From contig NZ_LRML01000003.1 of assembly GCF_001647285.1 (NCBI RefSeq), positions 186,001-250,000 of the forward strand: a stretch of 64,000 nucleotides of DNA. Reading direction: 5' to 3'. The notes beneath the pieces are model-generated. The model was not told the origin of the DNA, searched no databases, and saw only the letters and a list, made by a program, of their open reading frames with translations. Below are positions 1 to 64,000 of the stretch, one piece after another; within the stretch, counting starts at the first letter, position 1; each line of letters starts with the position of its first letter. Source of the stretch: Rufibacter roseus (GTDB taxonomy: Bacteria; Bacteroidota; Bacteroidia; Cytophagales; Hymenobacteraceae). A program made the translations under genes and the position numbers.

Positions 1-104
1 GGTAATGACTTGTTCTTCTAGTATTCAGCTGCTGCTGAAGAAGAAAAGCTGAGAGGAAATGAAGAGTTTCTGAGGCGAGGAGTTCCACTTAACCATTAAC
101 GTTT

Positions 105-794
105 ATGATTAAAAACAACAAAACCCCCAATCGTGTTGCCTTTGAAGACTTAATGAACCCGGTGAACCGTCGGAACTTCATTCGTTATACAGGCATAGGC
201 ATGGCAACCACTGCTGTATTACTTACCGGCTGCGGCGACGATGACGAAGGCGGCATGAACAACATGAACGCCACGCTCACCAATAATGACACCGGCATAT
301 TGAATTTTGCCTATGCGCTAGAGCAGCTGGAGGCGGCTTTTTATACTAAAGTAATTGCCACTCCATACGCCAATATGTCTACTATGGAGACGAACCTGCT
401 GAAGGACATTAGGGACCATGAAATTGCACACCGCGATTTTTTCAAAGCTGCCCTGGGCTCAGATGCCATTGGTGACCTGCAGGTAGATTTTTCTGCCGTC
501 AACTTCAACGACCGAAACTCTGTGCTTACCACCGCCCGCACGTTTGAAGACTTGGGTGTTTCTGCCTACAACGGCGCAGGGAACTTGATCTCTAACGCTG
601 ATTATTTGGTAATAGCGGGTAAAATAGTATCTGTTGAAGCCCGTCATGCCGCCTGGATTAGAGACATGCTCAGCAACGGCACTTTCTCTGACTCTGCCAA
701 CGCACAAGGTTTAGACCCCGCCATGATGCCTTCTGCTGTGTTGCAAGCAGCAGACCCGTTCATCACGACCACCATAACCAGTCAGTTACCATAA
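105..794 (+). CDS. Tat-exported ferritin-like lipoprotein
   Basis: A 229-residue protein of the bacterial ferritin-like (Ferritin_2 type) family, a four-helix di-metal fold of unsettled function. Seen: a twin-arginine motif (NRRNF, residues 21-25) followed by a hydrophobic stretch and a lipobox LLTGC with Cys43, so it is probably exported folded by Tat and lipidated. The mature part carries the four ligand segments expected: EQLEAAFY, DHEIAH, FEDLGVSAY and VEARHAAW, with two ExxH motifs. It is followed 28 bases later by a second member of the same family on the same strand, so the two are probably one operon and may act together, for example in stress or iron handling (inference). The 104 bases before it hold no recognisable gene or ribosome-binding site. 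Confidence 0.85.
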   Translation: MIKNNKTPNRVAFEDLMNPVNRRNFIRYTGIGMATTAVLLTGCGDDDEGGMNNMNATLTNNDTGILNFAYALEQLEAAFYTKVIATPYANMSTMETNLLKDIRDHEIAHRDFFKAALGSDAIGDLQVDFSAVNFNDRNSVLTTARTFEDLGVSAYNGAGNLISNADYLVIAGKIVSVEARHAAWIRDMLSNGTFSDSANAQGLDPAMMPSAVLQAADPFITTTITSQLP

Positions 795-822
795 GTTAAG
801 TTTTCCCCTAAATCTAATTCCT

Positions 823-1665
823 ATGAATATTCTAAACATTTTCAGAGAGATAGCCAAAGTAGATCCAGAGATATATGACCGCGTAGACAACCGCCGCAGC
901 GTTTTCAAACACATGTCGGGCTTTGGAAGCAAAGTAGCTTTAGCCGCCGTGCCACTGGCCCTGTCTTCTGTTTTCAAGAAAGCCTATGGTCAAAACACAT
1001 CTGGCGTGGTAGGCGTGTTACAGTTTGCCCTTACTCTTGAGCACCTAGAGGCTGAATTTTACAAAGCAGCATTGAATAGTTCGGGGCTTATTCCGACGGG
1101 AGCACCTATGGGAGCCATTACAAAAATAAGAGACCATGAAATTGCCCACGTAACCTTGCTGCAGCAAACCATTACTCAGTTAAACGCCACACCAAACCCA
1201 ATGCCTAACTTTGACCTCACAGGTGGCAATGGGTCCGGTAACGGGCCGTATGCAGATGCGTTCAGCAACTACGCCAAGTTTCTGACAGTAGCTCAGGCCC
1301 TAGAAGATACTGGAGTACGTGCTTATAAAGGGCAGGCTGCTAATTTAATAAGCAATGACACAGTATTGCAGGCAGCCTTGCAGATTCACTCTGTAGAGGC
1401 CCGCCACGCGGCGCACATCCGCCTAATGCGCGCTGGCATGAGCAGTACACCAGACAATGGCAACCTGAAGCCTTGGATCACCTTAACCCAGGCACACGGA
1501 GCTCCGCAGTCTGTTTATGAAGGCGAGGGCGTCACCACACAAGCAGGCGTGGATATCATGACTAATACTGATCCGGACATAACTGCTGCTACTGCTTCAG
1601 AGGCATTTGATGAGCCGCTGACCATGGCACAGGTACAGGCTATAGTAGACCCATTCATAGCCTAG
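823..1665 (+). CDS. Ferritin-like domain protein, Tat-type signal
   Basis: A 280-residue paralogue of the preceding gene. The N-terminus has NRRSVFKH (arginines 24-25), a hydrophobic stretch and a possible cleavage site after AYGQ, so it is probably a Tat substrate, here without a lipobox. The ligand segments EHLEAEFY, DHEIAH, LEDTGVRAY and VEARHAAH are all present, so the di-metal site looks complete. An extra glycine/asparagine-rich loop lies near residue 140 and a roughly 70-residue tail follows the last helix. It ends just ahead of a strong terminator, which fits a two-gene transcript. Confidence 0.85.
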   Translation: MNILNIFREIAKVDPEIYDRVDNRRSVFKHMSGFGSKVALAAVPLALSSVFKKAYGQNTSGVVGVLQFALTLEHLEAEFYKAALNSSGLIPTGAPMGAITKIRDHEIAHVTLLQQTITQLNATPNPMPNFDLTGGNGSGNGPYADAFSNYAKFLTVAQALEDTGVRAYKGQAANLISNDTVLQAALQIHSVEARHAAHIRLMRAGMSSTPDNGNLKPWITLTQAHGAPQSVYEGEGVTTQAGVDIMTNTDPDITAATASEAFDEPLTMAQVQAIVDPFIA

Positions 1666-1687
1666 TTCTTGAAACTAAAGCTATTAA

Positions 1688-1719
1688 AAAAGCAGCCCTT
1701 CACAGGGCTGCTTTTTTTG
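1688..1719 (+). terminator. Rho-independent terminator of the ferritin-like pair
   Basis: A 9-bp stem (AGCAGCCCT / AGGGCTGCT) with a 4-base loop, followed by seven T. It lies about 25 bases after the second ferritin-like stop codon. Confidence 0.85.
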
Positions 1720-1825
1720 TTATTTACTCAGAAAAATCAGTATAAATACAGCAGCTTTTTGGTGGCTTCACACGTATATAGTAGTCCTTAACAAAATACA
1801 CATTCACCTAACTATAATTAAGACC

Positions 1826-2020
1826 ATGTTGGAGTACGTAAAATTGATTTTGGACAAAGTGAGCTTTGACCCAAAATTGTTTGAGAAAGAGCTAAGAAAA
1901 AGCATGCGCATGCTAGTAAGAAATGAATTAGAAGCTTTACAGGCATGGTGCTACAAGCGCTTCCCAAGTTCTTACTACACCATTTTAGACAAGGTCTTCG
2001 GGAACGTGATGGCTGCTTAA
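1826..2020 (+). CDS. Small hypothetical protein (64 aa)
   Basis: Not recognised. The reading frame gives a plausible small soluble helical protein rich in Leu, Lys and Glu, with [14 protein letters not shown] and a C-terminal [10 protein letters not shown]. Its composition is protein-like and it does not lie inside another gene, except that its last 36 bases overlap the end of queG on the other strand, a tail-to-tail overlap. I think it is real, but this rests on composition and position only. Confidence 0.55.
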
Positions 2021-2956
2021 AACCTCGTCCTGATGGGCCACAAAACGAAGGTTACGGGTTAGACCCTTATAACCTGTTCGTTTTACGGCCGAATTTTTGA
2101 AGATTGTCCCGAACACATCTTGAGTAAGCTCCTGCCACTCCCCCGCGGATAGGCGGAGCAACTCTGGATGCGGGGTAAAAGCAGGCTCTTGGTGCGGCTT
2201 GCTAAACCTATTCCAGGGGCAGACATCCTGACAAATATCACACCCAAAAATCCAATTCCCGAACTTCCCGTTCACCTCCTGCGGAATCTGGTCTTTCAGC
2301 TCAATAGTAAAATAGGATATACACTTGCTGCCGTCAACCACATAAGGTTCTGAAATGGCATCGGTTGGGCAAGCGTCCATGCATTTGGTGCAGGTACCAC
2401 AATAATCTTTTATGGGCCCATCGGGCTCCAGCTCCAAATCCAGAATCAATTCGGCAATAAAAAAGAAACTGCCCACACCTGGCCTGATCAGGTTACTGTT
2501 CTTACCAACCCAACCCAAACCGCTTTTCTTTGCCCACACTTTGTCCATAACCGGGGCCGAATCAACAAACACCCTACCGCCAACTTCGCCTATCTCATCC
2601 TGAATATACTGGAACAGCGTTTTAAGTTTGTCTTTAATGACGAAGTGATAGTCTTGCCCGTACGCGTACTTGGATATTTGGTACGTATCCTGGGGCTGAG
2701 TTTCTTCAGGAAAATAATTCAGCAACAAACTCACCACCGATTTAGCCCCTTCCACTAACAGCCGTGGGTCTAGCCGTTTGTCAAAGTGGTTGGCCATGTA
2801 GTGCATTTGGCCGTGCTTTTTCTGGTTTAGCCAATTCTCCAGCCGGGGTGCCTCTTCCCCCAGAAATTCTGCCTTTGACACACCGCAGTACATAAACCCC
2901 AGTTCCTGGGCTTTCTGCTTGATAAGGTGCGTATGTTTGGGGGCTAGATTAAGCAT
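1985..2956 (-). CDS. queG: Epoxyqueuosine reductase QueG
   Basis: QueG is the cobalamin-dependent cytosolic enzyme that reduces epoxyqueuosine to queuosine in the wobble position of tRNAs with GUN anticodons. Seen in the 323 residues: the cobalamin-binding core with SAPVMDK (Asp138 at the position of the proposed proton donor) followed by [10 protein letters not shown], then two 4Fe-4S motifs, [12 protein letters not shown] (Cys186, 189, 192, 196) and, from Cys212 and the later motif, [11 protein letters not shown]. Family members with an extra HEAT-like tail are longer; this one is the short form. It is transcribed away from ruvB and overlaps a small ORF at its 3' end. Confidence 0.95.
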
Positions 2957-3021
2957 TCTGTAAACTGGCTGTGGCTAAAGAACAAAATTGGCGGAAAAGA
3001 ATTTCAGTTGCTGACATTTTT

Positions 3022-3060
3022 CTGTTTTCAGGCTGGTTTTTGAAAATTAGGCCGAAAACA
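3022..3060. repeat. CTGTTTT palindrome, copy 1
   Basis: Imperfect copy with outer arms GTTTTC / GAAAAC. It lies 65 bases upstream of the queG start. Confidence 0.6.
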
Positions 3061-3123
3061 ACATTCCCTCAGACCTAACTCCTGTACGAATTCCGTTACC
3101 CTTTGAAGGGGCGAAGGAGGATG

Positions 3124-3291
3124 TGAAGTTCTCGCACTTAGAGATTGCTCTTCCGGATTTGTAATCCGGAAGCGGGTACTGAGGGGATTTATAATCCCTG
3201 TTGCTACGCCGTTGATTGGAAAAGCTGCGGATTACAAATCCGCGGGACACTTAAGTTCGGGATTTGAAATCCCGAACAGCGGAGAACATAA
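3124..3291 (+). repeat. MITE-like 168-bp element, copy 1
   Basis: A chain of four short palindromes around an AAATCC/GGATT core: 3150-3172, 3182-3199, 3227-3243 and 3256-3276. The ends are imperfect inverted repeats (TGAAGTTCTC and GAGAACATAA). The same order of palindromes and linkers recurs in opposite orientation at 50614-50780. No coding frame is convincing across it. Confidence 0.75.
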
Positions 3292-3408
3292 CACCCCTGC
3301 TTTGAAGAGGGAAGGGTGATTAGGTATGTTGGATATACTTCTTATGAGAATCTTCGCCTGCATAGTATTCATTTGAACAGGAGCTTTCGGTTCTTCCTCA
3401 GTTTTTGT

Positions 3409-3470
3409 CATCCCCCTACCCCCTTCAAAGGGGGACGGATCGTGTGCAAAATATTGTGGAGTAAAATGAG
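3409..3470 (-). repeat. GC-rich dispersed repeat (CCCCCTTTGAAGGGGG type)
   Basis: Carries CATCCCCCTACCCCCTTC followed by AAAGGGGG. The same words recur near 8187, 37029, 42779, 42968 and 59157 in both orientations. A partial copy lies at 3098-3124. The remaining 3292-3527 stretch holds no gene that I can support. Confidence 0.6.
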
Positions 3471-3527
3471 TTCTGAGAAATAGAATAGTGCTTTTACTTT
3501 TTCAATACATCTTCCGAAGATGAGCCT

Positions 3528-3566
3528 GAAAAGAAAAACTCACAGGCCAAACAACCTGTGAGTTCT
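3528..3566 (-). terminator. Terminator of ruvB
   Basis: A 10-bp stem (AACTCACAGG at 3537-3546, CCTGTGAGTT at 3555-3564). Read on the minus strand it is followed by TTTTTCTTTT. Confidence 0.75.
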
Positions 3567-3599
3567 TTTCAATGGCTTCAATGGATTAGTAACTCCACC

Positions 3600-3638
3600 C
3601 ATTTTAGACCTCTTTTTCAAAAAACAGCCTTAAAACGC
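3600..3638. repeat. CTGTTTT palindrome, copy 2
   Basis: Well preserved; it sits three bases beyond the ruvB stop codon, between the gene and its terminator. Confidence 0.7.
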
Positions 3639-3640
3639 CA

Positions 3641-4684
3641 CTACTCTGCCTGGTCAAACAAGGTACCACTGCGCACGTGGTTAGGCGGAATCTTGCCTAA
3701 GTGACGATAAGCTGCCTCAGTGGCTTCACGGCCGCGGCTGGTGCGCTTCACGTACCCTTCCTGAATCAGGAACGGCTCGTAGACTTCTTCAATGGTTTCG
3801 GCTTCTTCACCGCAGGCCGTGGCAATGGTAGACAAACCAACCGGACCACCTTTGAACTTATCAATGATGGTGCTCAGAATGCGCTTATCCATTTCGTCTA
3901 GGCCACTTTGATCTACATCCAAGGCATTCAGGGCGAAGCGGGCAATTTCTACGGTTATGGTTCCGTCACCTTTGATTTGGGCGAAGTCACGGGTACGGCG
4001 CAACAGGTTGTTGGCAATACGTGGCGTGCCCCGGCTACGGCGGGCAATTTCAAAGGCGGCATCTTCATGAATAGGAGCACCTAAAATTTCAGAAGAACGC
4101 TGCACAATGGTGGTCAACAGCTTTGAATCATAATACTCTAAACGCGCGTTGATGCCAAAGCGAGCCCGCAGCGGTGAGGTCAACAAACCAGACCGCGTAG
4201 TAGCACCAATCAACGTGAACGGATTCAGAGAAATCTGCACCGACCGGGCATTAGGGCCCGAGTCTAGCATAATGTCAATCTTGTAGTCCTCCATGGCGGA
4301 GTACAGGTACTCCTCCACAATAGGGTTCAGGCGGTGAATCTCGTCAATGAACAGTACATCGTTCCGCTCCAGGTTAGTAAGCAACCCCGCCAGATCGCTG
4401 GGTTTGTCTAGCACCGGGCCAGACGTGATTTTAATATTAGAACCCAGTGCGTTGGCAATGATATGGCTTAGCGTGGTTTTACCTAAGCCTGGAGGGCCGT
4501 GCAACAGCACGTGGTCCAAGGCCTCGCCCCGCATAATGGCCGCGCCCACAAATACTTTCAGGTTCTCCACTACCTTGTCCTGACCCGTAAAGTCACCGAA
4601 ATCAAGCGGCCGGAGCGCTTTGTCGTACTCCTTCTCAGCGGGCGAAAGGTTATCGGCGGAGCCGGTTAAATAATCTTCTCTCAT
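3641..4684 (-). CDS. ruvB: Holliday junction branch migration helicase RuvB
   Basis: The AAA+ motor that, with RuvA, drives branch migration of Holliday junctions before RuvC cuts them. Seen: Walker A GPPGLGKT near residue 63, Walker B LFIDEIH, sensor 1 LIGATTRSG, the arginine-finger region SPLRARFG, and the C-terminal winged helix with [14 protein letters not shown]. The length of 347 residues is normal. I chose the ATG at 4684 because the protein MREDYLTG... starts like other RuvB proteins and because a TATCTTTG box on the minus strand at 4708-4715 would place the transcript start inside any longer reading from 4735. Confidence 0.96.
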
Positions 4685-4707
4685 GGTAAAATCTCTTGGC
4701 AGTAAAG

Positions 4708-4715
4708 CAAAGATA
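4708..4715 (-). promoter_or_regulatory. Candidate -7 box of the ruvB promoter
   Basis: TATCTTTG matches the Bacteroidota housekeeping -7 consensus TAnnTTTG exactly. I see no clear -33 TTTG at the expected distance, so this is tentative. It sits 24 bases before the ruvB ATG. Confidence 0.4.
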
Positions 4716-4941
4716 CAGTTGTAAAGGTAACACATCTGCCGCTAAAAACGCTCCATGAGCCGCCGCAAAAACCGTAGTTTTTGCTATTATTTTTACCATT
4801 AACAATCTTTTGCCAGTATATTTAGCAACCACTTCTGCTGTGTCTGATTGAACGCCTGATTTAGTCAGTTTTTTGTCCCGCCATTTGAAGTAAGGTGTAA
4901 CCATCTCGGCAAAGAAACAGGCATTTATTTCATGATTGCTC

Positions 4942-5553
4942 TTATTCCTGCTCCAGCTCTTGCAGCATGTTTTCCAGTTCCTGCACTACCGGTTCATACT
5001 TCTCTTGGTACTGCAGCCTCTGGAAATAAATGGTAAGGCCACCGGTAAAAACCATAAGCATAGCCAGCCCTATGTGAGCAATCACGCGGTGCAGGGTGGA
5101 GCTCTCTACCATGGCACCATATATCATGAGCTGTAGCCCAATTCCGAAGAGCGCCATGTACAAAGGCACGAAAATGCGCAAAGAGCCATAGATAAACCGG
5201 AAGCTTTTAAGGGAGCTTTTTACAAACTTTTTGCTGCTGAGGCTAGGCGATTGCCTGCTCCAGGGACTGCTTTTCAACCAACCGCCTATACTGGCCACCA
5301 ACAAGGCCCCAAATATCACGATGACACCCACTTTCGTCCAGGCGGAATCACCGAAGTCTTTCATCCAGAAAAAATGGAAGAAAAAGGCATTGGCCACCAC
5401 ACCTACCGTCATCATGAAATTAGAGAAGAACAGTTTCCGCCGAAGCTTTTTCACCTGCTTCAGTATCTGCGCCTGATCACTTTTGGGGGCAGCGTATGTT
5501 GGCTCCGGCTTTGCCTGCTGCTGCCATGCTTTTTGAAGTTGCTCAAAATCCAT
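4942..5553 (-). CDS. Four-TM membrane protein, possible anti-sigma partner
   Basis: A 203-residue protein not assigned to a named family. It begins with a soluble, glutamine-rich 40-residue segment (MDFEQLQKAWQQQ), then four hydrophobic segments near residues 43-63, 74-92, 125-146 and 158-178, and ends in a short charged helix. Its start overlaps the end of the ECF sigma gene by 11 bases, so the two are probably translationally coupled. That arrangement is typical of a sigma factor and its membrane-bound antagonist or sensor, but this protein lacks a recognisable zinc-binding anti-sigma motif; the role is inference. Confidence 0.8.
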   Translation of the reverse strand: MDFEQLQKAWQQQAKPEPTYAAPKSDQAQILKQVKKLRRKLFFSNFMMTVGVVANAFFFHFFWMKDFGDSAWTKVGVIVIFGALLVASIGGWLKSSPWSRQSPSLSSKKFVKSSLKSFRFIYGSLRIFVPLYMALFGIGLQLMIYGAMVESSTLHRVIAHIGLAMLMVFTGGLTIYFQRLQYQEKYEPVVQELENMLQELEQE

Positions 5554-6088
5554 ATGATTGACCTCCCTCCCTTTCAGAGTTTCCTGCTGTCTCTTTTTCC
5601 ATTAACTGCCCTATCTTTTTCTTAATGCGATTGATTTTCACACCCACGTTGCTGGTGGAAATTCCCAGCACTTCTGCTATCTCTTTGTAAGGCACCTCCT
5701 CCAATACCAGTGATATGATTAGCCTTTCCTGATTCTGCAGTTGGGCTATGCAGCGGTGCAGTTTGTTTAGCAGTTGCTCCTGCTCCAGTGCTTCTGTTTT
5801 GGCAGAACCGGTGTCGGCAAGTTGTGCCTCGTGTCCGGTTAAAGAGGTTGGCTGACGTTGCTGTTTTCTGCGGAATACAATGGCTGTATTCAGTGCAATG
5901 CGGTAGAGCCAGGTGCTGAGTTTAGCCTCTCCTCTGAACGTAGGCAGGCTCTGCCACACCTGCACCATAATCTCCTGGTACAAATCATTTGCCTCGTCCG
6001 GATCCGGCACATACGCCCGACATATTCTGAAAATCCGGGATCGGTTATCCAACTCAATCTGCTTAAACTTTTCTTCGCGGGTTAGCAA
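5543..6088 (-). CDS. ECF-type RNA polymerase sigma factor
   Basis: A 181-residue sigma-70 family factor of the extracytoplasmic function group. Region 2 is visible as DEANDLYQEIMVQVWQSL with the -10 recognition helix ending in STWLYRIALNTAI; region 4 is a helix-turn-helix with LEEVPYKEIAEVLGISTSNV. It directs RNA polymerase to a small regulon, normally in response to an envelope signal relayed by the gene downstream, with which it overlaps. The start chosen gives MLTREEKFKQIELDNRSR, a normal N-terminus for this group. Confidence 0.93.
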   Translation of the reverse strand: MLTREEKFKQIELDNRSRIFRICRAYVPDPDEANDLYQEIMVQVWQSLPTFRGEAKLSTWLYRIALNTAIVFRRKQQRQPTSLTGHEAQLADTGSAKTEALEQEQLLNKLHRCIAQLQNQERLIISLVLEEVPYKEIAEVLGISTSNVGVKINRIKKKIGQLMEKETAGNSEREGGQSYGF

Positions 6089-6193
6089 AACGTGACTGGT
6101 TCTGGTTTTTAAGCTTAGATGGATAAAAGGGTATTTTATTACAGAAATGCTCCGTAAAAAATTAAAATAACTTTAAACCGATGGCAGGAAACT

Positions 6194-6233
6194 CTGTTTT
6201 TGGTCTGCTTTCCTGATAATAGGCCAAAAACAG
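6194..6233. repeat. CTGTTTT palindrome, copy 3
   Basis: Outer arms CTGTTTTTGG / CCAAAAACAG pair over ten bases. Its right end is shared with the left arm of the adjacent terminator. Confidence 0.75.
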
Positions 6234-6268
6234 AAGAGCAGCCGCAAATGCGGCTGCTCTTCTGTTTT
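6227..6268 (-). terminator. Strong terminator of the GNAT gene
   Basis: A perfect 19-bp stem (6227-6245 with 6250-6268) and an AAAT loop, with AAAA / TTTT at the stem ends. It serves the minus-strand acetyltransferase and could stop transcription in either direction. Confidence 0.85.
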
Positions 6269-6287
6269 CATATCTAAGTTGCAAATT

Positions 6288-6794
6288 CTACGGCAAAATT
6301 CGCTTACCCAGAATCTTCAGGGTTCGCTCCTCCCCTTCAATCATAGCAATGTTGGGCAAGGTACCCCAATCTTCAAACCAGAAGCTGCGGAACAGACGCA
6401 AAGTAGGTTCATTATGCGCGAAGATGTACCCTATCAATGTTTTGATTCCTAACTGGGGCGCCATATTGATGGCGTATTGCAGAATCTGTTTCCCTAAACC
6501 GGAGTTCTGCTTCTCCGGGCACAGGTAAATATTTATTTCAGCGGTGGCGTTGTAGGCAGGGCGGTCATAAAACGACTGAAAGCTCACCCAACCCACCGTC
6601 TCGTCGTCTTCTATCACCAACCATAGCGGCCGGGTCTCGGGGTTGTGCGCTTCAAACCACGCGTACCTGCTTTGCACCGTCACGGGCTCTGTGTCTGCCG
6701 TTACCATACCGGAAGCTACCGATGAATTGTAGATCTCCACCACCTTGGGCAGGTCTGAAATAATAGCATTCCTATATGCAAGCGCAGCAGCCAT
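6288..6794 (-). CDS. GNAT-family N-acetyltransferase, phosphinothricin-type
   Basis: A 168-residue acetyl-CoA-dependent acetyltransferase. The order of segments fits the phosphinothricin/methionine sulfoximine acetyltransferase group: YRNAIISDLPKVVEIYN at the start, GWVSFQSFYDRPAY, AEINIYLCPEKQNSGLGKQ with the acetyl-CoA loop (QNSGLG), and the C-terminal NEPTLRLFRSFWF. The substrate cannot be told from sequence; small amino-acid-like compounds are usual. It starts 10 bases after the acyl-CoA dehydrogenase stop on the same strand, so the two are likely co-transcribed. Confidence 0.85.
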   Translation of the reverse strand: MAAALAYRNAIISDLPKVVEIYNSSVASGMVTADTEPVTVQSRYAWFEAHNPETRPLWLVIEDDETVGWVSFQSFYDRPAYNATAEINIYLCPEKQNSGLGKQILQYAINMAPQLGIKTLIGYIFAHNEPTLRLFRSFWFEDWGTLPNIAMIEGEERTLKILGKRILP

Positions 6795-6804
6795 TCAGTA
6801 CATT

Positions 6805-7983
6805 TTATTTAAACGCCGGAATTCCGGTAATATCTGCCCCTGTTATGAGCAGGTGAATGTCGTGTGTGCCTTCATAGGTGATCACGCTTTCCAGGTTCAT
6901 CATGTGGCGCATGATGGGGTATTCACCGGTGATACCCATACCACCGTGAATCTGGCGCGCCTCACGCGCAACCTGAAGCGCCATGTCTACGCTGTTGCGC
7001 TTGGCCATGGAAATCTGCTGGGTAGTGGCTTTGCCTTCGTTTTTCAGAACACCCAAACGCCACACCATCAGTTGCGCCTTGGTAATTTCAGTAATCATCT
7101 CGGCTAGTTTCTTCTGGATAAGCTGGAAGCTGGCAATTGGCTTGTCAAACTGAATGCGCTGCTTGGCATAATTCAACGCACTTTCATAGCAGTCAATGGC
7201 TGCACCAACGGCTCCCCAGGCAATGCCGTAACGCGCGGAGTCAAGACAGCCAAGCGGCCCTTTTAAACCATCAATGTTAGGGAGCAGATTTTCCTTCGGC
7301 ACTTTCACGTTATCAAACACCAGCTCACCGGTGCAGGACGCACGCAAACTCCATTTATTATGAATTTCGGGCGTAGTGAACCCTTCCATGCCGCGCTCCA
7401 CAATAAGACCTTTGATACGGCCTTGTTCGTTTTTGGCCCACACTACCGCCACCTGGCACTCAGGGGAGTTAGAGATCCAGAGCTTGGCACCGTTGAGCAG
7501 ATAATGGTCGCCCATGTCTTTGATGTTGGTGACCATGCCGCCGGGGTTAGAACCGAAGTCAGGTTCGGTGAGACCGAAGCAGCCCAACCACTCGCCGCTG
7601 GCCAGCTTGGGCAGGTACTTCTTCCGCTGCTCCTCAGAACCATAGGCGTAGATGGGGTACATCACCAAAGACCCTTGCACCGATGCCGTGGATCGCATAC
7701 CGCTGTCGCCGCGCTCAATCTCCTGCATAATGAGGCCGTAGCTGATGTAGTCTAACCCGCCCCCGCCGTACTCTTCCGGAATGGTAGGCCCAAAAGCTCC
7801 TACTTCGCCAAACTTTGGCACAATTCCACTAGGGAAATGTGCGTCTTGTGCCCACTTTTCAATATTGGGGGAGATTTCGCGCTTCACGAAATCGCGCATG
7901 GTCTGGCGGATAAGCTTGTGCTCTTCGGTGAGCAGATCGTCTATGTTATAGTAGTCGGTAAAGCCTGAATTCTCTGATGCCAT
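6805..7983 (-). CDS. Acyl-CoA dehydrogenase, glutaryl-CoA dehydrogenase type
   Basis: A 392-residue FAD-dependent acyl-CoA dehydrogenase. The closest pattern I know is glutaryl-CoA dehydrogenase (lysine/tryptophan breakdown, glutaryl-CoA to crotonyl-CoA): SGMRSTASVQGSLVMYPI contains the arginine that holds the substrate carboxylate, and the catalytic glutamate lies in YEGTHDIH (Glu371). The N-terminal helical, middle beta (GLTEPDFGSNPG) and C-terminal helical domains are all present and full length. Whether it decarboxylates glutaryl-CoA or only dehydrogenates is not visible. Confidence 0.88.
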   Translation of the reverse strand: MASENSGFTDYYNIDDLLTEEHKLIRQTMRDFVKREISPNIEKWAQDAHFPSGIVPKFGEVGAFGPTIPEEYGGGGLDYISYGLIMQEIERGDSGMRSTASVQGSLVMYPIYAYGSEEQRKKYLPKLASGEWLGCFGLTEPDFGSNPGGMVTNIKDMGDHYLLNGAKLWISNSPECQVAVVWAKNEQGRIKGLIVERGMEGFTTPEIHNKWSLRASCTGELVFDNVKVPKENLLPNIDGLKGPLGCLDSARYGIAWGAVGAAIDCYESALNYAKQRIQFDKPIASFQLIQKKLAEMITEITKAQLMVWRLGVLKNEGKATTQQISMAKRNSVDMALQVAREARQIHGGMGITGEYPIMRHMMNLESVITYEGTHDIHLLITGADITGIPAFK

Positions 7984-8098
7984 AGTCTGGATAGGTTATC
8001 GTCGGTTAGGGGTACTGTCTATTGCCAAACATAAGAAGAAACTGGGGGCAGGGCAACAGAAATGATAAGATAACCGAGGATGGCAACAAGAAGTTACG

Positions 8099-8138
8099 CT
8101 GTTTTAGGCCTGTTTCCTAAAAAATAAGCCAAAAACAG
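8099..8138. repeat. CTGTTTT palindrome, copy 4
   Basis: 40 bases with outer arms CTGTTTT / AAAACAG, about 115 bases upstream of the acyl-CoA dehydrogenase start. Confidence 0.7.
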
Positions 8139-8186
8139 AAATGTTTACAGTTACTCCTCCTCCACTTGTGCCAATTTAAGCCTTGC

Positions 8187-8298
8187 TGATACTCCCCCAT
8201 TGAGGAGGGTAAAGGGGATGTGTACACTAGTGAGTCAACGTATTTCTGAGACCTCTGTTCTAGTCATCCTGAGCTTGCCGAAGGATCTCACGGAGACA
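8187..8298. repeat. Two GC-rich dispersed repeats in tandem
   Basis: 8187-8230 is a CTGATACTCCCCC...GGGGATG copy; 8262-8298 carries GTCATCCTGAGC and GAAGGATCT, a word pair also present at 37123-37163. The gap from 7984 to 8487 holds only repeats as far as I can see. Confidence 0.55.
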
Positions 8299-8373
8299 AA
8301 ATATTGGAAAGACAACCCTCAGCTGTTTGTAGTCTTCCTCCAGAGGTAGACTAAAAACAGCATTAGCACAACC

Positions 8374-8412
8374 GCCTTTTTAAGCTACTTTTTCCAAACG
8401 AAGTCTAAAACG
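8374..8412. repeat. CTGTTTT palindrome, copy 5 (degenerate)
   Basis: Only the right half (AGTCTAAAACGC) and the central T-run are clear. Confidence 0.35.
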
Positions 8413-8458
8413 CAAAAGCCCTCACCAGTTATAGAAACCAATGAGGGCAGAATTCTCT

Positions 8459-8497
8459 CGTTTTAGCGTTAATTTATGAAAAACAGGCTAAAAACGC
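8459..8497. repeat. CTGTTTT palindrome, copy 6, spanning a stop codon
   Basis: Ends GCTAAAAACGC; it includes the TAG stop codon of the TonB receptor (8488-8490), so a few codons may have been supplied or altered by the element. Confidence 0.65.
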
Positions 8498-10929
8498 AGG
8501 CTTACTTGGGCTAGGAAGTTGCGGGGAGCCTGCGGATAATAATAATTGTAGTTGTAGCGGGTGGCATCACCGGTGTAGTATTCTGAGAAGGTATAGCCGT
8601 TTGCCTCATAAGTTTCATTCAGCACATTGTTAACCAGCAAGCCCAGCTCTATTTCCTTCAACCAGTCTGTGAGTTTGAATGTGTAGAAAACGCGTACATC
8701 GCCTACCTGATAAGGATTGATACGGCGGTCTTGGCTGGCGGTGTTGTCCAGAAACTGCTCGCTCACAGTTTTGTACTGAAACTGGAAGCGCAGGCCATTC
8801 AACGGCTGCAGCTGCAGCTGCGTTGAAGTGATGACACTGGGCGAATAAGAAATAGTGGTTTCTTCATATACCGTATTGATGACTTCATCTAAGTCATAAT
8901 TCTCATCATAGCGGTACAGCGTCTCGTTGAAGTTTTGAATGCGGTTACGGCTAAACGACAGGTTTGTAGATAAACGAGCTAATTCACCCCAACCTAAACC
9001 AGCAGAAATCTCTACTCCGGTACGGTAGCTATTGGCTATGTTTGTTCTAAGCGGGGTGCCTACGTTGTTTAACTGCCCGGTGAGTACCAGCTGGTCTTTG
9101 TAGTCCATGTAGAAGTAGGTAACATCGGCGGAAAGGCTTAAGGGAGTACCGTCCAAATCACCAACAGGTTGGTTTAACCGGTAACCGGCTTCATAGTCAA
9201 CTAAGCGTTCGGCCTTGGCCACGTCGTTGGAGGGGCGGTCTACAAAGTCTGAACGGGTTGGCTCACGGTGCCCAACGGCTACTGAGGCATACAAACTATG
9301 CGCCGGTGAGAAAGCGTAGGTAACACCAGCTTTCGGGTTGAAGAAGTTGTAATCGGCACGGGTGGTCACGTCACGCTGATCGTCATCAGTGCCGTCTACG
9401 CGGTAATCTACGGTGCGCAGCTGCAGGTCTCCAAACAAGCTCAATCTTTCGGTGGCTTGCAGAGTGACTTTGCCATACACGTTAAAATCGGTTTTGCGGG
9501 CGTTGCCGAAATAATAGCGGTGGCCAGGACGAATGGTGGGAGCGTACTGCGCCCAGATCACCTCGCCAAAGTGGTCGCCGTCATAGCGATTCCAACCGCC
9601 GCCTACCACTGCCGATAGTTTGCCGGCACCTCGGTACTGCAGCGCGAAAGTAGTACCGTAAAAATGGTTATCGAGCCACTTCTGGCGGATTAAATCGGTC
9701 TCGTCAAAGGTGGTGCCACCAACCGTGAAAGTTGGGATGAGGTAATCAGAGAAGTCTTCGCCAGACTTGTATGTTTCATAAAATCCGAAGCCACGGGTAT
9801 AATGCAGAGCCGCGTTCAAAGACAGCACCGAACTAAAATCATGGCCGTAGTGCAGCTGGTAATGGTACTGCTGGTAATCATCCACCTCATTTTCATACGG
9901 ATTCTCCTCGCTCAGTTCAGTACCGGCGGAGTTGTAGGTGCGGTTGGTTTCCAGCAGGTCTTGCGGCACCCCGTTCCAGGCCTGGTAGGTTTTCTCATGG
10001 CCGCCAAACACCACTACTTTCAGCATATCTTTGCTGCCGTAGTACCCGCCAGACACGTAAAATGATTTCAAGTCTGAGGAAGCACGGTCAACGTACCCAT
10101 CAGAAGAGATTCTGGACAGGCGTCCGTCTACGGCAAACTTGCCGCCAATAAGGCCGGTGCCAAACTGCACGTTATTTTTCCAGGTATTGTATGAACCGTA
10201 GGCATTGTCAGTGCGGGCGTAAGCTTCGGGGCGGGCGTCTAAGGTCTGTAGGTTCAGGCTGGCTCCAAAAGCACCGGCTCCGTTGGTAGAGGTACCCACG
10301 CCGCGCTGAATCTGCACGTCTTGCACCGAGGTGGCAAAATCTGGCATGTTCACGAAGAACACTCCGTGGCTTTCAGCATCATTCACCGGAATACCGTTCA
10401 CGGTCACGTTGATACGGGTTACATCTGAACCACGTATGCGTATGCCGGTGTACCCTACCCCTGCTCCTGCATCTGAATTGGTAACTAAAGAAGGTGTGTG
10501 ATCCAGTAGATACGGCAGGTCTTGTCCGAAATTACGGCTCTCCAGCTCTTCTTTGCTCACGTTGGTGTAGGTAGTACCCGTTTTCTCATTGGCGCGGGTG
10601 GCCGTTACCAACACTTCTTTGGAGGTGATGCTGGTGCGATTGAGGGCAAAATCTAAGGTTTGGGAGCTTTGCAAAACTACCGTCTGCTGGGCGGTGGCGT
10701 AACCCAAATAACTTACCTGCACCATATATTCCGCCGCAGAGAGGTTACTCAGGCTGTAGCGGCCGTTGGCATCTGTAATGACAGCCCGATTACCGGAAGA
10801 AACAGAAACAGTACTACCTACAAGTGGTTGTTGGGTGGTGGCGTCTAGTACGCGGCCAGACAAAGTGAATTGTGCCATGGCAAACCAAGGCAGCAGGCAG
10901 CCCATGAGCAGGGCTAAAGCTTTTTTCAT
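8488..10929 (-). CDS. TonB-dependent receptor, probable thiamin importer
   Basis: An 813-residue outer-membrane receptor. In order: a signal peptide (residues 1-19), a carboxypeptidase regulatory-like beta domain (about 22-90, FTLSGRVLDATTQQPLVGST), a plug domain (about 105-230, with SDVTRINVTVNGIPVNDAE) and a 22-strand-type barrel ending in Phe (FLAQVSLRF). TonB receptors import scarce nutrients using inner-membrane energy. The decisive clue to substrate is the TPP riboswitch directly upstream on the same strand, which makes thiamin or a precursor the likely cargo (inference from regulation). The gene stands alone; no inner-membrane thiamin transporter is beside it. The stop codon lies inside a dispersed palindrome. 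Confidence 0.9.
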   Translation of the reverse strand: MKKALALLMGCLLPWFAMAQFTLSGRVLDATTQQPLVGSTVSVSSGNRAVITDANGRYSLSNLSAAEYMVQVSYLGYATAQQTVVLQSSQTLDFALNRTSITSKEVLVTATRANEKTGTTYTNVSKEELESRNFGQDLPYLLDHTPSLVTNSDAGAGVGYTGIRIRGSDVTRINVTVNGIPVNDAESHGVFFVNMPDFATSVQDVQIQRGVGTSTNGAGAFGASLNLQTLDARPEAYARTDNAYGSYNTWKNNVQFGTGLIGGKFAVDGRLSRISSDGYVDRASSDLKSFYVSGGYYGSKDMLKVVVFGGHEKTYQAWNGVPQDLLETNRTYNSAGTELSEENPYENEVDDYQQYHYQLHYGHDFSSVLSLNAALHYTRGFGFYETYKSGEDFSDYLIPTFTVGGTTFDETDLIRQKWLDNHFYGTTFALQYRGAGKLSAVVGGGWNRYDGDHFGEVIWAQYAPTIRPGHRYYFGNARKTDFNVYGKVTLQATERLSLFGDLQLRTVDYRVDGTDDDQRDVTTRADYNFFNPKAGVTYAFSPAHSLYASVAVGHREPTRSDFVDRPSNDVAKAERLVDYEAGYRLNQPVGDLDGTPLSLSADVTYFYMDYKDQLVLTGQLNNVGTPLRTNIANSYRTGVEISAGLGWGELARLSTNLSFSRNRIQNFNETLYRYDENYDLDEVINTVYEETTISYSPSVITSTQLQLQPLNGLRFQFQYKTVSEQFLDNTASQDRRINPYQVGDVRVFYTFKLTDWLKEIELGLLVNNVLNETYEANGYTFSEYYTGDATRYNYNYYYPQAPRNFLAQVSLRF

Positions 10930-10944
10930 GGTGAAAAAATGAAA

Positions 10945-10980
10945 TGATAAAACAAACAGAAGCCACAGGGGTCGCGGCTC
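10945..10980 (-). terminator. Possible expression-platform hairpin after the TPP aptamer
   Basis: On the minus strand AGCCGCG / TGTGGCT can form a 7-bp stem (two G-U pairs) followed by TCTGTTTGTTTT. It lies between the aptamer and the start codon, so it could be a terminator controlled by thiamin pyrophosphate. Weak. Confidence 0.35.
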
Positions 10981-11006
10981 CCTTTTAGTTTTGTTCCCGT
11001 GTTTTT

Positions 11007-11075
11007 CCCTTCGCCGGTATTACCCGTATCAGGTTCAATGGGTATGATCTCAGCCCGTTTTATTAAGGCACCCCT
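11007..11075 (-). promoter_or_regulatory. TPP riboswitch (THI element)
   Basis: Read on the minus strand it has the conserved aptamer blocks in order: GGGGTGCC, GGCTGAGAT, ACCCATTGAACCTGAT, GGGTAATACCGGCGAAGGGA. These match the thiamin pyrophosphate aptamer core, including CUGAGA and the GCGAAGGGA end. It lies 78 bases upstream of the TonB receptor start and should switch it off when thiamin pyrophosphate is plentiful (known behaviour of the class). Confidence 0.95.
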
Positions 11076-11243
11076 AAAACTGCCGCAAAGCTACATGCCC
11101 TGAATGGCAAAACCAATAGAACGAAAGACAATCCGCAATTTTTTCGGCCAAAGCCCTAACATAGAAAGGCGGCTATACGTTGAACACTCTTAGACGCCGT
11201 ATAGGCACCCGACGAGATGTGAGACCTTTAAAGAGCCGTTATT

Positions 11244-11471
11244 ATGTTGATTATATACTCGTTGGCCATGTTTGCCATCATTGCTTTTCTGGCACTGGCC
11301 CCTCGAAAAAAAATAACCGTACCCCCCAGTGATGACAGTGACGATGACGGAGGAGAACCATTAAACGATGGCTTACCTGATCTGGATTTGCCCCCAGGAA
11401 TATGCTTGCCTATTAACGATTGGGAGCCGGATTATAACCGTTCACGATCCAAGTCGCCTAGTTTGACCTGA
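11244..11471 (+). CDS. Small membrane-anchored acidic protein (75 aa)
   Basis: Not a named family. One hydrophobic N-terminal helix (LIIYSLAMFAIIAFLALAP) is followed by a basic stop, an acidic stretch (SDDSDDDGGEP) and a proline-rich tail with DLPPGICLPINDWEPDY. The layout suggests a single-pass protein with its tail outside or in the cytosol. A terminator follows at once, which supports a real transcript. Confidence 0.6.
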   Translation: MLIIYSLAMFAIIAFLALAPRKKITVPPSDDSDDDGGEPLNDGLPDLDLPPGICLPINDWEPDYNRSRSKSPSLT

Positions 11472-11495
11472 AGAGCACAGACCTACTGGTTTGGA

Positions 11496-11540
11496 ACCCG
11501 AAAGCGTGGCTAAAACTGCTGAGCTTTCGGGTTTTGTTTT
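11496..11540 (+). terminator. Terminator after the small acidic membrane protein
   Basis: AACCCGAAAGC at 11496 pairs with GCTTTCGGGTT; then TTGTTTTG. The loop is 17 bases. Confidence 0.75.
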
Positions 11541-11613
11541 GTAGTGGCCTGCGTTTTTTTTATTACCCTCAGTTCTACCCTGCACATATAGGCCAATGGG
11601 TAAATAGCATGTT

Positions 11614-11653
11614 CTGTTTTAGGCTTTTTTTTCAAAAAACAGGTTCAAAAGGC
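11614..11653. repeat. CTGTTTT palindrome, copy 7
   Basis: Central T8 / A6 run; lies between two convergent terminators. Confidence 0.6.
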
Positions 11654-11661
11654 GGGTTAAA

Positions 11662-11699
11662 CAAAAAAGCCGAAGCATTACCAGCTTCGGCTTTTTTTG
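11662..11699 (-). terminator. Terminator of the YceI gene
   Basis: GCCGAAGC / GCTTCGGC stem flanked by A6 on the left and T7 on the right, so it can work in both directions. Confidence 0.85.
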
Positions 11700-11715
11700 T
11701 TCGTGAAGTCAAGAA

Positions 11716-12426
11716 TTACAGCTTGGCTGTTTTCTCTTTAGCGTCTTTCTTCTTTTTGTCTTTGGCTACTTCCTCTACTTTGGCCACTATCTCCATTTGC
11801 AGTTCTACATCGTCTTCAATGGCTCGGTCTCCCAAGTTCTCAAAGAAGTTTCCTGAGCGGTATTTAATGTCCCATTTGGTACGGTCAAACTTAAGGGTGC
11901 CTTTGGCAGTAGCCACTCCTTTACGAACATTCACCAGCATTGGGAAAGAGATCTCATGGCTAATACCTTTGATGGTCAGGTTACCTGTAATGATGTAGTT
12001 GGCAGTTCCGGACTTAGCATTTGGCCGAGTCGCCAAATTGGAAATGGCAAACATAGCCGTTGGATTCTTTTCTACTGAAAAGAAATCATCAGAGCGGAGG
12101 TGCTTGACTAAATTACCGTTAGACTTTGGGTCTTTCAGATCAGTACAGGTAATGGAGTTCATGTCCATGAAAAAGCTACCGCCACGTAAGACAGTTCTAT
12201 CAAACAAGATAGTGCCCTCTTTCAGCTGAATAGTACCGGTGTGCTCTCCGGTTACTTTACGCCCAATCCAGGTGATTTTACTTTCAGCGGGCACCACTTT
12301 GTAATTCTGAATTGCCAACGAAGCGGTTGTTGCCTCCGTTATCACGGCATTTTCAGAGCCAGCAAGCGTAAACGCAGACACCACCACCGCGGCAGCTACT
12401 ACAAATGGAAGTATAATTCTTTTCAT
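11716..12426 (-). CDS. YceI-family periplasmic lipid-binding protein
   Basis: A 236-residue lipocalin-like protein. Start set at the ATG at 12426, giving the signal peptide MKRIILPFVVAAAVVVSAF; the longer frame from 12441 only adds five residues ahead of it. The YceI domain runs from about residue 40 (YKVVPAESKITWIGRKV) to 215, with the usual FDRTKWDIKYRSG near the end. YceI proteins bind polyisoprenoid lipids or amide-type ligands in the periplasm. A short lysine/glutamate-rich tail is extra. The MarR regulator upstream on the same strand, 110 bases away, is a frequent partner. Confidence 0.9.
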   Translation of the reverse strand: MKRIILPFVVAAAVVVSAFTLAGSENAVITEATTASLAIQNYKVVPAESKITWIGRKVTGEHTGTIQLKEGTILFDRTVLRGGSFFMDMNSITCTDLKDPKSNGNLVKHLRSDDFFSVEKNPTAMFAISNLATRPNAKSGTANYIITGNLTIKGISHEISFPMLVNVRKGVATAKGTLKFDRTKWDIKYRSGNFFENLGDRAIEDDVELQMEIVAKVEEVAKDKKKKDAKEKTAKL

Positions 12427-12535
12427 GGCGAGATGTAACAAATTAAAATGTAAGATTGTGTGTGTGCGAACAGGTTATAAACGCCTACTCCATCCTCTGT
12501 ATTATTTGTCAGGAGGTTGGCACGTGAATCAAAGT

Positions 12536-12985
12536 TTAGCTTCTTATTTTATCTAAAAGATCACTCAGCTGGTTGGCTTCTTCTGGGGTAAGGTTCCGGA
12601 TACCCAATTGCTCTGCACCTACCAAGCCGTCCATCTGCTTCAGCAGCTTCAGGCCTTTATCAGTGATCAGAATATCAACGGTGCGGCGGTCTGCGGGGCA
12701 TTGCTTACGGGTAACCAACTCTTTGGCCTCCAGCTTATCTACTATGCGCGAGGCGTTAGACGTTTTGTCTAACATACGCTCAATAATCAGGTTCACCGTA
12801 GCGGGCTTGGGGTGCTGCCCCCTTAAAATGCGGAGAACGTTAAACTGGGGCAACGTAATACCAAACGGTTTAAACAAACCTGATTGGCGCTGCTGTAGCC
12901 AGTTTGCTGTAAATACAGTATTGATGTACACCTTCTGGTAAGCATCTTTAAACGAGCTCTGCTTTATCTCTTCTTCTATTTTCAT
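12536..12985 (-). CDS. MarR-family transcriptional regulator
   Basis: A 149-residue winged-helix repressor-type protein. The DNA-binding part shows LPQFNVLRILRGQHPKPATVNLIIERMLDKTSNASRIVDKLEAK followed by the wing with RKQCPADRRTVDILITDKG. It acts as a dimer in the cytosol, usually released from DNA by a small aromatic ligand or oxidation. It probably controls itself and the adjacent yceI gene; I could not identify an operator by eye. Confidence 0.9.
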   Translation of the reverse strand: MKIEEEIKQSSFKDAYQKVYINTVFTANWLQQRQSGLFKPFGITLPQFNVLRILRGQHPKPATVNLIIERMLDKTSNASRIVDKLEAKELVTRKQCPADRRTVDILITDKGLKLLKQMDGLVGAEQLGIRNLTPEEANQLSDLLDKIRS

Positions 12986-13173
12986 GTAAGCACCTGTATT
13001 GACCGGATTTCATTCAAATATAGCAACATACCCACTGCCCCGCAAGAAGTCACTACTCAACCGCCATTGTAACCTTTCATCTCTTATTCAAACGAACAGA
13101 TGGCCAGTGCCGCCAAAGAACCAACATGCCTTTCTTTTGTGCGTAAGTAGGAAGGATAATACACCATCACCCA

Positions 13174-13815
13174 ATGCAAGACCCTATCTTTTTAGTGAAC
13201 TGGACTGAAATGTTCGCCAGCCCTGAAAACATGATCAGGTACGGTGGCCTTACCCTTATACTGGCGGTCATGTTTGTAGAAACGGGGCTATTGATTGGTT
13301 TAGTAGTACCTGGCGGAGACTCACTGCTGCTCACTACCGGTTTATTTGCCGGGGCGGGCATATTGCCTGTGTCACTGCCCCTGCTTTTGATCAGTATGTC
13401 TGCTGCCAGTATAATCGGAGATGCCACAGGTTTTTACATTGGTCGCCGCATGGGTCGTAAACTCTACCACAAAAAAGACACCTGGTATTTCAAGCATTCT
13501 CACCTTGAGAAAGCTGAAAAGTTCTACCGCCAAAAGGGTAAAACAGCCATTATCATGGGCAAGTTTGTGCCAGTTATCCGTACGTTTAACCCATTACTCT
13601 CTGGAGTCACGGGCATGGAGTTTCATAGGTTTATTCTGTTGAGTGCTGCTGGCTCTACCCTTTGGATCTGCTCTCTGGTTTTAGCTAGCTATTACGTAGG
13701 TCAAAAATTCCCGAACCTGAAGGATTATCTACACATAGTGATTCCGGTGATTATTTTTATTTCGGTGGCACCGGGTATTGTGCAGTACCTGAAAGAACGA
13801 AGAAAGGAACAATAG
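13174..13815 (+). CDS. DedA-family (VTT domain) membrane protein
   Basis: A 213-residue inner-membrane protein of the DedA/SNARE-associated family, known to help recycle lipid carriers such as undecaprenyl phosphate. Seen: the first hydrophobic segment ILAVMFVETGLLIGLVVPGG with the conserved glutamate and GxxxPG-like turn, then the signature GKFVPVIRTFNPLLSGVTGM with its arginine, and C-terminal membrane helices. It is read away from the MarR gene. Confidence 0.9.
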   Translation: MQDPIFLVNWTEMFASPENMIRYGGLTLILAVMFVETGLLIGLVVPGGDSLLLTTGLFAGAGILPVSLPLLLISMSAASIIGDATGFYIGRRMGRKLYHKKDTWYFKHSHLEKAEKFYRQKGKTAIIMGKFVPVIRTFNPLLSGVTGMEFHRFILLSAAGSTLWICSLVLASYYVGQKFPNLKDYLHIVIPVIIFISVAPGIVQYLKERRKEQ

Positions 13816-13846
13816 CTTCTTGATTTAAAGCTGACACTAAAGCCCT

Positions 13847-13886
13847 GCGTTTTTACCTTGATTTCCTGAAAACAACTCTAAAACAC
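13847..13886. repeat. CTGTTTT palindrome, copy 8
   Basis: Lies 17 bases upstream of the next ATG, so it would be in the leader or promoter of the DUF6799-like gene. Confidence 0.6.
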
Positions 13887-13902
13887 TGTAACTATCTGTT
13901 GT

Positions 13903-14487
13903 ATGCAGAAACCATTCTTTTTCCCGTTGCTCATGTGTGGCATCGTTTTTTGCCTGACTTTTTCAACAGCTCAGGCGCAGAACAAAGCTACTATTCAGAA
14001 AAAATCTTCTGGCCGTACCACTACCACCAGCGTTACCCCAGCCCGCGAAGGTATTATTATGCGCAATGGTAAAATAATGATCATTCTGCCCAAAGGCTAT
14101 GCTCCTTTAACCAGCACCCGCAGCTTCCCGAACGGGGCCAGGGTAGAGCCAGACGGCCAATTCACCACCCCCGAAGGAGAGAAACAGCAACTTAGTGATG
14201 GTGACCGCCTTGACTTAAATGGTAATCTTACCCGCAACCCTGTGGTGATTGAGCAAAAAACTGAACTTAAAGGCGACACAACTGGCATAGGAAAACAGCT
14301 ACTGCAAGCTCAGCAGTTACAAAACAGAATTCACTTGCTCCAGCGCAAAGTAGACATTCTGGAAAAGAAGAATGAGCTCCTGCAAAGCACCGCCAAAAAC
14401 AAGCCTGATGCGGAGCAACTGAAGAAACTAGACGAAGAGTTGGCAAAGTTAAAACAGCAACTAGCTGCTACTGATAAGAAGAGATAG
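13903..14487 (+). CDS. Secreted DUF6799-like protein with C-terminal coiled coil
   Basis: A 194-residue protein with a signal peptide (FCLTFSTAQAQ, cleavage near residue 25). The middle part (about residues 48-107) has the repeating pattern of DUF6799 domains: GIIMRNGKIMIILPKG, then SFPNGARVEPDGQF and LSDGDRLDLNGN. The C-terminal 70 residues are a leucine/lysine/glutamate coiled coil (LLQRKVDILEKKNELL). Function unknown; probably periplasmic or outer-membrane associated. Confidence 0.78.
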   Translation: MQKPFFFPLLMCGIVFCLTFSTAQAQNKATIQKKSSGRTTTTSVTPAREGIIMRNGKIMIILPKGYAPLTSTRSFPNGARVEPDGQFTTPEGEKQQLSDGDRLDLNGNLTRNPVVIEQKTELKGDTTGIGKQLLQAQQLQNRIHLLQRKVDILEKKNELLQSTAKNKPDAEQLKKLDEELAKLKQQLAATDKKR

Positions 14488-14533
14488 AAACTAGTTGTCC
14501 CCTTGTGAGAATGCTTTTCAAGGGTTCCTCACC

Positions 14534-15269
14534 TTATATACCTGTTATCTTCTTATTTCTCTTCTTCCCCCATGCAATTACCTGTACTCCGGGTGAGTAA
14601 TGGGCTAGGTCTGGCTTGTTGCTCAAGAGGTTGTTAAACTTTGGATAATTCACCTGAACGTCTTTCAGACCTATTTCAAAAATAGGCCACTCCACATGGT
14701 GAATCTCAAATTCATTAATGGCTGTTGGAGTGTCCTGAAACAAGGCATACTTCTCGGTTAGCCATTTATCAAGGGTGCTTTTACCTGACATTGGCGCACC
14801 AACCTGATACCTTAGTTCAAGACTACTCTTGAGCGCTCTGTTTTGGGAGTGGTATAGATTCTCCTCCCTTTTCATGTTGGAGTAACGGTACGGAAGCTCA
14901 GACAAACTTCTGGCTATTTGGCAAGACACTCTTGTTCCACCTTCAATACTCAAAAAGTAAACACCTGCTTTGTTTTTGTAGGTCACATAGGTCCGGATGT
15001 TGATTTCATCAAAGCAGGAAACCGGAGGGAAATACGGCAGACCTCTTGGCCTTATTTTCTCCATGGTGAAAGCCACCAATGAAACCCAAGGGTTGCCATC
15101 AAACACATCAATTTCCAGATCGTCAGGAACAATTTTTTTTTAGTTCCTTCATGTCAACTTGCCAATGTAGAAACACTGCATTGTTCCATTCTTGGTAGTA
15201 CTTCCAGTTGCCTGTGGGTAGGCTCCAAGGGCGGTGTTTTGTCAGTTGCAGTATTTCCTTTATGGTCAT
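14534..15269 (-). pseudogene. DUF2071 (YqjF-like) gene with +1 frameshift in an A9 run
   Basis: Two frames join into one 245-residue DUF2071/YqjF-type protein. The first (start ATG at 15269) reads MTIKEILQLTKHRPWSLPTG...FLHWQVDMKELKK and then hits a stop at 15123-15125; the second (open from 15106 down) continues with VFDGNPWVSLVAFTMEKIRPRGLP. Removing one base from the nine T at 15133-15141 (A on the coding strand) gives ELKKIVPDDLEIDVFDG without interruption, the normal family sequence. So this is a real gene carrying one extra base: a mutation, an assembly error or a slippage site. It is the last gene of the same-strand cassette block; its 3' side shows no attC-like site. Confidence 0.8.
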
Positions 15270-15342
15270 TCCTCAAGTTAGCAAACAAACCTTCTGTTTC
15301 AACGGCAACTATGCAACATGCCCCACCAATTTGCCTTTTTGG

Positions 15343-15413
15343 GCATAGCAACATTTTATGAGGACTGCCATGCTTTTACCTAGCCACTGTCTTTGCCGTC
15401 TAAGCTGTTATTA
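15343..15413 (-). other. attC-like site G (weak)
   Basis: Outer boxes GTTATTA (15407) and GCATAGCAAC (15343) resemble cores, but arms GACGGCA / TGGCAGTC pair poorly and the usual GC apex is missing. Placed by its location between two cassette genes. Confidence 0.35.
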
Positions 15414-15839
15414 TTTTTTAGACTCAGCGTATTTTTTGAAATTATCTAGTATAGCTTGCCAGCCTGTTCTTTGCAAATCAAGAGAATTTAGTTCTTCTAC
15501 TTCAAAATTCTCGGTGACTTTAGTTTCATTTCCCATATCAGAAAAATCAACACGCACTAACCGCCCATCATCTAACCTGTACACCAGTTGTCTGTTTGGT
15601 ATTACCTGCTCATAGATTCCTGAGAAGTCAAATCCCATACTTCCGTCCTTGGCCTCCATTCTTGAAAGGAACCGGCCTCCGGGAGTCAGGTCATTTTCTG
15701 CCCTGGGACACTGCCAGGTATCTGTTGCGCAATTCCATTGGGTAATATGCTCCGGTTTAGTCCAGAATTCCCACACCTGATCAGCAGGCATTTGAATGGT
15801 TGTTTCAACGGTTACTGTGGTTTTGTCTTTTGTTTCCAT
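15411..15839 (-). CDS. SRPBCC / AHSA1-family protein
   Basis: A 142-residue START-like protein. It opens with VETTIQMPADQVWEFWTKPEHITQWN and continues with LTPGGRFLSRMEAKDG and FDFSGIYEQVIPNRQLVYRL, the standard order of the activator-of-Hsp90 homology (AHSA1) group, ending in GWQAILDNFKKYAES. Such proteins form a hydrophobic cavity for small ligands; the ligand here is unknown. It lies in the cassette block between sites F and G. Confidence 0.85.
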   Translation of the reverse strand: METKDKTTVTVETTIQMPADQVWEFWTKPEHITQWNCATDTWQCPRAENDLTPGGRFLSRMEAKDGSMGFDFSGIYEQVIPNRQLVYRLDDGRLVRVDFSDMGNETKVTENFEVEELNSLDLQRTGWQAILDNFKKYAESKK

Positions 15840-15858
15840 GTGTTCTGTATTTTCTTTA

Positions 15859-15928
15859 ATTCAATGTCTATGCTAAGCGGCGGCGAAGGCCGTCGGCCGA
15901 TGTGTGTTGTTTAAATCATGTTAAGTGC
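15859..15928 (-). other. attC-like site F
   Basis: Core GTTAAGTGC at 15920-15928 (minus GCACTTAAC), apex GGCCGTCGGCCG at 15888-15899, far box ATTCAAT at 15859. The core is complementary in 8 of 9 bases to GCACATAAC at the start of its own cassette (16306). Confidence 0.6.
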
Positions 15929-15934
15929 AGGTTT

Positions 15935-16279
15935 TTAGTTTAGCTGCACCGTTATTTTTCTACTATCTGTATTTATGTCTATCCAAACGTCTCCCTCGCC
16001 TTCTGGAATAGCTTCAATCATATTTTCTCCATTCAGGTTTTGACCAATTGCTTCATACCCGAGTAAGATAGTCATGGAGTATTCTTCCTGACCGTCTTTA
16101 CCAATCCAGGCCTTCGTTTGAATTCGTTTGGATTTAATCGGATTATCCCCTGGCTCAATTGCAGGAGAAATCCCGTCACACCAAAGACTTCTGATTTCTT
16201 TTTTGTCACTTTTTCTAAATAGTCGAGAAAGTCGGTATTCTAAGGCACTACAGAAGTTTTCATCCAATGACTCTAACAA
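15935..16279 (-). CDS. Hypothetical cassette protein (114 aa), TTG start
   Basis: Not recognised. The frame has no ATG near its start; the reading from TTG at 16279 gives MLESLDENFCSALEYRLSRL. An in-frame stop lies a little upstream, so the gene either starts at TTG or is 5'-truncated. The second half (WIGKDGQEEYSMTILLG and GDVWIDINTDSRKITVQLN) looks like a small beta domain. No signal peptide or membrane segment. It sits in a cassette between sites E and F. Confidence 0.6.
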   Translation of the reverse strand: MLESLDENFCSALEYRLSRLFRKSDKKEIRSLWCDGISPAIEPGDNPIKSKRIQTKAWIGKDGQEEYSMTILLGYEAIGQNLNGENMIEAIPEGEGDVWIDINTDSRKITVQLN

Positions 16280-16305
16280 GGTCTTTACTTTTTATTTTCA
16301 AACTT

Positions 16306-16440
16306 GCACATAACAGTTTACAGCTACCCAAATGGCGTGACGTTTACCACAAAACTTAAATTAAAAAATAATGTTTGATTAATCACAAAACTACATTTGG
16401 AACATAAGAACCCGCCTTTTGGGTAGGTGCTGTTATGCCC
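16306..16440 (-). other. attC-like site E, long form (135 nt)
   Basis: Outer boxes CATAACAG (16309-16316) and CTGTTATG (16430-16437) are perfectly complementary; inner arms CTACCCAAA (16324-16332) and TTTGGGTAG (16418-16426) are a perfect 9-bp pair; inside them GGCG and CGCC pair again. The centre is an AT-rich 80-base variable region. This is the size and plan of the longest known attC sites. Confidence 0.7.
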
Positions 16441-16451
16441 AGTTATTCTTG

Positions 16452-17585
16452 TCATTTGCCCGTTTTTGAAGACGCTGTCGGCTTCACCTTTTCTTCAAGA
16501 ACGTCAATTACACTTTTTTTCAAGTCTTCATATTTGAAGTTGTCGTTAAAGCTGATATTGAAAGTCGAATGAGTGTCTCCCTTTGTTCGACAGAGTAAAT
16601 ATTTTGAGCCACCTTGTTCAACAGAAATTGGAGAGTATTCTGTTTGAATTCTATATTCAATCTTGTTGTCTTGATTTACTACATAGAATAAATGCTTGTT
16701 GTAAATGTCTTTTGTACCTTCTTCGTATCTTTCATAAGCTTGGATTAATTTGTCATTCCATTTGAATTGGTCGAAGCAAAACATATCTTTCAAATTATCT
16801 TTTAGACGCCCCATTTTATGAGCTTCATATAACTTGTCTTTGTAAGGTTTTGCTTTATCATACTCTTTTCTATGGTAGTAAACTTGGATAAGTTTTGAGT
16901 AGGATTGATAGTCGTTAGGGGCTAATTGTAATAGTTCAACGTATGTTGGCTCAGCCTTGTCGTAATTACCTTTTAAAGATTCCAGTAGACCTATATTGTA
17001 CAATGCGTTTATGTATGAATCAGATTTTTTGTCAATTTTTGATTTAGCAAAATAAAATGCTTCTAATGCTTTGTCATTCTTTTGTTGGTCGGAATAAATT
17101 TGAGCAATAAATGAATATGGTCTATCAGGGCAGTCTTTTTGCTCCGTTGCTTTTTTATAAGCGTCAAGTGCTAAATCTAATTTTTCAAGGTTATAGTAGG
17201 AGTCACCAAGTCCGCTGTAAAACTCTGCATCGTCTGCCTTTAAAGCAATTGCAGATTGAAAGTCTTTAACTGCTTCGTCATACTTTTTCATGTAGTTTAG
17301 TGTTGACGCTTTAATGTAAAAAGGAGCAGGGTCTTTTGAATTCTTGTCAATGGAAAGATTCATGAATTTAATGCAGTTGTTGTCGTCTTCCTCCATGTAG
17401 TAAGCAAGTCCGACATAATACAATGACTTTGCAGAAAGCTCTTTGCTCTTTGAAGTATATTGATCAATTATTTTGTCATACTGTTTATTGTCTAATAATG
17501 CTTTTAGCTTTGTTCCCGTATTGTCTTGAGCAAAAATTGTCAAGCTAAAAATTGTCAAAATAAGTGTTGCTAAAATGTTTTTCAT
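16452..17585 (-). CDS. Secreted tetratricopeptide repeat protein
   Basis: A 377-residue protein with a signal peptide (MKNILATLILTIFSLTIFAQ) and about five or six TPR units between residues 30 and 245, for example SLYYVGLAYYMEEDDNNCIKF, AEFYSGLGDSYYNLEKLDLA and ALYNIGLLESLKGNYDKAEP. TPRs mediate protein contacts in the periplasm or at the surface. The C-terminal 120 residues (KWNDKLIQAYERYEEGTKD onward) form a separate, unrecognised domain. Markedly AT-rich with lysine- and asparagine-rich codons compared with the flanking chromosome, as expected for an acquired cassette. Confidence 0.85.
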   Translation of the reverse strand: MKNILATLILTIFSLTIFAQDNTGTKLKALLDNKQYDKIIDQYTSKSKELSAKSLYYVGLAYYMEEDDNNCIKFMNLSIDKNSKDPAPFYIKASTLNYMKKYDEAVKDFQSAIALKADDAEFYSGLGDSYYNLEKLDLALDAYKKATEQKDCPDRPYSFIAQIYSDQQKNDKALEAFYFAKSKIDKKSDSYINALYNIGLLESLKGNYDKAEPTYVELLQLAPNDYQSYSKLIQVYYHRKEYDKAKPYKDKLYEAHKMGRLKDNLKDMFCFDQFKWNDKLIQAYERYEEGTKDIYNKHLFYVVNQDNKIEYRIQTEYSPISVEQGGSKYLLCRTKGDTHSTFNISFNDNFKYEDLKKSVIDVLEEKVKPTASSKTGK

Positions 17586-17611
17586 TGTCGATGTATGGTC
17601 ATTTTATAATT

Positions 17612-17683
17612 GCCCACTACGGCTAGTATTAAAGACGGCGCGGCCTTCGGCCTTGGCATGGCTTATTCACAATGTTGGCGAAA
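17612..17683 (-). other. attC-like site D
   Basis: Core GTTGGCGA at 17674-17681 is complementary in all 8 bases to TCGCCAAC at the start of its cassette (18142). Apex CGGCCTTCGGCC at 17641-17652; far box GCCCACTAC at 17612. Confidence 0.62.
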
Positions 17684-17693
17684 GCTTTTCTTT

Positions 17694-18128
17694 CTACATA
17701 TAATTGATAAACACTATCATTTCTTTCTTTTGTGAGTCAATGATAGTAAAAGTATAATCTCTTGGGTCTTCTTTATCTTGATTCAGTAAGTAATATCCGT
17801 TCATTCTGTCATTCACCCCATCGGGAAGGATTAAATTGGGGGAAGATTCCTTTATAGGTAACCTTTTATAGCCTCTTAAAGTGGACTGCTTTGAATAATC
17901 ATTTAATTCTTTGTCTGTAAGAGTTGCTTTAATATGAGCTATCCCGTCACCGTTGGGCGACCATTCATCTTGAAGCATTTTAAATTCTACTCCATTTGAT
18001 ATTTCCAGTCCGCTGATAAGTCTTGCTATTTTTAGAGGTGTCCTAGGGGGCAGAGAATCTGAGTAAGTGATGTAAGCTATACAAAGTAACAGCAACCCTA
18101 ATAGCAATAAGTAATATCTTTTTTTCAT
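17694..18128 (-). CDS. Hypothetical single-pass cassette protein (144 aa)
   Basis: Not recognised. It starts with a basic end and a hydrophobic helix (YYLLLLGLLLLCIAYITYS), so it is anchored or exported. The remaining 110 residues have alternating polar/hydrophobic segments such as FKMLQDEWSPNGDGIAHIKATL and end with KEMIVFINYM. AT-rich; bounded by attC-like sites C and D. Confidence 0.65.
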   Translation of the reverse strand: MKKRYYLLLLGLLLLCIAYITYSDSLPPRTPLKIARLISGLEISNGVEFKMLQDEWSPNGDGIAHIKATLTDKELNDYSKQSTLRGYKRLPIKESSPNLILPDGVNDRMNGYYLLNQDKEDPRDYTFTIIDSQKKEMIVFINYM

Positions 18129-18141
18129 TCATTATAAGTTA

Positions 18142-18213
18142 TCGCCAACGTACTTGTGTAAACGGTGGCGGAGGCCGTCGGCCGAAGGCTAGCGTTTTTA
18201 CCTTGTTAGGTCT
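18142..18213 (-). other. attC-like site C
   Basis: Core GTTAGGTCT at 18205-18213, far core TCGCCAAC at 18142, inner arms TAAACG (18159) and CGTTTT (18193), apex GGCCGTCGGCCG at 18173-18184. Confidence 0.68.
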
Positions 18214-18247
18214 AGTTTTTTCTTTGCAAAGACCACGAGACTTATTT

Positions 18248-18288
18248 CTGTTTTTAGCCTGTTTTTCGGCAAACAGCTCCCAAACCGC
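18248..18288. repeat. CTGTTTT palindrome, copy 9, inside a cassette
   Basis: The only copy within the cassette block; it lies between the 109-aa gene's stop and site C. Confidence 0.65.
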
Positions 18289-18308
18289 TACTTTATTCAA
18301 AGGGCTTT

Positions 18309-18638
18309 TTATTCTTTATTTATATTCCGTCCATTTTTGAATTTTTTCTTATAAATCCAGTAAATCAAAGGTGTCCAAAACATCCATGCACCTACAGTAG
18401 TAACGATGATTCGACCAACTTGACCAATAGGGCCAGGTTGCCAACCGTGTATATCGCCAGTTACTAAAACATAAAGAATGAATCCAGGGATTGTAGGTAA
18501 TACTATAAGTCCTACAAATCCGCTATCATTATTGTTGGTATCTAAAATATCACCCGTGGTAGTTAGAATTGCTAAGACCAAAAAGATAACAATCGCAACA
18601 ATCCAGAATTCGATTTTTGTATTTGTTAACATTTTCAA
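18309..18638 (-). CDS. Hypothetical membrane protein (109 aa), three TM helices
   Basis: Not recognised. Three hydrophobic segments: FWIVAIVIFLVLAILTTTG, GFVGLIVLPTIPGFILYVLV and IIVTTVGAWMFWTPLIYWIY, ending in a basic KKKFKNGRN tail that suggests the C-terminus is cytoplasmic. Small membrane proteins of this kind are frequent cassette cargo. Two ATG codons (18638, 18632) are possible starts. Confidence 0.65.
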   Translation of the reverse strand: MKMLTNTKIEFWIVAIVIFLVLAILTTTGDILDTNNNDSGFVGLIVLPTIPGFILYVLVTGDIHGWQPGPIGQVGRIIVTTVGAWMFWTPLIYWIYKKKFKNGRNINKE

Positions 18639-18692
18639 GGTTTAGCTGGAAATAAACTTCTTTATTAAGTTAGCTGTTCTTTATATTTAAAA

Positions 18693-18766
18693 TACCATAC
18701 AAGGCCTAGTGCATGAGACGTGCTTAGCCGTCGGCCGTAGCATAACTTATGCACCTTGTTAGGTGC
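18693..18766 (-). other. attC-like site B
   Basis: Core GTTAGGTGC at 18758-18766 overlaps the TAA stop of the upstream cassette gene and is complementary in 9 of 9 bases to GCACCTAAC at that cassette's start (19339). Inner arms GTGCAT / ATGCAC, apex GCCGTCGGCCG. The far core (CCATAC near 18695) is degenerate. Confidence 0.68.
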
Positions 18767-19328
18767 TGGATTGTTTTCTCTTTAAAAGCAAGAAAATTAA
18801 AACAGCGTTTAACAGGATGCTTACAAAAGATATTATATTTGATAGCTGAAACCTATTCTCAACTGGCGGTTTTAATTCTTCAACTGGTTTAGAACTATTA
18901 GCCATCTGTACTTTGAAACCCTTGCCAAGTTGATTAATTCCCTCTCCATATTGTGAGAAAACCCAATTAGTCTTACATACACCTGTTCTATAAATACCTT
19001 GGTCAAGATAAGCTATAATAAGGTGAACGGAGTCTTGTTGAAATTCTGATGAGTGGCAAGATGTATCATCAAATATAGTTAAAGTGTCGGAATGGAGTTC
19101 TAGTTCTTTCTTATGCCAATATTCTTGCACTTGTACATTGACTGGAATGAATTCATAGGGTTGTCCATAAACAGTTGCATTTATATTTAATATTTTGGCT
19201 TTTAAATAAATATATTCTAAATCCTTATCCAATTCTATTACTTGGGTCAAGGTTCTTTGCATACATGTACACCCATATGTATAAATTGGAGCCAACAGTG
19301 CAAATAATATGAGGTATAAAGTCTTCAT
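18759..19328 (-). CDS. TIMP/netrin-like cysteine-rich cassette protein with TM tail
   Basis: A 189-residue exported protein: signal peptide MKTLYLILFALLAPIYTYG, then CTCMQRTL immediately after the cleavage site, a beta-rich part with PVNVQVQEYWHKKE, and paired cysteines in DDTSCHSSEF and TGVCKTNW. A Cys-x-Cys at the mature N-terminus followed by this pattern resembles bacterial members of the TIMP/NTR-like fold (tentative). It ends with a membrane helix (ISFVSILLNAVLIFLLLKR). Bounded by sites A and B. Confidence 0.72.
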   Translation of the reverse strand: MKTLYLILFALLAPIYTYGCTCMQRTLTQVIELDKDLEYIYLKAKILNINATVYGQPYEFIPVNVQVQEYWHKKELELHSDTLTIFDDTSCHSSEFQQDSVHLIIAYLDQGIYRTGVCKTNWVFSQYGEGINQLGKGFKVQMANSSKPVEELKPPVENRFQLSNIISFVSILLNAVLIFLLLKRKQSST

Positions 19329-19338
19329 GTCTAATCTT

Positions 19339-19411
19339 GCACCTAACGTACTGGGCTAAACGACGGGCGAGGCCGTCGGCCGAGTCTGACGTTTAGGTGT
19401 TGTTGTGGTGC
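19339..19411 (-). other. attC-like site A (best example)
   Basis: 73 bases. Core GTTGTGGTGC at 19402-19411 and far core GCACCTAAC at 19339-19347; inner arms CTAAACG (19356-19362) and CGTTTAG (19390-19396) pair perfectly; apex GGCCGTCGGCCG at 19371-19382. Spacers between cores and arms are 5-8 bases, as in known attC sites. Confidence 0.75.
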
Positions 19412-19418
19412 GTTATTT

Positions 19419-19898
19419 TTACCTGATTATAATTGGCTCACTTACTCTTATATTTTCTGGCATGCTACCGTTCTCCAAAAGGTGTTGGACTGATTTATAT
19501 TCTGGGCTACGGCCAGCTAGCGCTAACTTAATTTGAAAGTCTGAGCTAGAATTCCAGTAATTATCAGTTTCAATCTGTATAAGCTGATATCTCTTATTTT
19601 CAACTAACTTCCTTTTTATTTGCCTGTTATCAGAGTAGTGGTCGATGTATTCTGTTGACCAATTTATAGATGGCTTTAGCTTTCTGCAAAATGCAGTCGG
19701 TAAGAATAGGAGAATTTCTACGGCTTCTTGTTTAGGAATCCCATGCTCTATAAGGTAAGATTGAAGTTCCTTGTCCTCCATTTCTTTTCCCTCTTTTCCG
19801 ATTAAAAGAATGCTTTTCCTTACCCAATTCTGAAACTCTTCAGGTACTTCCTCTTCAGTCTTGTTTGTATTTCCAAAAATAGACTTCAGTATATTCAT
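19419..19898 (-). CDS. Hypothetical cassette protein (159 aa)
   Basis: Not recognised. Start set at the ATG at 19898 (MNILKSIFGNTNKTEEEVPEEFQNW); a longer reading would begin with TTG inside the core box. The protein is soluble and charged, with two helical stretches (QNWVRKSILLIGKEGKEMEDKE without hydrophobic anchor) and a C-terminal beta-like part ending in IIIR. First cassette of the array when read 5' to 3' on the minus strand. Confidence 0.65.
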   Translation of the reverse strand: MNILKSIFGNTNKTEEEVPEEFQNWVRKSILLIGKEGKEMEDKELQSYLIEHGIPKQEAVEILLFLPTAFCRKLKPSINWSTEYIDHYSDNRQIKRKLVENKRYQLIQIETDNYWNSSSDFQIKLALAGRSPEYKSVQHLLENGSMPENIRVSEPIIIR

Positions 19899-19907
19899 AT
19901 TTATAAT

Positions 19908-19917
19908 GCACCACAAC
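19908..19917 (-). other. Cassette array 5' core box
   Basis: GCACCACAAC (minus GTTGTGGTGC) is the exact inverse complement of the core ending the first cassette at 19402-19411. The TAGCCGGTA just outside it resembles the bases next to site D's far box. The remaining bases to 20020 show no integrase or gene. Confidence 0.55.
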
Positions 19918-20020
19918 TACCGGCTAGCAAGAGCCTGACTCCCACTACCCGACTAATATCTCTCCTAAACATACATTTTATCTTTGATAGCTACAATATT
20001 CTAGCGTCGCACCCCTTCTC

Positions 20021-20074
20021 CCCAAAACAGCCAGGCCCAGCAGAATTATTTCTGCTGGGCCTGGCTGTTTTGGG
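20021..20074 (-). terminator. 25-bp perfect hairpin terminator of the epimerase gene
   Basis: 20021-20045 pairs without mismatch with 20050-20074 around a 4-base loop; it carries CCAAAAC / GTTTTGG at the base of the stem. It closes the epimerase transcript and marks the right edge of the cassette block. Confidence 0.85.
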
Positions 20075-20103
20075 ATTCTTTTCTAAAAAACAGGTCTAAA
20101 ACA
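20065..20103. repeat. CTGTTTT palindrome, copy 10
   Basis: Its left arm is shared with the right arm of the terminator hairpin; it ends five bases before the epimerase stop codon. Confidence 0.6.
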
Positions 20104-20107
20104 ACAA

Positions 20108-21106
20108 CTACGGCTGCTCTACTGGGTACAACCGCCCTGCCTCCTCACGCACTAAGCCAAACGGCTCGTCCTTTACAATCAACATACCGTCTAAGTCTAG
20201 GATATTTACGCCATGGGCCAATTGCAGGGCAGACCAAATACCCATGGAGGTTTCCATCATGCAGCCTATCATGGTTTTCAGGCCTAGGGAACGGGTCTTG
20301 TTCAGAATTTCGAGGCCATTGAGGTAACCGCCAGCTTTCATCAGTTTCATGTTTACGCCATGGAACTGCTGCTGTAGCAGGTCCCAATCGGCGTGGTCAG
20401 TCACCGATTCATCGGCGAACAAGTCATAGGGCGTATGCTTCTTGAGGTACAGGTACTCTTCTTGCAGCGCCGATGGCATGGGCTGCTCTATCATGATGAT
20501 AGGGTACTTTTTCAGACCTTCAAAGAAACGCATGAGGGCATCAGGGTCTTGCCAGGCCTCGTTGGCGTCCACCACCAGCGGTTGCGAGGTGGCACGGGCA
20601 ACTTCAGCCATCATGTCCAGCCCGCTCTCTTGGTTTACTTTCACCTTCAGGTACTCAAAACGCTTCAGGCCATGCTCGGCGGTAAAGGCGGCAATTTTGC
20701 CGGGGTCCATGATGGGGAAAGAATAAGCCGTGGGCGCCGAGGTTACTGGTTCTACCCCCAGGAATTCCGGGACGGTTTTGTTCTGCTTGCGGCACAGGTA
20801 ATGCACCATCGCACTCTCCAGGGCAAAACGCAGGGCAGGCAGCACGGGCACCTGCGTTGTCAGCTGCTGCAGTTCAGTAACCGAGCCTATCTGGTCAAGG
20901 CCACTGGCTTGTAACTGGGCAAACTGTTGGTTCAACAGCTCAGGGGTTTCGCCGTAGCGAACGTTAGGAGCCGCCTCGCCACGGCCTTGGAGCTGGCCAT
21001 CACCCACTGTGATGAACAGGTTTGTTTTAATATCAGAGGCATTGCGTGATATTTTCCAGGTATAGCGCAACGTCAGTTCTCGGGTCTCAATATGCCAAGT
21101 GAGCAT
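20108..21106 (-). CDS. Dipeptide epimerase (enolase superfamily)
   Basis: A 332-residue member of the L-Ala-D/L-Glu epimerase group of muconate lactonizing-type enolases, which act on dipeptides from murein turnover. Visible catalytic parts: KVKVN (two lysines), the metal ligands VDANEAW (Asp), IEQPM (Glu) and ADESV (Asp), and the second catalytic lysine in MKLMKAGG. The N-terminal capping domain begins with the ELTLRYTWKISRNA typical of the family. Exact dipeptide preference cannot be read from sequence. Confidence 0.88.
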   Translation of the reverse strand: MLTWHIETRELTLRYTWKISRNASDIKTNLFITVGDGQLQGRGEAAPNVRYGETPELLNQQFAQLQASGLDQIGSVTELQQLTTQVPVLPALRFALESAMVHYLCRKQNKTVPEFLGVEPVTSAPTAYSFPIMDPGKIAAFTAEHGLKRFEYLKVKVNQESGLDMMAEVARATSQPLVVDANEAWQDPDALMRFFEGLKKYPIIMIEQPMPSALQEEYLYLKKHTPYDLFADESVTDHADWDLLQQQFHGVNMKLMKAGGYLNGLEILNKTRSLGLKTMIGCMMETSMGIWSALQLAHGVNILDLDGMLIVKDEPFGLVREEAGRLYPVEQP

Positions 21107-21469
21107 AGGTATTCGGGTTAAGGGAATAAAGGTTCAAGTGTAGCAAAAAACCACCAATACCCCACCAGCATCTCCTCACTTTTTAAAAATTTTACTAAAG
21201 CAGCCCCTTATGCTGACTAGCTTGAAACAATAGTCTTTTCCCTTGGGCTTCATCTGATACCATAGCCCTTTATAAAAGTCGTTGCAGGCATGAAATTACA
21301 GGCCGCAGCGGCTAAAATCTTCTGTTTTTCTCACTTGTTATTCCTATGCATTTTATGTAATAGAATTCATTACATTTGTCGGTTTTTCTGTAGAGTAAAC
21401 TGCTGTTTCGGCACCATTTCATCTCTTACAAAAATTGATTCTTACCCTAATTTTTGAATTACACCTTTT
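21107..21469. other. Divergent intergenic region, no gene seen
   Basis: 363 bases between divergent genes. AT-rich near 21380-21460; contains CTAATTTTTG, a near match to a -7 box, shortly before the symporter ATG. No repeat family or hairpin of note. Confidence 0.4.
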
Positions 21470-22849
21470 ATGAAAAAGTACGCGCTGGCTCTGTCGGCTT
21501 TTGTCATTATTACTGTGGCGGCTACCTTAACGGTGGTACAGAACTACCGCTGGGTAGTTATTCCGGAAACGGCACTAACTTCTGCCCGTTGGGTAGGCAT
21601 TGCTCTTCTGGCCCTATTCGCTTACAGAAAGAGATCGCTTACTACCTGGATTCTGGTGAGTATGGTCATTGGCGCCGAGATAGGTTATTCCTTTCCTGAA
21701 TTTGCGCAAAGCCTGAACGTGCTGAGCAAGATTTTCCTGAAGCTGGTGAAAACCATTATTGCACCGCTCATTTTCGCTACCCTGGTGGTGGGTATTGCGG
21801 GGCATTCTAACCTGAAGCAGGTGGGTAAAATGGGAGGCAAGGCGCTCATCTATTTCGAGATTGTGACCACTATTGCCTTATTTATTGGTTTGGCGGCCAT
21901 TAACATAAGCAAAGCCGGCGAAGGCATTGTATTGCGTGGCGAGGCCAGTGACGAAATAAAGGCCCCTGAGCCGCAGACCTGGCAAGACATTATCCTGCAC
22001 ATTTTCCCAGAGAACATTGCCAAGTCGGTGGCCGATGGACAGGTACTCCAGATTGTGGTGTTTAGCGTATTGTTCGGTATTGGATTAGCCATGCTGAATG
22101 AGCGCAAGCGCCGTCCGTTACTGGAGGTGACGGAGAGCTTGGCAGAAACCATGTTCAAATTCACGAACATCATCATGTACTTTGCGCCTGTTGCCGTGGG
22201 TGCCGCCATTGCCTATACCGTAGGCCATATGGGCTTTAGTATTCTGATTAACCTGTTCCAGTTGCTGGCTACTTTATACGTGGCTTTGCTGGCATTTTTG
22301 GTGCTGGTGCTGTTGCCGGTGGCCCTGTTCTTCCGGATTCCTATTGTCATGTTTGCCAAAGCCATTGCCGAACCAGTATCAATTGCCTTTGCCACCACCA
22401 GTTCTGAAGCCGCCCTGCCCCGCGCCATGGAAGCCATGGAATCTATTGGCGTACCGCGCAAAGTAGTGGCGTTTGTCATGCCCATGGGCTACAGTTTCAA
22501 CTTAGACGGCACCACGCTCTATTTATCTTTAGCCTCTGTGTTTGTGGCACAGGCGGCGGGCGTTCCGTTTACTTGGGAGCAGCAGCTGCTGATGGTATTC
22601 ACGCTCATGCTCACGAGTAAAGGGGTGGCCGGGGTACCTCGTGCCTCCTTGGTGATCCTGATGGGCACAGCCGCTTCGTTTGGGTTACCCGTGGAACCCA
22701 TCTTTATCATTCTGGGTATTGACGAGCTCATGGACATGGCCCGCACCTCAGTAAACGTGATAGGGAATTGCCTGGCCACTGCGGTCATTGCCCGTTGGGA
22801 AGGTGAATTCGTGGACCTTGACGAGCCCCGACCTATTGAATCAATTTAG
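21470..22849 (+). CDS. Dicarboxylate/amino acid:cation symporter (DAACS)
   Basis: A 459-residue sodium- or proton-coupled symporter of the glutamate/aspartate/C4-dicarboxylate family. Seen: scaffold helices in the first half, ILSKIFLKLVKTIIAPLIFATLVVGIAGH, then the transport core: the serine-rich hairpin TTSSEAALPRAMEAMES, the signature MPMGYSFNLDGTTLYLSLA, and the second hairpin SKGVAGVPRASLVILMG. The extra N-terminal 60 residues contain two hydrophobic segments, longer than in GltP-type homologues. Substrate is probably glutamate/aspartate or a C4-dicarboxylate. Confidence 0.92.
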   Translation: MKKYALALSAFVIITVAATLTVVQNYRWVVIPETALTSARWVGIALLALFAYRKRSLTTWILVSMVIGAEIGYSFPEFAQSLNVLSKIFLKLVKTIIAPLIFATLVVGIAGHSNLKQVGKMGGKALIYFEIVTTIALFIGLAAINISKAGEGIVLRGEASDEIKAPEPQTWQDIILHIFPENIAKSVADGQVLQIVVFSVLFGIGLAMLNERKRRPLLEVTESLAETMFKFTNIIMYFAPVAVGAAIAYTVGHMGFSILINLFQLLATLYVALLAFLVLVLLPVALFFRIPIVMFAKAIAEPVSIAFATTSSEAALPRAMEAMESIGVPRKVVAFVMPMGYSFNLDGTTLYLSLASVFVAQAAGVPFTWEQQLLMVFTLMLTSKGVAGVPRASLVILMGTAASFGLPVEPIFIILGIDELMDMARTSVNVIGNCLATAVIARWEGEFVDLDEPRPIESI

Positions 22850-22860
22850 CGCTTTGCTCA

Positions 22861-22895
22861 ATTACAAATTAGAATTTAAGAATTAGAAATGAAGA
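22861..22895 (+). repeat. Seven-base periodic tract (ATTAGAA type)
   Basis: Five 7-mers in register: ATTACAA, ATTAGAA, TTTAAGA, ATTAGAA, ATGAAGA. A related tract with the same lead-in (AGCGCTTCGCT) lies after the amidohydrolase gene near 50436. Confidence 0.5.
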
Positions 22896-22899
22896 TAAT

Positions 22900-22938
22900 C
22901 TGTTTTCGGCTTGTTTTCTGAAAAACAGGCCGAAAACG
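22900..22938. repeat. CTGTTTT palindrome, copy 11
   Basis: Good copy: arms GTTTTCGGC / GCCGAAAAC pair over nine bases. Confidence 0.75.
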
Positions 22939-23086
22939 TAAAGTAGCCTTTGCTCGCCAACAGGTAGTTCTCTTCGATGGGAATGGGCAGAACCTGCAAA
23001 GCCCAGAACTTGGTTAAATTTTTCGGGCGAAATGAATATTGATAGTACTTTTATCCGTTAAATGGAAAAGTAACAAAGAAACAGCC

Positions 23087-23650
23087 ATGAAATACAGCTT
23101 TCTCATAATTGCCTTGGTAGTGTTAGCAAGTTGCGCCACCCCTCGGCAGGCACCTATCACTGAAAACACCCACACCGGTTTAGACCCGAACGAAAACCGC
23201 GAGGAGGCAAACCAGGCGGGTGACGGCAACGTGCTTATTGGCCCTACCACCCGCGTGGCATTTGAGCAAGCCCCGTACAGTGAGTGGTTTCACCCTATGT
23301 ACCTGAAATACAAACCCAATGAAACCATAATGGAGGAGCTACAGCCTCTATTGGAGGGCGTGAGTATAAAAGGCTACATTGGCAGCTGGTGCTTAGATAG
23401 CCAGCGGGAAGTGCCCAGATTCTTTAAGATACTGGATGCCGCCCGCTTTCCCTATGCCCGCCTGGAGCTCATTAGCCTGCGCGAGGATAAAACTAGTTTA
23501 GCCGGTGAAGAAAAAGCAGATAACGTCACAGCTGTCCCCACTTTTATCTTCTATAAAGACGGCAAAGAACTTGGCCGGATCATAGAAACCGCCTACCCCA
23601 CTCTGGAGATGAACATGGTGCAAGTGCTCTCCGGCAAATCACAGAATTGA
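23087..23650 (+). CDS. Thioredoxin-like lipoprotein
   Basis: A 187-residue lipoprotein: MKYSFLIIALVVLASC gives the lipobox with Cys16, so the ATG at 23087 is preferred over 23039. After a 70-residue low-complexity linker, the thioredoxin fold appears with GSWCLDSQREVPRF and the cis-proline strand AVPTFIFYKDGKELGRI. The active site is WCLDS, one cysteine only, so classical dithiol exchange is unlikely; a binding or monothiol role is possible. Confidence 0.85.
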   Translation: MKYSFLIIALVVLASCATPRQAPITENTHTGLDPNENREEANQAGDGNVLIGPTTRVAFEQAPYSEWFHPMYLKYKPNETIMEELQPLLEGVSIKGYIGSWCLDSQREVPRFFKILDAARFPYARLELISLREDKTSLAGEEKADNVTAVPTFIFYKDGKELGRIIETAYPTLEMNMVQVLSGKSQN

Positions 23651-23655
23651 CTTCC

Positions 23656-23693
23656 CTTTCGGGCCTGTTTTTCAGAAAACAGGCCCGAAACGC
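23656..23693. repeat. CTGTTTT palindrome, copy 12
   Basis: Perfect arms TTTCGGGCCTGTTTT / AAAACAGGCCCGAAA. Starts six bases after a stop codon. Confidence 0.8.
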
Positions 23694-23768
23694 TTTAAGG
23701 CACTTTTCAATATTATTTCAGCCTGCTGCTTTTACTATTTTCCCACGCATTGCTGAGATATTGGCACA

Positions 23769-23870
23769 GACACTCGCAGGTTTGAAAAACGCTGCGAGGT
23801 CATTTGAGCAAGCGATAATGTTTTGCAAAAGTAGGGACAGGTCGCGACCTGTCCGCTGCGTAGGCCAATG
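23769..23870. repeat. Two dispersed GC-rich repeats
   Basis: 23769-23802 (CACTCGCAGG ... CTGCGAGGTC) recurs at 61818-61850. 23831-23870 (GTAGGGACAGG, GACCTGTCCGC, GGCC) recurs at 42844-42890. The 488-base gap from 23651 to 24138 contains these and two palindromes, and no gene I can support. Confidence 0.6.
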
Positions 23871-23958
23871 CATTATCAGCAGCTATAGAACCAGAAGAAC
23901 ACCTATCCCTCCGAGAAGGGAACATCAGCAGTGCGTGAAAAGGCAATAACCTAGTCAC

Positions 23959-23998
23959 CTGTTTTAGACCTACTTTTTGAAAAACAGGCTATAAACGC
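23959..23998. repeat. CTGTTTT palindrome, copy 13
   Basis: Ends AAACGC; 140 bases upstream of the first M16 gene. Confidence 0.65.
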
Positions 23999-24138
23999 AA
24001 ATACTGCACTGTTTTCTCCCTCCTGACTTTCAACACGAACATGTAGCAGTGAAATCCGCAACTTCGGTCTCATTTTTGTAACTTCACCCCTGCAGGTGGC
24101 TAACGAACATCTGCTAGTCTCACTAACACAACTTATCT

Positions 24139-25500
24139 ATGAACAAAACAAAACTGCTTAGCCTGGTGCTGTTGCTGTGTACACTGGTCGTCAGCGGCTA
24201 TGCGCAGGCACAGGGCACCGGCGAAAAAATCTTGCCCTACCCTATCCAGCAGACCAAACTGGCCAACGGCCTGAACGTGGTCACTGTGCCGTATAATACT
24301 CCCGGACTTGCTGCCTTCTATATTGTGGTGCGTGCCGGTTCTAGAGAGGAAGTAGAGCCAGGCAAAACCGGTTTCGCGCATTTCTTTGAGCACATGATGT
24401 TCCGGGGCACCGAGAAGTATTCTACTCAAGAGTACGAGGAAGTGCTGAAGTCTATTGGTGCCTCGGCCAACGCCAACACCTCCACAGACCGCACCGTGTA
24501 CCACATGACCGGCAACGCCGATATGCTGGAGAAAATGTTTGAGGTAGAAGGCGACCGCTTCCAGAACCTGAAATACTCAGAGCACGACTTCAAGACCGAA
24601 GCCGGCGCTGTGAAAGGTGAGTACACCAAGAACTCCGCCAGCCCCTACTCACAGCTTTACGAGAAACTCTACAGCACCGCCTTTAAGAAGCACACCTACG
24701 CCCACACCACCATGGGCTTCTTTAAAGACGTGGTAGACATGCCCAACCAGTTTGCCTACTCCAAAGTATTCTTCGACCGCTTCTACCGCCCAGAATATAC
24801 TACCATTGTGGTAGTGGGTGATGTAAAGCAGGAAGAAGTGAACCGTCTGGCGCAGAAATACTTCGGCAACTGGAAACGCGGAAAATATACTCCTAAGATT
24901 GAGACCGAACCCGCCCAGAAAGAAACCCGCTACGCGCACGTGCAGCAGGCTGGCTTTCCGCCGTACCTGTTGCTGGCGTACAAAGGCCCCGCTTTCTCAG
25001 ACACCAACAAAGACCTGCCCGCACTTGATTTAATGACCAGCATTCTGTTCGCTCCTACTTCAGAACTGTACAAGAAACTGGTGCTGCAAGAGCAGAAAGT
25101 ACGTTTTGTGGGCGGCGGCCCCAGCTTCTCCCGCGACCCTAACCTTATTTCAGTGTCTGCCAGTGTGGTGAAAGCTGAAGACCTGCAGTACGTGAAAGAC
25201 GAGATCACCAAGGCTATCAACGAGATGAAAACCAAGCCTGTTGATGCCCAGAAACTGCAGGACACCAAAAGCAACAACCGCTACAGCTTCGCCATGGCCA
25301 TGGACAGTCCAGACGCCATTGCCAATGCCTTGTCTCGCTATATTTGGCTCACCGGCGACCCTGAAGCCCTGAACCGACTTTATGCGCTGTATGACCAGGT
25401 AACGCCGCAAGACATTATGAATGTGGCCAAAAAATATTTCGTGAACAGTGGCCTTACCATTGCCACCATCTCACCTAACAAAGAAGGAGGTGTGAAATAA
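24139..25500 (+). CDS. M16 (pitrilysin) zinc peptidase, active subunit
   Basis: A 453-residue exported peptidase. Signal peptide to about residue 25 (LVVSGYAQAQ). The inverted zinc motif HFFEH is at residues 81-85 and the third ligand is probably Glu161 in EAGAVKGE, about 76 residues on, as in the family. Together with the next gene it matches the two-subunit M16 peptidases in which one chain is catalytic and the other binds substrate. The stop overlaps the next start (TAATG), so translation is coupled. Confidence 0.92.
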   Translation: MNKTKLLSLVLLLCTLVVSGYAQAQGTGEKILPYPIQQTKLANGLNVVTVPYNTPGLAAFYIVVRAGSREEVEPGKTGFAHFFEHMMFRGTEKYSTQEYEEVLKSIGASANANTSTDRTVYHMTGNADMLEKMFEVEGDRFQNLKYSEHDFKTEAGAVKGEYTKNSASPYSQLYEKLYSTAFKKHTYAHTTMGFFKDVVDMPNQFAYSKVFFDRFYRPEYTTIVVVGDVKQEEVNRLAQKYFGNWKRGKYTPKIETEPAQKETRYAHVQQAGFPPYLLLAYKGPAFSDTNKDLPALDLMTSILFAPTSELYKKLVLQEQKVRFVGGGPSFSRDPNLISVSASVVKAEDLQYVKDEITKAINEMKTKPVDAQKLQDTKSNNRYSFAMAMDSPDAIANALSRYIWLTGDPEALNRLYALYDQVTPQDIMNVAKKYFVNSGLTIATISPNKEGGVK

Positions 25501-27116
25501 TGAAAAAGATACTGACTTATATTCTGCCGCTGGCCCTAAGCTTAGCCGCCTGCCAGAAACAACCGCAAACCTCCGCCACCGTTGACCCAGAAAAAGCACC
25601 AGATGAAGCGCTGGTAGTAGCCACTATGCCCTTTGACGTGGTAGAACTGGCTCTGCCTGAGTCAGACAAAGTAATTGTGAAGCTCATGTTCCGGAATGGC
25701 TCTATCTCAGACCCAACCGGAAAAGCAGGACTTACCTATGCCACCGCCCAAACCATAATGGCTGGGGGTACCCAAGAGCTGACCAACACCCAGATTCAGG
25801 AGAAAATCTACCCCATGGCCGCCCAGTACGGTGCCAGCGTAGACAAAGAGGCCACTGTGTTCACGTTTGCCGTGCATAAAGATTTCCTGAACGAGTTCTA
25901 CCCTATTCTGAAAGGTTTGGTGCTCACGCCACGCTTCGCGGAAGAAGATTTTAATCGTGTTAAGTCAAATCAGCAGAACTTTGTTGACCAAGTTATCCGC
26001 TCCTCTTCAGACGAGGATTACAGCAAGAAAGCTTTGGAAGACCTCCTGTTCCGGGGCACTAATTACCAGCACACGCCCCAAGGCACCAGCACGGGCGTAA
26101 AAGGAATTACCCTGGAAGATGTGCGTAACCATTACCAGAATTTCTTCACGCGCCACAACGTCACCGTTAGTATTGCCGGCAACTATTCCCAAGATTTCCT
26201 GAACCGCCTTACTGTTGACTTGGAAGGACTATCGGGTACCCGACCTAACATTCCGCAGCCGGGCAAAGCCAACAAACCCGACGGAATTGTGGTGGAGATC
26301 ATTAGCAAGCCAAACGCCTTGGGCTCGGCTATTTTTACCGGCACACCGCTTAGAATCACCCGTTCTTCAGATGATTTCGCGGCCCTGATGGTGGCAAACT
26401 CTTACCTGGGCGAGCACCGCAAGAGTTACGGCCAGCTGTACAACAAAATAAGAAGTACCCGCTCCATGAATTACGGAGACTACAGCTATATTGAATGGTA
26501 CGAGAACGGTGGTTCTAACATGCTGCCCGTACCTGGCGTGCCCAGAAGCTCAAACTACCATGCCCTCTGGATCAGACCCGTACAAACTGCCGAAGGCCTG
26601 AAACAGCAGTACAAAGAACTGAGCGGCATTAAAGTAGGGCACGCCCACTTTGCCCTGCGTCTGGCTCTGCGTGAGGTGGACAATATGATCAAGACCGGTA
26701 TCAGCAAAGAAAATTTCGAGCTGACCCGCCAGTTCCTGCGCAGCTACAACAAGCTGTACATCCAAACCCCTGAGAAACGCCTGGGCTTTTTGCTGGACTC
26801 GCACTTCTACGGCCGCCGCGATTACATTGAAGACATGGATGCGCTATTGGCTAAATTGACGGTGGAAGACGTAAACCAGGCCATCAAGAAATACTGGACC
26901 GCTGATAACCTGTACGTGACTATTGTGACCGACGACAGCGAAGCCCAACCTTTGGCCGATGCCCTGAAGAACAACACTCCCTCGCCCATGAGCTACTCTA
27001 ATATTGTGAAAGAGGGACTTCCACAATCAGTGAAAGATGAAGATGCACAAATTGCCAACTTCAAGCTGAATGTGAAAGAAGTACGCATAGTAGATACCAA
27101 CGACACCTTCAGATAA
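25500..27116 (+). CDS. M16 peptidase-like lipoprotein, inactive partner
   Basis: A 538-residue lipoprotein (LALSLAACQKQ lipobox). It has two M16 domains with the fold pattern kept (for example LMFRNGSISDPTGKAGLTYATAQTIMAGGT) but the HxxEH motif is absent at that point, so it cannot bind catalytic zinc. In characterised heterodimers the matching subunit supplies the arginine and tyrosine that hold the substrate. It is membrane anchored, which would tether the complex. Confidence 0.9.
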   Translation: MKKILTYILPLALSLAACQKQPQTSATVDPEKAPDEALVVATMPFDVVELALPESDKVIVKLMFRNGSISDPTGKAGLTYATAQTIMAGGTQELTNTQIQEKIYPMAAQYGASVDKEATVFTFAVHKDFLNEFYPILKGLVLTPRFAEEDFNRVKSNQQNFVDQVIRSSSDEDYSKKALEDLLFRGTNYQHTPQGTSTGVKGITLEDVRNHYQNFFTRHNVTVSIAGNYSQDFLNRLTVDLEGLSGTRPNIPQPGKANKPDGIVVEIISKPNALGSAIFTGTPLRITRSSDDFAALMVANSYLGEHRKSYGQLYNKIRSTRSMNYGDYSYIEWYENGGSNMLPVPGVPRSSNYHALWIRPVQTAEGLKQQYKELSGIKVGHAHFALRLALREVDNMIKTGISKENFELTRQFLRSYNKLYIQTPEKRLGFLLDSHFYGRRDYIEDMDALLAKLTVEDVNQAIKKYWTADNLYVTIVTDDSEAQPLADALKNNTPSPMSYSNIVKEGLPQSVKDEDAQIANFKLNVKEVRIVDTNDTFR

Positions 27117-27138
27117 GAAGGCTCAGTTCTAAAACAAG

Positions 27139-27175
27139 AAAAGCCGGTGCAGCAACAGCATCGGCTTTTTTTATT
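27139..27175 (+). terminator. Terminator of the M16 operon
   Basis: AAGCCGGTGC / GCATCGGCTT stem with one mismatch, then a T-rich run. 22 bases after the stop. Confidence 0.8.
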
Positions 27176-27313
27176 TATTACCAATGACAAACCATACAGC
27201 CTGTACTCGAACCTAGCCTTTTCAATGCAGTCCCCGCTACTCTTAATAAAATTTGGCACCTGCTGACTGGCAAGTTTAAATGCTCGCAGTTGAAAATACA
27301 CCAATACCTTCTT

Positions 27314-27352
27314 CTGTTTTTAGCCTCTTTTTGAAAAAATAGCATCAAAACG
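27314..27352. repeat. CTGTTTT palindrome, copy 14
   Basis: Weak right arm (GCATCAAAACG). About 70 bases ahead of the next ATG. Confidence 0.5.
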
Positions 27353-27422
27353 TTAATTTTTCTATCTTTCATTAAACCTCTGAACTTCAACTGCATCTAA
27401 AGCAAGAAAAGACTATAAAGTT

Positions 27423-28319
27423 ATGAACAGCAAAATTTGGTTGTGCCTACTGGCGTTGGTGATGCTGCTAGGCAATAGCGTTCTGGCGCAAAAAGACAAA
27501 AGACCTGGACGCAAAGCAGTGCATGGGGAGCTTCGGAAAGAGTTGGCTACTTACCAGCGTCTACACATTGCTCCGTTTATACTAGAACAGCGCAAAGAGC
27601 TGGATAAAAAACTTTCAAAAGCAGACAAAAGAGAGCTGGCTGACATACGGCAGCAACTGGCCCTGCACCGCCAAAGCCAGAAGGAACGCTTCAAGCAGCT
27701 GAAAGCAGAACGCGAAACTCAACAAACTCCTCTCACTGAAGATCAAAAGGCAGAATTCAAAGCTGCTCGTGCAGAGCAACGGGAGCAGTTGTTACGATTA
27801 GCCGAATTGGCCAAGCGTAATGAAAAGCACTTAACGCCCATTGGAGTAAAAGTAAAAGCGCAGCAGGAAAAATGGCGGACTGATTTACAGGCCATTGCCG
27901 CTAAGCATGGGGTTACAGAGGAACAAATGCAAAACCGCGAGCGCAGAAGAGGGCCCATCAAAGAAAGGTTTATTGAACGCTGGAACGCCACCCGCTTTCT
28001 TCTCATAGACCCCAACAAGCCGGTTCATCAGGCACAGACTATTAATCCAGAAAAGTCAGATAACACCAGTTCTCTTCAACTAAGCCCCAACCCAACTACT
28101 GACAAAGCTACTTTGCGCTTTAACGTACCAACAGCGGGCAATGTGAAAATTGAGTTGTTAGATGCCCAGGGGCAAGTGGTACAGCAAGCAATTGACCGCA
28201 CCTTCCCCGCCGGAAAACAGGCGCAAACCGTACAGTTAGCCGCACTTAAAGAAGGTGTTTATTTTTACCGCGTCACCACATCCAGCGGAACTGAAACCAT
28301 CCGTTTTTTGAAGCAGTAA
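27423..28319 (+). CDS. Secreted protein with T9SS type A sorting domain
   Basis: A 298-residue protein: signal peptide (WLCLLALVMLLGNSVLAQ), a highly charged helical body (residues about 25-190, many Lys, Arg, Gln, Glu, such as KELDKKLSKADKRELADIRQ) and a C-terminal domain of about 80 residues beginning LQLSPNPTTDKATLRF and ending TIRFLKQ. That last domain is the type IX secretion signal of Bacteroidota: it is cut off as the protein reaches the surface. The body resembles the small helical periplasmic stress proteins only in composition; its role is unknown. Confidence 0.87.
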   Translation: MNSKIWLCLLALVMLLGNSVLAQKDKRPGRKAVHGELRKELATYQRLHIAPFILEQRKELDKKLSKADKRELADIRQQLALHRQSQKERFKQLKAERETQQTPLTEDQKAEFKAARAEQREQLLRLAELAKRNEKHLTPIGVKVKAQQEKWRTDLQAIAAKHGVTEEQMQNRERRRGPIKERFIERWNATRFLLIDPNKPVHQAQTINPEKSDNTSSLQLSPNPTTDKATLRFNVPTAGNVKIELLDAQGQVVQQAIDRTFPAGKQAQTVQLAALKEGVYFYRVTTSSGTETIRFLKQ

Positions 28320-28349
28320 CCCAATAGCACGTTAAATCTTCTATTTTTC

Positions 28350-28378
28350 AGAAAGCCAGCTTTTAAGCTGGCTTTTTC
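28350..28378 (+). terminator. Terminator of the T9SS cargo gene
   Basis: AAAGCCAGCTT / AAGCTGGCTTT stem with a 2-base loop and T5. Immediately upstream of the next gene. Confidence 0.8.
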
Positions 28379-28415
28379 TGTATCTGCCAAGGCTGTTTTG
28401 CGTTAAAAGCCCTGT

Positions 28416-30743
28416 ATGCATTCCCAAGAACATAATATCAGCGTTACTACTTTTCCGTTCAAGGCCAACCTGAGCTTTGCACCCATCATTAGGTATTGGC
28501 AGCAGGAGCACGAAGGCTGCAAAAGCAGCTTTATACACTGTGCGCAGGAAATCACCCGTCAGCTTAAAGATGCCCCGGAATTGTTAGGCCCCATCACGGA
28601 CCTAAAAGTGCTGGAGAATTATGAGTGCATCATTGACCTGCTCATGACGGCTGTTTTTCCACCTGCCACTCGTGAAATTGAAGCCATAGGAACTGTAGGG
28701 CCTAACTACGATGTCAGCTTTTACCATACAGATCTGTTCAGGGAAATCATTCTAACTGACCATAATTACCTCAAGCGCCCCCTGAACATTGACGAGCACC
28801 GCATGCTTTTCAACCGGGTGCGCATGGTCTACTTTATGGTTCTGGAGAAGTTTTACCAGGTACAGGTACCTCACGAGGAGTTCTTGATTTATACCGTTCC
28901 CGATTATCAGCTGGGCCTGTACCGGCACTACAACGTTGAGATTAACACCCAGTTCCTGGATATTACGCCCCTTGGTCCGCTGCCCACTTTGTCAGAAGTT
29001 GAGATTCAGCATCTGTTAGACAACATCCGGGACATGGACATTTGGATGAAGGTTCTCCCTCCGGAGTTGTTTGAAATCAATGGTTTTTACACCCTTCACC
29101 TGGTAGATGTAACTGTGCAGGAAGTCTTGTCTTCGCTGAAGAACGATTTGCTGGAGCGCGACGTCATGCTGGCACCAGATAGGTTTGAACAACTACAGGA
29201 GAAGGTACGCATCTACTTTAAACGCCCCCATTTGCAGCTGGGGGTGGCGGCGTTCCACAAAAATCGAAGCACTTTTGTAAACTTCGGCAACAAGATAAAC
29301 CACAGTTTTTTATTGCAGAGTGAGCCAAGCAGCAGCAGTTACGTAGGGTTTAAGTCTATTTATGACAGCTTGGTACGCGATGGCAGGCCACTGGTAGTAA
29401 AAGATGTAGCCAAGTCTGACCAGCTACCTGAAGGCGTGCGCGAAGAAATGCTGGGCATGGGTATACAGAACATCATTCTGGCGTTGCTACGCTACGGTGA
29501 AGAGCCCATTGGCATTCTGGAGTTGGGCTCCCCTAATCCTGGCGATTTGGACAATTTCTCACTTTCTAAAATAGAGCAGTTTCTGCCCCTTTTTGCAGTT
29601 GCTGTCAACCGTAATTCAGAAGAAATTGAGGCACGGGTACAGGCAGTAATACGCGATAAGTTTACGGCTATACATCCGGTGTTGGAGTGGCGATTCAGAG
29701 AGGCTGCCCTGAACTTGCTAGACAAAATGAATAACACTCCGGGGCCAGTGGAAATGGAGCCCATTGTATTTCCGGATGTATACCCACTGTACGCCGCCGC
29801 CGATGTACGCGGCTCCAGCACTGAGCGAAACACTGCTATTTTAGGCGACTTGGTTGAACACCTACAGTTGGCGGAGCGAATTCTGAAAAAGGCTATTGAA
29901 GTACACCCCCTGCCCATTCTGGATGAGTTACGCTTCTCGGTGACCAAACATTTGCGTCAGCTCAAAAAAGGCCTGATCTCGCAAGACGGCATCCTCATTT
30001 TTGATATGCTGCGCACGCAGGTAGAGCCAATGTTTGAGTTTCTGGAAGCCACCCACCCAGACCTGATGCCCTACATTCAGAACTACCGAGATGCCATGGA
30101 TCCCGACTTGGGCATTTTATACAAGCGCCGTAAAGCATTTGAGGAAAGCCTCACGCTCATAAACGAGACCATTTCTGAATACATTGAGCAGGAGGAGCTG
30201 AGCGCCCAGAATATGTACCCGCACTATTTTGAGAAGTTTAAAACCGATGGGGTGGAATTCAACATTTACGTGGGCGCCTCATTAGAAGAGCGGCAGCCAT
30301 TTGACATCATGTTTCTGCGGAACCTGCGTTTGTGGCAACTTATGGTTATGTGCGAAGTCACCCGCCGCGCCGCCGCACTTAAACCTAAATTAAAAGTACC
30401 TTTAGAAACCACGCAGCTCATTCTCATTCACAGCCAACCCTTGGCCATCCGGTTCCGGCAAGATGAACGAAAGTTCGACGTAGACGGAGCGTATAATATT
30501 CGCTATGAAATAGTGAAAAAACGGGTGGACAAGGCGCTGATACGTGGCACCGACGAACGCCTCACCCAACCTGGCAAAGTAGCTATTGTTTATTCCCAGG
30601 CCCGCGAAGCCAACGAATACATGGAGTACATAGAATACCTCCAAAACAAACAAGTACTGACCGAAGACGTGGAAAACCTGGAGATAGATGACCTACAAGG
30701 CGTCAGTGGCCTAAAAGCATTGAGGGTAAAAGTAAATTGCTAG
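28416..30743 (+). CDS. Large GAF-domain protein of unknown function (775 aa)
   Basis: A soluble 775-residue protein without signal peptide. A GAF-like region sits near residues 250-410 (GVAAFHKNRSTFVNFG through GIQNIILALLRYGEEPIGILELGS). After it comes a segment with PLYAAADVRGSSTERN, whose D-x-x-G-S/T spacing recalls nucleotide-cyclase-like domains, but I do not see the full catalytic set. The remaining half is helical with no family I recognise. Proteins of this size and order recur in Cytophagales as GAF proteins without assigned roles. A sensory function is inference. Confidence 0.8.
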   Translation: MHSQEHNISVTTFPFKANLSFAPIIRYWQQEHEGCKSSFIHCAQEITRQLKDAPELLGPITDLKVLENYECIIDLLMTAVFPPATREIEAIGTVGPNYDVSFYHTDLFREIILTDHNYLKRPLNIDEHRMLFNRVRMVYFMVLEKFYQVQVPHEEFLIYTVPDYQLGLYRHYNVEINTQFLDITPLGPLPTLSEVEIQHLLDNIRDMDIWMKVLPPELFEINGFYTLHLVDVTVQEVLSSLKNDLLERDVMLAPDRFEQLQEKVRIYFKRPHLQLGVAAFHKNRSTFVNFGNKINHSFLLQSEPSSSSYVGFKSIYDSLVRDGRPLVVKDVAKSDQLPEGVREEMLGMGIQNIILALLRYGEEPIGILELGSPNPGDLDNFSLSKIEQFLPLFAVAVNRNSEEIEARVQAVIRDKFTAIHPVLEWRFREAALNLLDKMNNTPGPVEMEPIVFPDVYPLYAAADVRGSSTERNTAILGDLVEHLQLAERILKKAIEVHPLPILDELRFSVTKHLRQLKKGLISQDGILIFDMLRTQVEPMFEFLEATHPDLMPYIQNYRDAMDPDLGILYKRRKAFEESLTLINETISEYIEQEELSAQNMYPHYFEKFKTDGVEFNIYVGASLEERQPFDIMFLRNLRLWQLMVMCEVTRRAAALKPKLKVPLETTQLILIHSQPLAIRFRQDERKFDVDGAYNIRYEIVKKRVDKALIRGTDERLTQPGKVAIVYSQAREANEYMEYIEYLQNKQVLTEDVENLEIDDLQGVSGLKALRVKVNC

Positions 30744-30856
30744 ATTTCAATATGTTGATTATTGAATGTGCTAATGTGCTATTTCAACTTTGAAGATGCG
30801 GGAATTTGAAGATGGAAAGATTACAGGCGATAAGGCTGCCTTTAGTTTAATTATAA

Positions 30857-30896
30857 CTGCTTTTAGTCTGTTTTATAAAAAGCAGGCCGAAAACGC
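30857..30896. repeat. CTGTTTT palindrome, copy 15
   Basis: Left arm has become CTGCTTTTAG, and the right half contains the matching AAAAGCAGG, a covarying change. Confidence 0.65.
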
Positions 30897-30997
30897 AAAA
30901 GCGCAGTTCCTTCTCCCCGAGGGAGAAGGTTAGGATGAGGGGAGGACAGTCTCAGAATGAGACAAACAGAAAGTAAATGCTATTCGCTTAAAATTCT

Positions 30998-31071
30998 CTA
31001 TGGCGCGGAAGTTACTTCCGTGACTTACAGATACTGCTTGGTAAGTCATGGTAGTAACTTCCGCGCCATAG
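30998..31071. repeat. 74-bp perfect-ended inverted repeat (GGCGCGGAAGTT type)
   Basis: CTATGGCGCGGAAGTTACT at 30998-31016 is the exact inverse of 31053-31071; inner CCGTGACTTAC and GTAAGTCATGG pair again. The CGTGACTTAC word also occurs in the 134-bp element at 57889. A GC-rich repeat (TTCTCCCCGAGGGAGAAGG) lies just upstream at 30912. Gap 30744-31147 otherwise empty. Confidence 0.65.
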
Positions 31072-31106
31072 AAAATGAATTGAAGAAATGCTTATAAAAG
31101 CTAATT

Positions 31107-31146
31107 CCGTTTCCGCCTACTTTTCAAAAAAACAGCCCTAAAACAC
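31107..31146. repeat. CTGTTTT palindrome, copy 16, touching a start codon
   Basis: Ends AAAACAC one base before the macrodomain ATG, leaving no separate ribosome-binding site. Confidence 0.7.
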
Positions 31147-31147
31147 T

Positions 31148-31672
31148 ATGAACCAAAACAGAATTAATCTACTGAAAGGAGACATCACCAAAGTTACCAC
31201 TGATGCCATTGTGAACGCGGCAAACTCCAGCTTGTTAGGTGGCGGTGGTGTTGACGGGGCTATTCACCGCGCAGGCGGTCCGGCTATTCTGGAGGAGTGT
31301 AAACAGATCAGAGCCAGGCAAGGCGGCTGCCCTACCGGCGAAGCCGTGATTACCACCGGCGGTGATTTACCTGCTCAGTACGTCATCCATACCGTTGGGC
31401 CGGTGTGGAACGGCGGCCATAAAAATGAACCTAAGTTGCTAGCCAACTGCTACCGCAATTCCTTGCTTCTGGCTCAGCAACACAAAGTAAAGATCATCGC
31501 CTTCCCTAACATCAGCACGGGCGTGTATGGCTATCCAAAAGACAAAGCAGCTCAGGTGGCCGTGCAAACTGTTCAGGAGTTCTTACAGGAAAATAAGCTG
31601 CCGGAGCAGGTAACTTTTGTAGTATTTGATGAAGAGAACCTGAGGCTATATGAGCAGTTGTTAGGCGAATAA
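31148..31672 (+). CDS. Macrodomain protein, O-acetyl-ADP-ribose deacetylase type
   Basis: A 174-residue single macrodomain. The signature [22 protein letters not shown] binds ADP-ribose, and the phosphate loop [15 protein letters not shown] is present. This is the MacroD/YmdB subgroup, which removes acetyl from O-acetyl-ADP-ribose or ADP-ribose from acidic residues. Length and motifs are complete. No sirtuin lies nearby. Confidence 0.93.
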
Positions 31673-31678
31673 TGTTTC

Positions 31679-32521
31679 CTACTTTCCGTTACTGGCCGAT
31701 GTAAAATGGTAGAACTCCTTTAACTCAATGTCCTTTCCGTTGGTCAACTTCCGGAGTTCGCTTAAAATGTAGTACCGGTGCAGAAAGCCAGTCAATACCA
31801 CCAACCGTTTCCCCGGATAATGATTGGCCATGCGCATGATGTTTCTGGCCATGGTCTGGTTACGCAAATCCCAAAAATCAGCCCACAACTGATATCCATT
31901 CCGGTAACTGATTTGCTCTCCGTTAGGCTTGGTTAAAAAAGTGGTATCAAACTCAATTCTGTTGTTGGTAATGCTGGCGATACCATGGTGCTGCAGATCC
32001 TGCCGCCTTTTGGCAAGAGCATCTGTAGTACCGTTATTGAAATGCTGCGGAGATTTAGCCGCCCGCACTTTCAAAGAATCTGTGATATCATGGTAAGCTT
32101 GTACTATGGCGTGCTGCTGAGCCGTGAGTTGGTTAGCCTTGTACAGAGAATTCAGCAATTTGATAGTTAGGTTATCAGCGGGCACCATCCCTCTTTCCCG
32201 CCGGTACTCGTTCCTCCCCTCAAATTCAAAAGGCCGCACCATAGCCTTAGGGTGCCGCGCCAGGTACCTGATGGTGGCATTTTGTTCGTTTTCTTTAGAC
32301 GGATATTTGTACTGGAAATCTTGAGTGAAGAAAGATGAATCAATTTCAGCAAGAATAATATCTGGCTGCACCCGCTCCAGAATGTAGTACAGCGTATCTG
32401 CGTTGAAATTAGGAACAGCCTGATGAATGCTGCCAATCACAATAATTTCTGTCTTCTTCTGCTGAGCAAACGACTGAACGGTTAGAAGTAAAGAGCAAAT
32501 TACGGCAAAGAGGTACTTCAT
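31679..32521 (-). CDS. Secreted protein, possibly TraB/Tiki-like hydrolase
   Basis: A 280-residue exported protein; the ATG at 32521 gives the signal peptide MKYLFAVICSLLLTVQSFAQ, whereas the longer frame from 32635 would run through a terminator and a palindrome. After it, IIVIGSIHQAVPNFNADTLYYILERVQPDIILAEID resembles the start of the TraB/PrgY/Tiki fold, and a late LVVLTGFLHRYYI fits a second conserved histidine. The assignment is tentative. It ends seven bases from the macrodomain gene on the other strand. Confidence 0.65.
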   Translation of the reverse strand: MKYLFAVICSLLLTVQSFAQQKKTEIIVIGSIHQAVPNFNADTLYYILERVQPDIILAEIDSSFFTQDFQYKYPSKENEQNATIRYLARHPKAMVRPFEFEGRNEYRRERGMVPADNLTIKLLNSLYKANQLTAQQHAIVQAYHDITDSLKVRAAKSPQHFNNGTTDALAKRRQDLQHHGIASITNNRIEFDTTFLTKPNGEQISYRNGYQLWADFWDLRNQTMARNIMRMANHYPGKRLVVLTGFLHRYYILSELRKLTNGKDIELKEFYHFTSASNGK

Positions 32522-32559
32522 ATAATTTGATGCTGGGGGAAAGTGTTGAAACAGGAGGA

Positions 32560-32606
32560 AAAAATTAGTCCTGTTGGCGAAGCAAAAACTTGCACCAACA
32601 GGACTA
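32560..32606 (-). terminator. Terminator of fabV
   Basis: AGTCCTGTTGG (32567-32577) pairs with CCAACAGGACT (32595-32605); on the minus strand a TTTTTT-rich run follows. Confidence 0.75.
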
Positions 32607-32613
32607 AGACAAC

Positions 32614-32653
32614 CTGTTTCAGGCGTATTTTTCATAAAAAAGGCCTGAAACAG
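32614..32653. repeat. CTGTTTT palindrome, copy 17
   Basis: Arms CTGTTTCAGGC / GCCTGAAACAG pair over eleven bases, with covariation (C-A-G-G versus C-C-T-G). Lies 14 bases after the fabV stop. Confidence 0.8.
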
Positions 32654-32667
32654 AAATTCTAAGGTAG

Positions 32668-33861
32668 TTACTGTACCAGACCTGGCACCTCTACTACTTC
32701 GTTCACATCTTTTTCGTACTCCACGCCGTCTACCTCAAACCCGAACAGGTTAAAAAAGTCGGTGCGGTAGCCTTGCAGGTCACCAATCTCAGAAAGATTT
32801 TCAGTGTTAGCTTGCTCCCAAAGGGCGGCCACTTCGGCTTGCACGTCATCGCGCATTTCCCAGTCGTCAATTCTGATGCGGCCTTGCTCATCAGTAGGCA
32901 CTTCGCCGTTGGCATATAGTCTATCCTGGAACAAACGCTGAATCTGCTCAATAGTACCTTCGTGAATGCCTTTCTCTTTCATGACCTTGTACAGCAATGA
33001 AATGTACAGCGGAATAACCGGAATAGCCGAGCTGGCCTGCGTCACCAAGGCCTTGTTCACTGAAACGTAAGCTTTTCCGCCCAGGTCTTTCAACTTATCA
33101 GTGATAGTAAACGCGGTAGCTTCCAAGTGGTCTTTGGCGCGGCCAATGGTGCCTTTGCGGTACACTGCCTCGGTCAAAGATGGTCCAATGTAAGAGTAAG
33201 CCACGGTAACGGCACCTTCCGCCAACACACCAGCTTTTTTCATCTCATCTATCCACATTTCCCAATCTTCGCCACCCATTACGGCTACGGTATTTTCTAT
33301 ATCTTCCTCATTGGCTGGCGCAATGCTTACCTCGGTCACGTTGCCGGTATGGAAATCAACGGTCTTGTTAGAGAAGGTCTGGCCAATTGGTTTTAAGGCA
33401 GAATTGTGGGTTACGCCGGTTTTAGGGTTTGTTCTGCGGGGCGAAGCCAAGCTGTACACCACCAGATCTACCTGGCCTAAATCAGCTTTGATAAGATCAA
33501 TTGTCTTTTGTTTGATTTCATCAGAAAAGGCGTCGCCGTTGATACTCTTGGCGTACAAACCGGCCTCCTGCGCTTTTTGCTCAAATGCGGCAGTGTTGTA
33601 CCAACCTGGTGAACCTGGCTTTCCTTCCGCCGATGGCTTCTCAAAATACACCCCAACAGTAGCAGCGTTAGAACCAAAGGCGCTCGTGATTCTGGAGGCC
33701 AACCCAAAACCAGTAGAGGCACCAATCACCAATACTTTTTTAGGGCCGTCAATAGTGCCTTTTGATTTCACATAGTTGATCTGGTTCTCTACATTTTGGG
33801 CGCATCCTTCAGGATGAGAAGTCAGGCAGATAAAGCCGCGAACTCTGGGCGTTATAATCAT
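32668..33861 (-). CDS. fabV: Enoyl-[acyl-carrier-protein] reductase FabV
   Basis: A 397-residue NADH-dependent trans-2-enoyl-ACP/CoA reductase that completes each round of fatty acid elongation. Seen: the N-terminal RVRGFICLTSHPEGC, the dinucleotide loop LVIGASTGFGLASR (near residue 45), and the catalytic Y-x8-K pair as Tyr234 and Lys243 in EAVYRKGTIGRAK, which sets FabV apart from FabI (Y-x6-K). FabV enzymes are usually insensitive to triclosan. Full length; monocistronic with its own terminator. Confidence 0.95.
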   Translation of the reverse strand: MIITPRVRGFICLTSHPEGCAQNVENQINYVKSKGTIDGPKKVLVIGASTGFGLASRITSAFGSNAATVGVYFEKPSAEGKPGSPGWYNTAAFEQKAQEAGLYAKSINGDAFSDEIKQKTIDLIKADLGQVDLVVYSLASPRRTNPKTGVTHNSALKPIGQTFSNKTVDFHTGNVTEVSIAPANEEDIENTVAVMGGEDWEMWIDEMKKAGVLAEGAVTVAYSYIGPSLTEAVYRKGTIGRAKDHLEATAFTITDKLKDLGGKAYVSVNKALVTQASSAIPVIPLYISLLYKVMKEKGIHEGTIEQIQRLFQDRLYANGEVPTDEQGRIRIDDWEMRDDVQAEVAALWEQANTENLSEIGDLQGYRTDFFNLFGFEVDGVEYEKDVNEVVEVPGLVQ

Positions 33862-33993
33862 AGTATATTCGTTTTACAGATTTCTGTTTAGGTAAACGGA
33901 CAATTGCAGACGTAAAAATTGTCAATTTTATTGACAATTTACACCACCTAGTACTCTTTCCTGAGCTGACCCAGCCAGAAGCAGTAGCCAGTT

Positions 33994-34704
33994 TCAATTT
34001 TCAATCTTACTCTCCACCTTGCGCCCCATGCGGTGCTGCAGCTTTTTGAGTAAGTACAGCGCCACCATGAGCCAAAGAATTCCGGCGCTCCAACCGGCCA
34101 GCACATCTGAGGCATAATGCACGTTCAGGTAAACCCGGCTAAAACCGATGAGAAATATCCAGATGCCTACTAGAATGCAGAGAATCCATCTTAGCCACAC
34201 CTGTCTTACATTGGTCCAGATCAGGTAGGCAATGAGGCCCCAGAACGCGCCGCCAATCATGGCATGCCCACTCGGGAAGCTGTTTCCGCTCTGCTCCAGA
34301 AAAGCAGTCTCTGGCCTAGGGCGGTCAAAGATCCACTTCATGGTTTGGTTAAAAAGCGTGGTAGTTGCCGAAATGGTGATAATCTTGAGAGAGTAAAAGC
34401 GCCAGCGCTGGAAGATCAGGAAAACCGCAGCCAGCCCCAAAGAACCATAAATGAGAAAGTCCTTTGACCCGAAGAAGGTGACGAAATACATGAAGGCGGT
34501 ATTCTCTGGCGTGGTGACGCTGGCGGCAAAAGCAAACGCAGCCTGGTCCAGTTCTTTTTCCTGCTCTACAAACACCACCGTGGCCATCCAGAAAAACAGC
34601 AGCGCACAGGCTACAAACACCAGCCACGCCAGCGCCACCTGCACCGACATAACTGCCAGCAGCGCGCCCAGTTTTTTAAACAACCGTTGTACCCGTTCCT
34701 GCAT
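33994..34704 (-). CDS. PAP2-family phosphatase (copy 1)
   Basis: A 236-residue membrane phosphatase of the type 2 phosphatidic acid phosphatase family. The three catalytic motifs are intact: KWIFDRPRP, PSGHAM and SRVYLNVHYASD, with several membrane helices around them. Likely substrates are undecaprenyl pyrophosphate or phosphatidylglycerophosphate in the inner membrane, active site facing outward. A close paralogue lies 0.9 kb away at 35597. Confidence 0.92.
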   Translation of the reverse strand: MQERVQRLFKKLGALLAVMSVQVALAWLVFVACALLFFWMATVVFVEQEKELDQAAFAFAASVTTPENTAFMYFVTFFGSKDFLIYGSLGLAAVFLIFQRWRFYSLKIITISATTTLFNQTMKWIFDRPRPETAFLEQSGNSFPSGHAMIGGAFWGLIAYLIWTNVRQVWLRWILCILVGIWIFLIGFSRVYLNVHYASDVLAGWSAGILWLMVALYLLKKLQHRMGRKVESKIEN

Positions 34705-34785
34705 GCGTCTCTTTTTTTACCCGCTTGTACGCAAGAGAAGGTCCAGAAAGATTCAAACTAAATGGTTCTGTGCAAACAGATGCTA

Positions 34786-35274
34786 CTAATTGGTTTGGGA
34801 AGAGAGGTGCTGATACAACAGTTTGGCAGCTGATTTCAACAACGGAATGTCATATGAACGCTCTTGGCAACGGTTCATATCAAAATGGCAAAGGGTCCCG
34901 AAGGGTTGTTCGTACTCATCGCTGATTAACACGCCGCAATAGGAGATAACCGGTGAATTTACTTTACCCTTTAACCGCTCATCAGTTGTTACGTCGTTAA
35001 ACTCCAGCGACTTGCTCGGCTCATGCTGCACCAGGGCACAGTAAGTGGCTTTCATGGGGAAGTTTTCTCCCTTAACTAATTTCCCGGCAAGGCTATCGAA
35101 CAGCGCTATGTTCGTAAGTATATTGCCGGTGTATTTATAAATACCCGTAAACCTATGGGGGGTTCTACTTCCAAGAAAGTGTAAGGCTCCTTCCAATCCC
35201 TGCTCTTTTAGCAACTCACTAAATTTGTTAAAGTCACTTTTCAGGTGCTCCTCATCCACTGGAAAGTCGGCCAT
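34786..35274 (-). CDS. GAF-domain protein (162 aa)
   Basis: A free-standing GAF domain. The order HFLGSRTPHRFTGIYKY, NFPMKATYCALVQHEPSKSLEFND, then SYCGVLISDEYEQPFGTLCHFD is the usual GAF sensor core, with the conserved FGTLCHFD strand. No output domain is attached. The ligand is unknown. It lies between two PAP2 genes on the same strand. Confidence 0.85.
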   Translation of the reverse strand: MADFPVDEEHLKSDFNKFSELLKEQGLEGALHFLGSRTPHRFTGIYKYTGNILTNIALFDSLAGKLVKGENFPMKATYCALVQHEPSKSLEFNDVTTDERLKGKVNSPVISYCGVLISDEYEQPFGTLCHFDMNRCQERSYDIPLLKSAAKLLYQHLSSQTN

Positions 35275-35384
35275 TGTCTTAATGTATAAGTTCTTTGTTC
35301 AAACCACAAAGGTACCCTATAAATACGGATATCATACTTCTCTAGCATTCGTGTGACTTTTTAGCAACACGAGCAAGATCACAC

Positions 35385-35420
35385 AATAAAAAAGCCGGTC
35401 TCATTTCTGAGACCGGCTTC
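35385..35420 (-). terminator. Terminator of tRNA-Leu
   Basis: AAGCCGGTCTCA / TGAGACCGGCTT, a perfect 12-bp stem with TTTC loop, followed on the minus strand by TTTTTT. Confidence 0.85.
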
Positions 35421-35422
35421 TG

Positions 35423-35504
35423 TGCGCTGGGGGAGAGTCGAACTCCCACGCCCGAAAGCGCTGCCACCTGAAGACAGTGCGTCTACCAATTTCGCCACCA
35501 GCGC
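35423..35504 (-). tRNA. tRNA-Leu (anticodon CAG)
   Basis: 82 bases on the minus strand. Acceptor GCGCTGG / CCAGCGC plus discriminator A; D arm with AAATTGGTAGACGCA; anticodon stem CTGTC / GGCAG around the loop TTCAGGT, so the anticodon is CAG; a long variable arm (CGCTTTCGGGCG) typical of leucine; T arm GGGAG-TTCGACT-CTCCC. The CCA end is not encoded. Confidence 0.95.
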
Positions 35505-35596
35505 AACATTTCACCCCTTCTTTGCAGTTGGGAGCACAAAAGTACTACTTTTTTAGAAATGTCAATACAGGTGCTGTCAGTTGTAGAAAAAAAATT

Positions 35597-36313
35597 TTAA
35601 TTGTCCGGCAGCCCCTCTTTTATGACTGGGTTGATGGTACGTTTAGAGAACCGCTCCATGCGGTTTAACATGAAGATAGCAAGTATGACCCAGCCCAGGC
35701 CAGCTGCCAGTCCGGCCACCACATCGGTAGCATAATGCACGTGTAAATACACCCGGCTAAACCCTATCATGAGAATCAACAGGCTGAGGAGCGTAATCAG
35801 CAGAAATCGCCAGGCAGGCGCCTCTACGTGTTTCCAGACCAGATAAATCAGCAACCCATAAAACGAAGCACTGATCATGGCGTGTCCGCTTGGGAAACTA
35901 AGCCCGTACGAATCTACCAAATGCGGCACCAATGGCCTGGGGCGGTCAAACAAGTATTTTAAAATCAAATTCAATGAAATACTCCCCACCGCAATAACCG
36001 GCACTTTAATAGAATACCACTTATGCTTTTTCACGAACAGGAAGTACCCAATGAGCAGAAGCCCCAGTACAGTTATAAAATTTCGGGACGCTAAAAACGT
36101 GATCGCTTTTATGAACTCTGTCAGGGCAGGCGAATTACGGGCATCGGCCCAGGCAAACGCCATGTTGTCAAAACCCAGCTCACGCCCCGGCATCACTTCT
36201 CTGGCCAACCAGAAAAACAATACCAGACATATTATAAAGACAGCCCACAACAGCACCAGTTCCACCGTGAACAAGGCAGTTGAGGCTACAAATTTCCTTA
36301 ACGCTTTTTTCAT
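35597..36313 (-). CDS. PAP2-family phosphatase (copy 2)
   Basis: A 238-residue paralogue of the gene at 33994. Motifs KYLFDRPRP, PSGHAM and SRVYLHVHYATD are complete. The N-terminus MKKALRKFVASTALFTVELVLLW aligns with the first copy, so the pair arose by duplication; the GAF gene and tRNA-Leu now lie between them. The two may divide work between lipid carriers. Confidence 0.92.
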   Translation of the reverse strand: MKKALRKFVASTALFTVELVLLWAVFIICLVLFFWLAREVMPGRELGFDNMAFAWADARNSPALTEFIKAITFLASRNFITVLGLLLIGYFLFVKKHKWYSIKVPVIAVGSISLNLILKYLFDRPRPLVPHLVDSYGLSFPSGHAMISASFYGLLIYLVWKHVEAPAWRFLLITLLSLLILMIGFSRVYLHVHYATDVVAGLAAGLGWVILAIFMLNRMERFSKRTINPVIKEGLPDN

Positions 36314-36332
36314 ATCACAACCTCTTCTAATT

Positions 36333-36371
36333 CTGTTTCAGAGCTTATTTTTAAAAAACAGCCTTAAAACA
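36333..36371. repeat. CTGTTTT palindrome, copy 18
   Basis: Ends CCTTAAAACAA; 20 bases upstream of the second PAP2 start. Confidence 0.65.
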
Positions 36372-36479
36372 AAAGCTCCTCCTCATTACGTATTCGCTTG
36401 AATGGACGTTGGGTTTGGCAAACTCAGTAACCACTCCCCCGCATAAAGAGTAAGATGAGCAACTATTAACCTTCCGCCT

Positions 36480-36974
36480 ATGAAGACCGAAGAGATCACG
36501 CAGCTTGTGCTAAAACTGAAAGACAAAGGCCTCACACTGGCCTTTGCTGAGAGCTGCACCGCCGGCAGCCTGGCCGCGGCTATAAGTGAAGCCACTGGCA
36601 CAACTGATGTTTTTCTGGGCAGCATGGTCACCTACAGCGCCTTGGCTAAAAACAAAGTTCTGGGCGTTAAAAATGAAACACTAAAGCTATACTCCGCCGA
36701 GAGCCAGCAAGCCACTAATGAAATGGTTTTAGGTTTGCAAAAATTGCTAAAAGCAGATGTATGTGTGGCCGTGACAGGTCTATACGGACAGGGAGCCTCT
36801 GAAAGCTCAGAGAAACCTATAGGCACCACTTTCATCTCTATTTATTTTAAGGAAAAAGTAGAAGAGTACCGGCAATTATTTAAAGGTGATGCCGCTAAAA
36901 TGCGCTCCCAAACCATCGATTTCATTTTCTCGAAACTTGATGAAACCGTAGACCGCCATTTCCAGCATGCTTAA
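36480..36974 (+). CDS. CinA C-terminal-type amidohydrolase (PncC-like)
   Basis: A 164-residue stand-alone CinA C-terminal domain, the family of nicotinamide-nucleotide amidohydrolase (PncC), which recycles NMN to nicotinic acid mononucleotide. The signature AESCTAGSLAAAISEATGTTDVFLGSMVTYS is clear, followed by VCVAVTGLYGQG and KPIGTTFISIYF. No N-terminal molybdopterin-binding-like domain, so it is the short form. Confidence 0.9.
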   Translation: MKTEEITQLVLKLKDKGLTLAFAESCTAGSLAAAISEATGTTDVFLGSMVTYSALAKNKVLGVKNETLKLYSAESQQATNEMVLGLQKLLKADVCVAVTGLYGQGASESSEKPIGTTFISIYFKEKVEEYRQLFKGDAAKMRSQTIDFIFSKLDETVDRHFQHA

Positions 36975-37028
36975 CTGCTTCTTGTCTTATATTATTTATT
37001 TCAAGTCAGACCAGACCCAATGCTTTCC

Positions 37029-37163
37029 TGATACTCCCCCTTTGAAGGGGGCGAAGGGGGATGTTTACACCAGCGGATCCACACATTCCTGATTTACTCT
37101 TTTACGGTCATCCCTCTTTTGCAGTCATCCTGAGCGCTAGTCGAAGGATCTAACGAAGACGCA
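37029..37163. repeat. Two GC-rich dispersed repeats
   Basis: 37029-37080: CTGATACTCCCCC, TTTGAAGGGGGC, GGGGGATGTTTACAC. 37123-37163: GTCATCCTGAGC, GAAGGATCT, AACGAAGAC. Both families recur elsewhere in this window. Confidence 0.65.
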
Positions 37164-37304
37164 GTTCTTATACCAGAACTTTTACTCCTGCCACCGCTTT
37201 ACCCTCCGCCGTTGTTGCGTGTTTTCACCAACAACCTAGATTGCTTTTGCTCCCACTGCCTTTCTTGCTATACCTCTAGCTGCCTCTCTCCCTGCCGGGG
37301 TTTG

Positions 37305-37395
37305 TCACTTTTCTCCTTGATGAGAAAAGTAACCAAAAGAATCAAGAAGCCCCTGACTCGCTGCCGCTCAGACAAAAGGGGCTTCATCTATTTTA
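37305..37395. repeat. Dispersed repeat containing AAAAGTAACCAAAAGAATC
   Basis: CACTTTTCTCCTTGATGAGAAAAG forms a hairpin followed by TAACCAAAAGAATCAAG. I recall this word from intergenic regions of other Bacteroidota. The 683-base gap 36975-37657 is repeats only, with no credible gene. Confidence 0.45.
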
Positions 37396-37552
37396 CCACT
37401 TGGCCAGTGTGCGAAGTTCCATAGAGGAGGTGGCCATTACTGCCTTGGACCGCCTGTCCGTGCTCCCGCTAAGCGCCTGCGTGCCCTTGGCACTGCGTTG
37501 CCCGCTCCCGCAGGAAAGGCTAAGGAGGGTGTGGTCTTTAATTACTTCTTTT

Positions 37553-37587
37553 GACTCAGGACTCGCGACTCAGGACTCAAGACTCAT
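37553..37587 (+). repeat. Seven-base periodic tract (GACTCAG type)
   Basis: Five 7-mers: GACTCAG, GACTCGC, GACTCAG, GACTCAA, GACTCAT. Confidence 0.65.
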
Positions 37588-37606
37588 TCAGGAGGGGTGG
37601 GCTATA

Positions 37607-37644
37607 TGTTTTTGCCCTTCTTTTGTAAAAACAGGTCAAAAACG
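37607..37644. repeat. CTGTTTT palindrome, copy 19
   Basis: Ends AAAAACGTT 13 bases before the methyltransferase ATG; between them lies CATCTTTG, a near-perfect -7 box. Confidence 0.65.
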
Positions 37645-37657
37645 TTCATCTTTGCGC

Positions 37658-38311
37658 ATGATTTCCCCTTCCACTACGCCAGACTTTAACTTTATAGCGC
37701 CGGTTTATGACAGGTTAGCTAAGGTAGTCTTCGGTGATACGCAGCAAAAAGCTCAGGGACACTTTCTCTATAAAATTCCGGTGGGGGCACGTGTGCTGGT
37801 AATAGGCGGCGGAAGCGGGGAAATTCTTATCCAACTGCTCCAGAATTGCTCCCCATACCATGTGCTGTACCTGGAGGCTTCTCCGGTTATGTTGCAGAAG
37901 GCTAGGCAGAGAACAGAAGCTTCCGTAAAAGCTCCTTTAGTTGAATTTAGATTGGGAACTGAGAACCAACTGCACCCCCAGGAATTATTTGATATAGTCA
38001 TCACCCCCTTCCTGCTGGACCTCTTCCCAGATTCCTTACTTACAACGCTTATCCAAAAACTGAACAGCGCCTTGCTACCGAACGGGCTTTGGCTGCACAC
38101 AGATTTTCGTCTTGCCCCTTCAACAAAAGCGCAGCTGTGGCAAAAGCCTTTGCTTTGGGCTATGTATAGATTCTTTGGTGTGCTAAGCAACGTGCAAGCA
38201 AGGCAGCTGCCTTCTTTTGAGCAACATTTCCGCCAGGTGGGCCTTGTGCCAATAGCAAGTACCTACTATTACCGAGCCTTCATTGAAGCAATGGTTTTCC
38301 AGAAGCCTTAA
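37658..38311 (+). CDS. Class I SAM-dependent methyltransferase
   Basis: A 217-residue protein, taking the ATG at 37658 (MISPSTTPDFNFIAPVYDRLAKVVFG), since the longer frame runs through repeats. SAM-binding motif I is VLVIGGGSGEILIQLL, motif II follows at VLYLEASPVMLQKARQR, and FDIVITPFLLDLFPDSLL gives the post-I acidic strand. The start resembles UbiE/Cfr-like small-molecule methyltransferases. The substrate is unknown. CATCTTTG just before the ATG suggests a promoter very close to the start, perhaps a very short leader. Confidence 0.85.
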   Translation: MISPSTTPDFNFIAPVYDRLAKVVFGDTQQKAQGHFLYKIPVGARVLVIGGGSGEILIQLLQNCSPYHVLYLEASPVMLQKARQRTEASVKAPLVEFRLGTENQLHPQELFDIVITPFLLDLFPDSLLTTLIQKLNSALLPNGLWLHTDFRLAPSTKAQLWQKPLLWAMYRFFGVLSNVQARQLPSFEQHFRQVGLVPIASTYYYRAFIEAMVFQKP

Positions 38312-38382
38312 ACCCAATATCAGACTCTAAGAGTGGCACATCATAAATTTGTCCTTATCTTGTGGGGCAACACTGATTCACC

Positions 38383-40218
38383 ATGAAGAAAAGAATTTGC
38401 ATTGCCCTGGCCGCGGCGCTCTGGGCTTTCTCATCTCCTGCACAGGCGCAACAGAACGTTTCATACCGCGTCTCCTTTGAAAATGCTGTGCACCATGAAG
38501 CCAACATAAAGGCTACGTTTACCGGTGTACAAACGCCTACGCTTGAAGTACGAATGGCACGTTCCTCGCCTGGGCGCTATGCCTTGCATGAATTCGCAAA
38601 GAATGTGTACAGTGTAGAGGCCACCGACGGCAAGGGAAAACCCTTAACCGTTTCCCGCCCCGACTTACACCGCTGGATTGTTTCAGGCCATGATGGCACC
38701 GTCAACGTCTCCTACACACTCTTCGCCGACCACGCCGACGGTACGTATGCCGGAGTGAACCAGACACACGCGCACCTGAACGCACCAGCCACGTTTATGT
38801 ACGCCCCTTCTCTGGAGAAGGCACCTATACAAGTCCAGTTCATTCCGCCCGCCAACAGCAATTGGACCGCCGCTACTCAGCTAAAGCCTGAGGCCGATCA
38901 GATGAGATTCTCGGCACCCGATTTCCAGTATTTCATGGACAGTCCTATAGAGCTGGCCGATCTGAAATGGCGTGAGTGGACGGTGAAAGACAAAGGTATA
39001 GAGCAGAAAATCAGAATTGCCATGCACCATTTGGGCACCGACAAAGAACTAGATGAGTACACTGAAAAAGCCAAGCGCATTGTGCAAGAACAGCAGGCGG
39101 TGTTTGGTGAGCTGCCCCGCTTTGATTTCGGCACCTATACCTTTCTGGCCTGCTATATGCCCGGCACTCCTTCCGATGGCATGGAACACCGCAACTCTAC
39201 CTTTATTACCGGCTCCCGTCCGCTGAGCAGCGGCTCCACAGGTCATTTGGGCACTCTGTCGCATGAGTTTTTCCATGCCTGGAACGTAGAGCGTATTCGG
39301 CCTAAAAGCTTGGAGCCCTTTGATTTTACAGATGCCAATATGAGCGAAGGCCTGTGGCTGGCCGAAGGTTTTACCTCCTACTATGGAAACCTTCTCTTGC
39401 ACCGTGCTAACGTGACTACGGAAAAAGAAATTCTGAACTCTGTCATCTTTGCGGTTGGTTTTGTACTCAATGCCCCCGGCAAAGCGTATTTTTCACCGGT
39501 AGAAATGAGCATGCAGGCGCCGTTTGTTGATGCCTCACGCTCGGTTGATCCGGTAAACCGCCACAACACCTACATCTCTTACTACACCTACGGCAGCGCC
39601 ATTGGCATTGGGTTAGACTGGACCCTGCGCACCCGTTTTAACCGCACCCTAGATGATTTCATGCAATTGCTGTGGAAGCGCTTCGGAGAGCCGGAAAAAC
39701 CGTACACCTTACCGGAGATAGAACAGGCTTTGGCAGATTTCACCAAAGACCCAGCCTTCGCGAAAGACTTTTTCCAGCGCCACATATATGGGAAAGAACT
39801 TATGCCCTATGAAACGCTAGCCCAGCACATGGGATTAGCGTTACGCCCTGCACAGCCTGGAAAAGCTGTTTTAGCGCTGGAACCGCTGCGTTTCAATAAG
39901 GATCAGGCTACCATTGCCATGGGTACTTTCCAGAACAGTCCGTTGTATGGAGCTGACCTAGACAACGGCGATATTATACTGACGGTTGAGGGCAAGAAGC
40001 TGAAAGACCAAAAGACCTTAGATGAGTTACTGGCAAAGTACAAGCCTGGTCAGAAGGTGACGGTGGAGGTAATGCAAGACGGCACTAAATCTAAGAAGAC
40101 AATTACGCTGATTCAGGACCCCAAGCTTGAATTAGTGCCCCTGGAAAAAGCGGGGCAAAAGGTAACCGAGGAAGCTAAACAGCGCAGAGAAGCCTGGCTG
40201 GCCAGCAAAGGGAAATAG
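38383..40218 (+). CDS. M61 family aminopeptidase with PDZ domain
   Basis: A 611-residue exported zinc aminopeptidase of the glycyl-aminopeptidase family. Signal peptide MKKRICIALAAALWAFSSPAQAQ. N-terminal beta domain (YRVSFENAVHHEANIKATF), then the catalytic domain with LSHEFFHAWNVERIRP (HExxH near residue 294) and the downstream ligand in GLWLAEGFTSYYG. A C-terminal PDZ domain follows (near residues 500-585, NGDIILTVEGKKLKDQKTL). Periplasmic peptide trimming is the likely role. Confidence 0.93.
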   Translation: MKKRICIALAAALWAFSSPAQAQQNVSYRVSFENAVHHEANIKATFTGVQTPTLEVRMARSSPGRYALHEFAKNVYSVEATDGKGKPLTVSRPDLHRWIVSGHDGTVNVSYTLFADHADGTYAGVNQTHAHLNAPATFMYAPSLEKAPIQVQFIPPANSNWTAATQLKPEADQMRFSAPDFQYFMDSPIELADLKWREWTVKDKGIEQKIRIAMHHLGTDKELDEYTEKAKRIVQEQQAVFGELPRFDFGTYTFLACYMPGTPSDGMEHRNSTFITGSRPLSSGSTGHLGTLSHEFFHAWNVERIRPKSLEPFDFTDANMSEGLWLAEGFTSYYGNLLLHRANVTTEKEILNSVIFAVGFVLNAPGKAYFSPVEMSMQAPFVDASRSVDPVNRHNTYISYYTYGSAIGIGLDWTLRTRFNRTLDDFMQLLWKRFGEPEKPYTLPEIEQALADFTKDPAFAKDFFQRHIYGKELMPYETLAQHMGLALRPAQPGKAVLALEPLRFNKDQATIAMGTFQNSPLYGADLDNGDIILTVEGKKLKDQKTLDELLAKYKPGQKVTVEVMQDGTKSKKTITLIQDPKLELVPLEKAGQKVTEEAKQRREAWLASKGK

Positions 40219-40231
40219 ACATGTTGCCCCC

Positions 40232-40281
40232 TTCTGTCGTTTTGGGCCTGTTTTTCTAAAAACAGGCCCAAAACGACAGAA
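40232..40281. repeat. CTGTTTT palindrome, copy 20: 50-base perfect palindrome
   Basis: 24-base arms around a 2-base centre with no mismatch; contains GTTTTGGGCC / GGCCCAAAAC and extends outward to TTCTGTC / GACAGAA. The most complete copy in the window. Confidence 0.9.
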
Positions 40282-40395
40282 ACTATTAGACGACAGAAGC
40301 AGTTCTTACGTTAAATTAGTAACTTACACTGGGTTATCTGCTATGGCAGGTTTTGCGCAAAGTGTTACCCACCAACATTGCTACTATCTTTACAG

Positions 40396-41025
40396 ATGAA
40401 CCATACACTTTTCACCTTGAGATCTCTTTTTCTGCTGATGTTTATGGCCCTAGCTGGAATGGCCACTACACAGGCACAAGACATTCTGCAACGTACTTCT
40501 GATGTTGACTCCTTGGAATTGCCGCAGATGGCGCCGCCACGCATTAGCTACGGGTTAACCGCAGGTGCCTTTGTGAGCAACTTGGGCTCGGGCTCTTATA
40601 TTGAACCAAGGGTGCAATACCATGTCACGCCAAGATTTCAGGTATTCAGTAGCCTGATGGTGGTGCAAAGCTGGGGTGGCCCTACTTATACCACTACTAC
40701 CGGAGAAGGAAAATTCACCGCTGCCCATTCAGCTTACCCTACCAGACAGTACCTGCTGCACGTGGGCGGCTCTTATGCCATGAGCGAAAAACTGGTTCTT
40801 AGTGGCAGCGTCTGGAAAGATCTGAACCCAGCAGCCTCATACGCACCGGGACAAATGACTCCCTTCGGCTTTGGGCAATACCCGCGGCAGGGCTTCAACT
40901 TCCGGGCCGACTACCATATTTCCCCTAACGTTACCATTTCAGGAGGCATCCGCTCTGGCAACAGTTACTCCCGAGGTTTTGGGGGCCACCCAATGGGCGG
41001 CTTTTATTCTCCTTGGGGATTTTAG
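40396..41025 (+). CDS. Outer-membrane beta-barrel-like hypothetical protein
   Basis: A 209-residue exported protein; start at ATG 40396 gives signal peptide MNHTLFTLRSLFLLMFMALAGMATTQAQ. The rest is rich in Gly, Ser, Tyr and aromatic/alternating strands (ISYGLTAGAFVSNLGSG, YHVTPRFQVFSSLMVV, FRADYHISPNVTISGGI), consistent with an 8-strand outer-membrane barrel. No family name is recognised. Confidence 0.75.
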   Translation: MNHTLFTLRSLFLLMFMALAGMATTQAQDILQRTSDVDSLELPQMAPPRISYGLTAGAFVSNLGSGSYIEPRVQYHVTPRFQVFSSLMVVQSWGGPTYTTTTGEGKFTAAHSAYPTRQYLLHVGGSYAMSEKLVLSGSVWKDLNPAASYAPGQMTPFGFGQYPRQGFNFRADYHISPNVTISGGIRSGNSYSRGFGGHPMGGFYSPWGF

Positions 41026-41052
41026 ACAGCTATAATTCTTAATTTTTATTAA

Positions 41053-41092
41053 AAAGCCCTTCCTAAATACCAATGGAAGGGCTTCTTTTTTG
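41053..41092 (+). terminator. Terminator of the beta-barrel gene
   Basis: AAGCCCTTCC / GGAAGGGCTT, 10 bp, then TCTTTTTT. Confidence 0.8.
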
Positions 41093-41200
41093 TAGCTTAC
41101 GGTCGTTTTGGCCACACTTCATCATAGGCACCCCAGCATTTGGGTGCTAAACTTGGCTCGTGTTCAAGCCTTTACCTACTAAAAAACCATAAATTCACCC

Positions 41201-42685
41201 ATGTCGTCTACGCTTATTTTAGGCATCATAGCCGCTTATTTCTGTGTTCTGATACTCATTTCGTTTCTGACCAGCAAGAAGGGCGAATCTACAGACAGCT
41301 TCTTTTTAGCAAACCGCGCCTCGCCTTGGTATGTGGTAGCCTTCGGTATGATCGGGACCTCCCTTTCCGGAGTCACATTTATTTCGGTTCCGGGCATGGT
41401 AGCCAATGCGCAGTTTTCTTACCTGCAGTTCATTTTGGGGAACATGGCAGGTTATTTTGTGGTGGCGCTGGTACTCATGCCTTTGTATTACCGCCTTAAC
41501 CTGGTTTCTATCTACACCTATTTAGAGCAGCGGTTTGGGTACTGGTCTTATAAAACCGGCGCGGCTTATTTTATACTGGCCCGTACGCTTGGTTCTGCAT
41601 TCCGCCTTTTTCTGGTGGCAGGCGTACTTCAGCTGGCTGTGTTTGACGAGCTAGGCGTTCCTTTTGAAGTTTCGGTAATTATCACCATTGCGTTAATTTG
41701 GGTATACACGTTCAGAGGCGGTATGAAAACCATTATCTGGACAGATACTTTCCAGACGCTGGCTATGCTGGTCTGCGTGGGCATCAGTATCATCATGATT
41801 ACCGATGAGCTGAACCTCGATTTTCAGGGCATGGTAAACTCCATCAGCGAGAGCAAGTACTCTAAGGTATTCTTCCTGGACGATTTTAAAGACACCAAAT
41901 ACTTCTGGAAGCAGTTTGTCTCCGGGGCTTTCATCTCTATAGTAATGGTGGGTCTGGACCAGGATATGATGCAGAAAAACCTGAGCTGTAAAAATTTGGG
42001 TGAGGCGCAGAAGAACATGTTCTCTTTTACTGCTATTATTCTGGTGGTGAACATTTTGTTCCTGAGCTTAGGTGCCTTGTTGTACATTTTTGCTGAAACC
42101 AAAGGAATCGCTCTGCCTGCTAAAGGAGACATGGTATTCCCAGCTTTAGCCCTCAACCACTTTACCGCCTTTGCGGGCATTACATTTATTCTGGGTATTA
42201 CTGCCATAACATATGCTTCCGCTGATTCTGCCTTAACCGCCCTTACCACCTCTTTCTGCGTAGATTTCCTTGATTTCAAGAACCGCCCGGAGGCTCAACG
42301 CGTGCGCCTGAAAAACTGGACTCACCTTGGTTTCTCAGCGGTGATGGCCATCGTGATCATCATCTTCAAAATTCTGAATGATGAGAGTGTGGTGCAGGCG
42401 GTGTTCAAGGTGGCAGGTTTCACGTATGGTCCGCTGCTGGGTCTTTATGCCTTTGGCATGTTCAACAACCGCCCTGTCCGCGACAATTTAGTACCTGTCG
42501 TTTGTGTGCTGGCTCCGGTACTGACCTTCATTCTCAACTATAACTCAAAAGAATGGTTCTGGGGCTATGAATTCGGGTTTGAGGTTTTGCTGCTGAACGG
42601 ACTCTTGACTTTCTTGGGTCTCTGGGCCATCTCCAGCAGACGAACTGGTTTGCTCACCGATAAAGACCCTGAAGCAATTGCATAA
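41201..42685 (+). CDS. Sodium:solute symporter (SSS family), copy 1
   Basis: A 494-residue membrane transporter of the SSS/LeuT-fold family with about 13 hydrophobic segments. Seen: FLANRASPWYVVAFGMIGTSLSGVTFIS at the first broken helix, GLDQDMMQKNLSCKN in the loop before the middle helices, and ITYASADSALTALTTSFCVD near TM9 with sodium-site serines. Substrate unknown; sugars, amino acids and vitamins are all known in the family. A near-identical paralogue follows 0.5 kb downstream. Confidence 0.92.
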   Translation: MSSTLILGIIAAYFCVLILISFLTSKKGESTDSFFLANRASPWYVVAFGMIGTSLSGVTFISVPGMVANAQFSYLQFILGNMAGYFVVALVLMPLYYRLNLVSIYTYLEQRFGYWSYKTGAAYFILARTLGSAFRLFLVAGVLQLAVFDELGVPFEVSVIITIALIWVYTFRGGMKTIIWTDTFQTLAMLVCVGISIIMITDELNLDFQGMVNSISESKYSKVFFLDDFKDTKYFWKQFVSGAFISIVMVGLDQDMMQKNLSCKNLGEAQKNMFSFTAIILVVNILFLSLGALLYIFAETKGIALPAKGDMVFPALALNHFTAFAGITFILGITAITYASADSALTALTTSFCVDFLDFKNRPEAQRVRLKNWTHLGFSAVMAIVIIIFKILNDESVVQAVFKVAGFTYGPLLGLYAFGMFNNRPVRDNLVPVVCVLAPVLTFILNYNSKEWFWGYEFGFEVLLLNGLLTFLGLWAISSRRTGLLTDKDPEAIA

Positions 42686-42691
42686 ACTTAG

Positions 42692-42722
42692 AAAAGGCCT
42701 GTCAGTGAGACAGGCCTTTTCT
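42692..42722 (+). terminator. Terminator of SSS copy 1
   Basis: AAAAGGCCTGTC / GACAGGCCTTTT perfect 12-bp stem, 5-base loop, then CTATT. Confidence 0.8.
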
Positions 42723-42778
42723 ATTATTGGGTTCTTCCTGCATTAGCACAAACCATCTAGGCGCTTGTTCTAGCAAAT

Positions 42779-43062
42779 TCCCCCTTTGAAGGGGGGGCGG
42801 ATGTTTACACCAGGCGGTCATGGCGTTCCCAATAATTTTCAAGGTAGGGACAGGGCTTGACCTGTCCGCGGCGTTGGCCTTAGTAATTTGCATCGCCCAC
42901 TATGCATCTTCGTTAGATCTCTCGGCGTTGCTCGAGATGACCGAGAAAGGAAAGGATCTATAATGGTAACATCCCCCTACCCCCTTCAAAGGGGGCGGAA
43001 CACGTGTAAAAAGATGTGGGATAGAATGAGCATCTTCAAAAGGGGAGTATCGGGTAGGGTAA
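42779..43062. repeat. Cluster of four dispersed GC-rich repeats
   Basis: 42779-42822 (TTTGAAGGGGG, ATGTTTACAC); 42844-42890 (GTAGGGACAGG, GACCTGTCCGCGG); 42902-42948 (CATCTTCGTTAGATC, inverted copy of the GAAGGATCT family); 42968-43062 (ATCCCCCTACCCCC ... GGGGAGTATCGGGTA). The 500-base gap between the two symporter genes is built of repeats. Confidence 0.65.
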
Positions 43063-43075
43063 CATATCTAACTTT

Positions 43076-43115
43076 CTGTTTTCGACCTGTTTTTCAAAAA
43101 ACAGCTCCAAAACAA
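43076..43115. repeat. CTGTTTT palindrome, copy 21
   Basis: Arms CTGTTTTCGAC / AGCTCCAAAAC; inner CTGTTTTT / AAAAACAG intact. Confidence 0.7.
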
Positions 43116-43149
43116 AAGCCACCTCTTACTTTTGCACCTCCACCAACAC

Positions 43150-43184
43150 AATTCTTAATTCTTCATTCATAATTCTTAATTAAA
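43150..43184 (+). repeat. Seven-base periodic tract (AATTCTT type)
   Basis: Units AATTCTT, AATTCTT, CATTCAT, AATTCTT, AATTAAA, ending four bases before the GTG start of the next gene. Confidence 0.6.
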
Positions 43185-43188
43185 AGAA

Positions 43189-44661
43189 GTGTCTCCACTC
43201 CTCATCCTTTTCATCATCATAGGTTACTTTTTCCTGCTGCTGGGAGTTTCTTTGGCCACGGGCAAAAAGGGCGAATCTACGGCAGGCTTTTTCCTGGCTA
43301 ACCGCCAGTCGCCGTGGTATGTGGTGGCGTTTGGTATGATTGGCACCACCCTCTCGGGCATTACCTTTGTGTCTATTCCGGGCATGGTGCAGAAGACGGG
43401 GTTTACCTATCTGCAGATGGTGCTGGGCTACGTGCTGGGCTATGTGGTGATTGCGTTGGTGCTGCTGCCGCTGTATTACCGCCTGAACCTGGTGTCTATC
43501 TATACCTATTTGGAGGGTCGGCTGGGATATTGGTCTTATAAAACAGGCAGCGCTTTTTTCCTGCTGTCACGCACGCTGAGTGCAGCGCTGCGGCTATATC
43601 TGGTAGCGGGAGTGCTGCAACTGGCGGTGTTCGGTCCTTTGGGAGTGCCTTTTGCCGGCACTGTTTTCCTGACCATCGGGTTTATCTGGCTTTATACATT
43701 CAGGGGCGGCATGAAAACCATTATCTGGACCGATATGCTGCAAACGCTGGCCATGCTTTTGTGTCTGGGGGTTAGCATCTGGCTAATTTCAGAGGAATTG
43801 AATCTTGGCTTCTCTGGATTAGTGCATACCATAACCGACAGTCCGTCTTCCCAGCTTTTTATCTGGGACCCCAAGGCTCCCAACTTTTTTGTGAAGCAAG
43901 TGTTGGCGGGCATGTTCATTACCATTGCCATGACAGGGCTTGACCAGGACATGATGCAGAAAAACCTTAGCTGCCGCAACCTGCCCGATGCCCAGAAGAA
44001 TATGTTCTGGTTCACGGTTATTCTGGTGGTGGTGAATGTGCTGTTCCTGTGCCTGGGGCTACTACTGTACTTCTATGCGGCACAAGCAGGCATAACGCTC
44101 CCAGACAAAGGCGATGACGTTTTCCCTTTCTTAGCCCTGAACCATTTTTCAGCGTTTGCAGGAATCGCGTTTGTTCTGGGCATCACTGCCATCACCTACG
44201 CCTCCGCCGACTCTGCCCTTACCTCGCTCACTACTTCCTTTTGCGTAGACTTCCTGAACTTCAAACACCGGCCGGAGCCCCAGCGCATCAGGTACAAAAA
44301 CTGGGTGCATCTGGGCTTCTCTTTTCTGCTGCTGCTGGTGATATTGGCGTTCCGGTACTACAACAACGAGAGCATCATTGCGCTGCTGTTCACGCTGGTA
44401 GGCTACACTTATGGCCCGTTGCTGGGCATGTTCACCTTTGGCATGCTTACCCGCCGTTCCGTACAAGACCGATTTGTTCCTGCCATTGCTGTTCTCTCGC
44501 CGGCGCTTACTTATGTTATCAGCAGCAACTCCGCTGACTGGTTCTGGGGCTACCAGTTTGGGTTTGAGGTGTTGCTGTTGAACGGTCTGCTGATGTTACT
44601 GGGGCTGCTGCTGGTTTCTAAAAATAATAGTTTACAAAATTTCAGTAAATCTTTATATTAA
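43189..44661 (+). CDS. Sodium:solute symporter (SSS family), copy 2, GTG start
   Basis: A 490-residue paralogue of the preceding transporter. The GTG at 43189 aligns with the ATG of copy 1 (SPLLILFIIIGYFF against SSTLILGIIAAYFC), and no ATG lies nearby. Shared landmarks: FLANRQSPWYVVAFGMIGTTLSG, GLDQDMMQKNLSCRN, ITYASADSALTSLTTSFCVD. The middle helices differ more (LFIWDPKAPNFFVKQ), so substrates may differ. The leader is a seven-base periodic tract rather than a ribosome-binding site. Confidence 0.91.
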   Translation: MSPLLILFIIIGYFFLLLGVSLATGKKGESTAGFFLANRQSPWYVVAFGMIGTTLSGITFVSIPGMVQKTGFTYLQMVLGYVLGYVVIALVLLPLYYRLNLVSIYTYLEGRLGYWSYKTGSAFFLLSRTLSAALRLYLVAGVLQLAVFGPLGVPFAGTVFLTIGFIWLYTFRGGMKTIIWTDMLQTLAMLLCLGVSIWLISEELNLGFSGLVHTITDSPSSQLFIWDPKAPNFFVKQVLAGMFITIAMTGLDQDMMQKNLSCRNLPDAQKNMFWFTVILVVVNVLFLCLGLLLYFYAAQAGITLPDKGDDVFPFLALNHFSAFAGIAFVLGITAITYASADSALTSLTTSFCVDFLNFKHRPEPQRIRYKNWVHLGFSFLLLLVILAFRYYNNESIIALLFTLVGYTYGPLLGMFTFGMLTRRSVQDRFVPAIAVLSPALTYVISSNSADWFWGYQFGFEVLLLNGLLMLLGLLLVSKNNSLQNFSKSLY

Positions 44662-44686
44662 GGAAAATCAACTCATCTAGCACACA

Positions 44687-44983
44687 ATGAAAAAAATTCT
44701 TTTGACACTTGCTTTCTCCTCAGCTCTCCTAAGTTGTAACAATGACCAGAAAAAGGCAGAAGAGGTAATAATTAAATATGAAAAAGAAAATTTGCCTTAT
44801 ATAAAAGGTTATGAATCTGTTGCGTTTGATAAATTAACTTTAATTCAAGATAAAGACAACGTACCTCAACGGTATAGAATACTACATAAATTTAGAATTG
44901 GGAATGAAGGCTATCTCGTTAAAAGGCGCTACCACTTAGATTTAGCTCTTTCCAATGTAACTCATGCTGTTACTCTCGAATAA
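44687..44983 (+). CDS. Small lipoprotein (98 aa)
   Basis: Not a named family. Lipobox in LAFSSALLSCNNDQ gives a lipid-anchored Cys17. The mature 80 residues are charged and AT-coded (KKAEEVIIKYEKENLPYIKGYESVAF ... FRIGNEGYLVKRRYHLDL), with base use clearly different from the symporters on the left. Its 26-base distance from the symporter stop suggests read-through, but the composition hints at independent acquisition. Confidence 0.7.
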   Translation: MKKILLTLAFSSALLSCNNDQKKAEEVIIKYEKENLPYIKGYESVAFDKLTLIQDKDNVPQRYRILHKFRIGNEGYLVKRRYHLDLALSNVTHAVTLE

Positions 44984-45026
44984 ACGAGCTTGTAAGCTTT
45001 AGAAGTTTTATTTCCGCTGTATTGTC

Positions 45027-45034
45027 TACCTTTG
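45027..45034 (+). promoter_or_regulatory. Candidate -7 box upstream of the ABC exporter
   Basis: TACCTTTG matches TAnnTTTG; 138 bases before the ATG. No clear -33 element. Confidence 0.3.
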
Positions 45035-45066
45035 TGCGATTTGCGCCAGGCAAAGCTAAACCTAGG

Positions 45067-45107
45067 CCGTTTTTAGCCAGTTTTCCTGAAAACAGCTCTA
45101 AAACAGG
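45067..45107. repeat. CTGTTTT palindrome, copy 22
   Basis: Between the candidate -7 box and the ABC exporter start, so probably in its leader. Confidence 0.65.
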
Positions 45108-45171
45108 AGTAGCTTATCACTTGGTGCACCATCGGCGAGAGCCGAAATTTTTATTATTCAATTATTAGTAC

Positions 45172-46986
45172 ATGGCAAAACGCGGATTTGGCTCGGCAAA
45201 CGGGCAGGAGACTGAGGGAAGAAAGAAACTCAGCAAGGAAAGTCTCCAACGCGGTCTTCAGGTATTCCGGTTCACCCTGCCTTACAAGGGCAAATTCATC
45301 ATAGGGCTGATCTTCCTGCTTTTCTCCAGCCTCACGTTCATGGGCTTTCCGGCGCTAACGGGGGTGTTGTTAGACGCGGCCACCGGTAACGAAACTGCCT
45401 TTACCCAAGATTTAGACCTTATTGCGCTGGCTCTTTTCGGGGTGATATTACTACAAGGCATTTTCTCCTTTTTCAGGGTTTACTTTTTTGCGCAGGTGAG
45501 CGAAAATTCCATCGCTGACATCCGTAAAAGTCTCTACTCACAGTTCATGGGGCTACCCATCACGTTTTATGAGCAGCGCCGCGTGGGCGAAATCACCAGC
45601 CGCATCACGTCAGATGTCAGTTATATACAAGACACTTTCTCTATCACGCTGGCCGAACTTTTCCGGCAGGTGACCACCTTGGTAGTAGGCGTTGGGCTTA
45701 TCATGTACTACTCCGTAAAGCTCTCTTTGTTCATGCTGGCCACGTTTCCGGTGCTGGTGATTTTTGCCATGATTTTCGGGAAACGGCTGAAAAAACTGTC
45801 TAAGAAAACGCAGGACGAATTAGCCGTGACCAACGTGATTGTAGAAGAAACCCTGCAAGCTATACAGGTGGTGAAGGCGTTTACGAACGAACTATTTGAG
45901 ATTAAGCGCTACCGCAGCGCCATTGGCCGGTCTGTAAACACAGCCATTACCACCTCCATCTACCGGGGAGCTTTCATTTCCTTTATTATCATTGGTCTGT
46001 TTGGTGGTATTATTCTGGTGATCTGGTACGGCGCCACCTTAGTGCAACGCGGTGACCTTAGCCTGGGTGAGTTGACGTCTTTTGTGCTATACACCATGTT
46101 TATTGGCGCCTCAGTAGCTGGCTTAGGTGATTTGTATGCCAAGATTCAAGTGTCCATGGGTGCCTCAGAGCGGATTCTGGAAATTCTGGACATGCCCGCG
46201 GAGCAACCGGAACTGGGATTACAGCCATCGGCGGTGCGGTTCAACGGCAACGTACGCTATGAGCACGTGGGCTTCTCCTACCCTACCCGCCCCGATTTGC
46301 AGGTGCTCCATAACATCCATTTTGAAATAAGAGCCGGCGAGAAAATTGCGTTGGTAGGGCCTAGCGGAGCCGGAAAGTCTACCATTGTGCAACTGCTCAT
46401 GAAGTTCTACCAGGTAGACCAGGGCAGCATTTTTGTAGATGGCCAGAACATCAACTTCATGCCCTTGAATGACCTGCGCAGCAACGTAGGTATAGTACCG
46501 CAGGAAGTGCTGCTGTTTGGTGGTACCATCCGCGAGAACATTGCTTACGGCAGGCCCGATGCCACCGAGGAAGAAATCTGGGAAGCCGCCCAGAAAGCCA
46601 ATGCTTTGCAGTTCATTCAGTCGTTCCCCGAGGCGTTTGACACAATTGTGGGAGAACGAGGCGTAAAACTGTCTGGAGGACAGCGCCAGCGTATTGCCAT
46701 TGCCCGCGCCATTCTAAAAAACCCTGCCATTCTCATTCTGGACGAGGCCACCAGCTCGTTGGATTCCGAATCGGAGAAATTGGTGCAGGATGCCATGGAT
46801 GAACTCATGAAAGACCGCACGACCATCATCATCGCGCACCGTTTGGCTACTATCAGAAAAGTGGACAAGATTCTTGTGATTGACCGCGGTCAAATTGCTG
46901 AGGAAGGCACCCATGACCAGCTCTCTGGCAACCCCAACGGCATTTACGCTAACCTGCTCAAGCTGCAGTTTAATACGGTCGAGTAA
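45172..46986 (+). CDS. ABC exporter, fused permease and ATPase (MsbA-like)
   Basis: A 604-residue half-transporter acting as a homodimer or with a partner. N-terminal membrane domain with six helices (residues about 40-330), coupling segments such as GLPITFYEQRRVGEITSRI, then the ATPase: Walker A GPSGAGKST (near residue 402), Q-loop VPQEVLLFGGT, signature LSGGQRQR, Walker B ILILDEATS and H-loop IIIAHRL. The substrate may be lipid, drug or peptide; MsbA-like is the nearest group by layout. Closed by its own terminator. Confidence 0.92.
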   Translation: MAKRGFGSANGQETEGRKKLSKESLQRGLQVFRFTLPYKGKFIIGLIFLLFSSLTFMGFPALTGVLLDAATGNETAFTQDLDLIALALFGVILLQGIFSFFRVYFFAQVSENSIADIRKSLYSQFMGLPITFYEQRRVGEITSRITSDVSYIQDTFSITLAELFRQVTTLVVGVGLIMYYSVKLSLFMLATFPVLVIFAMIFGKRLKKLSKKTQDELAVTNVIVEETLQAIQVVKAFTNELFEIKRYRSAIGRSVNTAITTSIYRGAFISFIIIGLFGGIILVIWYGATLVQRGDLSLGELTSFVLYTMFIGASVAGLGDLYAKIQVSMGASERILEILDMPAEQPELGLQPSAVRFNGNVRYEHVGFSYPTRPDLQVLHNIHFEIRAGEKIALVGPSGAGKSTIVQLLMKFYQVDQGSIFVDGQNINFMPLNDLRSNVGIVPQEVLLFGGTIRENIAYGRPDATEEEIWEAAQKANALQFIQSFPEAFDTIVGERGVKLSGGQRQRIAIARAILKNPAILILDEATSSLDSESEKLVQDAMDELMKDRTTIIIAHRLATIRKVDKILVIDRGQIAEEGTHDQLSGNPNGIYANLLKLQFNTVE

Positions 46987-46997
46987 ACCTAAAACAG

Positions 46998-47028
46998 AAA
47001 AGAGCGCCTTATCAGCGCTCTTTTTTTG
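46998..47028 (+). terminator. Terminator of the ABC exporter
   Basis: AAAGAGCGC / GCGCTCTTT, 7-base loop, T7. Confidence 0.85.
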
Positions 47029-47106
47029 TGCCATTTTGTTTGTGTGAATGTAAAATCTTATGTGCACCAGAAAGCTAACATCTGTTCGTTATACAAAACA
47101 ACTGTC

Positions 47107-47148
47107 CTGTTTTCTGCTTAATTTTGAAAAAATACACCAAAAACACGC
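47107..47148. repeat. CTGTTTT palindrome, copy 23, abutting a start codon
   Basis: Right end AAAAACACGC runs directly into the ATG of the amidohydrolase gene. Confidence 0.65.
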
Positions 47149-50100
47149 ATGCGTAAACCCTTTATACTGTTCCTCTCCCTGGCGTGCGGCTGGTCCTCAT
47201 TAGCCCAAGCCCAGGAAGACAAAAAGAAATGGTCCGTTACTGATAATCACGGGCCGAACAAGCAAATCACTATCTCCGTTTCTGAAGGCACCTGGATGAA
47301 CCTGGACGTGAGCCCGGACGGAAAAGAAATTGTCTTCGACCTGCTAGGCGATATTTACAAAATGCCGATTACTGGCGGCCAGGCTACCTTGTTGGCCGGC
47401 GGACCCGCGTATGAGGTACAACCTCGGTTCAGCCCCAACGGCAAGCTCATCTCTTTTATCTCAGACAAAGAAGGTGGTGATAATATTTGGGTCATGAACC
47501 CAGACGGCAGCAATGCTAAATCTGTCACCAAAGAAACCTTCCGGTTAGTGAACAACGCCGTATGGTCGCCAGACGGTCAGTACCTCATTGCCCGCAAGCA
47601 CTTCACCGCGGGTCGCTCATTGGGCGCTGGCGAAATGTGGCAGTACCACTTTGCCGGCGGTACGGGCATGCAGCTGACCAAACGCAAAAACGAGCAACAA
47701 GACGCCGGTGAGCCTTTTGTGTCGCCAGACGGCAAGTACGTGTACTTCTCTGAAGACATGAGCGGCGGCTCTACCTTTGAGTACAACAAAGACCCGAACG
47801 GTCAGATTTATATCATCCGCCGCGTGAACCGCCAGACCGGTGAAATTGAAAATGTAGTAGGCGGCAACGGCAGCGCCATGCGACCTACTATTTCGCCGGA
47901 CGGCAAAACCTTGGCGTTTGTGCGCCGCGTGCGGAATAAAAGCGTGCTGTACGTGCATGACCTGAAAACCGGCGAGGAGCGCCCGGTGTACGATCAACTG
48001 AGCAAAGACCAGCAGGAAGCGTGGGCTATCTTCGGGGTGTACCCTAACTTTGACTTCACGCCTGACGGAAAGAATATTGTCATCTGGGCGAAAGGGAAAC
48101 TCTGGAATGTGGACGTAGCCAAAGCTGCAGCCAAAGAAATTCCATTCAAAGTGTCGGCGCAGCATAGTATTGCGGAGGCAGTAAAACACGTGGCTACGCC
48201 AGAAGAGGTAGCACCTAAGCATTTCACGGCCAAAATGATCCGGAACGCTATAACATCTCCTGATGGCAAAACGCTGGTATTCAACGCCGCTGGCTACCTC
48301 TGGAAAAAACAACTGCCTAACGGCAAACCCGAGCGGATCACCAACAGTACTGACTTTGAGTTCTACCCCTCATTCAGCCCCGACGGCAAGGAAGTAGTGT
48401 ACAGCACCTGGGACGATGACAAGCACGGAGCGCTTTACGTTTCTGCCCTGAAATTCGGAAAACCCCGCAAAATCACCTCAGACAAAGGCTTCTACGTAAA
48501 TCCATCTTTCTCACCGGACGGCAAGCAGATTGTCTTCCAGAAAGATCGCGGCAACGACCACATGGGCCACACCCACGGCAAAGAACCGGGCATTTACGTG
48601 ATGCCTGCCAAAGGAGGAGAAGCAAAGCTGGTACAGAAGAATGGAGTGATGCCATTGTTCAACAAAGACGGCTCGCGCATCTTCTTTATGTCCGGTGAAG
48701 GCGAAGGCGTTGCTTTTAAAAGTGCTGACCTGCACGGCAAGGAAGTACAAACCCACTTCACTTCTAAATACGCGAACCAATTCACTCCCAGCCCCGACAA
48801 CCAATGGATTGCCTGGACTGAGTTATTCAACGTGTACATAGCGCCGTTCCCGGCTGCAGGCAAAGGCTTAGACCTAAGCGCCGATACAAAATCAGTACCC
48901 GTAGCCCGCGTAACCCGTGATGCCGGCACCAGCGTGCATTGGTCTAGTGACAGCAAGAAACTGCACTGGATGCTGGGCGAAGAATACTTCACCAACGACC
49001 TGAAAATCCGCTTCAAGTTCGTAGAGGGCGCCGTAGCTAACATTCCGCCTATTGACTCAGTGGGTGTAAAAGTAGGCTTGCAGCTGAACTCAGACATTCC
49101 GCAAGGAAAAGTAGCGTTCACCAATGCCCGTATCATCACCATGAAAGGCGATGAAGTGATTGAAAACGGCACCTTATTAGTAGACGGAAACAGAATAGTG
49201 GCGGTGGGCACTGCTGGTTCAGTGCAAGTACCAGCCGGAGCCAAGGTAATAGACGCTCAAGGTAAAACCATCATGCCAGGTCTGGTAGACGTGCACGCGC
49301 ACTTAGGCACATTCCGGTTGGGCATGAGCCCAAAAAAGCAATGGTCTTACCTGGCAAATCTGGCTTATGGCGTTACCACCACCCACGACCCCTCTTCCAG
49401 CACCGAGATGGTGTTCAGCCAGAGCGAGATGGTGAAAGCTGGGAACATGGTGGGTCCGCGTATCTTCTCTACGGGCACCATTCTGTACGGCGCCGATGGT
49501 AATTTCAAAGCCGTTATCAATGGTTTGGATGATGCCCGTTCGCACCTCCGCAGGTTGAAAGCGGTGGGCGCTTTCTCTGTGAAAAGTTACAACCAACCCC
49601 GTCGTGAGCAACGCCAGCAGGTGATCCAGGCAGCTCGGGAACTGGATATGTCGGTGGTGCCGGAGGGCGGTTCCACGTTCTTCCACAACATGACCATGAT
49701 TCTGGATGGCCACACCGGCATAGAGCATAATATTCCCATTGCGCCTGTTTATGATGACGTGTTACAGTTATGGGCAGGCAGCAAGACCGGCTATACTCCT
49801 ACCCTTATCGTAAATTACGGCGGCAACTCAGGCGAGTACTACTGGTATCAAAAAACCAACGTGTGGGACAAAGACCGTCTGCTGCGCTTCACGCCAAGAG
49901 CCGTGATTGACGGCCGCTCGCGCCGCGTAACTCATGTGCCAGACGAAGAATATGACAACGGCTACATAGCCACTTCCCGTACTCTAAAAGCTCTGACTGA
50001 CCGCGGCGTGAAAGTAAACCTAGGCGCCCACGGCCAGCTCCAAGGCTTGGGCGCCCACTGGGAACTCTGGATGCTGCAGCAAGGCGGCATGACCAATTTA

Positions 50101-50436
50101 GAGGCCTTACGTGCTGCTACCCTGAACGGTGCTCATTATTTAGGCATGGACAAAGAACTGGGCTCACTGGAGACAGGCAAACTAGCTGATATCATAGTGC
50201 TTGACAAGAACCCGCTGGAGAACATCCAGAATACCGAGAGCGTGCGCTATACTATGGTGAATGGTCGTCTTTATGACGCTGAAACCCTAACGGAGGTTGG
50301 CAACTACAACAAACCTTTGGGCAAGTTCTACTGGAGCAACAACAACACCAGCACGTTTGACTGGCATGATGACCTGAACACTCGCTTCTACGGCATAGCT
50401 GGGGAAGCCTGCGGTTGCCATGGACATACGCACTAG
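47149..50436 (+). CDS. TolB-like beta-propeller / amidohydrolase fusion
   Basis: A 1095-residue exported protein. Signal peptide to about residue 22 (SSLAQAQ). Residues about 45-600 carry repeated propeller blades with the PD40-type words SPDGKEIVFD, SPNGKLISFIS, SPDGKTLAFVRR, SPDGKQIVFQ. From about residue 660 an amidohydrolase follows: metal-binding VDVHAHLG (near 714), EHNIPIAP and LGAHGQLQG later, and the usual LGSLETGKLADIIVLDKNPLE. It ends in GEACGCHGHTH, a possible extra metal-binding tail. Bacteroidota have many such proteins of unknown substrate, probably dipeptide or cyclic amide hydrolases of the periplasm. Confidence 0.92.
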   Translation: MRKPFILFLSLACGWSSLAQAQEDKKKWSVTDNHGPNKQITISVSEGTWMNLDVSPDGKEIVFDLLGDIYKMPITGGQATLLAGGPAYEVQPRFSPNGKLISFISDKEGGDNIWVMNPDGSNAKSVTKETFRLVNNAVWSPDGQYLIARKHFTAGRSLGAGEMWQYHFAGGTGMQLTKRKNEQQDAGEPFVSPDGKYVYFSEDMSGGSTFEYNKDPNGQIYIIRRVNRQTGEIENVVGGNGSAMRPTISPDGKTLAFVRRVRNKSVLYVHDLKTGEERPVYDQLSKDQQEAWAIFGVYPNFDFTPDGKNIVIWAKGKLWNVDVAKAAAKEIPFKVSAQHSIAEAVKHVATPEEVAPKHFTAKMIRNAITSPDGKTLVFNAAGYLWKKQLPNGKPERITNSTDFEFYPSFSPDGKEVVYSTWDDDKHGALYVSALKFGKPRKITSDKGFYVNPSFSPDGKQIVFQKDRGNDHMGHTHGKEPGIYVMPAKGGEAKLVQKNGVMPLFNKDGSRIFFMSGEGEGVAFKSADLHGKEVQTHFTSKYANQFTPSPDNQWIAWTELFNVYIAPFPAAGKGLDLSADTKSVPVARVTRDAGTSVHWSSDSKKLHWMLGEEYFTNDLKIRFKFVEGAVANIPPIDSVGVKVGLQLNSDIPQGKVAFTNARIITMKGDEVIENGTLLVDGNRIVAVGTAGSVQVPAGAKVIDAQGKTIMPGLVDVHAHLGTFRLGMSPKKQWSYLANLAYGVTTTHDPSSSTEMVFSQSEMVKAGNMVGPRIFSTGTILYGADGNFKAVINGLDDARSHLRRLKAVGAFSVKSYNQPRREQRQQVIQAARELDMSVVPEGGSTFFHNMTMILDGHTGIEHNIPIAPVYDDVLQLWAGSKTGYTPTLIVNYGGNSGEYYWYQKTNVWDKDRLLRFTPRAVIDGRSRRVTHVPDEEYDNGYIATSRTLKALTDRGVKVNLGAHGQLQGLGAHWELWMLQQGGMTNLEALRAATLNGAHYLGMDKELGSLETGKLADIIVLDKNPLENIQNTESVRYTMVNGRLYDAETLTEVGNYNKPLGKFYWSNNNTSTFDWHDDLNTRFYGIAGEACGCHGHTH

Positions 50437-50473
50437 CGCTTCGCTAAATTAAAAATTAGAAATGGAGCAGGTT

Positions 50474-50503
50474 CTGTTTTAGGCCTGTTTTACTAAAAAG
50501 AGC
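50474..50503. repeat. CTGTTTT palindrome, copy 24, half replaced by a terminator
   Basis: Left half and centre are present (CTGTTTTAGGCCTGTTTT); the right half is taken over by the terminator stem. Confidence 0.55.
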
Positions 50504-50530
50504 CGGGAAACGATTCCCGGCTCTTTTTCT
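50496..50530 (+). terminator. Terminator of the amidohydrolase gene
   Basis: AAGAGCCGGGAA / TTCCCGGCTCTT with ACGA loop, then TTTCTTTT. Confidence 0.85.
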
Positions 50531-50613
50531 TTTGTAAATGGATTGGTATTAATATGTTTCTGCTGGAAGTTGCTCAGCAGAGGTTAACCCGCCTCACCAA
50601 GGAGGCAGGGCTG

Positions 50614-50780
50614 TTAAGTTCTCCACTGTTCGAGATTTGCAATCCTGAACTTTGTATCCTTCAGATTTGCAATCCGCAGCTTTCCTTTATAATGGTGCAG
50701 CAACGGGGATTACAAATCCCCTGAATACCCGCTTCCGGATTGCAAATCCGGAAGAGCAACTTCTTGTAGTGAGAACTTAA
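50614..50780 (-). repeat. MITE-like 167-bp element, copy 2
   Basis: Inverted copy of 3124-3291. Perfect 10-base terminal inverted repeats TTAAGTTCTC (50614) and GAGAACTTAA (50771). The same four AAATCC/GGATT palindromes occur in the same order, many with compensating changes. Confidence 0.78.
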
Positions 50781-50867
50781 CAGCTCTACCTCCTTTGAGG
50801 GGAGTTTCGTTGCATAATAAGGGGCTGATGCTTTAGCCATCTTTTGCTATTAGTAACCGCTGAAACC

Positions 50868-50962
50868 GCTCTTCCGGATTTACTAATCCGGAAGCCCTCT
50901 GTCGGGGATTTCCTAATCTTCGTACCACAGCAGACGCCAAAAAGGGGATTGATAAATCCCCA
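50868..50962. repeat. Degenerate relative of the MITE-like element
   Basis: CTTCCGGATT...AATCCGGAAG, GGGGATT and GGGGATTGATAAATCCCC again, without the terminal repeats. The 860 bases from 50437 to 51298 hold no gene I can support. Confidence 0.5.
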
Positions 50963-51073
50963 CAGCATCAAACGATAGGCGCAGGAGTACATATCTTTTT
51001 ACATGTTACTCATATTTTCACCTTCTCACCCAAATCTCCTATTTAACCGCAACTTCCTAGGCTACAGCAAGAA

Positions 51074-51112
51074 CCGTTTTTGCCTTACTTTTCAAAAACG
51101 GCACTAAAACAG
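51074..51112. repeat. CTGTTTT palindrome, copy 25
   Basis: Outer arms CCGTTTTTGCC / GGCACTAAAAC; inner CCGTTTTT... has a matching AAAAACGG, another paired change. Confidence 0.65.
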
Positions 51113-51298
51113 CAATTCTGCTTTCGTTTCGTCAATTCTATTGCAGATTCTTCACGGCCTCCACAGAAATTCCTGAACCTCAATTAATTTTTAGTAAATT
51201 CTGAACCAAACCGTTGGTTATTTCATTTTTTATATGAAATCTTTGCATAGAGACTCACTGTAGAAGTCTCATTACTATTTCGATATTTATTTAATTCG

Positions 51299-51430
51299 AT
51301 GAATAAAAAGTCGCTTTTATCAGTTGTGACCGCAACGGTAAAACGCTCCCTTCTGGCGAGTGCGCTTTTTTCTGTTCTTCCCAGAACAGTTTTTTGTGAA
51401 CCCATTTACCTTACCCGACCGAGGCGCTAG
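51299..51430 (+). CDS. Candidate 43-aa leader peptide of the arginine cluster
   Basis: ATG at 51299 opens a 43-codon frame: a basic start, a hydrophobic middle (SLLASALFSVLP) and an arginine-rich end (LTRPRR then TAG). Five arginine codons occur, two at the very end, 115 bases before the first arginine gene. Inverted repeats follow the stop (GGCCACCGGCC; TTGTCTCAGACAA). This would suit a leader that senses arginine, but a terminator-like hairpin lies inside the frame and no ribosome-binding site is evident. It may equally be a gene remnant or chance. Confidence 0.25.
   Translation: MNKKSLLSVVTATVKRSLLASALFSVLPRTVFCEPIYLTRPRR
51372..51396 (+). terminator. Terminator-like hairpin upstream of the arginine cluster
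   Basis: CTGTTCT / AGAACAG around TCCC, followed by TTTTTTG. It could end a short transcript before the arginine genes. Confidence 0.45.
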
Positions 51431-51478
51431 GCCACCGGCCACCGTTGTCTCAGACAACAAAACCGGGCTCTATCCTGT

Positions 51479-51498
51479 ATGTCAATAACATATTGACA
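51479..51498. promoter_or_regulatory. Inverted repeat ahead of the arginine cluster
   Basis: TGTCAATAACATATTGACA: 8-base arms with a 3-base spacer, 47 bases before the first ATG. Operator-like; the binding protein is unknown. Confidence 0.4.
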
Positions 51499-51544
51499 AC
51501 AGAAATCTATTTTCTTTTTAGTAATCTCTTCAATTTATATACCA

Positions 51545-52177
51545 ATGCGTATGTACGCTACGGCTGTAGAGTTACAGCCCATTGCACCTGTTTCCATGGA
51601 AACTACTTCTAACGACTTCTCTGTGGTGGTAGCCACTGAGGAACATACTCCTTTTGCCCAGCAAATTTGCGACGAGATGGAAGCCTCGGCCAAGGCGCGC
51701 GGCACCGGTATTGCCAAGCGCTCTCCAGAATACGTGGCCAAAAAAATGGAAGAGGGCAAAGCGGTCATCGCATTCAAAGCAGATGGTACGTGGGCTGGCT
51801 TCTGTTACATTGAGACCTGGGGACACGGCGAGTACGTAGCAAACTCCGGCCTCATTGTAGCGCCCGAACTCCGCAAAAGCGGCCTGGCTAAACGCATCAA
51901 AGAAAAAATCTTCGAACTGTCCCGCACCAAATATCCAGAGGCCAAAATCTTCGGCTTGACCACAGCGCTGGCGGTAATGAAGATAAATTCAGACCTGGGC
52001 TATCGTCCGGTTACCTATTCAGAACTCACCAAAGACGAAGAGTTCTGGAAAGGCTGCCGCAGCTGTGTCAACTTTGACATTCTCACGGCCAAAGAGCGCA
52101 GCAACTGCCTTTGCACGGCTATGTTGTTTGTGCCGCCCAAACCTTCGGAAGGCTCTGACAATTCTCTAAAGCAGTAA
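51545..52177 (+). CDS. GNAT N-acyltransferase, probable N-acylglutamate synthase
   Basis: A 210-residue GNAT protein placed first in the arginine cluster. The conserved part begins at about residue 24 (FSVVVATEEHTPFAQQICDEME) and shows the acyl-CoA loop APELRKSGLAKRIKE. The ATG at 51596 is an equally good start. The cluster lacks ArgA and ArgJ, so this protein is the natural candidate for step one, making N-acetyl- or, given the Val90 transcarbamylase downstream, N-succinylglutamate (inference). Proteins of this type at the same place in other Bacteroidota have been proposed for that role, as I recall. The C-terminus has a cysteine-bearing CRSCVNFDIL. Confidence 0.78.
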   Translation: MRMYATAVELQPIAPVSMETTSNDFSVVVATEEHTPFAQQICDEMEASAKARGTGIAKRSPEYVAKKMEEGKAVIAFKADGTWAGFCYIETWGHGEYVANSGLIVAPELRKSGLAKRIKEKIFELSRTKYPEAKIFGLTTALAVMKINSDLGYRPVTYSELTKDEEFWKGCRSCVNFDILTAKERSNCLCTAMLFVPPKPSEGSDNSLKQ

Positions 52178-52183
52178 AATGAA

Positions 52184-52229
52184 AATATGCTGGCCGGGCA
52201 ACTACTTTAAGGTGTCTGACCAGCATATT
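52184..52229. other. Long hairpin between the acyltransferase and argG
   Basis: AATATGCTGG at 52184 and CCAGCATATT at 52220 pair perfectly; the stem can continue inward to about 17 bp with one mismatch and G-U pairs. No T-run follows, so it is more likely an mRNA processing or stability element than a terminator. Confidence 0.55.
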
Positions 52230-52280
52230 CCCTATTAACAGTTTTCAACCCATCATTTATAAGTACCTTACCCTAAACCC

Positions 52281-53477
52281 ATGAAAAAAGTAGTTCTCGC
52301 GTTCAGTGGCGGCTTAGACACATCTTTTTGTGTGAAGTACCTACTGGAACAAGGTTATGAAATCTATTCGGCCATTGTGAACACCGGCGGCTTCTCTGAA
52401 GAGGAGTTGGCGGAGATTGCCCGAAGGGCCGAGAATCTGGGCGTGGCCCAACACGTAACCTTAGACGAAACCGACAACTACTACCAGTCTTGCCTGAAGT
52501 ACCTCATCTTCGGCAACGTACTGAAGAACAACACCTATCCGCTATCGGTGAGCGCGGAGCGTATTTCTCAGGCAGTGGCCATTGCCAAATACGCCCAGCA
52601 AATTGGTGCAGAAGCAGTAGCGCACGGTAGCACGGGCGCGGGCAACGACCAGGTACGGTTTGACATGGTATTCAACATTCTGGTACCCAATGTAGAAATC
52701 ATCACTCCCATTCGTGACCTTAAACTGTCGCGCGAGGAGGAAATTGCCTACCTGAAAGAGCGGGGCGTGGAGATGGACTTCCAGAAGGCGCAGTACTCTA
52801 TCAACAAGGGTATCTGGGGTACTTCTGTAGGTGGTAAAGAGACCCTGACGTCGCACCAGGCACTTCCTGAATCTGCGTACCCAACCCAGTTAACGAAAGA
52901 AACGCCCGAGCGTATTACGCTGCACTTTAAAAACGGCGAGCCGGTTGGCTTGAACGATGAGATGTTCGACAACCCAGTACACGTTATTCAAAAGCTGCAG
53001 GAGATTGCCGGGGCCTTCGCCATTGGCCGTGACATTCACGTGGGCGATACTATCATTGGTATTAAAGGCCGCGTGGGTTTTGAGGCGGCGGCTCCTATGG
53101 TTATTATCAAAGCACACCACGCCCTGGAGAAACATACGCTTACTAAGTGGCAGTTGTACTGGAAAGACAGCCTGGCTACCTGGTACGGCAACTGGATGCA
53201 TGAAGGTCAGTTCCTGGACCCAACCATGCGCAACATCGAGACCTTCCTTACTGACACGCAGAAAACCGTGACGGGCAAAGTACACGTGTGGCTGGCCCCG
53301 TACCGGTTCCAGGTGGAAGGCATTGAATCAGAGCATGATTTGATGTCGTCTAAATTCGGTTCTTATGGCGAGATGAACAATGCCTGGAGTGGCGAAGACG
53401 TGAAAGGCTTCTCCAAGATTTTCGGGAACCAGACCATGATGTACCGCTTAATTAACGGCGAAGATGGCGCAGAGTAA
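52281..53477 (+). CDS. argG: Argininosuccinate synthase
   Basis: A 398-residue enzyme joining citrulline and aspartate with ATP to make argininosuccinate in the cytosol. The ATP pyrophosphatase P-loop LAFSGGLDTSFC opens the protein, and the second signature GSTGAGNDQVRFD is near residue 115. The end overlaps the argC start by 14 bases, so translation is coupled. Sequence is the Bacteroidota type, in which IVNTGGFSEEELAEI follows the first domain. Confidence 0.96.
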   Translation: MKKVVLAFSGGLDTSFCVKYLLEQGYEIYSAIVNTGGFSEEELAEIARRAENLGVAQHVTLDETDNYYQSCLKYLIFGNVLKNNTYPLSVSAERISQAVAIAKYAQQIGAEAVAHGSTGAGNDQVRFDMVFNILVPNVEIITPIRDLKLSREEEIAYLKERGVEMDFQKAQYSINKGIWGTSVGGKETLTSHQALPESAYPTQLTKETPERITLHFKNGEPVGLNDEMFDNPVHVIQKLQEIAGAFAIGRDIHVGDTIIGIKGRVGFEAAAPMVIIKAHHALEKHTLTKWQLYWKDSLATWYGNWMHEGQFLDPTMRNIETFLTDTQKTVTGKVHVWLAPYRFQVEGIESEHDLMSSKFGSYGEMNNAWSGEDVKGFSKIFGNQTMMYRLINGEDGAE

Positions 53478-54456
53478 TCTTATAAAAGTGGGCATAGTAG
53501 GCGGAGCAGGCTACACCGGTGGTGAACTGTTGCGCCTGCTGGTGCACCACCCGCACGTACAGATAGCCTTTGTACATAGCAACAGCCAGGCCGGCAAACC
53601 CGTCACCGACACTCACACCGACCTGCTTGGCGACACAGACTTAGTCTTCACCAACGAGCTGAGCATCGAGGTAGACGTACTGTTCCTCTGCGTAGGCCAC
53701 GGAGATGCGAAGAAATTCTTAGACGCCAATCCTATTCCAGACACAGTAAAGATTATTGACCTGAGCCAGGATTTTCGACTCACTGCGAAGTCATCTTTGG
53801 GCAACCGCCAATTTGTGTACGGCCTGCCCGAGTTGAACCGTGAACAGATTAAAACCGCCGCCAATGTAGCGAACCCAGGTTGCTTTGCGACGGCTATTCA
53901 GTTAGCCTTGCTCCCGCTCGCTCAGAATGGTTCCTTGCCAGAAGAAGTACACGTGAGCGGCATTACGGGCTCTACGGGCGCGGGCCAGAAACTGGCCGAG
54001 ACCTCCCACTTCAGCTGGCGCAACAACAATATCTCCAGCTACAAAGTGTTCGGCCACCAGCACTTGCTTGAGATTACCGAAAGCCTGCAAGCGCTGCAAA
54101 GCAAGTTAGACACCGCCATTCGGTTTGTGCCCTACCGCGGTAACTTCAGCCGAGGCATTCTGTGCACCACCTACCTGCACTCAGACCTGAGCCTAGAAGA
54201 AGCGCAGCAATTATACAGGCAGTTCTACAAAGGACACCCGTACACCATCGTCACGGATAATAATACAGATTTGAAACAAGTGGTGAATACGAACAAATGC
54301 CTTATATATATTGAGAAGCACGACAACCAATTGGTCATTACCAGCCTGATTGACAACCTTTTGAAAGGCGCCAGTGGCCAGGCCGTGCAGAACATGAATT
54401 TGTTGTTCGGGCTGGAAGAAAGAGCCGGCTTGCAGTTGAAAGCCATTGGGTTTTAA
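53464..54456 (+). CDS. argC: N-acetyl (or N-succinyl)-gamma-glutamyl-phosphate reductase
   Basis: A 330-residue NADPH-dependent reductase for step three. Nucleotide motif GIVGGAGYTGGELLRLL at the N-terminus; catalytic Cys140 in ANPGCFATAIQLALLPL; later HQHLLEITESL. It overlaps argG. Whether the acyl group on the substrate is acetyl or succinyl is not decided by this enzyme's sequence alone. Confidence 0.95.
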   Translation: MAQSNLIKVGIVGGAGYTGGELLRLLVHHPHVQIAFVHSNSQAGKPVTDTHTDLLGDTDLVFTNELSIEVDVLFLCVGHGDAKKFLDANPIPDTVKIIDLSQDFRLTAKSSLGNRQFVYGLPELNREQIKTAANVANPGCFATAIQLALLPLAQNGSLPEEVHVSGITGSTGAGQKLAETSHFSWRNNNISSYKVFGHQHLLEITESLQALQSKLDTAIRFVPYRGNFSRGILCTTYLHSDLSLEEAQQLYRQFYKGHPYTIVTDNNTDLKQVVNTNKCLIYIEKHDNQLVITSLIDNLLKGASGQAVQNMNLLFGLEERAGLQLKAIGF

Positions 54457-54486
54457 CTCAATTCGCGGTTGCAACAGAAGTAGGAC

Positions 54487-54528
54487 AGCTGCTTATAGGC
54501 TGTTTTCAGAAAAACGGACCCAAAATAG
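54487..54528. repeat. CTGTTTT palindrome, copy 26
   Basis: Partial outer arms; the inner CTGTTTTC / GAAAAACGG pair. It lies between argC and argD. Confidence 0.5.
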
Positions 54529-54536
54529 AAATTGGA

Positions 54537-54571
54537 GTCTGATGTCTTACGTCTTGAATCTTACGTCTTCA
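54537..54571 (+). repeat. Seven-base periodic tract before argD (GTCTTAC type)
   Basis: GTCTGAT, GTCTTAC, GTCTTGA, ATCTTAC, GTCTTCA; it ends two bases before the argD ATG, where a ribosome-binding site would otherwise be. Confidence 0.7.
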
Positions 54572-54573
54572 AA

Positions 54574-55701
54574 ATGAATCTCTTCGATGTTTATCCCCTT
54601 TTCAATATAACTCCTGTGAAAGCCCTCGGCTCAAAACTCTGGGACGAGAACGGCACCGAGTACCTGGATTTGTACGGCGGCCATGCCGTGATTTCCATCG
54701 GCCACAGCCACCCACATTACGTGCAGCGCCTCACGGAGCAACTGAACAACATTGGCTTTTACTCCAACTCCGTACAGATTCCGCAGCAACAGGAATTGGC
54801 CGACAAATTAGGGAAACTGAGCGGCTACGAAGATTACCAGCTGTTCCTGATTAACTCGGGCGCGGAGGCGAACGAGAATGCTTTGAAGCTGGCGTCGTTC
54901 CACACGGGTCGCAAGAAGGTAATTTCCTTTAGCAAGTCGTTTCACGGCAGAACCTCGGCGGTAGTAGCCGCTACCGATGACCCTAGCATTGTGGCCCCTG
55001 TGAACGAGACGGAGAACATCATTTTCCTGCCGTTCAATGATGCTGCCGCCGTAGAGGAGGCTTTGGCAACAAACGAGGTAGCGGCCATCATAGTGGAAGG
55101 CATTCAGGGCGTGGGCGGCGTGAACGTTCCTACCAGCCAGTTTTTGCAGGATTTGGAAAAACTAGCCAAGAAACACGGCGCTTTGCTTATCCTGGATGAA
55201 ATCCAGTCGGGCTACGGGCGTTCTGGTAAGTTCTTCGCGCACCAGCACGCAGGCATCAAACCAGATTTGATTACCATCGCCAAAGGCATGGGCAACGGCT
55301 TCCCCGTGGCGGGCGTTCTGATTTCGCTTGAAATTCCCGCCAAACACGGAATGCTAGGCACCACCTTTGGGGGAAATTACCTGGCCTGCGCTGCAGCTCT
55401 GGCCGTGCTGGAAGTAATGGAACAGGAAAACCTGGTAGACAATGCCGCCGCCATGGGCGAGTACCTCATGGAAAAAGCCAAAGCCCTGCCAGGTGTAAAA
55501 GAAGTGCGCGGTCAGGGATTGATGGTAGGCATTGAGCTGGAGACACCCTGCGCTCCCCTTCGCAAGGCATTGTTAGACGAGTACCAAATCTTCACCGGCT
55601 CCGCCTCCAACAAAAAAACCATCCGTGTACTGCCTGCCTTAAATGTGACGCAGGCAGAGTTGGATAGATTTTTAGAGGCGTTTGCTGCCTTGGTAAAATA
55701 G
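54574..55701 (+). CDS. argD: Acylornithine aminotransferase
   Basis: A 375-residue class III PLP aminotransferase for step four. I chose the ATG at 54574 (MNLFDVYPLFNITPVKALGSKLWD) over 54532, whose extra codons are the periodic tract. The PLP lysine is Lys237 in TIAKGMGNGFP, with the cofactor-binding aspartate in LDEIQSGYGRSG and the SGAEANENALKLA loop. Substrate in this cluster is acetyl- or succinylornithine. Confidence 0.94.
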   Translation: MNLFDVYPLFNITPVKALGSKLWDENGTEYLDLYGGHAVISIGHSHPHYVQRLTEQLNNIGFYSNSVQIPQQQELADKLGKLSGYEDYQLFLINSGAEANENALKLASFHTGRKKVISFSKSFHGRTSAVVAATDDPSIVAPVNETENIIFLPFNDAAAVEEALATNEVAAIIVEGIQGVGGVNVPTSQFLQDLEKLAKKHGALLILDEIQSGYGRSGKFFAHQHAGIKPDLITIAKGMGNGFPVAGVLISLEIPAKHGMLGTTFGGNYLACAAALAVLEVMEQENLVDNAAAMGEYLMEKAKALPGVKEVRGQGLMVGIELETPCAPLRKALLDEYQIFTGSASNKKTIRVLPALNVTQAELDRFLEAFAALVK

Positions 55702-55784
55702 ACACAAGATGTAAGACATAAGACACAAGACTTTTGATATAAGATGGAAAATCTTGTGTCTTATGTCTTGCGTCTTGAATCCCA
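55701..55784. repeat. Twelve-unit seven-base periodic inverted array between argD and argF'
   Basis: Units in register: GACACAA, GATGTAA, GACATAA, GACACAA, GACTTTT, GATATAA, GATGGAA, AATCTTG, TGTCTTA, TGTCTTG, CGTCTTG, AATCCCA. The first seven are GAC/GAT-type, the rest are their reverse complement, so the array can fold on itself. It occupies the whole gap between the two genes. Confidence 0.75.
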
Positions 55785-55791
55785 AAATAAA

Positions 55792-56748
55792 ATGAAGCAA
55801 TTCACTTCCGTTCACGACGTAGAAGATATAAACGCCCTAGTGCAGGAAGCGCTGGAGCTGAAGAAAAACCCGTACGCATTTGAGCATTTGGGCAAGCGCA
55901 AGACCTTGGGTCTTATTTTCCTGAACCCCAGCTTACGCACCCGCCTCAGCACGCAGAAAGCCGCGCAGAGCTTGGGCATGAACGTGATGGTCATGAACAT
56001 GGGCCAGGAAGGCTGGGCACTGGAAACCCAGGACGGCGCCATTATGAACGGCACCACCGTGGAACACATTAAAGATGCCGCCGCTGTGATGGGCGAATAC
56101 TGCGATGTGCTAGGCCTCCGCTCCTTTCCCAAACTGCAGAACGTAGAAGAAGATTATTCCGAAGAGATTCTGAAGAAGTTCATCCAGTACTCCAACGTGC
56201 CTTTCGTGAGCCTAGAATCGGCCACCCGCCACCCGTTGCAGAGTTTGGCCGACTTAGTAACCATTACCGAGCACGCCCCGCAAGGCCGTCGTCCGAAGGT
56301 GGTATTGACCTGGGGACCGCACGTGAAAGCACTGCCGCAGGCCGTGCCGAACTCTTTTGCCGAATGGATGTGCGCCGCTGATGTGGACTTCGTCATCACC
56401 CACCCAGAAGGCTATGAGTTAGACCCGCAGTTCACCAACGGCGCAACCATCACCCACAACCAGCAAGAGGCTTTAGAAGGTGCCGACTTTATCTACATAA
56501 AGAACTGGTCCACCTTTCAGCCCCAATACGGGCAGGTGCTCACGCAAGACCCCAGCTGGATGCTCACGAACCAGCACTTGGCCAACACCAACAACGCCAA
56601 AGTCATGCATTGCCTACCCGTTCGCCGCAACGTGGAACTGAGCGATGAAATTTTGGACGGCCCGAACTCCCTGGTAGTAAACGAAGCCGCCAATCGTGAA
56701 TTCGCCGCCCAGGCGGTGCTGAAGCAGTTGCTGGAAGGGATTCAGTAA
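55792..56748 (+). CDS. argF': N-acylornithine carbamoyltransferase, probably N-succinylornithine type
   Basis: A 318-residue transcarbamylase from the ATG at 55792 (MKQFTSVHDVEDINALVQEA). Carbamoyl-phosphate motif SLRTR at residues 47-51 and HCLPVRR near 273 are present. It is the acetyl/succinylornithine branch, not OTCase: no SMG ornithine loop, and GQEGWALETQDGAIMNGTTVEHI matches the branch. The residue before EHI is Val90; by hand alignment this is the position where acetylornithine enzymes have Glu92 and the Bacteroides succinylornithine enzyme has Pro90. From memory, changing that Glu to Val converts an acetylornithine enzyme into a succinylornithine one, so the succinyl route is favoured. 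Confidence 0.9.
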   Translation: MKQFTSVHDVEDINALVQEALELKKNPYAFEHLGKRKTLGLIFLNPSLRTRLSTQKAAQSLGMNVMVMNMGQEGWALETQDGAIMNGTTVEHIKDAAAVMGEYCDVLGLRSFPKLQNVEEDYSEEILKKFIQYSNVPFVSLESATRHPLQSLADLVTITEHAPQGRRPKVVLTWGPHVKALPQAVPNSFAEWMCAADVDFVITHPEGYELDPQFTNGATITHNQQEALEGADFIYIKNWSTFQPQYGQVLTQDPSWMLTNQHLANTNNAKVMHCLPVRRNVELSDEILDGPNSLVVNEAANREFAAQAVLKQLLEGIQ

Positions 56749-56757
56749 ATGAACCGA

Positions 56758-56790
56758 AGACCTCACAGGTTTTAAAAACCTGTGAGGTCT
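56758..56790. terminator. Hairpin after argF'
   Basis: AGACCTCACAGGTTTT and its inverse form a perfect stem with almost no loop. No T-run follows on either side; related to the stem at 61657. Confidence 0.5.
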
Positions 56791-56842
56791 GGCTGATGGA
56801 CCGCATATAGCTCTAATCATAAGTTTACCTCCTCATTGTCAT

Positions 56843-56986
56843 CCTGAAAGGACCTTGTGGGCGAGCTAATTAAACAATTGCCTAACACAAATACTGTTTT
56901 CGCCCTGTTTTTGAGAAAATAAGCTAAAAACAAAAGTAAAGCTCTTAGCCACTGCCTTTCAAATTCGCCCACAAGGTCCTTTCAGG
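56843..56986. repeat. 144-bp element with perfect 22-bp inverted ends
   Basis: CCTGAAAGGACCTTGTGGGC at 56843 continues to GA (22 bases) and is exactly inverted at 56965-56986. It encloses CTGTTTT palindrome copy 27. The gap 56749-57087 between argF' and argB consists of this, the hairpin at 56758 and a periodic tract. Confidence 0.7.
56894..56932. repeat. CTGTTTT palindrome, copy 27
   Basis: Nested within the 144-bp inverted-end element. Confidence 0.65.
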
Positions 56987-57054
56987 AGACAGAAGATAAG
57001 AAAGCCTTGTAGCTGTTTAGAATAAGAATAAAAGAATAAATCACGTGTCGTGCT

Positions 57055-57082
57055 ACTTGATACGCGATACCTGATACGAACA
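57055..57082 (+). repeat. Seven-base periodic tract before argB (ACTTGAT type)
   Basis: ACTTGAT, ACGCGAT, ACCTGAT, ACGAACA, ending six bases before the argB ATG. Confidence 0.55.
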
Positions 57083-57087
57083 AAAAC

Positions 57088-57882
57088 ATGCAGAAACTCA
57101 ACATCATCAAAATAGGCGGCAACGTACTGGATAACCCGGCGCAGCTGGAGCAATTCCTGACGGATTTTGCGGCTGTGCCTGGCCCGAAGGTGCTGGTGCA
57201 CGGCGGCGGCAAAATTGCCTCGGAACTGGGCAAACAGCTGGGAATTGAACCCAACATGGTCAACGGCCGCCGCATCACTGATGCTGATACTCTTCGCGTG
57301 GTGACCATGGTTTATGGTGGGTTGCTGAACAAGAACCTGGTGGCCCAACTGCAAGCCCGCGGTTGCAATGCCCTCGGCCTTACAGGTGCCGATGCCAATG
57401 TCATTCCCGCCCACAAGCGACCGGTGAAAGACGTTGATTACGGCTTCGTGGGCGATGTGGAAAGTCCTGACCAGGTGAATGTGAAGTTCTTAGCATCATT
57501 GGCCGAACAAGGAATTACCCCAGTGTTTGCAGCGCTCACGCACGATGGACAAGGCAGTCTACTTAACACCAACGCAGATACCATTGCCTCTACCCTGGCC
57601 GTGGCCTTGAGCCGCCAGTTTGAGGTGAATCTGATTTACTGTTTCGAGAAGAAAGGCGTACTGTTGGATGTGGAGGACGAAACCAGTGTGATTCACCATT
57701 TGCAGCCTGCCTACTACACTGAATTAAAAGACAAAGGAGCTATTTTTGCAGGTATGCTGCCGAAGCTGGACAACGCCTTCGCGGCGTTGGAGCAAGGCGT
57801 GAAGGCGGTGATTATTGGCGATGCGGCGGAGCTTCATGAAATCGCCGGAGGCGGAAAAGCGGGCACCAGGATAACGCTATAG
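57088..57882 (+). CDS. argB: N-acetylglutamate kinase (or N-succinyl equivalent)
   Basis: A 264-residue amino acid kinase for step two. It shows KIGGNVLDNPAQLEQF at the start, the KVLVHGGGKIASELGKQLG substrate-binding loop, MVNGRRITDADTLRVVTMVYGG, and later LTGADANVI and GGGKAGTRITL at the end. This is the short Bacteroidota form. The non-acetylated pathway variant would phosphorylate N-succinylglutamate. Confidence 0.94.
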   Translation: MQKLNIIKIGGNVLDNPAQLEQFLTDFAAVPGPKVLVHGGGKIASELGKQLGIEPNMVNGRRITDADTLRVVTMVYGGLLNKNLVAQLQARGCNALGLTGADANVIPAHKRPVKDVDYGFVGDVESPDQVNVKFLASLAEQGITPVFAALTHDGQGSLLNTNADTIASTLAVALSRQFEVNLIYCFEKKGVLLDVEDETSVIHHLQPAYYTELKDKGAIFAGMLPKLDNAFAALEQGVKAVIIGDAAELHEIAGGGKAGTRITL

Positions 57883-57888
57883 CAAAAA

Positions 57889-58022
57889 CTGGCGCGAGAC
57901 TGAAGTTTCGTGACTTACGGTGGTGCGAGTCTCCAGACTCGCCGTGAACCAAGAGCAAATTACTAAAGTGGAGTCTGGAGACTCCAATCACCTTATGTCA
58001 CGAGTCTGGAGACTCGCGCCAG
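57889..58022. repeat. 134-bp element with CTGGCGCGAG ends
   Basis: Terminal inverted repeats CTGGCGCGAG (57889) and CTCGCGCCAG (58013). Inside are three palindromes of GAGTCTCCAGACTC or GAGTCTGGAGACTC type and a CGTGACTTAC word shared with the element at 30998. The 368-base gap to proC also holds one CTGTTTT palindrome and no gene. Confidence 0.7.
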
Positions 58023-58044
58023 AAAAAGCGTTAGGTTAGGACCT

Positions 58045-58083
58045 CGTTTTTAGCCTGACTTTTAGAAAACAGGCCGAAAACGC
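58045..58083. repeat. CTGTTTT palindrome, copy 28
   Basis: Ends GGCCGAAAACGC; between the 134-bp element and proC. Confidence 0.7.
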
Positions 58084-58250
58084 ATGGACTGTGCGATGTT
58101 GAAAAACTTACAAGTTCAGTACCGCAGCCAGCGAATACTCAAAAGATCTCGTAGCGTCCAGCGGACCTGCGAGCGTCTCTGCCAGAAGCGTTGGTACCAC
58201 AACAACAAAAGAAATACAGCCTCACCAAAGGCTACAACATACAGAATACC

Positions 58251-59072
58251 ATGAGTGACCAATACAAGAAAATAGCCATTCTGGGCGGTGGCAACATGGG
58301 CATTGCGCTGGCGAAGGGCATGGTGGCCTCGGGCAAGTACCGCGCCGAAGACATTACCCTCACCCGCCGCAACACCAAAGCGCTGGCCCCGCTGGTGGAG
58401 CAAGGCTACCGCGCCTCCAGCAACAACGCCCTGGCGGTGGCCGAGGCCGATATCATTGTGCTCAGCATCTTGCCGCAGCAACTGGACAGCGTGCTGGACA
58501 ACATCTCCGAGAGCATTGACCCTAGCCGCCATCTGTTCATTTCCATCGTGACGGGCGTGGCCGTGACCGACATCATTACCCGCATTGGCAAGGTGGTGGA
58601 AGTGGTGCGCGCCATGCCCAACACCGCCATCGCCATTCAGGAATCTATGACCTGTATTGCCAGCAAAAATGCCTCGGCGGAGAACATGGCCCTGGTGAAA
58701 GAAATCTTCTCGGCCGTGGGCGAGACCGTGGAAATTGAGGAAGAACTTATGTCTTCGGCTACCGCATTGGTGGCCTGTGGCATTGCTTTCTTTTTGCGGT
58801 CCATCCGCGCAGCGGCGCAGGGTGGCACCGAGATTGGTTTTCATGCGGGAGATGCGCTGCGTATGGCCGCTCAAACCGCCAAAGGTGCGGCTTCGCTGTT
58901 GCTTCACTTCGGCAGTCACCCAGAGAATGAAATTGACAAGGTAACTTCGCCCAAAGGCTGCACCATTGCGGGCTTGAACGAGATGGAGCACAATGGCTTC
59001 AGCTCTGCCATGATAAAAGGCATCAGGACCTCGGCCAATAAGGCGGAGAAATTGTACACTGACGAAAAGTAG
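58251..59072 (+). CDS. proC: Pyrroline-5-carboxylate reductase
   Basis: A 273-residue NAD(P)H-dependent enzyme making proline from pyrroline-5-carboxylate. Start set at ATG 58251 (MSDQYKKIAILGGGNMGIALAKGM), which puts the dinucleotide-binding glycines at the usual distance. Later landmarks: VEVVRAMPNTAIAIQESMTCI and the C-terminal dimer region with VTSPKGCTIAGLNEMEHNGF. Its position inside an arginine cluster ties the two glutamate-derived pathways together. Confidence 0.94.
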   Translation: MSDQYKKIAILGGGNMGIALAKGMVASGKYRAEDITLTRRNTKALAPLVEQGYRASSNNALAVAEADIIVLSILPQQLDSVLDNISESIDPSRHLFISIVTGVAVTDIITRIGKVVEVVRAMPNTAIAIQESMTCIASKNASAENMALVKEIFSAVGETVEIEEELMSSATALVACGIAFFLRSIRAAAQGGTEIGFHAGDALRMAAQTAKGAASLLLHFGSHPENEIDKVTSPKGCTIAGLNEMEHNGFSSAMIKGIRTSANKAEKLYTDEK

Positions 59073-59105
59073 AGACCAGGCATTGCCTTGTCTCTACCCG
59101 CATTG

Positions 59106-59145
59106 CTGTTTTGGTGCTGTTTTTCAGAAATGAAGCCCAAAACAG
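59106..59145. repeat. CTGTTTT palindrome, copy 29
   Basis: Outer arms GCTGTTTTGG / CCCAAAACAG; lies between proC and argE. Confidence 0.65.
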
Positions 59146-59156
59146 AAAATCAGAAG

Positions 59157-59205
59157 ATGTAAACATCCCCCTGCCCCCTTCAAAGGGGGAGTATCGGGTA
59201 GCGTA
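59157..59205 (-). repeat. GC-rich dispersed repeat, copy before argE
   Basis: ATGTAAACATCCCCC and CTTCAAAGGGGGAGTATCGG, the inverse of the 37029 copy. It ends ten bases before the argE ATG. Confidence 0.6.
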
Positions 59206-59215
59206 CCTTTAGTGC

Positions 59216-60280
59216 ATGAACAACACCTTATACCAAGACGCCCTTTCGCTGTTGCAGCAACTCATCTCCATCCAATCCTTCAGCCGCGAAGAGGCTGGTA
59301 CGGCAGAGGCGATTGCGCAGTTTCTGCAGGCGCGGGGCGTGGATATTCACCGTAAGGAGCACAACGTCTGGGCCTTCAACCAGCACTACAATCCTGCCTT
59401 GCCTACGGTGCTGTTGAACTCGCACCATGACACCGTGAAACCTCACCCCAGTTGGACCTTTGACCCGTTCACGCCCACCGTGCAAGGCGGCAAACTCATT
59501 GGTTTGGGCAGCAATGATGCGGGTGGTTGTTTAGTGGCTTTGATGGCTACGTTCCTGCATTTTTATGAGCGGCAGGATTTAACCTATAACCTGGTATTGG
59601 CGGCTACCGCCGAAGAAGAAATTTCGGGCATAAACGGCATTGAGCTGGTATACCCAGAACTAGGCTCGGTAGAATTTGCCATAGTAGGTGAGCCTACCCA
59701 AATGCACCTGGCCGTAGCCGAGAAAGGTTTGATGGTGCTGGACTGCGTGGCCCACGGCCAAGGCGGACACGCCGCCCGTGAGGAGGGCATCAACGCTATC
59801 TACGAGGCGCTGCCTGATATAGAGTGGTTCCGTACATTCCGCTTCCCGAAGGAGTCCAGCTTCTTGGGGCCTGTCAAAATGAGCGTGACCATCATTCAGG
59901 CAGGTTCGCAGCACAACGTGGTACCCGACCAATGCAAATTCACGGTAGATGTGCGCATGACCGATGCCTATCAGCCTGAGGAGGTGTTGAGCCTAATTCG
60001 GGAGCACGTCAAAAGCGAGGTGACACCACGGTCTACCCGCTTGCGGCCCTCCAGCATTGACCGAAACCACCCCATTGTGCAGTCGGGAATAAAGCTAGGC
60101 CGGAACCTGTACGGCTCCCCTACCACCTCAGACCAGGCTCTGTTGAATATTCCGTCGCTAAAAATTGGGCCCGGAGACTCGGCGCGGTCACATACCGCCA
60201 ATGAATTTATTTATCTTTCAGAATTAGAAGAGGGCATTACCCTTTACATACAATTATTGACTCCTGTTATTACCGCTTAG
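59216..60280 (+). CDS. argE: M20 family acylornithine/acylcitrulline deacylase
   Basis: A 354-residue zinc amidohydrolase of the M20 family (ArgE/DapE). Metal-binding segments are NSHHDTVKP and GLGSNDAGGCLVAL, the catalytic glutamate pair lies in ATAEEEISGINGIE, and HTANEFI near the end supplies another ligand. In the argF' route it removes the acyl group from acylcitrulline before argG acts. The stop is one base before the argH start. Confidence 0.9.
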   Translation: MNNTLYQDALSLLQQLISIQSFSREEAGTAEAIAQFLQARGVDIHRKEHNVWAFNQHYNPALPTVLLNSHHDTVKPHPSWTFDPFTPTVQGGKLIGLGSNDAGGCLVALMATFLHFYERQDLTYNLVLAATAEEEISGINGIELVYPELGSVEFAIVGEPTQMHLAVAEKGLMVLDCVAHGQGGHAAREEGINAIYEALPDIEWFRTFRFPKESSFLGPVKMSVTIIQAGSQHNVVPDQCKFTVDVRMTDAYQPEEVLSLIREHVKSEVTPRSTRLRPSSIDRNHPIVQSGIKLGRNLYGSPTTSDQALLNIPSLKIGPGDSARSHTANEFIYLSELEEGITLYIQLLTPVITA

Positions 60281-60281
60281 C

Positions 60282-61613
60282 ATGAAACTCTGGCAGAAAG
60301 AAACTTCCGTGGCGCAGAACGTTGAAAAATTCACCGTGGGCAAAGACGCCGAAATGGACTTACAGTTGGCTCCTTTTGACGTGCTGGGTTCCCTGGCGCA
60401 CACGCGCATGCTGGAGAGCATTGGGCTGATGGAGCCGGAAGACCTGGCTGCCGTGCAGCGCGAGCTCAAGGAGATTTACAAAAGCATTGAGCGGGGTGAG
60501 TTTGAAATAGAGCCCGGCGTAGAAGACGTACACTCGCAGGTGGAGCTGTTGCTCACTCGTCGTTTAGGTGAGGCCGGGAAAAAAATCCACAGTGGCCGCT
60601 CCCGCAACGACCAGGTGCTGGTAGACCTCAAACTTTTCATCCGGCATGAAATCAGGCAGACCGTGGAGGCCGTGCACACGCTGTTCACCACTCTGCAGGA
60701 ACTAAGCGAGAAGAACAAAGACATCTTGTTGCCTGGTTACACGCATCTTCAGGTAGCCATGCCTTCATCTTTCGGTTTATGGTTTGGCGCTTATGCTGAG
60801 AGCTTGGTAGACGACCTGCAAATTCTGAAAGCCGCCTACAAAATCAGCAACAAGAACCCACTTGGCTCGGCGGCTGGTTACGGTAGCTCTTTCCCGCTTA
60901 ACCGCCAGATGACCACGGATTTGCTGGGCTTCGAGGCGCTGAACTATAACGTGGTGTACGCCCAGATGGGCCGCGGTAAAACCGAGCGCAGCGTAAGCAT
61001 GGGCCTGGCCTCCATTGCCAGCACCCTCGGCCGCATGGCCATGGATGTGTGCCTGTACATGAGCCAGAACTTCGCCTTCGTGACGCTGCCCGACGAACTG
61101 ACCACCGGTTCCAGCATTATGCCGCATAAGAAAAACCCCGACGTGTTTGAAATCATGCGCGGCAAATGCAACCGCCTGCAAGCGCTTCCCACGGAAATTC
61201 AGATGCTCCTGGGCAACCTGCCCTCCGGCTACCACCGCGAACTACAATTGCTCAAAGAAAGCTTCTTCCCCGCCTTCACCGAAATCAGGAACTGCCTGGA
61301 GATGATGACCTTCATGCTGCCGCACCTGAAGCTGAATTCAGACATCCTGAAAGACGAGAAATACCAGTACCTCTTCAGCGTGGAAGTAGTGAACAATCAG
61401 GTACTCAGTGGCGTGCCATTCCGGGACGCGTACAAGAACGTGGGGCTGGCTATTGAGAAAGGAGAGTTTGAGCGCCCCGAGAAAGTGCACCACACGCACG
61501 AAGGCAGCATTGGGAATTTATGTACTGCGGAGATAAAAGGCCTGATGGACGAGGTGCTGAACGGGTTTCAGTTTGAAAAAGTAGACAAGGCGATTGCTGA
61601 GTTGCTAGCGTAG
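60282..61613 (+). CDS. argH: Argininosuccinate lyase
   Basis: A 443-residue fumarase-superfamily enzyme, the last step: argininosuccinate to arginine and fumarate. Signature GSSIMPHKKNPDVFEIMRGKC with the catalytic serine is present; also the conserved HSGRSRNDQVLVDLKLF loop and ALNYNVVYAQMGRG. Length is slightly short but complete. It closes the cluster, followed by a palindrome and a terminator. Confidence 0.96.
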   Translation: MKLWQKETSVAQNVEKFTVGKDAEMDLQLAPFDVLGSLAHTRMLESIGLMEPEDLAAVQRELKEIYKSIERGEFEIEPGVEDVHSQVELLLTRRLGEAGKKIHSGRSRNDQVLVDLKLFIRHEIRQTVEAVHTLFTTLQELSEKNKDILLPGYTHLQVAMPSSFGLWFGAYAESLVDDLQILKAAYKISNKNPLGSAAGYGSSFPLNRQMTTDLLGFEALNYNVVYAQMGRGKTERSVSMGLASIASTLGRMAMDVCLYMSQNFAFVTLPDELTTGSSIMPHKKNPDVFEIMRGKCNRLQALPTEIQMLLGNLPSGYHRELQLLKESFFPAFTEIRNCLEMMTFMLPHLKLNSDILKDEKYQYLFSVEVVNNQVLSGVPFRDAYKNVGLAIEKGEFERPEKVHHTHEGSIGNLCTAEIKGLMDEVLNGFQFEKVDKAIAELLA

Positions 61614-61652
61614 CGTTTTAAGATTGTTTTCAGAAAAACAGACCGAAAACGC
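61613..61652. repeat. CTGTTTT palindrome, copy 30, at the argH stop
   Basis: Begins with the last base of the argH stop codon; GCGTTTT / AAAACGC outer arms pair perfectly. Confidence 0.75.
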
Positions 61653-61656
61653 AGTA

Positions 61657-61695
61657 GCCCTCACAGGTTTTGAAAGCCTGTGAGGGCTTTTTTAT
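61657..61695 (+). terminator. Terminator of the arginine cluster
   Basis: AGCCCTCACAGG / CCTGTGAGGGCT stem followed by T6. Same stem sequence family as the hairpin at 56758. Confidence 0.85.
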
Positions 61696-61817
61696 TTTAC
61701 AAGTTGTGCGTAGAATTAGCGCAAGCGCTCTACGAACCATTATGTAAGTCAATCTCCTGATTGGCTTTACCAACTTTGTAGAAATCTAAAATAAATAACC
61801 CAACCGCTACTGGTACA

Positions 61818-61850
61818 AACACTCGCAGGTCTGGAAGACACTGCGAGGTC
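61818..61850 (+). repeat. Dispersed repeat (CACTCGCAGG ... CTGCGAGGTC)
   Basis: Second copy of the 23769 element, here followed by TTTTT. Confidence 0.55.
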
Positions 61851-61867
61851 TTTTTAGCTGGTGATTT

Positions 61868-61907
61868 CTATTTTGGGCCTGCTTTCCGGAAAATAAGCCT
61901 AAAACAG
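61868..61907. repeat. CTGTTTT palindrome, copy 31
   Basis: Ends one base before the stop codon of the minus-strand symporter (61909). Confidence 0.7.
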
Positions 61908-61908
61908 C

Positions 61909-63307
61909 TTAGTGGTCAACCTTCAATTCGCTCTCTTGAGAACAGAACATCCCTAATCCCACCAAATACCCCAGCATACTCCCTCCCAGCCCATACCATA
62001 GCGGCTCCACCTCCGTGCCCAGTACTTTACAAACCAACCAAACGCCCATACCCAGCACCATAGACAAAATAGCGGCTCCCGCCGAAGTCTTCTTGAAATA
62101 GATTCCAACTACCAGCGGCACCAGCAAACTCACCAGGCTCAGCGCCGACGACTCGCTCACCAGCTCGTGGATATTACTTCTGGACAAAGCAAACCCGAGA
62201 GAAATGACCGCTACCACAAGCACGCTCGAACGGGACAGGGCCAATAGCTTTTTGTCATTCATTTCTTTGAGCAGCGGCCGCAACAGGTTCTCGCTTAAAA
62301 TAGAAGCCGGAGCCAAAATAGCCCCGCTGGCGGTACTCACAATAGCTGAAATAAGCGCCCCGAAGAAAAGAACTTTCACCACTAAAGGACTAGTACCTAA
62401 AATGAGACTGGGCACCAGCATCTGGGCATCTTTGGCGGCCAGGTCCGGGTGCAGTACTTTGGCGTAGATAGCTAGCACCAATGGCAACAGTGCCACCGTC
62501 ACATACAGAAACGCCGCCAGCAAAGAAGCCCGCACTGCCACCTTCTCAGATTTGGCCGACATAACCCGCTGAAACACATCCTGTTGCGGAATAGAGCCTA
62601 GCCCAATGGTCATCCAAAGAGCCAGATAGTTGAGCCAGCCAGAGAAAGAAGCCCCTTCCTTTGGCGTGATCCGGTAGAAATCATCTGGCAAGGTGGCGGT
62701 TACTTCGGCTAAAGGTTTCTCGCGCATAACCCACCAAGTTACTACCAACAGCCCCAGAATAATCATGATGGTCTGCAGGTAGTCCGTCACGCTCACGCTC
62801 CACATACCCCCGAAGTACGTGTACAGCACCACCAGCACGCTTCCTATCACCACCCCTTGCAGCAGTGTAGTGCCCAACAGTAAATTGAAAGCAATACCCA
62901 ACGCTACCATTTGCGCCGCCACCCAACCAAAGTAAGACACTACCAAACAAACCGACGCCACCAGTTCAGCCGACCGACCAAATTTGACCCGGTAATAATC
63001 GCCGAAGGTGAGTAGGTTCATGAGGTACAGCTTTCTGGCGAAGAACAGACCCACCAGCACCAGGCAGAGTGCCGCACCTAATGGGTCTTCCACCATGCCT
63101 ATCAAACCTTCCTCGGCTACTTCAGCACTAGCCCCTAAAATAGTTTCTGAGCCAAACCAAGTAGCAAACACTACAGCAGTGGCCATAGGCAACGGCAAAG
63201 ACCGGCCGGCTAGCATAAAATCTGAGGTGTTTTGCACCCGCCGAGCAGCCCAAAGTCCAATAAACACGTTTAAAATCAAGTACAGCAGAACAAAAAAAAA
63301 TGAGCAT
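61909..63307 (-). CDS. Sodium:solute symporter (SSS), N-terminus frameshifted in an A9 run
   Basis: An SSS-family transporter of about 465 residues: FMLAGRSLPLPMATAVVFATWFGSET at the first broken helix, GLGSIPQQDVFQRVMSAKS, and ALISAIVSTASGAILAP near the sodium site. The main frame has only a TTG (63279) to start with, inside the first membrane helix. An ATG at 63307 reads MLIFF in another frame; deleting one base of the nine A at 63292-63300 joins them as MLIFFVLLYLILNVFIGLWAAR minus none, the normal family start. So the true start is probably 63307 with one extra base. It differs from the two tandem SSS proteins at 41-44 kb and may use another substrate. Confidence 0.82.
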
Positions 63308-63511
63308 ATGCAAGAAGGGTGCTGTTATGAGTCTGTTGGCATAGGTAAAAGTTGGCTGCAAATTAGCACAATTCAAGTTTGCTACCTCTTGGCAATCTGC
63401 TTACTCATTCCGCCCCTTTTCAACTGCTTGTGTGTCATTAGAAAAATTTATACCTTACCATCTCATAATCAAACTATTGCAAATAATATTTTACCCTAAA
63501 TTATATCCCCT

Positions 63512-64000
63512 ATGGCAGCCATACCTCCACCCCTAAGGAAATTACTCTACCTGTTACCTTGTTTGACGCTGTTGCTGGCATTGAATTTCCAAAATGCGCA
63601 GGCCACCCATTTAAGGGCGGGTAATATCTACTACCACAGTGACACCACGGCAAATCAAAACCTTAACAGAATCTTCTTTAAGATTGTGCTTTACACTGCT
63701 ACAGGTGGATTTTATGAGAACCGGGCTACCCTTTACTTTGGAGACTGTAGCTCTGCTTCTTCCTCCGCGGCAACCTCGTCCATAGTACCTGGTACGAATG
63801 GGGAAATCACGGCCATAGTGTATTATTTTGACCATACGTACAGCGGATCCGGTACATATACCGCCACTTTTGAAAGCCAGAACCGAAACGGAGGAATACT
63901 AAATCTTGTAAATTCAGTTCAACAATCTTTCTTGATTCAGTCTACCTTTACTATTGACCCGTTCATTGGTCATAACCGTTCACCTGTTTTCCAAACGCCT
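63512..64000 (+). CDS. Start of a large secreted Bacteroidota surface protein (partial)
   Basis: From ATG 63512 the frame stays open for 163 codons to the window edge. The signal peptide is LLYLLPCLTLLLALNFQNAQ, followed by ATHLRAGNIYYHSD, the opening of very long T9SS-exported proteins that usually end in a gliding-motility-type C-terminal domain. YFGDCSS and a beta-rich stretch with SGTYTATFESQNRN follow. The 3' end lies outside the window, so total size and sorting signal cannot be seen. Confidence 0.85.
   Translation, partial: MAAIPPPLRKLLYLLPCLTLLLALNFQNAQATHLRAGNIYYHSDTTANQNLNRIFFKIVLYTATGGFYENRATLYFGDCSSASSSAATSSIVPGTNGEITAIVYYFDHTYSGSGTYTATFESQNRNGGILNLVNSVQQSFLIQSTFTIDPFIGHNRSPVFQTP

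Follow-up and report, generated by a model that had tools for sequence, protein, structure and literature searches.

An integron-type cassette array in Rufibacter roseus and a recombinase without the IntI additional domain encoded in the same genome

A 5.5-kb insert in the genome of Rufibacter roseus carries genes of one orientation separated by hairpin sites, and no tyrosine-recombinase match to TIGR02249 was found at this locus. The question is whether these genes are integron cassettes and, if so, which enzyme moved them. The original prediction, made from the 64,000-nucleotide stretch of DNA analysed here (the window), described an integron-like array of eight genes without an integrase.

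Sites and cassettes of the window array

The array lies on the minus strand, with genes running from 19916 down to approximately 15935 and six attC-type sites between them. The sites were searched for, as had been proposed for this region, with covariance models built in this analysis and not with those of IntegronFinder; model R1 was trained on three window sites and four sites from another contig. It matched the five short minus-strand sites with E-values from 9e-17 to 2e-4. Site 1 (19339-19411; 75.0 bits, E 9.1e-16), site 3 (18141-18213; 79.1 bits, E 8.8e-17), and site 6 (15857-15928; 59.3 bits, E 7e-12), whose outer GTT core is degenerate, were training sequences, and site 2 (18692-18766; 48.3 bits, E 3.6e-9) and site 4 (17612-17682; 29.2 bits, E 2e-4) were outside the training set. 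Site 5 (16306-16441, minus strand), a long, VCR-sized type of 136 nt, was not matched by R1 and was recognized by reading from its R''/R' cores and long inner palindrome. A first finder based on arm complementarity recovered just two sites in the array, and a search of the whole window against Rfam at the gathering threshold returned a TPP riboswitch only. The single apex sequence originally described did not hold, as the apex varies among sites (GGCCGNCGGCC in three, CGGCCGACGGC in four, and GGCCGAAGGCC in one).

Six cassettes, all on the minus strand, were delimited by these sites, and the four matching pairs of start and end cores that had been predicted were recovered. They belong to cassette 1 (19347-19916; ORF 19419-19916, 165 aa; 10/10), cassette 2 (18700-19346; ORF 18759-19328, 189 aa, with a signal-like N-terminus by eye; 9/9), cassette 4 (17620-18148; ORF 17694-18128, 144 aa; 8/8), and cassette 6 (15860-16313; ORF 15935-16279, 114 aa; 8/9). 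When GTT/AAC pairs were drawn at random from the window, 1,085 of 200,000 draws reached 8/9. The start and end cores do not match in the other two of the six, namely cassette 3 (18149-18699; ORF 18309-18638, a 109-aa protein of membrane type by eye), in which the start core is degenerate (6/9), and cassette 5 (16314-17619; ORF 16452-17585), which encodes a 377-aa TPR protein (TPR_1, 2.4e-19) and whose cores agree at 6/10 by hand. The proteins of cassettes 1, 2, 3, 4, and 6 had no Pfam match. Of the 60 genomes of the family, the other 59 gave no homologue of cassette 1 at E ≤ 1e-10, so that cross-species transfer of this cassette is unsupported.

Of the eight genes placed between attC sites by the original prediction, these six stand, but the AHSA1-like gene (15411-15839, minus strand; AHSA1, 3.9e-23) and the DUF2071 gene (14534-15106, minus strand; DUF2071, 5.8e-44) were not counted as cassettes, because no attC lies between them and the last site is without a clean GTT core. 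Both are inside the insert, and neither had a blastn match at the same spot in 13 congeners.

The insert has a GC content of 38% versus 48-49% in the flanks, in agreement with the AT-richness noted for its genes. It lies 3' of a gene encoding a 194-aa protein (13903-14487, plus strand), which has partial blastn matches in some congeners, and, past a terminator-like hairpin, 3' of an epimerase-type gene of the enolase superfamily (20108-21106, minus strand; MR_MLE_C, 3.5e-18), for which 57 of the 60 genomes of the family gave a match. A membrane protein gene (13174-13815, plus strand), presumably DedA-like, is found near this epimerase-type gene in 13 of 13 congeners, and the insert is missing from the spot in all 13. 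Background attC scores together with an identical gene order in relatives had been named as the outcome that would speak against an integron; the scores were above background and the insert was absent from these congeners. In the congener G305, the spot is occupied by a different array, of two sites and in the same orientation, and five of the 13 carry other inserts there, in which no attC was detected.

Arrays and attI-like heads across the genome

The covariance models detected at least 79-81 attC-type sites in the R. roseus genome, distributed over 13 clusters and one single site. At least 81 matches lay in array loci at E ≤ 0.001, including two fragments at contig ends, and at least 79 matches were obtained at E ≤ 1e-4 with model R2; both counts are minima, as the number of candidates scored per genome was capped. 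In the E ≤ 0.001 set, all matches within any one array locus were on one strand. Among 91 genome matches, two were weak opposite-strand echoes of palindromic sites, and two weak matches were seen outside the clusters (C23:305202 and C12:505246, E about 0.001).

The start core complemented the end core of its own cassette at 9/9 in 34 of 64 cassettes and at 8/9 or better in 45 of 64, compared to 4% for shuffled partners. This count leaves aside two of the 81 sites, the fragments at contig ends, and one of 65 consecutive pairs, whose members lie 2,814 nt apart. Within a single site, the two cores reached an agreement of 8 in just 7 of 79. The hairpin stems covaried, with 164 two-sided compensatory cells versus 48 ± 7.5 in shuffled controls and at most 17 with slid partners, in an alignment fitted to the structure. 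When segments up to 2,000 nt were considered and the long window site was added by hand, the longest ORF was in array orientation in 62 of 64 cassettes. The sites thus have paired outer cores, paired inner arms, a common orientation, and a hairpin fold, and the cassettes appear as units whose start core is complementary to their own end core, with the break at G^TT. The integron-type array described from the window is thus confirmed, and the mark of site-specific recombination is seen at cassette ends both there and genome-wide. PADLOC recognized just three families among 65 cassette proteins, two of them near threshold, so that a role of the arrays as defence stores is unsupported.

The window array is preceded by an attI-like head (19918-19949, minus strand), and cassette 1 starts at a G^TT with its G at 19917. 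This head resembles the C24 solo head at 25 of 32 bases and the C36 head at 22 of 32, values that were reached in none of 10,000 shuffles. Nowhere else in the window is the C24 head matched as well, the next best sequence having 20 of 32. This likeness is weaker than that between the heads on C14 and C8, which are 96% identical over 50 bp; their match stops at GTT, after which different cassettes follow. Four further attI-like heads, the window head among them, have no adjoining recombinase. A leader is present at three other heads; the window head is without it.

Like a CALIN, defined in the available text of PMC9024848 as clustered attC sites with no integrase, the window array has no integrase nearby. 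Unlike a CALIN, it has an attI-like head, and a candidate enzyme is encoded elsewhere in the genome. Judged by this head, the window array is better described as a putative attI-headed array that lacks an integrase of its own than as an attC cluster alone.

A candidate recombinase and its relatives

The absence of an integrase was correct for the window locus but not for the genome. The genome search suggested in the original prediction led to an IntI-like tyrosine recombinase of 487 aa (C14:3572-5035), located on a different contig from the window array, directly 5' of another array and on the same strand. Its TIGR02249 score of 205.8 bits is under the curated cut-off of 265 bits. Residues R344, K369, H433, R436, H459, and Y468, which we take to be the tyrosine-recombinase catalytic residues, are invariant in alignment A4. 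The additional domain of about 42 residues that marks IntI is absent in 78 of 78 measured family members and present in 18 of 18 canonical IntI, and the distance from KDR to HxLRH is accordingly 61-62 residues in the former versus 103 in the latter, being measurable in 78 of 80 family proteins and 18 of 20 canonical IntI.

The N-terminal region contains repeats, of which none to three copies were counted by eye across the family. They bear a weak resemblance to fork-binding domains; Foldseek alone gave no match for them under E 0.001, and HARP as a name for these repeats is a lead and not a claim. The protein shares its catalytic core with XerA, XerC, and XerD, which rank first among its PDB matches by sequence and near the top by fold. 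Unlike them, it adjoins arrays and ends in an SPLD-type tail common to IntI, and XerC- and XerD-like genes are present separately in the same genome. In a tree made by a quick method, with XerC, XerD, and a distant outgroup represented by one sequence each, canonical IntI and the recombinase family formed separate groups, and the tree did not resolve how they relate to Xer; long branches meet in it, so that the root is unsure.

An attI-like sequence follows the recombinase stop codon, with the first G^TT 136 nt past the last codon in R. roseus; in relatives, the distance from the last codon to the first G^TT of the chain is 42-75 nt at 13 of the 21 chain loci. Of 40 rows from the host family, 11 matched a strict pattern for the shared attI motif, representing seven distinct sequences. 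These observations point to a putative attI beside the integrase gene.

Relatives from several Bacteroidia orders also have the recombinase 5' of a same-strand array. All 35 attC matches in the relatives' loci, which came from 11 of 79 loci and of which 15 belong to a single one (L028), were on the recombinase strand and 3' of the gene. Exact core chains of at least three cassettes were present in 21 of 50 3' flanks, in none of 46 5' flanks, and in one of 250 shuffles. This test used all 79 loci, 50 of which had a 3' flank of 1,200 nt or more, and supersedes a run on 61 of the 79 (48 with enough 3' sequence), in which the "chain-" column, by symmetry, merely repeats the test and is uninformative as to strand. 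Just the exact nine-base version separates flanks from controls, the test being no better than shuffles when one mismatch was allowed. Beyond the 11 of 79 loci matched by R1 and the 21 of 50 with chains, no array was found in the remaining loci, some of which are short of 3' sequence.

Among 60 genomes of the host family, attC sites were detected in 34 of 34 with the recombinase versus 4 of 26 without it (Fisher p 1e-12, uncorrected for kinship), the four exceptions being G303, G322, G336, and G351, with no recombinase at E ≤ 1e-60. The 34 recombinase-bearing genomes had from at least 6 to at least 79 detected sites each; these are lower bounds, as this survey applied stricter filters and scored 82 candidates per genome. 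In the class as a whole, recombinase relatives at E ≤ 1e-70 were found in 102 of 198 genomes, a count made irrespective of array linkage.

Origin of the array and significance of the recombinase

The window very probably holds an integron cassette array whose cassettes were moved by the tyrosine recombinase encoded on C14. The best reading of the sequences would be an integron lineage with an IntI-like integrase devoid of the additional domain. Such a recombinase would recognize the folded attC strand, swap strands at G^TT, and insert cassettes into its own attI as well as, acting in trans, into the solo heads; the N-terminal repeats may replace the additional domain in recognizing folded DNA.

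The system resembles a sedentary chromosomal integron of the Vibrio or Xanthomonas type in its mostly single-gene cassettes of one orientation, its hairpin attC sites with RYYYAAC/GTTRRRY-like cores, its attI, its tyrosine recombinase, and its cassette boundaries at G^TT. It differs from that type in the missing domain and the N-terminal repeats of the recombinase, in the transcription of this gene toward attI and the cassettes, and in having several attI-like heads per genome. The integron enzymes of Treponema, which are classed as IntI, carry the additional domain, unlike the Rufibacter recombinase. Transcription of intI toward attI is described for the Treponema-type integron (PMC3607928, available text). 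An integron-like subgroup of simple tyrosine recombinases was reported by Smyshlyaev 2021 (PMC8138268), but the available text of that study ties no arrays or attC to domain-less members. Bacteroidota are listed among the integron-bearing phyla in the portions available of PMC8618304 and PMC9668308. No account of domain-less integrases at attC arrays was found in the available portions of the open-access literature, including these sources, PMC9024848, PMC2426708, PMC8352920, PMC11187229, and PMC8946536. This lineage was probably missed by searches requiring the additional domain.

Integron recombination by a domain-less enzyme is surprising, since the additional domain is held necessary for it (PMC9668308, available text, citing Messier and Roy 2001). 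This would favour a reading of the arrays as genuine attC relics, brought by a canonical IntI and moved by XerCD or an IntI from outside, and canonical IntI does occur above the cut-off in 84 of 296 genomes of the phylum, of which 83 belong to classes other than that of the host. However, none was found in the 12 host-order genomes of this sample, R. roseus included. The recurrence of the domain-less gene at the 5' end of arrays, its co-occurrence with attC in every family genome that carries it, and the heads resembling its attI in front of other arrays also argue against relics, and the exact core matches in 34 of 64 cassettes speak against old ones, so that we regard this origin as quite improbable. 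It is far less credible still that the hairpins, as parts of AT-rich accessory genes, act as transcription terminators or are REP-like repeats, with incidental core matches. The hairpins are indeed GC-rich and lie 3' of genes, but the start core pairs with the end core of its own cassette and not within the same hairpin, the match between two attI copies stops at GTT, and 22 genomes of two sister genera gave no attC match at E ≤ 1e-4. The pairing of cores across the cassette led us to reject this reading.

Arrival of the whole insert as one ready-made block by ordinary hotspot recombination and not by cassette-wise integration at this spot, for instance as a unit that includes the genes for DUF2071 and AHSA1, is compatible with the best explanation and is not to be neglected, although we consider it less likely than not. 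The two left genes without cassette evidence and the attC-free inserts of the five congeners are consistent with a block; the different array of G305 and the attI-like head of the window array are more in line with cassette-wise acquisition.

Beyond the integron lineage favoured here, we tentatively propose that Bacteroidia may own a widespread lineage of this kind, in which a recombinase without the additional domain would read folded attC via N-terminal HARP/XPB-like structured-DNA-binding modules. One integrase would feed several scattered chromosomal attI platforms, most with their own leader promoter, and the lineage would have been overlooked because intI searches demand the domain and arrays break assemblies.

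The domain by which integron integrases are recognized, and in part defined, is considered necessary for dealing with folded attC DNA. If the proposed reading is true, the question of how little machinery single-stranded hairpin recombination requires would become directly testable, surveys requiring the domain would arrive at too few integrons for a major phylum, and several Bacteroidia orders would hold a large pool of mobile, mostly uncharacterised cassette genes.

The array in the window and at the same place in relatives

On the minus strand, from 19916 down to about 15935, genes were found interleaved with six attC-like sites when the sequence was read directly. The short sites are laid out as ..AAC, about 3 bases, an inner arm (e.g., GTGTAAACG), an apex (e.g., CGGCCGACGGCC), the complementary arm CGTTTACAC, about 6 bases, and GTT.., and a long, VCR-sized attC site lies at 16306-16441 (minus strand). 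The original prediction of an eight-gene array held for the six sites between same-strand genes, but the leftmost two genes of the insert (AHSA1-like and DUF2071) lie inside the insert and were counted apart from the six cassettes. The four core pairs that it named were confirmed, with complementarity of start and end cores of 10/10, 9/9, 8/8, and 8/9; the end cores of cassettes 3 and 5 were unmatched (6/10 for cassette 5, counted by hand).

The flanking neighbours of the insert are close to each other in all 13 congeners, separated by 761–992 nt in seven and by 1,607–4,257 nt in the other six; the host genome has 6,298 nt between them. The insert itself was absent from 13/13 congeners, where blastn inside it gave only stray matches of 24–54 nt; gene order, expected to vary if cassettes move, is thus not identical in relatives. 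In empty genomes, by eye, the 194-aa gene and the epimerase gene's terminator-like hairpin are separated by just a short spacer. One congener (G305) has two attC sites at this spot, oriented as in the window, and the other five congeners with the wider spacing (L125-L129) have different inserts in which no attC was detected. With these five inserts, the spot between convergent genes resembles a general insertion hotspot. Elsewhere in the window, a TPP riboswitch (10989-11085, minus strand) lies upstream of a gene resembling, by eye, a TonB-dependent receptor.

attC sites and cassettes across the genome

Scoring the best 150 of 600 first-look candidates of the host genome with a seven-site covariance model (R1) gave at least 91 matches at E ≤ 1. 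The attC signal above background that had been predicted was observed with this model, 81 matches at E ≤ 0.001 falling within array loci. The matches group into 13 clusters and one single site, spread over 12 contigs: two clusters each on C8 and C38, one each on C12, C14, C15, C18, C23 (the contig of the window), C24, C25, C33, and C37, and the single site on C36. At E ≤ 0.001, the strand was uniform among all matches of any one array locus.

Between consecutive sites, the end cores were complementary at 9/9 positions in 34 of 64 cassettes and at 8/9 or more in 45 of 64, and 8/9 was reached by 4% of shuffled partners. Since this match is high between start and end and rare within a hairpin (8/9 in only 7/79), it is a property of the cassette and not of the hairpin, which is the trace expected from excision and insertion at G^TT. 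In a structure-fitted alignment of 110 sites, which favours the count, stem pairs held 164 two-sided compensatory cells versus 48 ± 7.5 after shuffling and at most 17 with the partner slid. The longest ORF had the array orientation in 62/64 cassettes, and no match at E ≤ 1e-4 was found in 22 genomes of two sister genera used as a negative control. By these measures, the attC pattern is not a product of chance.

The 65 cassette proteins matched 38 Pfam families at E ≤ 0.001, a number inflated by overlapping TPR and methyltransferase models; the domains include TPR, CAAX protease, methyltransferase, and SUKH/Imm26 immunity-type domains, and PADLOC reported three families. A multi-copy sequence starts directly after the cassette end core AAC in 4/4 own-genome matches (L013 7679-7846, L014 6679-6799, L008 1-97, and L181 1523-1687) and terminates array contigs; a related sequence in L170 bears an IS110-type transposase (DEDD_Tnp_IS110, 3.3e-25). 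The left ends of L015, L018, L014, and L017 carry a second shared sequence, probably the other end of the same element, followed by the remainder of an attC. IS1111-family elements targeting attC are known (PMC11187229).

A recombinase linked to the arrays and its putative attI sites

The array had been described as lacking an integrase. No recombinase lies beside it, but contig C14 of the same genome has one 5' of an array. No gene of the host genome exceeded the IntI-model cut-off; the best was a split match on C14, where a 487-aa tyrosine recombinase is encoded (C14:3572-5035; PF00589, 7.8e-41; TIGR02249, 205.8 bits versus a cut-off of 265). Reading the sequence immediately 3' of this gene showed, on its strand, four attC sites and five cassettes whose core pairs are exact. 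No second recombinase at E ≤ 1e-70 was found among the best 8 of 15 candidates in this genome.

In 79 loci of relatives, 35/35 attC matches lay 3' of the recombinase gene and on its strand, these matches coming from 11/79 loci and 15 of them from one Rufibacter locus. R1 mostly does not fit the attC sites of distant relatives, for which an exact core-chain test was used instead. Chains of at least three cassettes were found in 21/50 3' flanks, 0/46 5' flanks, and 1/250 shuffles, the longest with up to twelve consecutive cassettes (L056, a Flavobacteriales genome). The first G^TT lay 42–75 nt past the last codon in 13/21 chain loci, and the contig ended less than 1,200 nt 3' of the gene in 29/79 loci. 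Integrases reading toward attI have been described in Treponema (PMC3607928).

Of 60 genomes of the host family, 34 have the recombinase (E ≤ 1e-60) and 38 have attC (E ≤ 1e-4), with both in 34, attC alone in four, and neither in 22 (p 1e-12, not adjusted for kinship; presence tracks genus). The four genomes without a recombinase at E ≤ 1e-60 (G303, G322, G336, and G351) have 10–25 attC sites each; either the enzyme was lost or a divergent one is present. In two congeners (G310 and G341), the sole recombinase version is about 40% identical, but sites fitting the same attC model are found no more than about 1 kb from it, and the recombinase may have been exchanged beneath the same arrays. Relatives of the enzyme, irrespective of arrays, occur at E ≤ 1e-70 in 102/198 genomes of the host's class. 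Others, under the labels Rhodobacteraceae, Armatimonadetes, and Sabulitectum MAGs (L093, with a chain of four cassettes, L069, and L088), could reflect transfer or mis-binned contigs.

C8 carries a second copy (96% over 50 bp) of the sequence that precedes the first C14 cassette; identity stops at GTT, and the cassettes thereafter differ. A pattern search of the host genome found four such attI-like heads (C14, C8, C36, and C24) and none with the reversed pattern, and the recombinase search listed no such gene for C8, C36, or C24. The window array begins with a similar head, sharing 25 (C24) and 22 (C36) of 32 bases (0/10,000 shuffles; the best place in the entire window). As these solo heads, including that of the window, have no adjoining recombinase, one enzyme probably serves several attI platforms in trans. 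By eye, the heads on C8, C36, and C24 have a common leader, missing at the window head, in which a near-palindrome (about 45 nt) is accompanied by a TTG...TAnATTG stretch resembling a Bacteroidota promoter. The near-palindrome (CGTAA..TACGTATAATACGT..TTACGG; L013 ~1690-1985, L181 ~700-990, and the C24 head) has a similar counterpart on C14, where it precedes the start of the recombinase (L008 ~5060-5105), and is perhaps a shared regulatory site.

An integron-like system without the IntI domain

Canonical IntI carry a block bounded by the KDR motif and HxLRH, which is described as IntI-specific, necessary for recombination, and used for identification (PMC9668308). In our alignment, it was present in 4/4 canonical IntI and missing from 19/19 family members included, and the KDR-HxLRH distance was 61–62 in 78/78 measured family members and 103 in 18/18 measured IntI. 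Of 296 genomes of the phylum, 84 had an IntI above the cut-off, and 83 of these belong to classes other than the host's; none of 12 genomes of the host's order had one. In a quick tree, IntI formed one group (SH-aLRT 99) and the domain-less family another (82), with no clear placement relative to Xer. The insertion has been described as "not fully conserved" in an integron-like subgroup (PMC8138268), so that related proteins were probably already known, with no arrays alongside them in that account.

Reviews count Bacteroidota among integron-bearing phyla (PMC8618304, PMC9668308), and the eleven taxon-specific attC models presented in PMC8352920 include none for Bacteroidota. The open-access literature searched yielded no description of integrases lacking the domain at Bacteroidia arrays. 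The sequence itself shows the array with its hairpins and matched cores, the attI-like heads, the linkage, and the missing domain; in the proposed mechanism, one strand of attC would fold and be cleaved at G^TT, cassettes would insert at attI, the recombinase would act in trans, and expression would start from the leader. By the sequence tests made, the system behaves as an integron, and its enzyme fails the IntI protein test.
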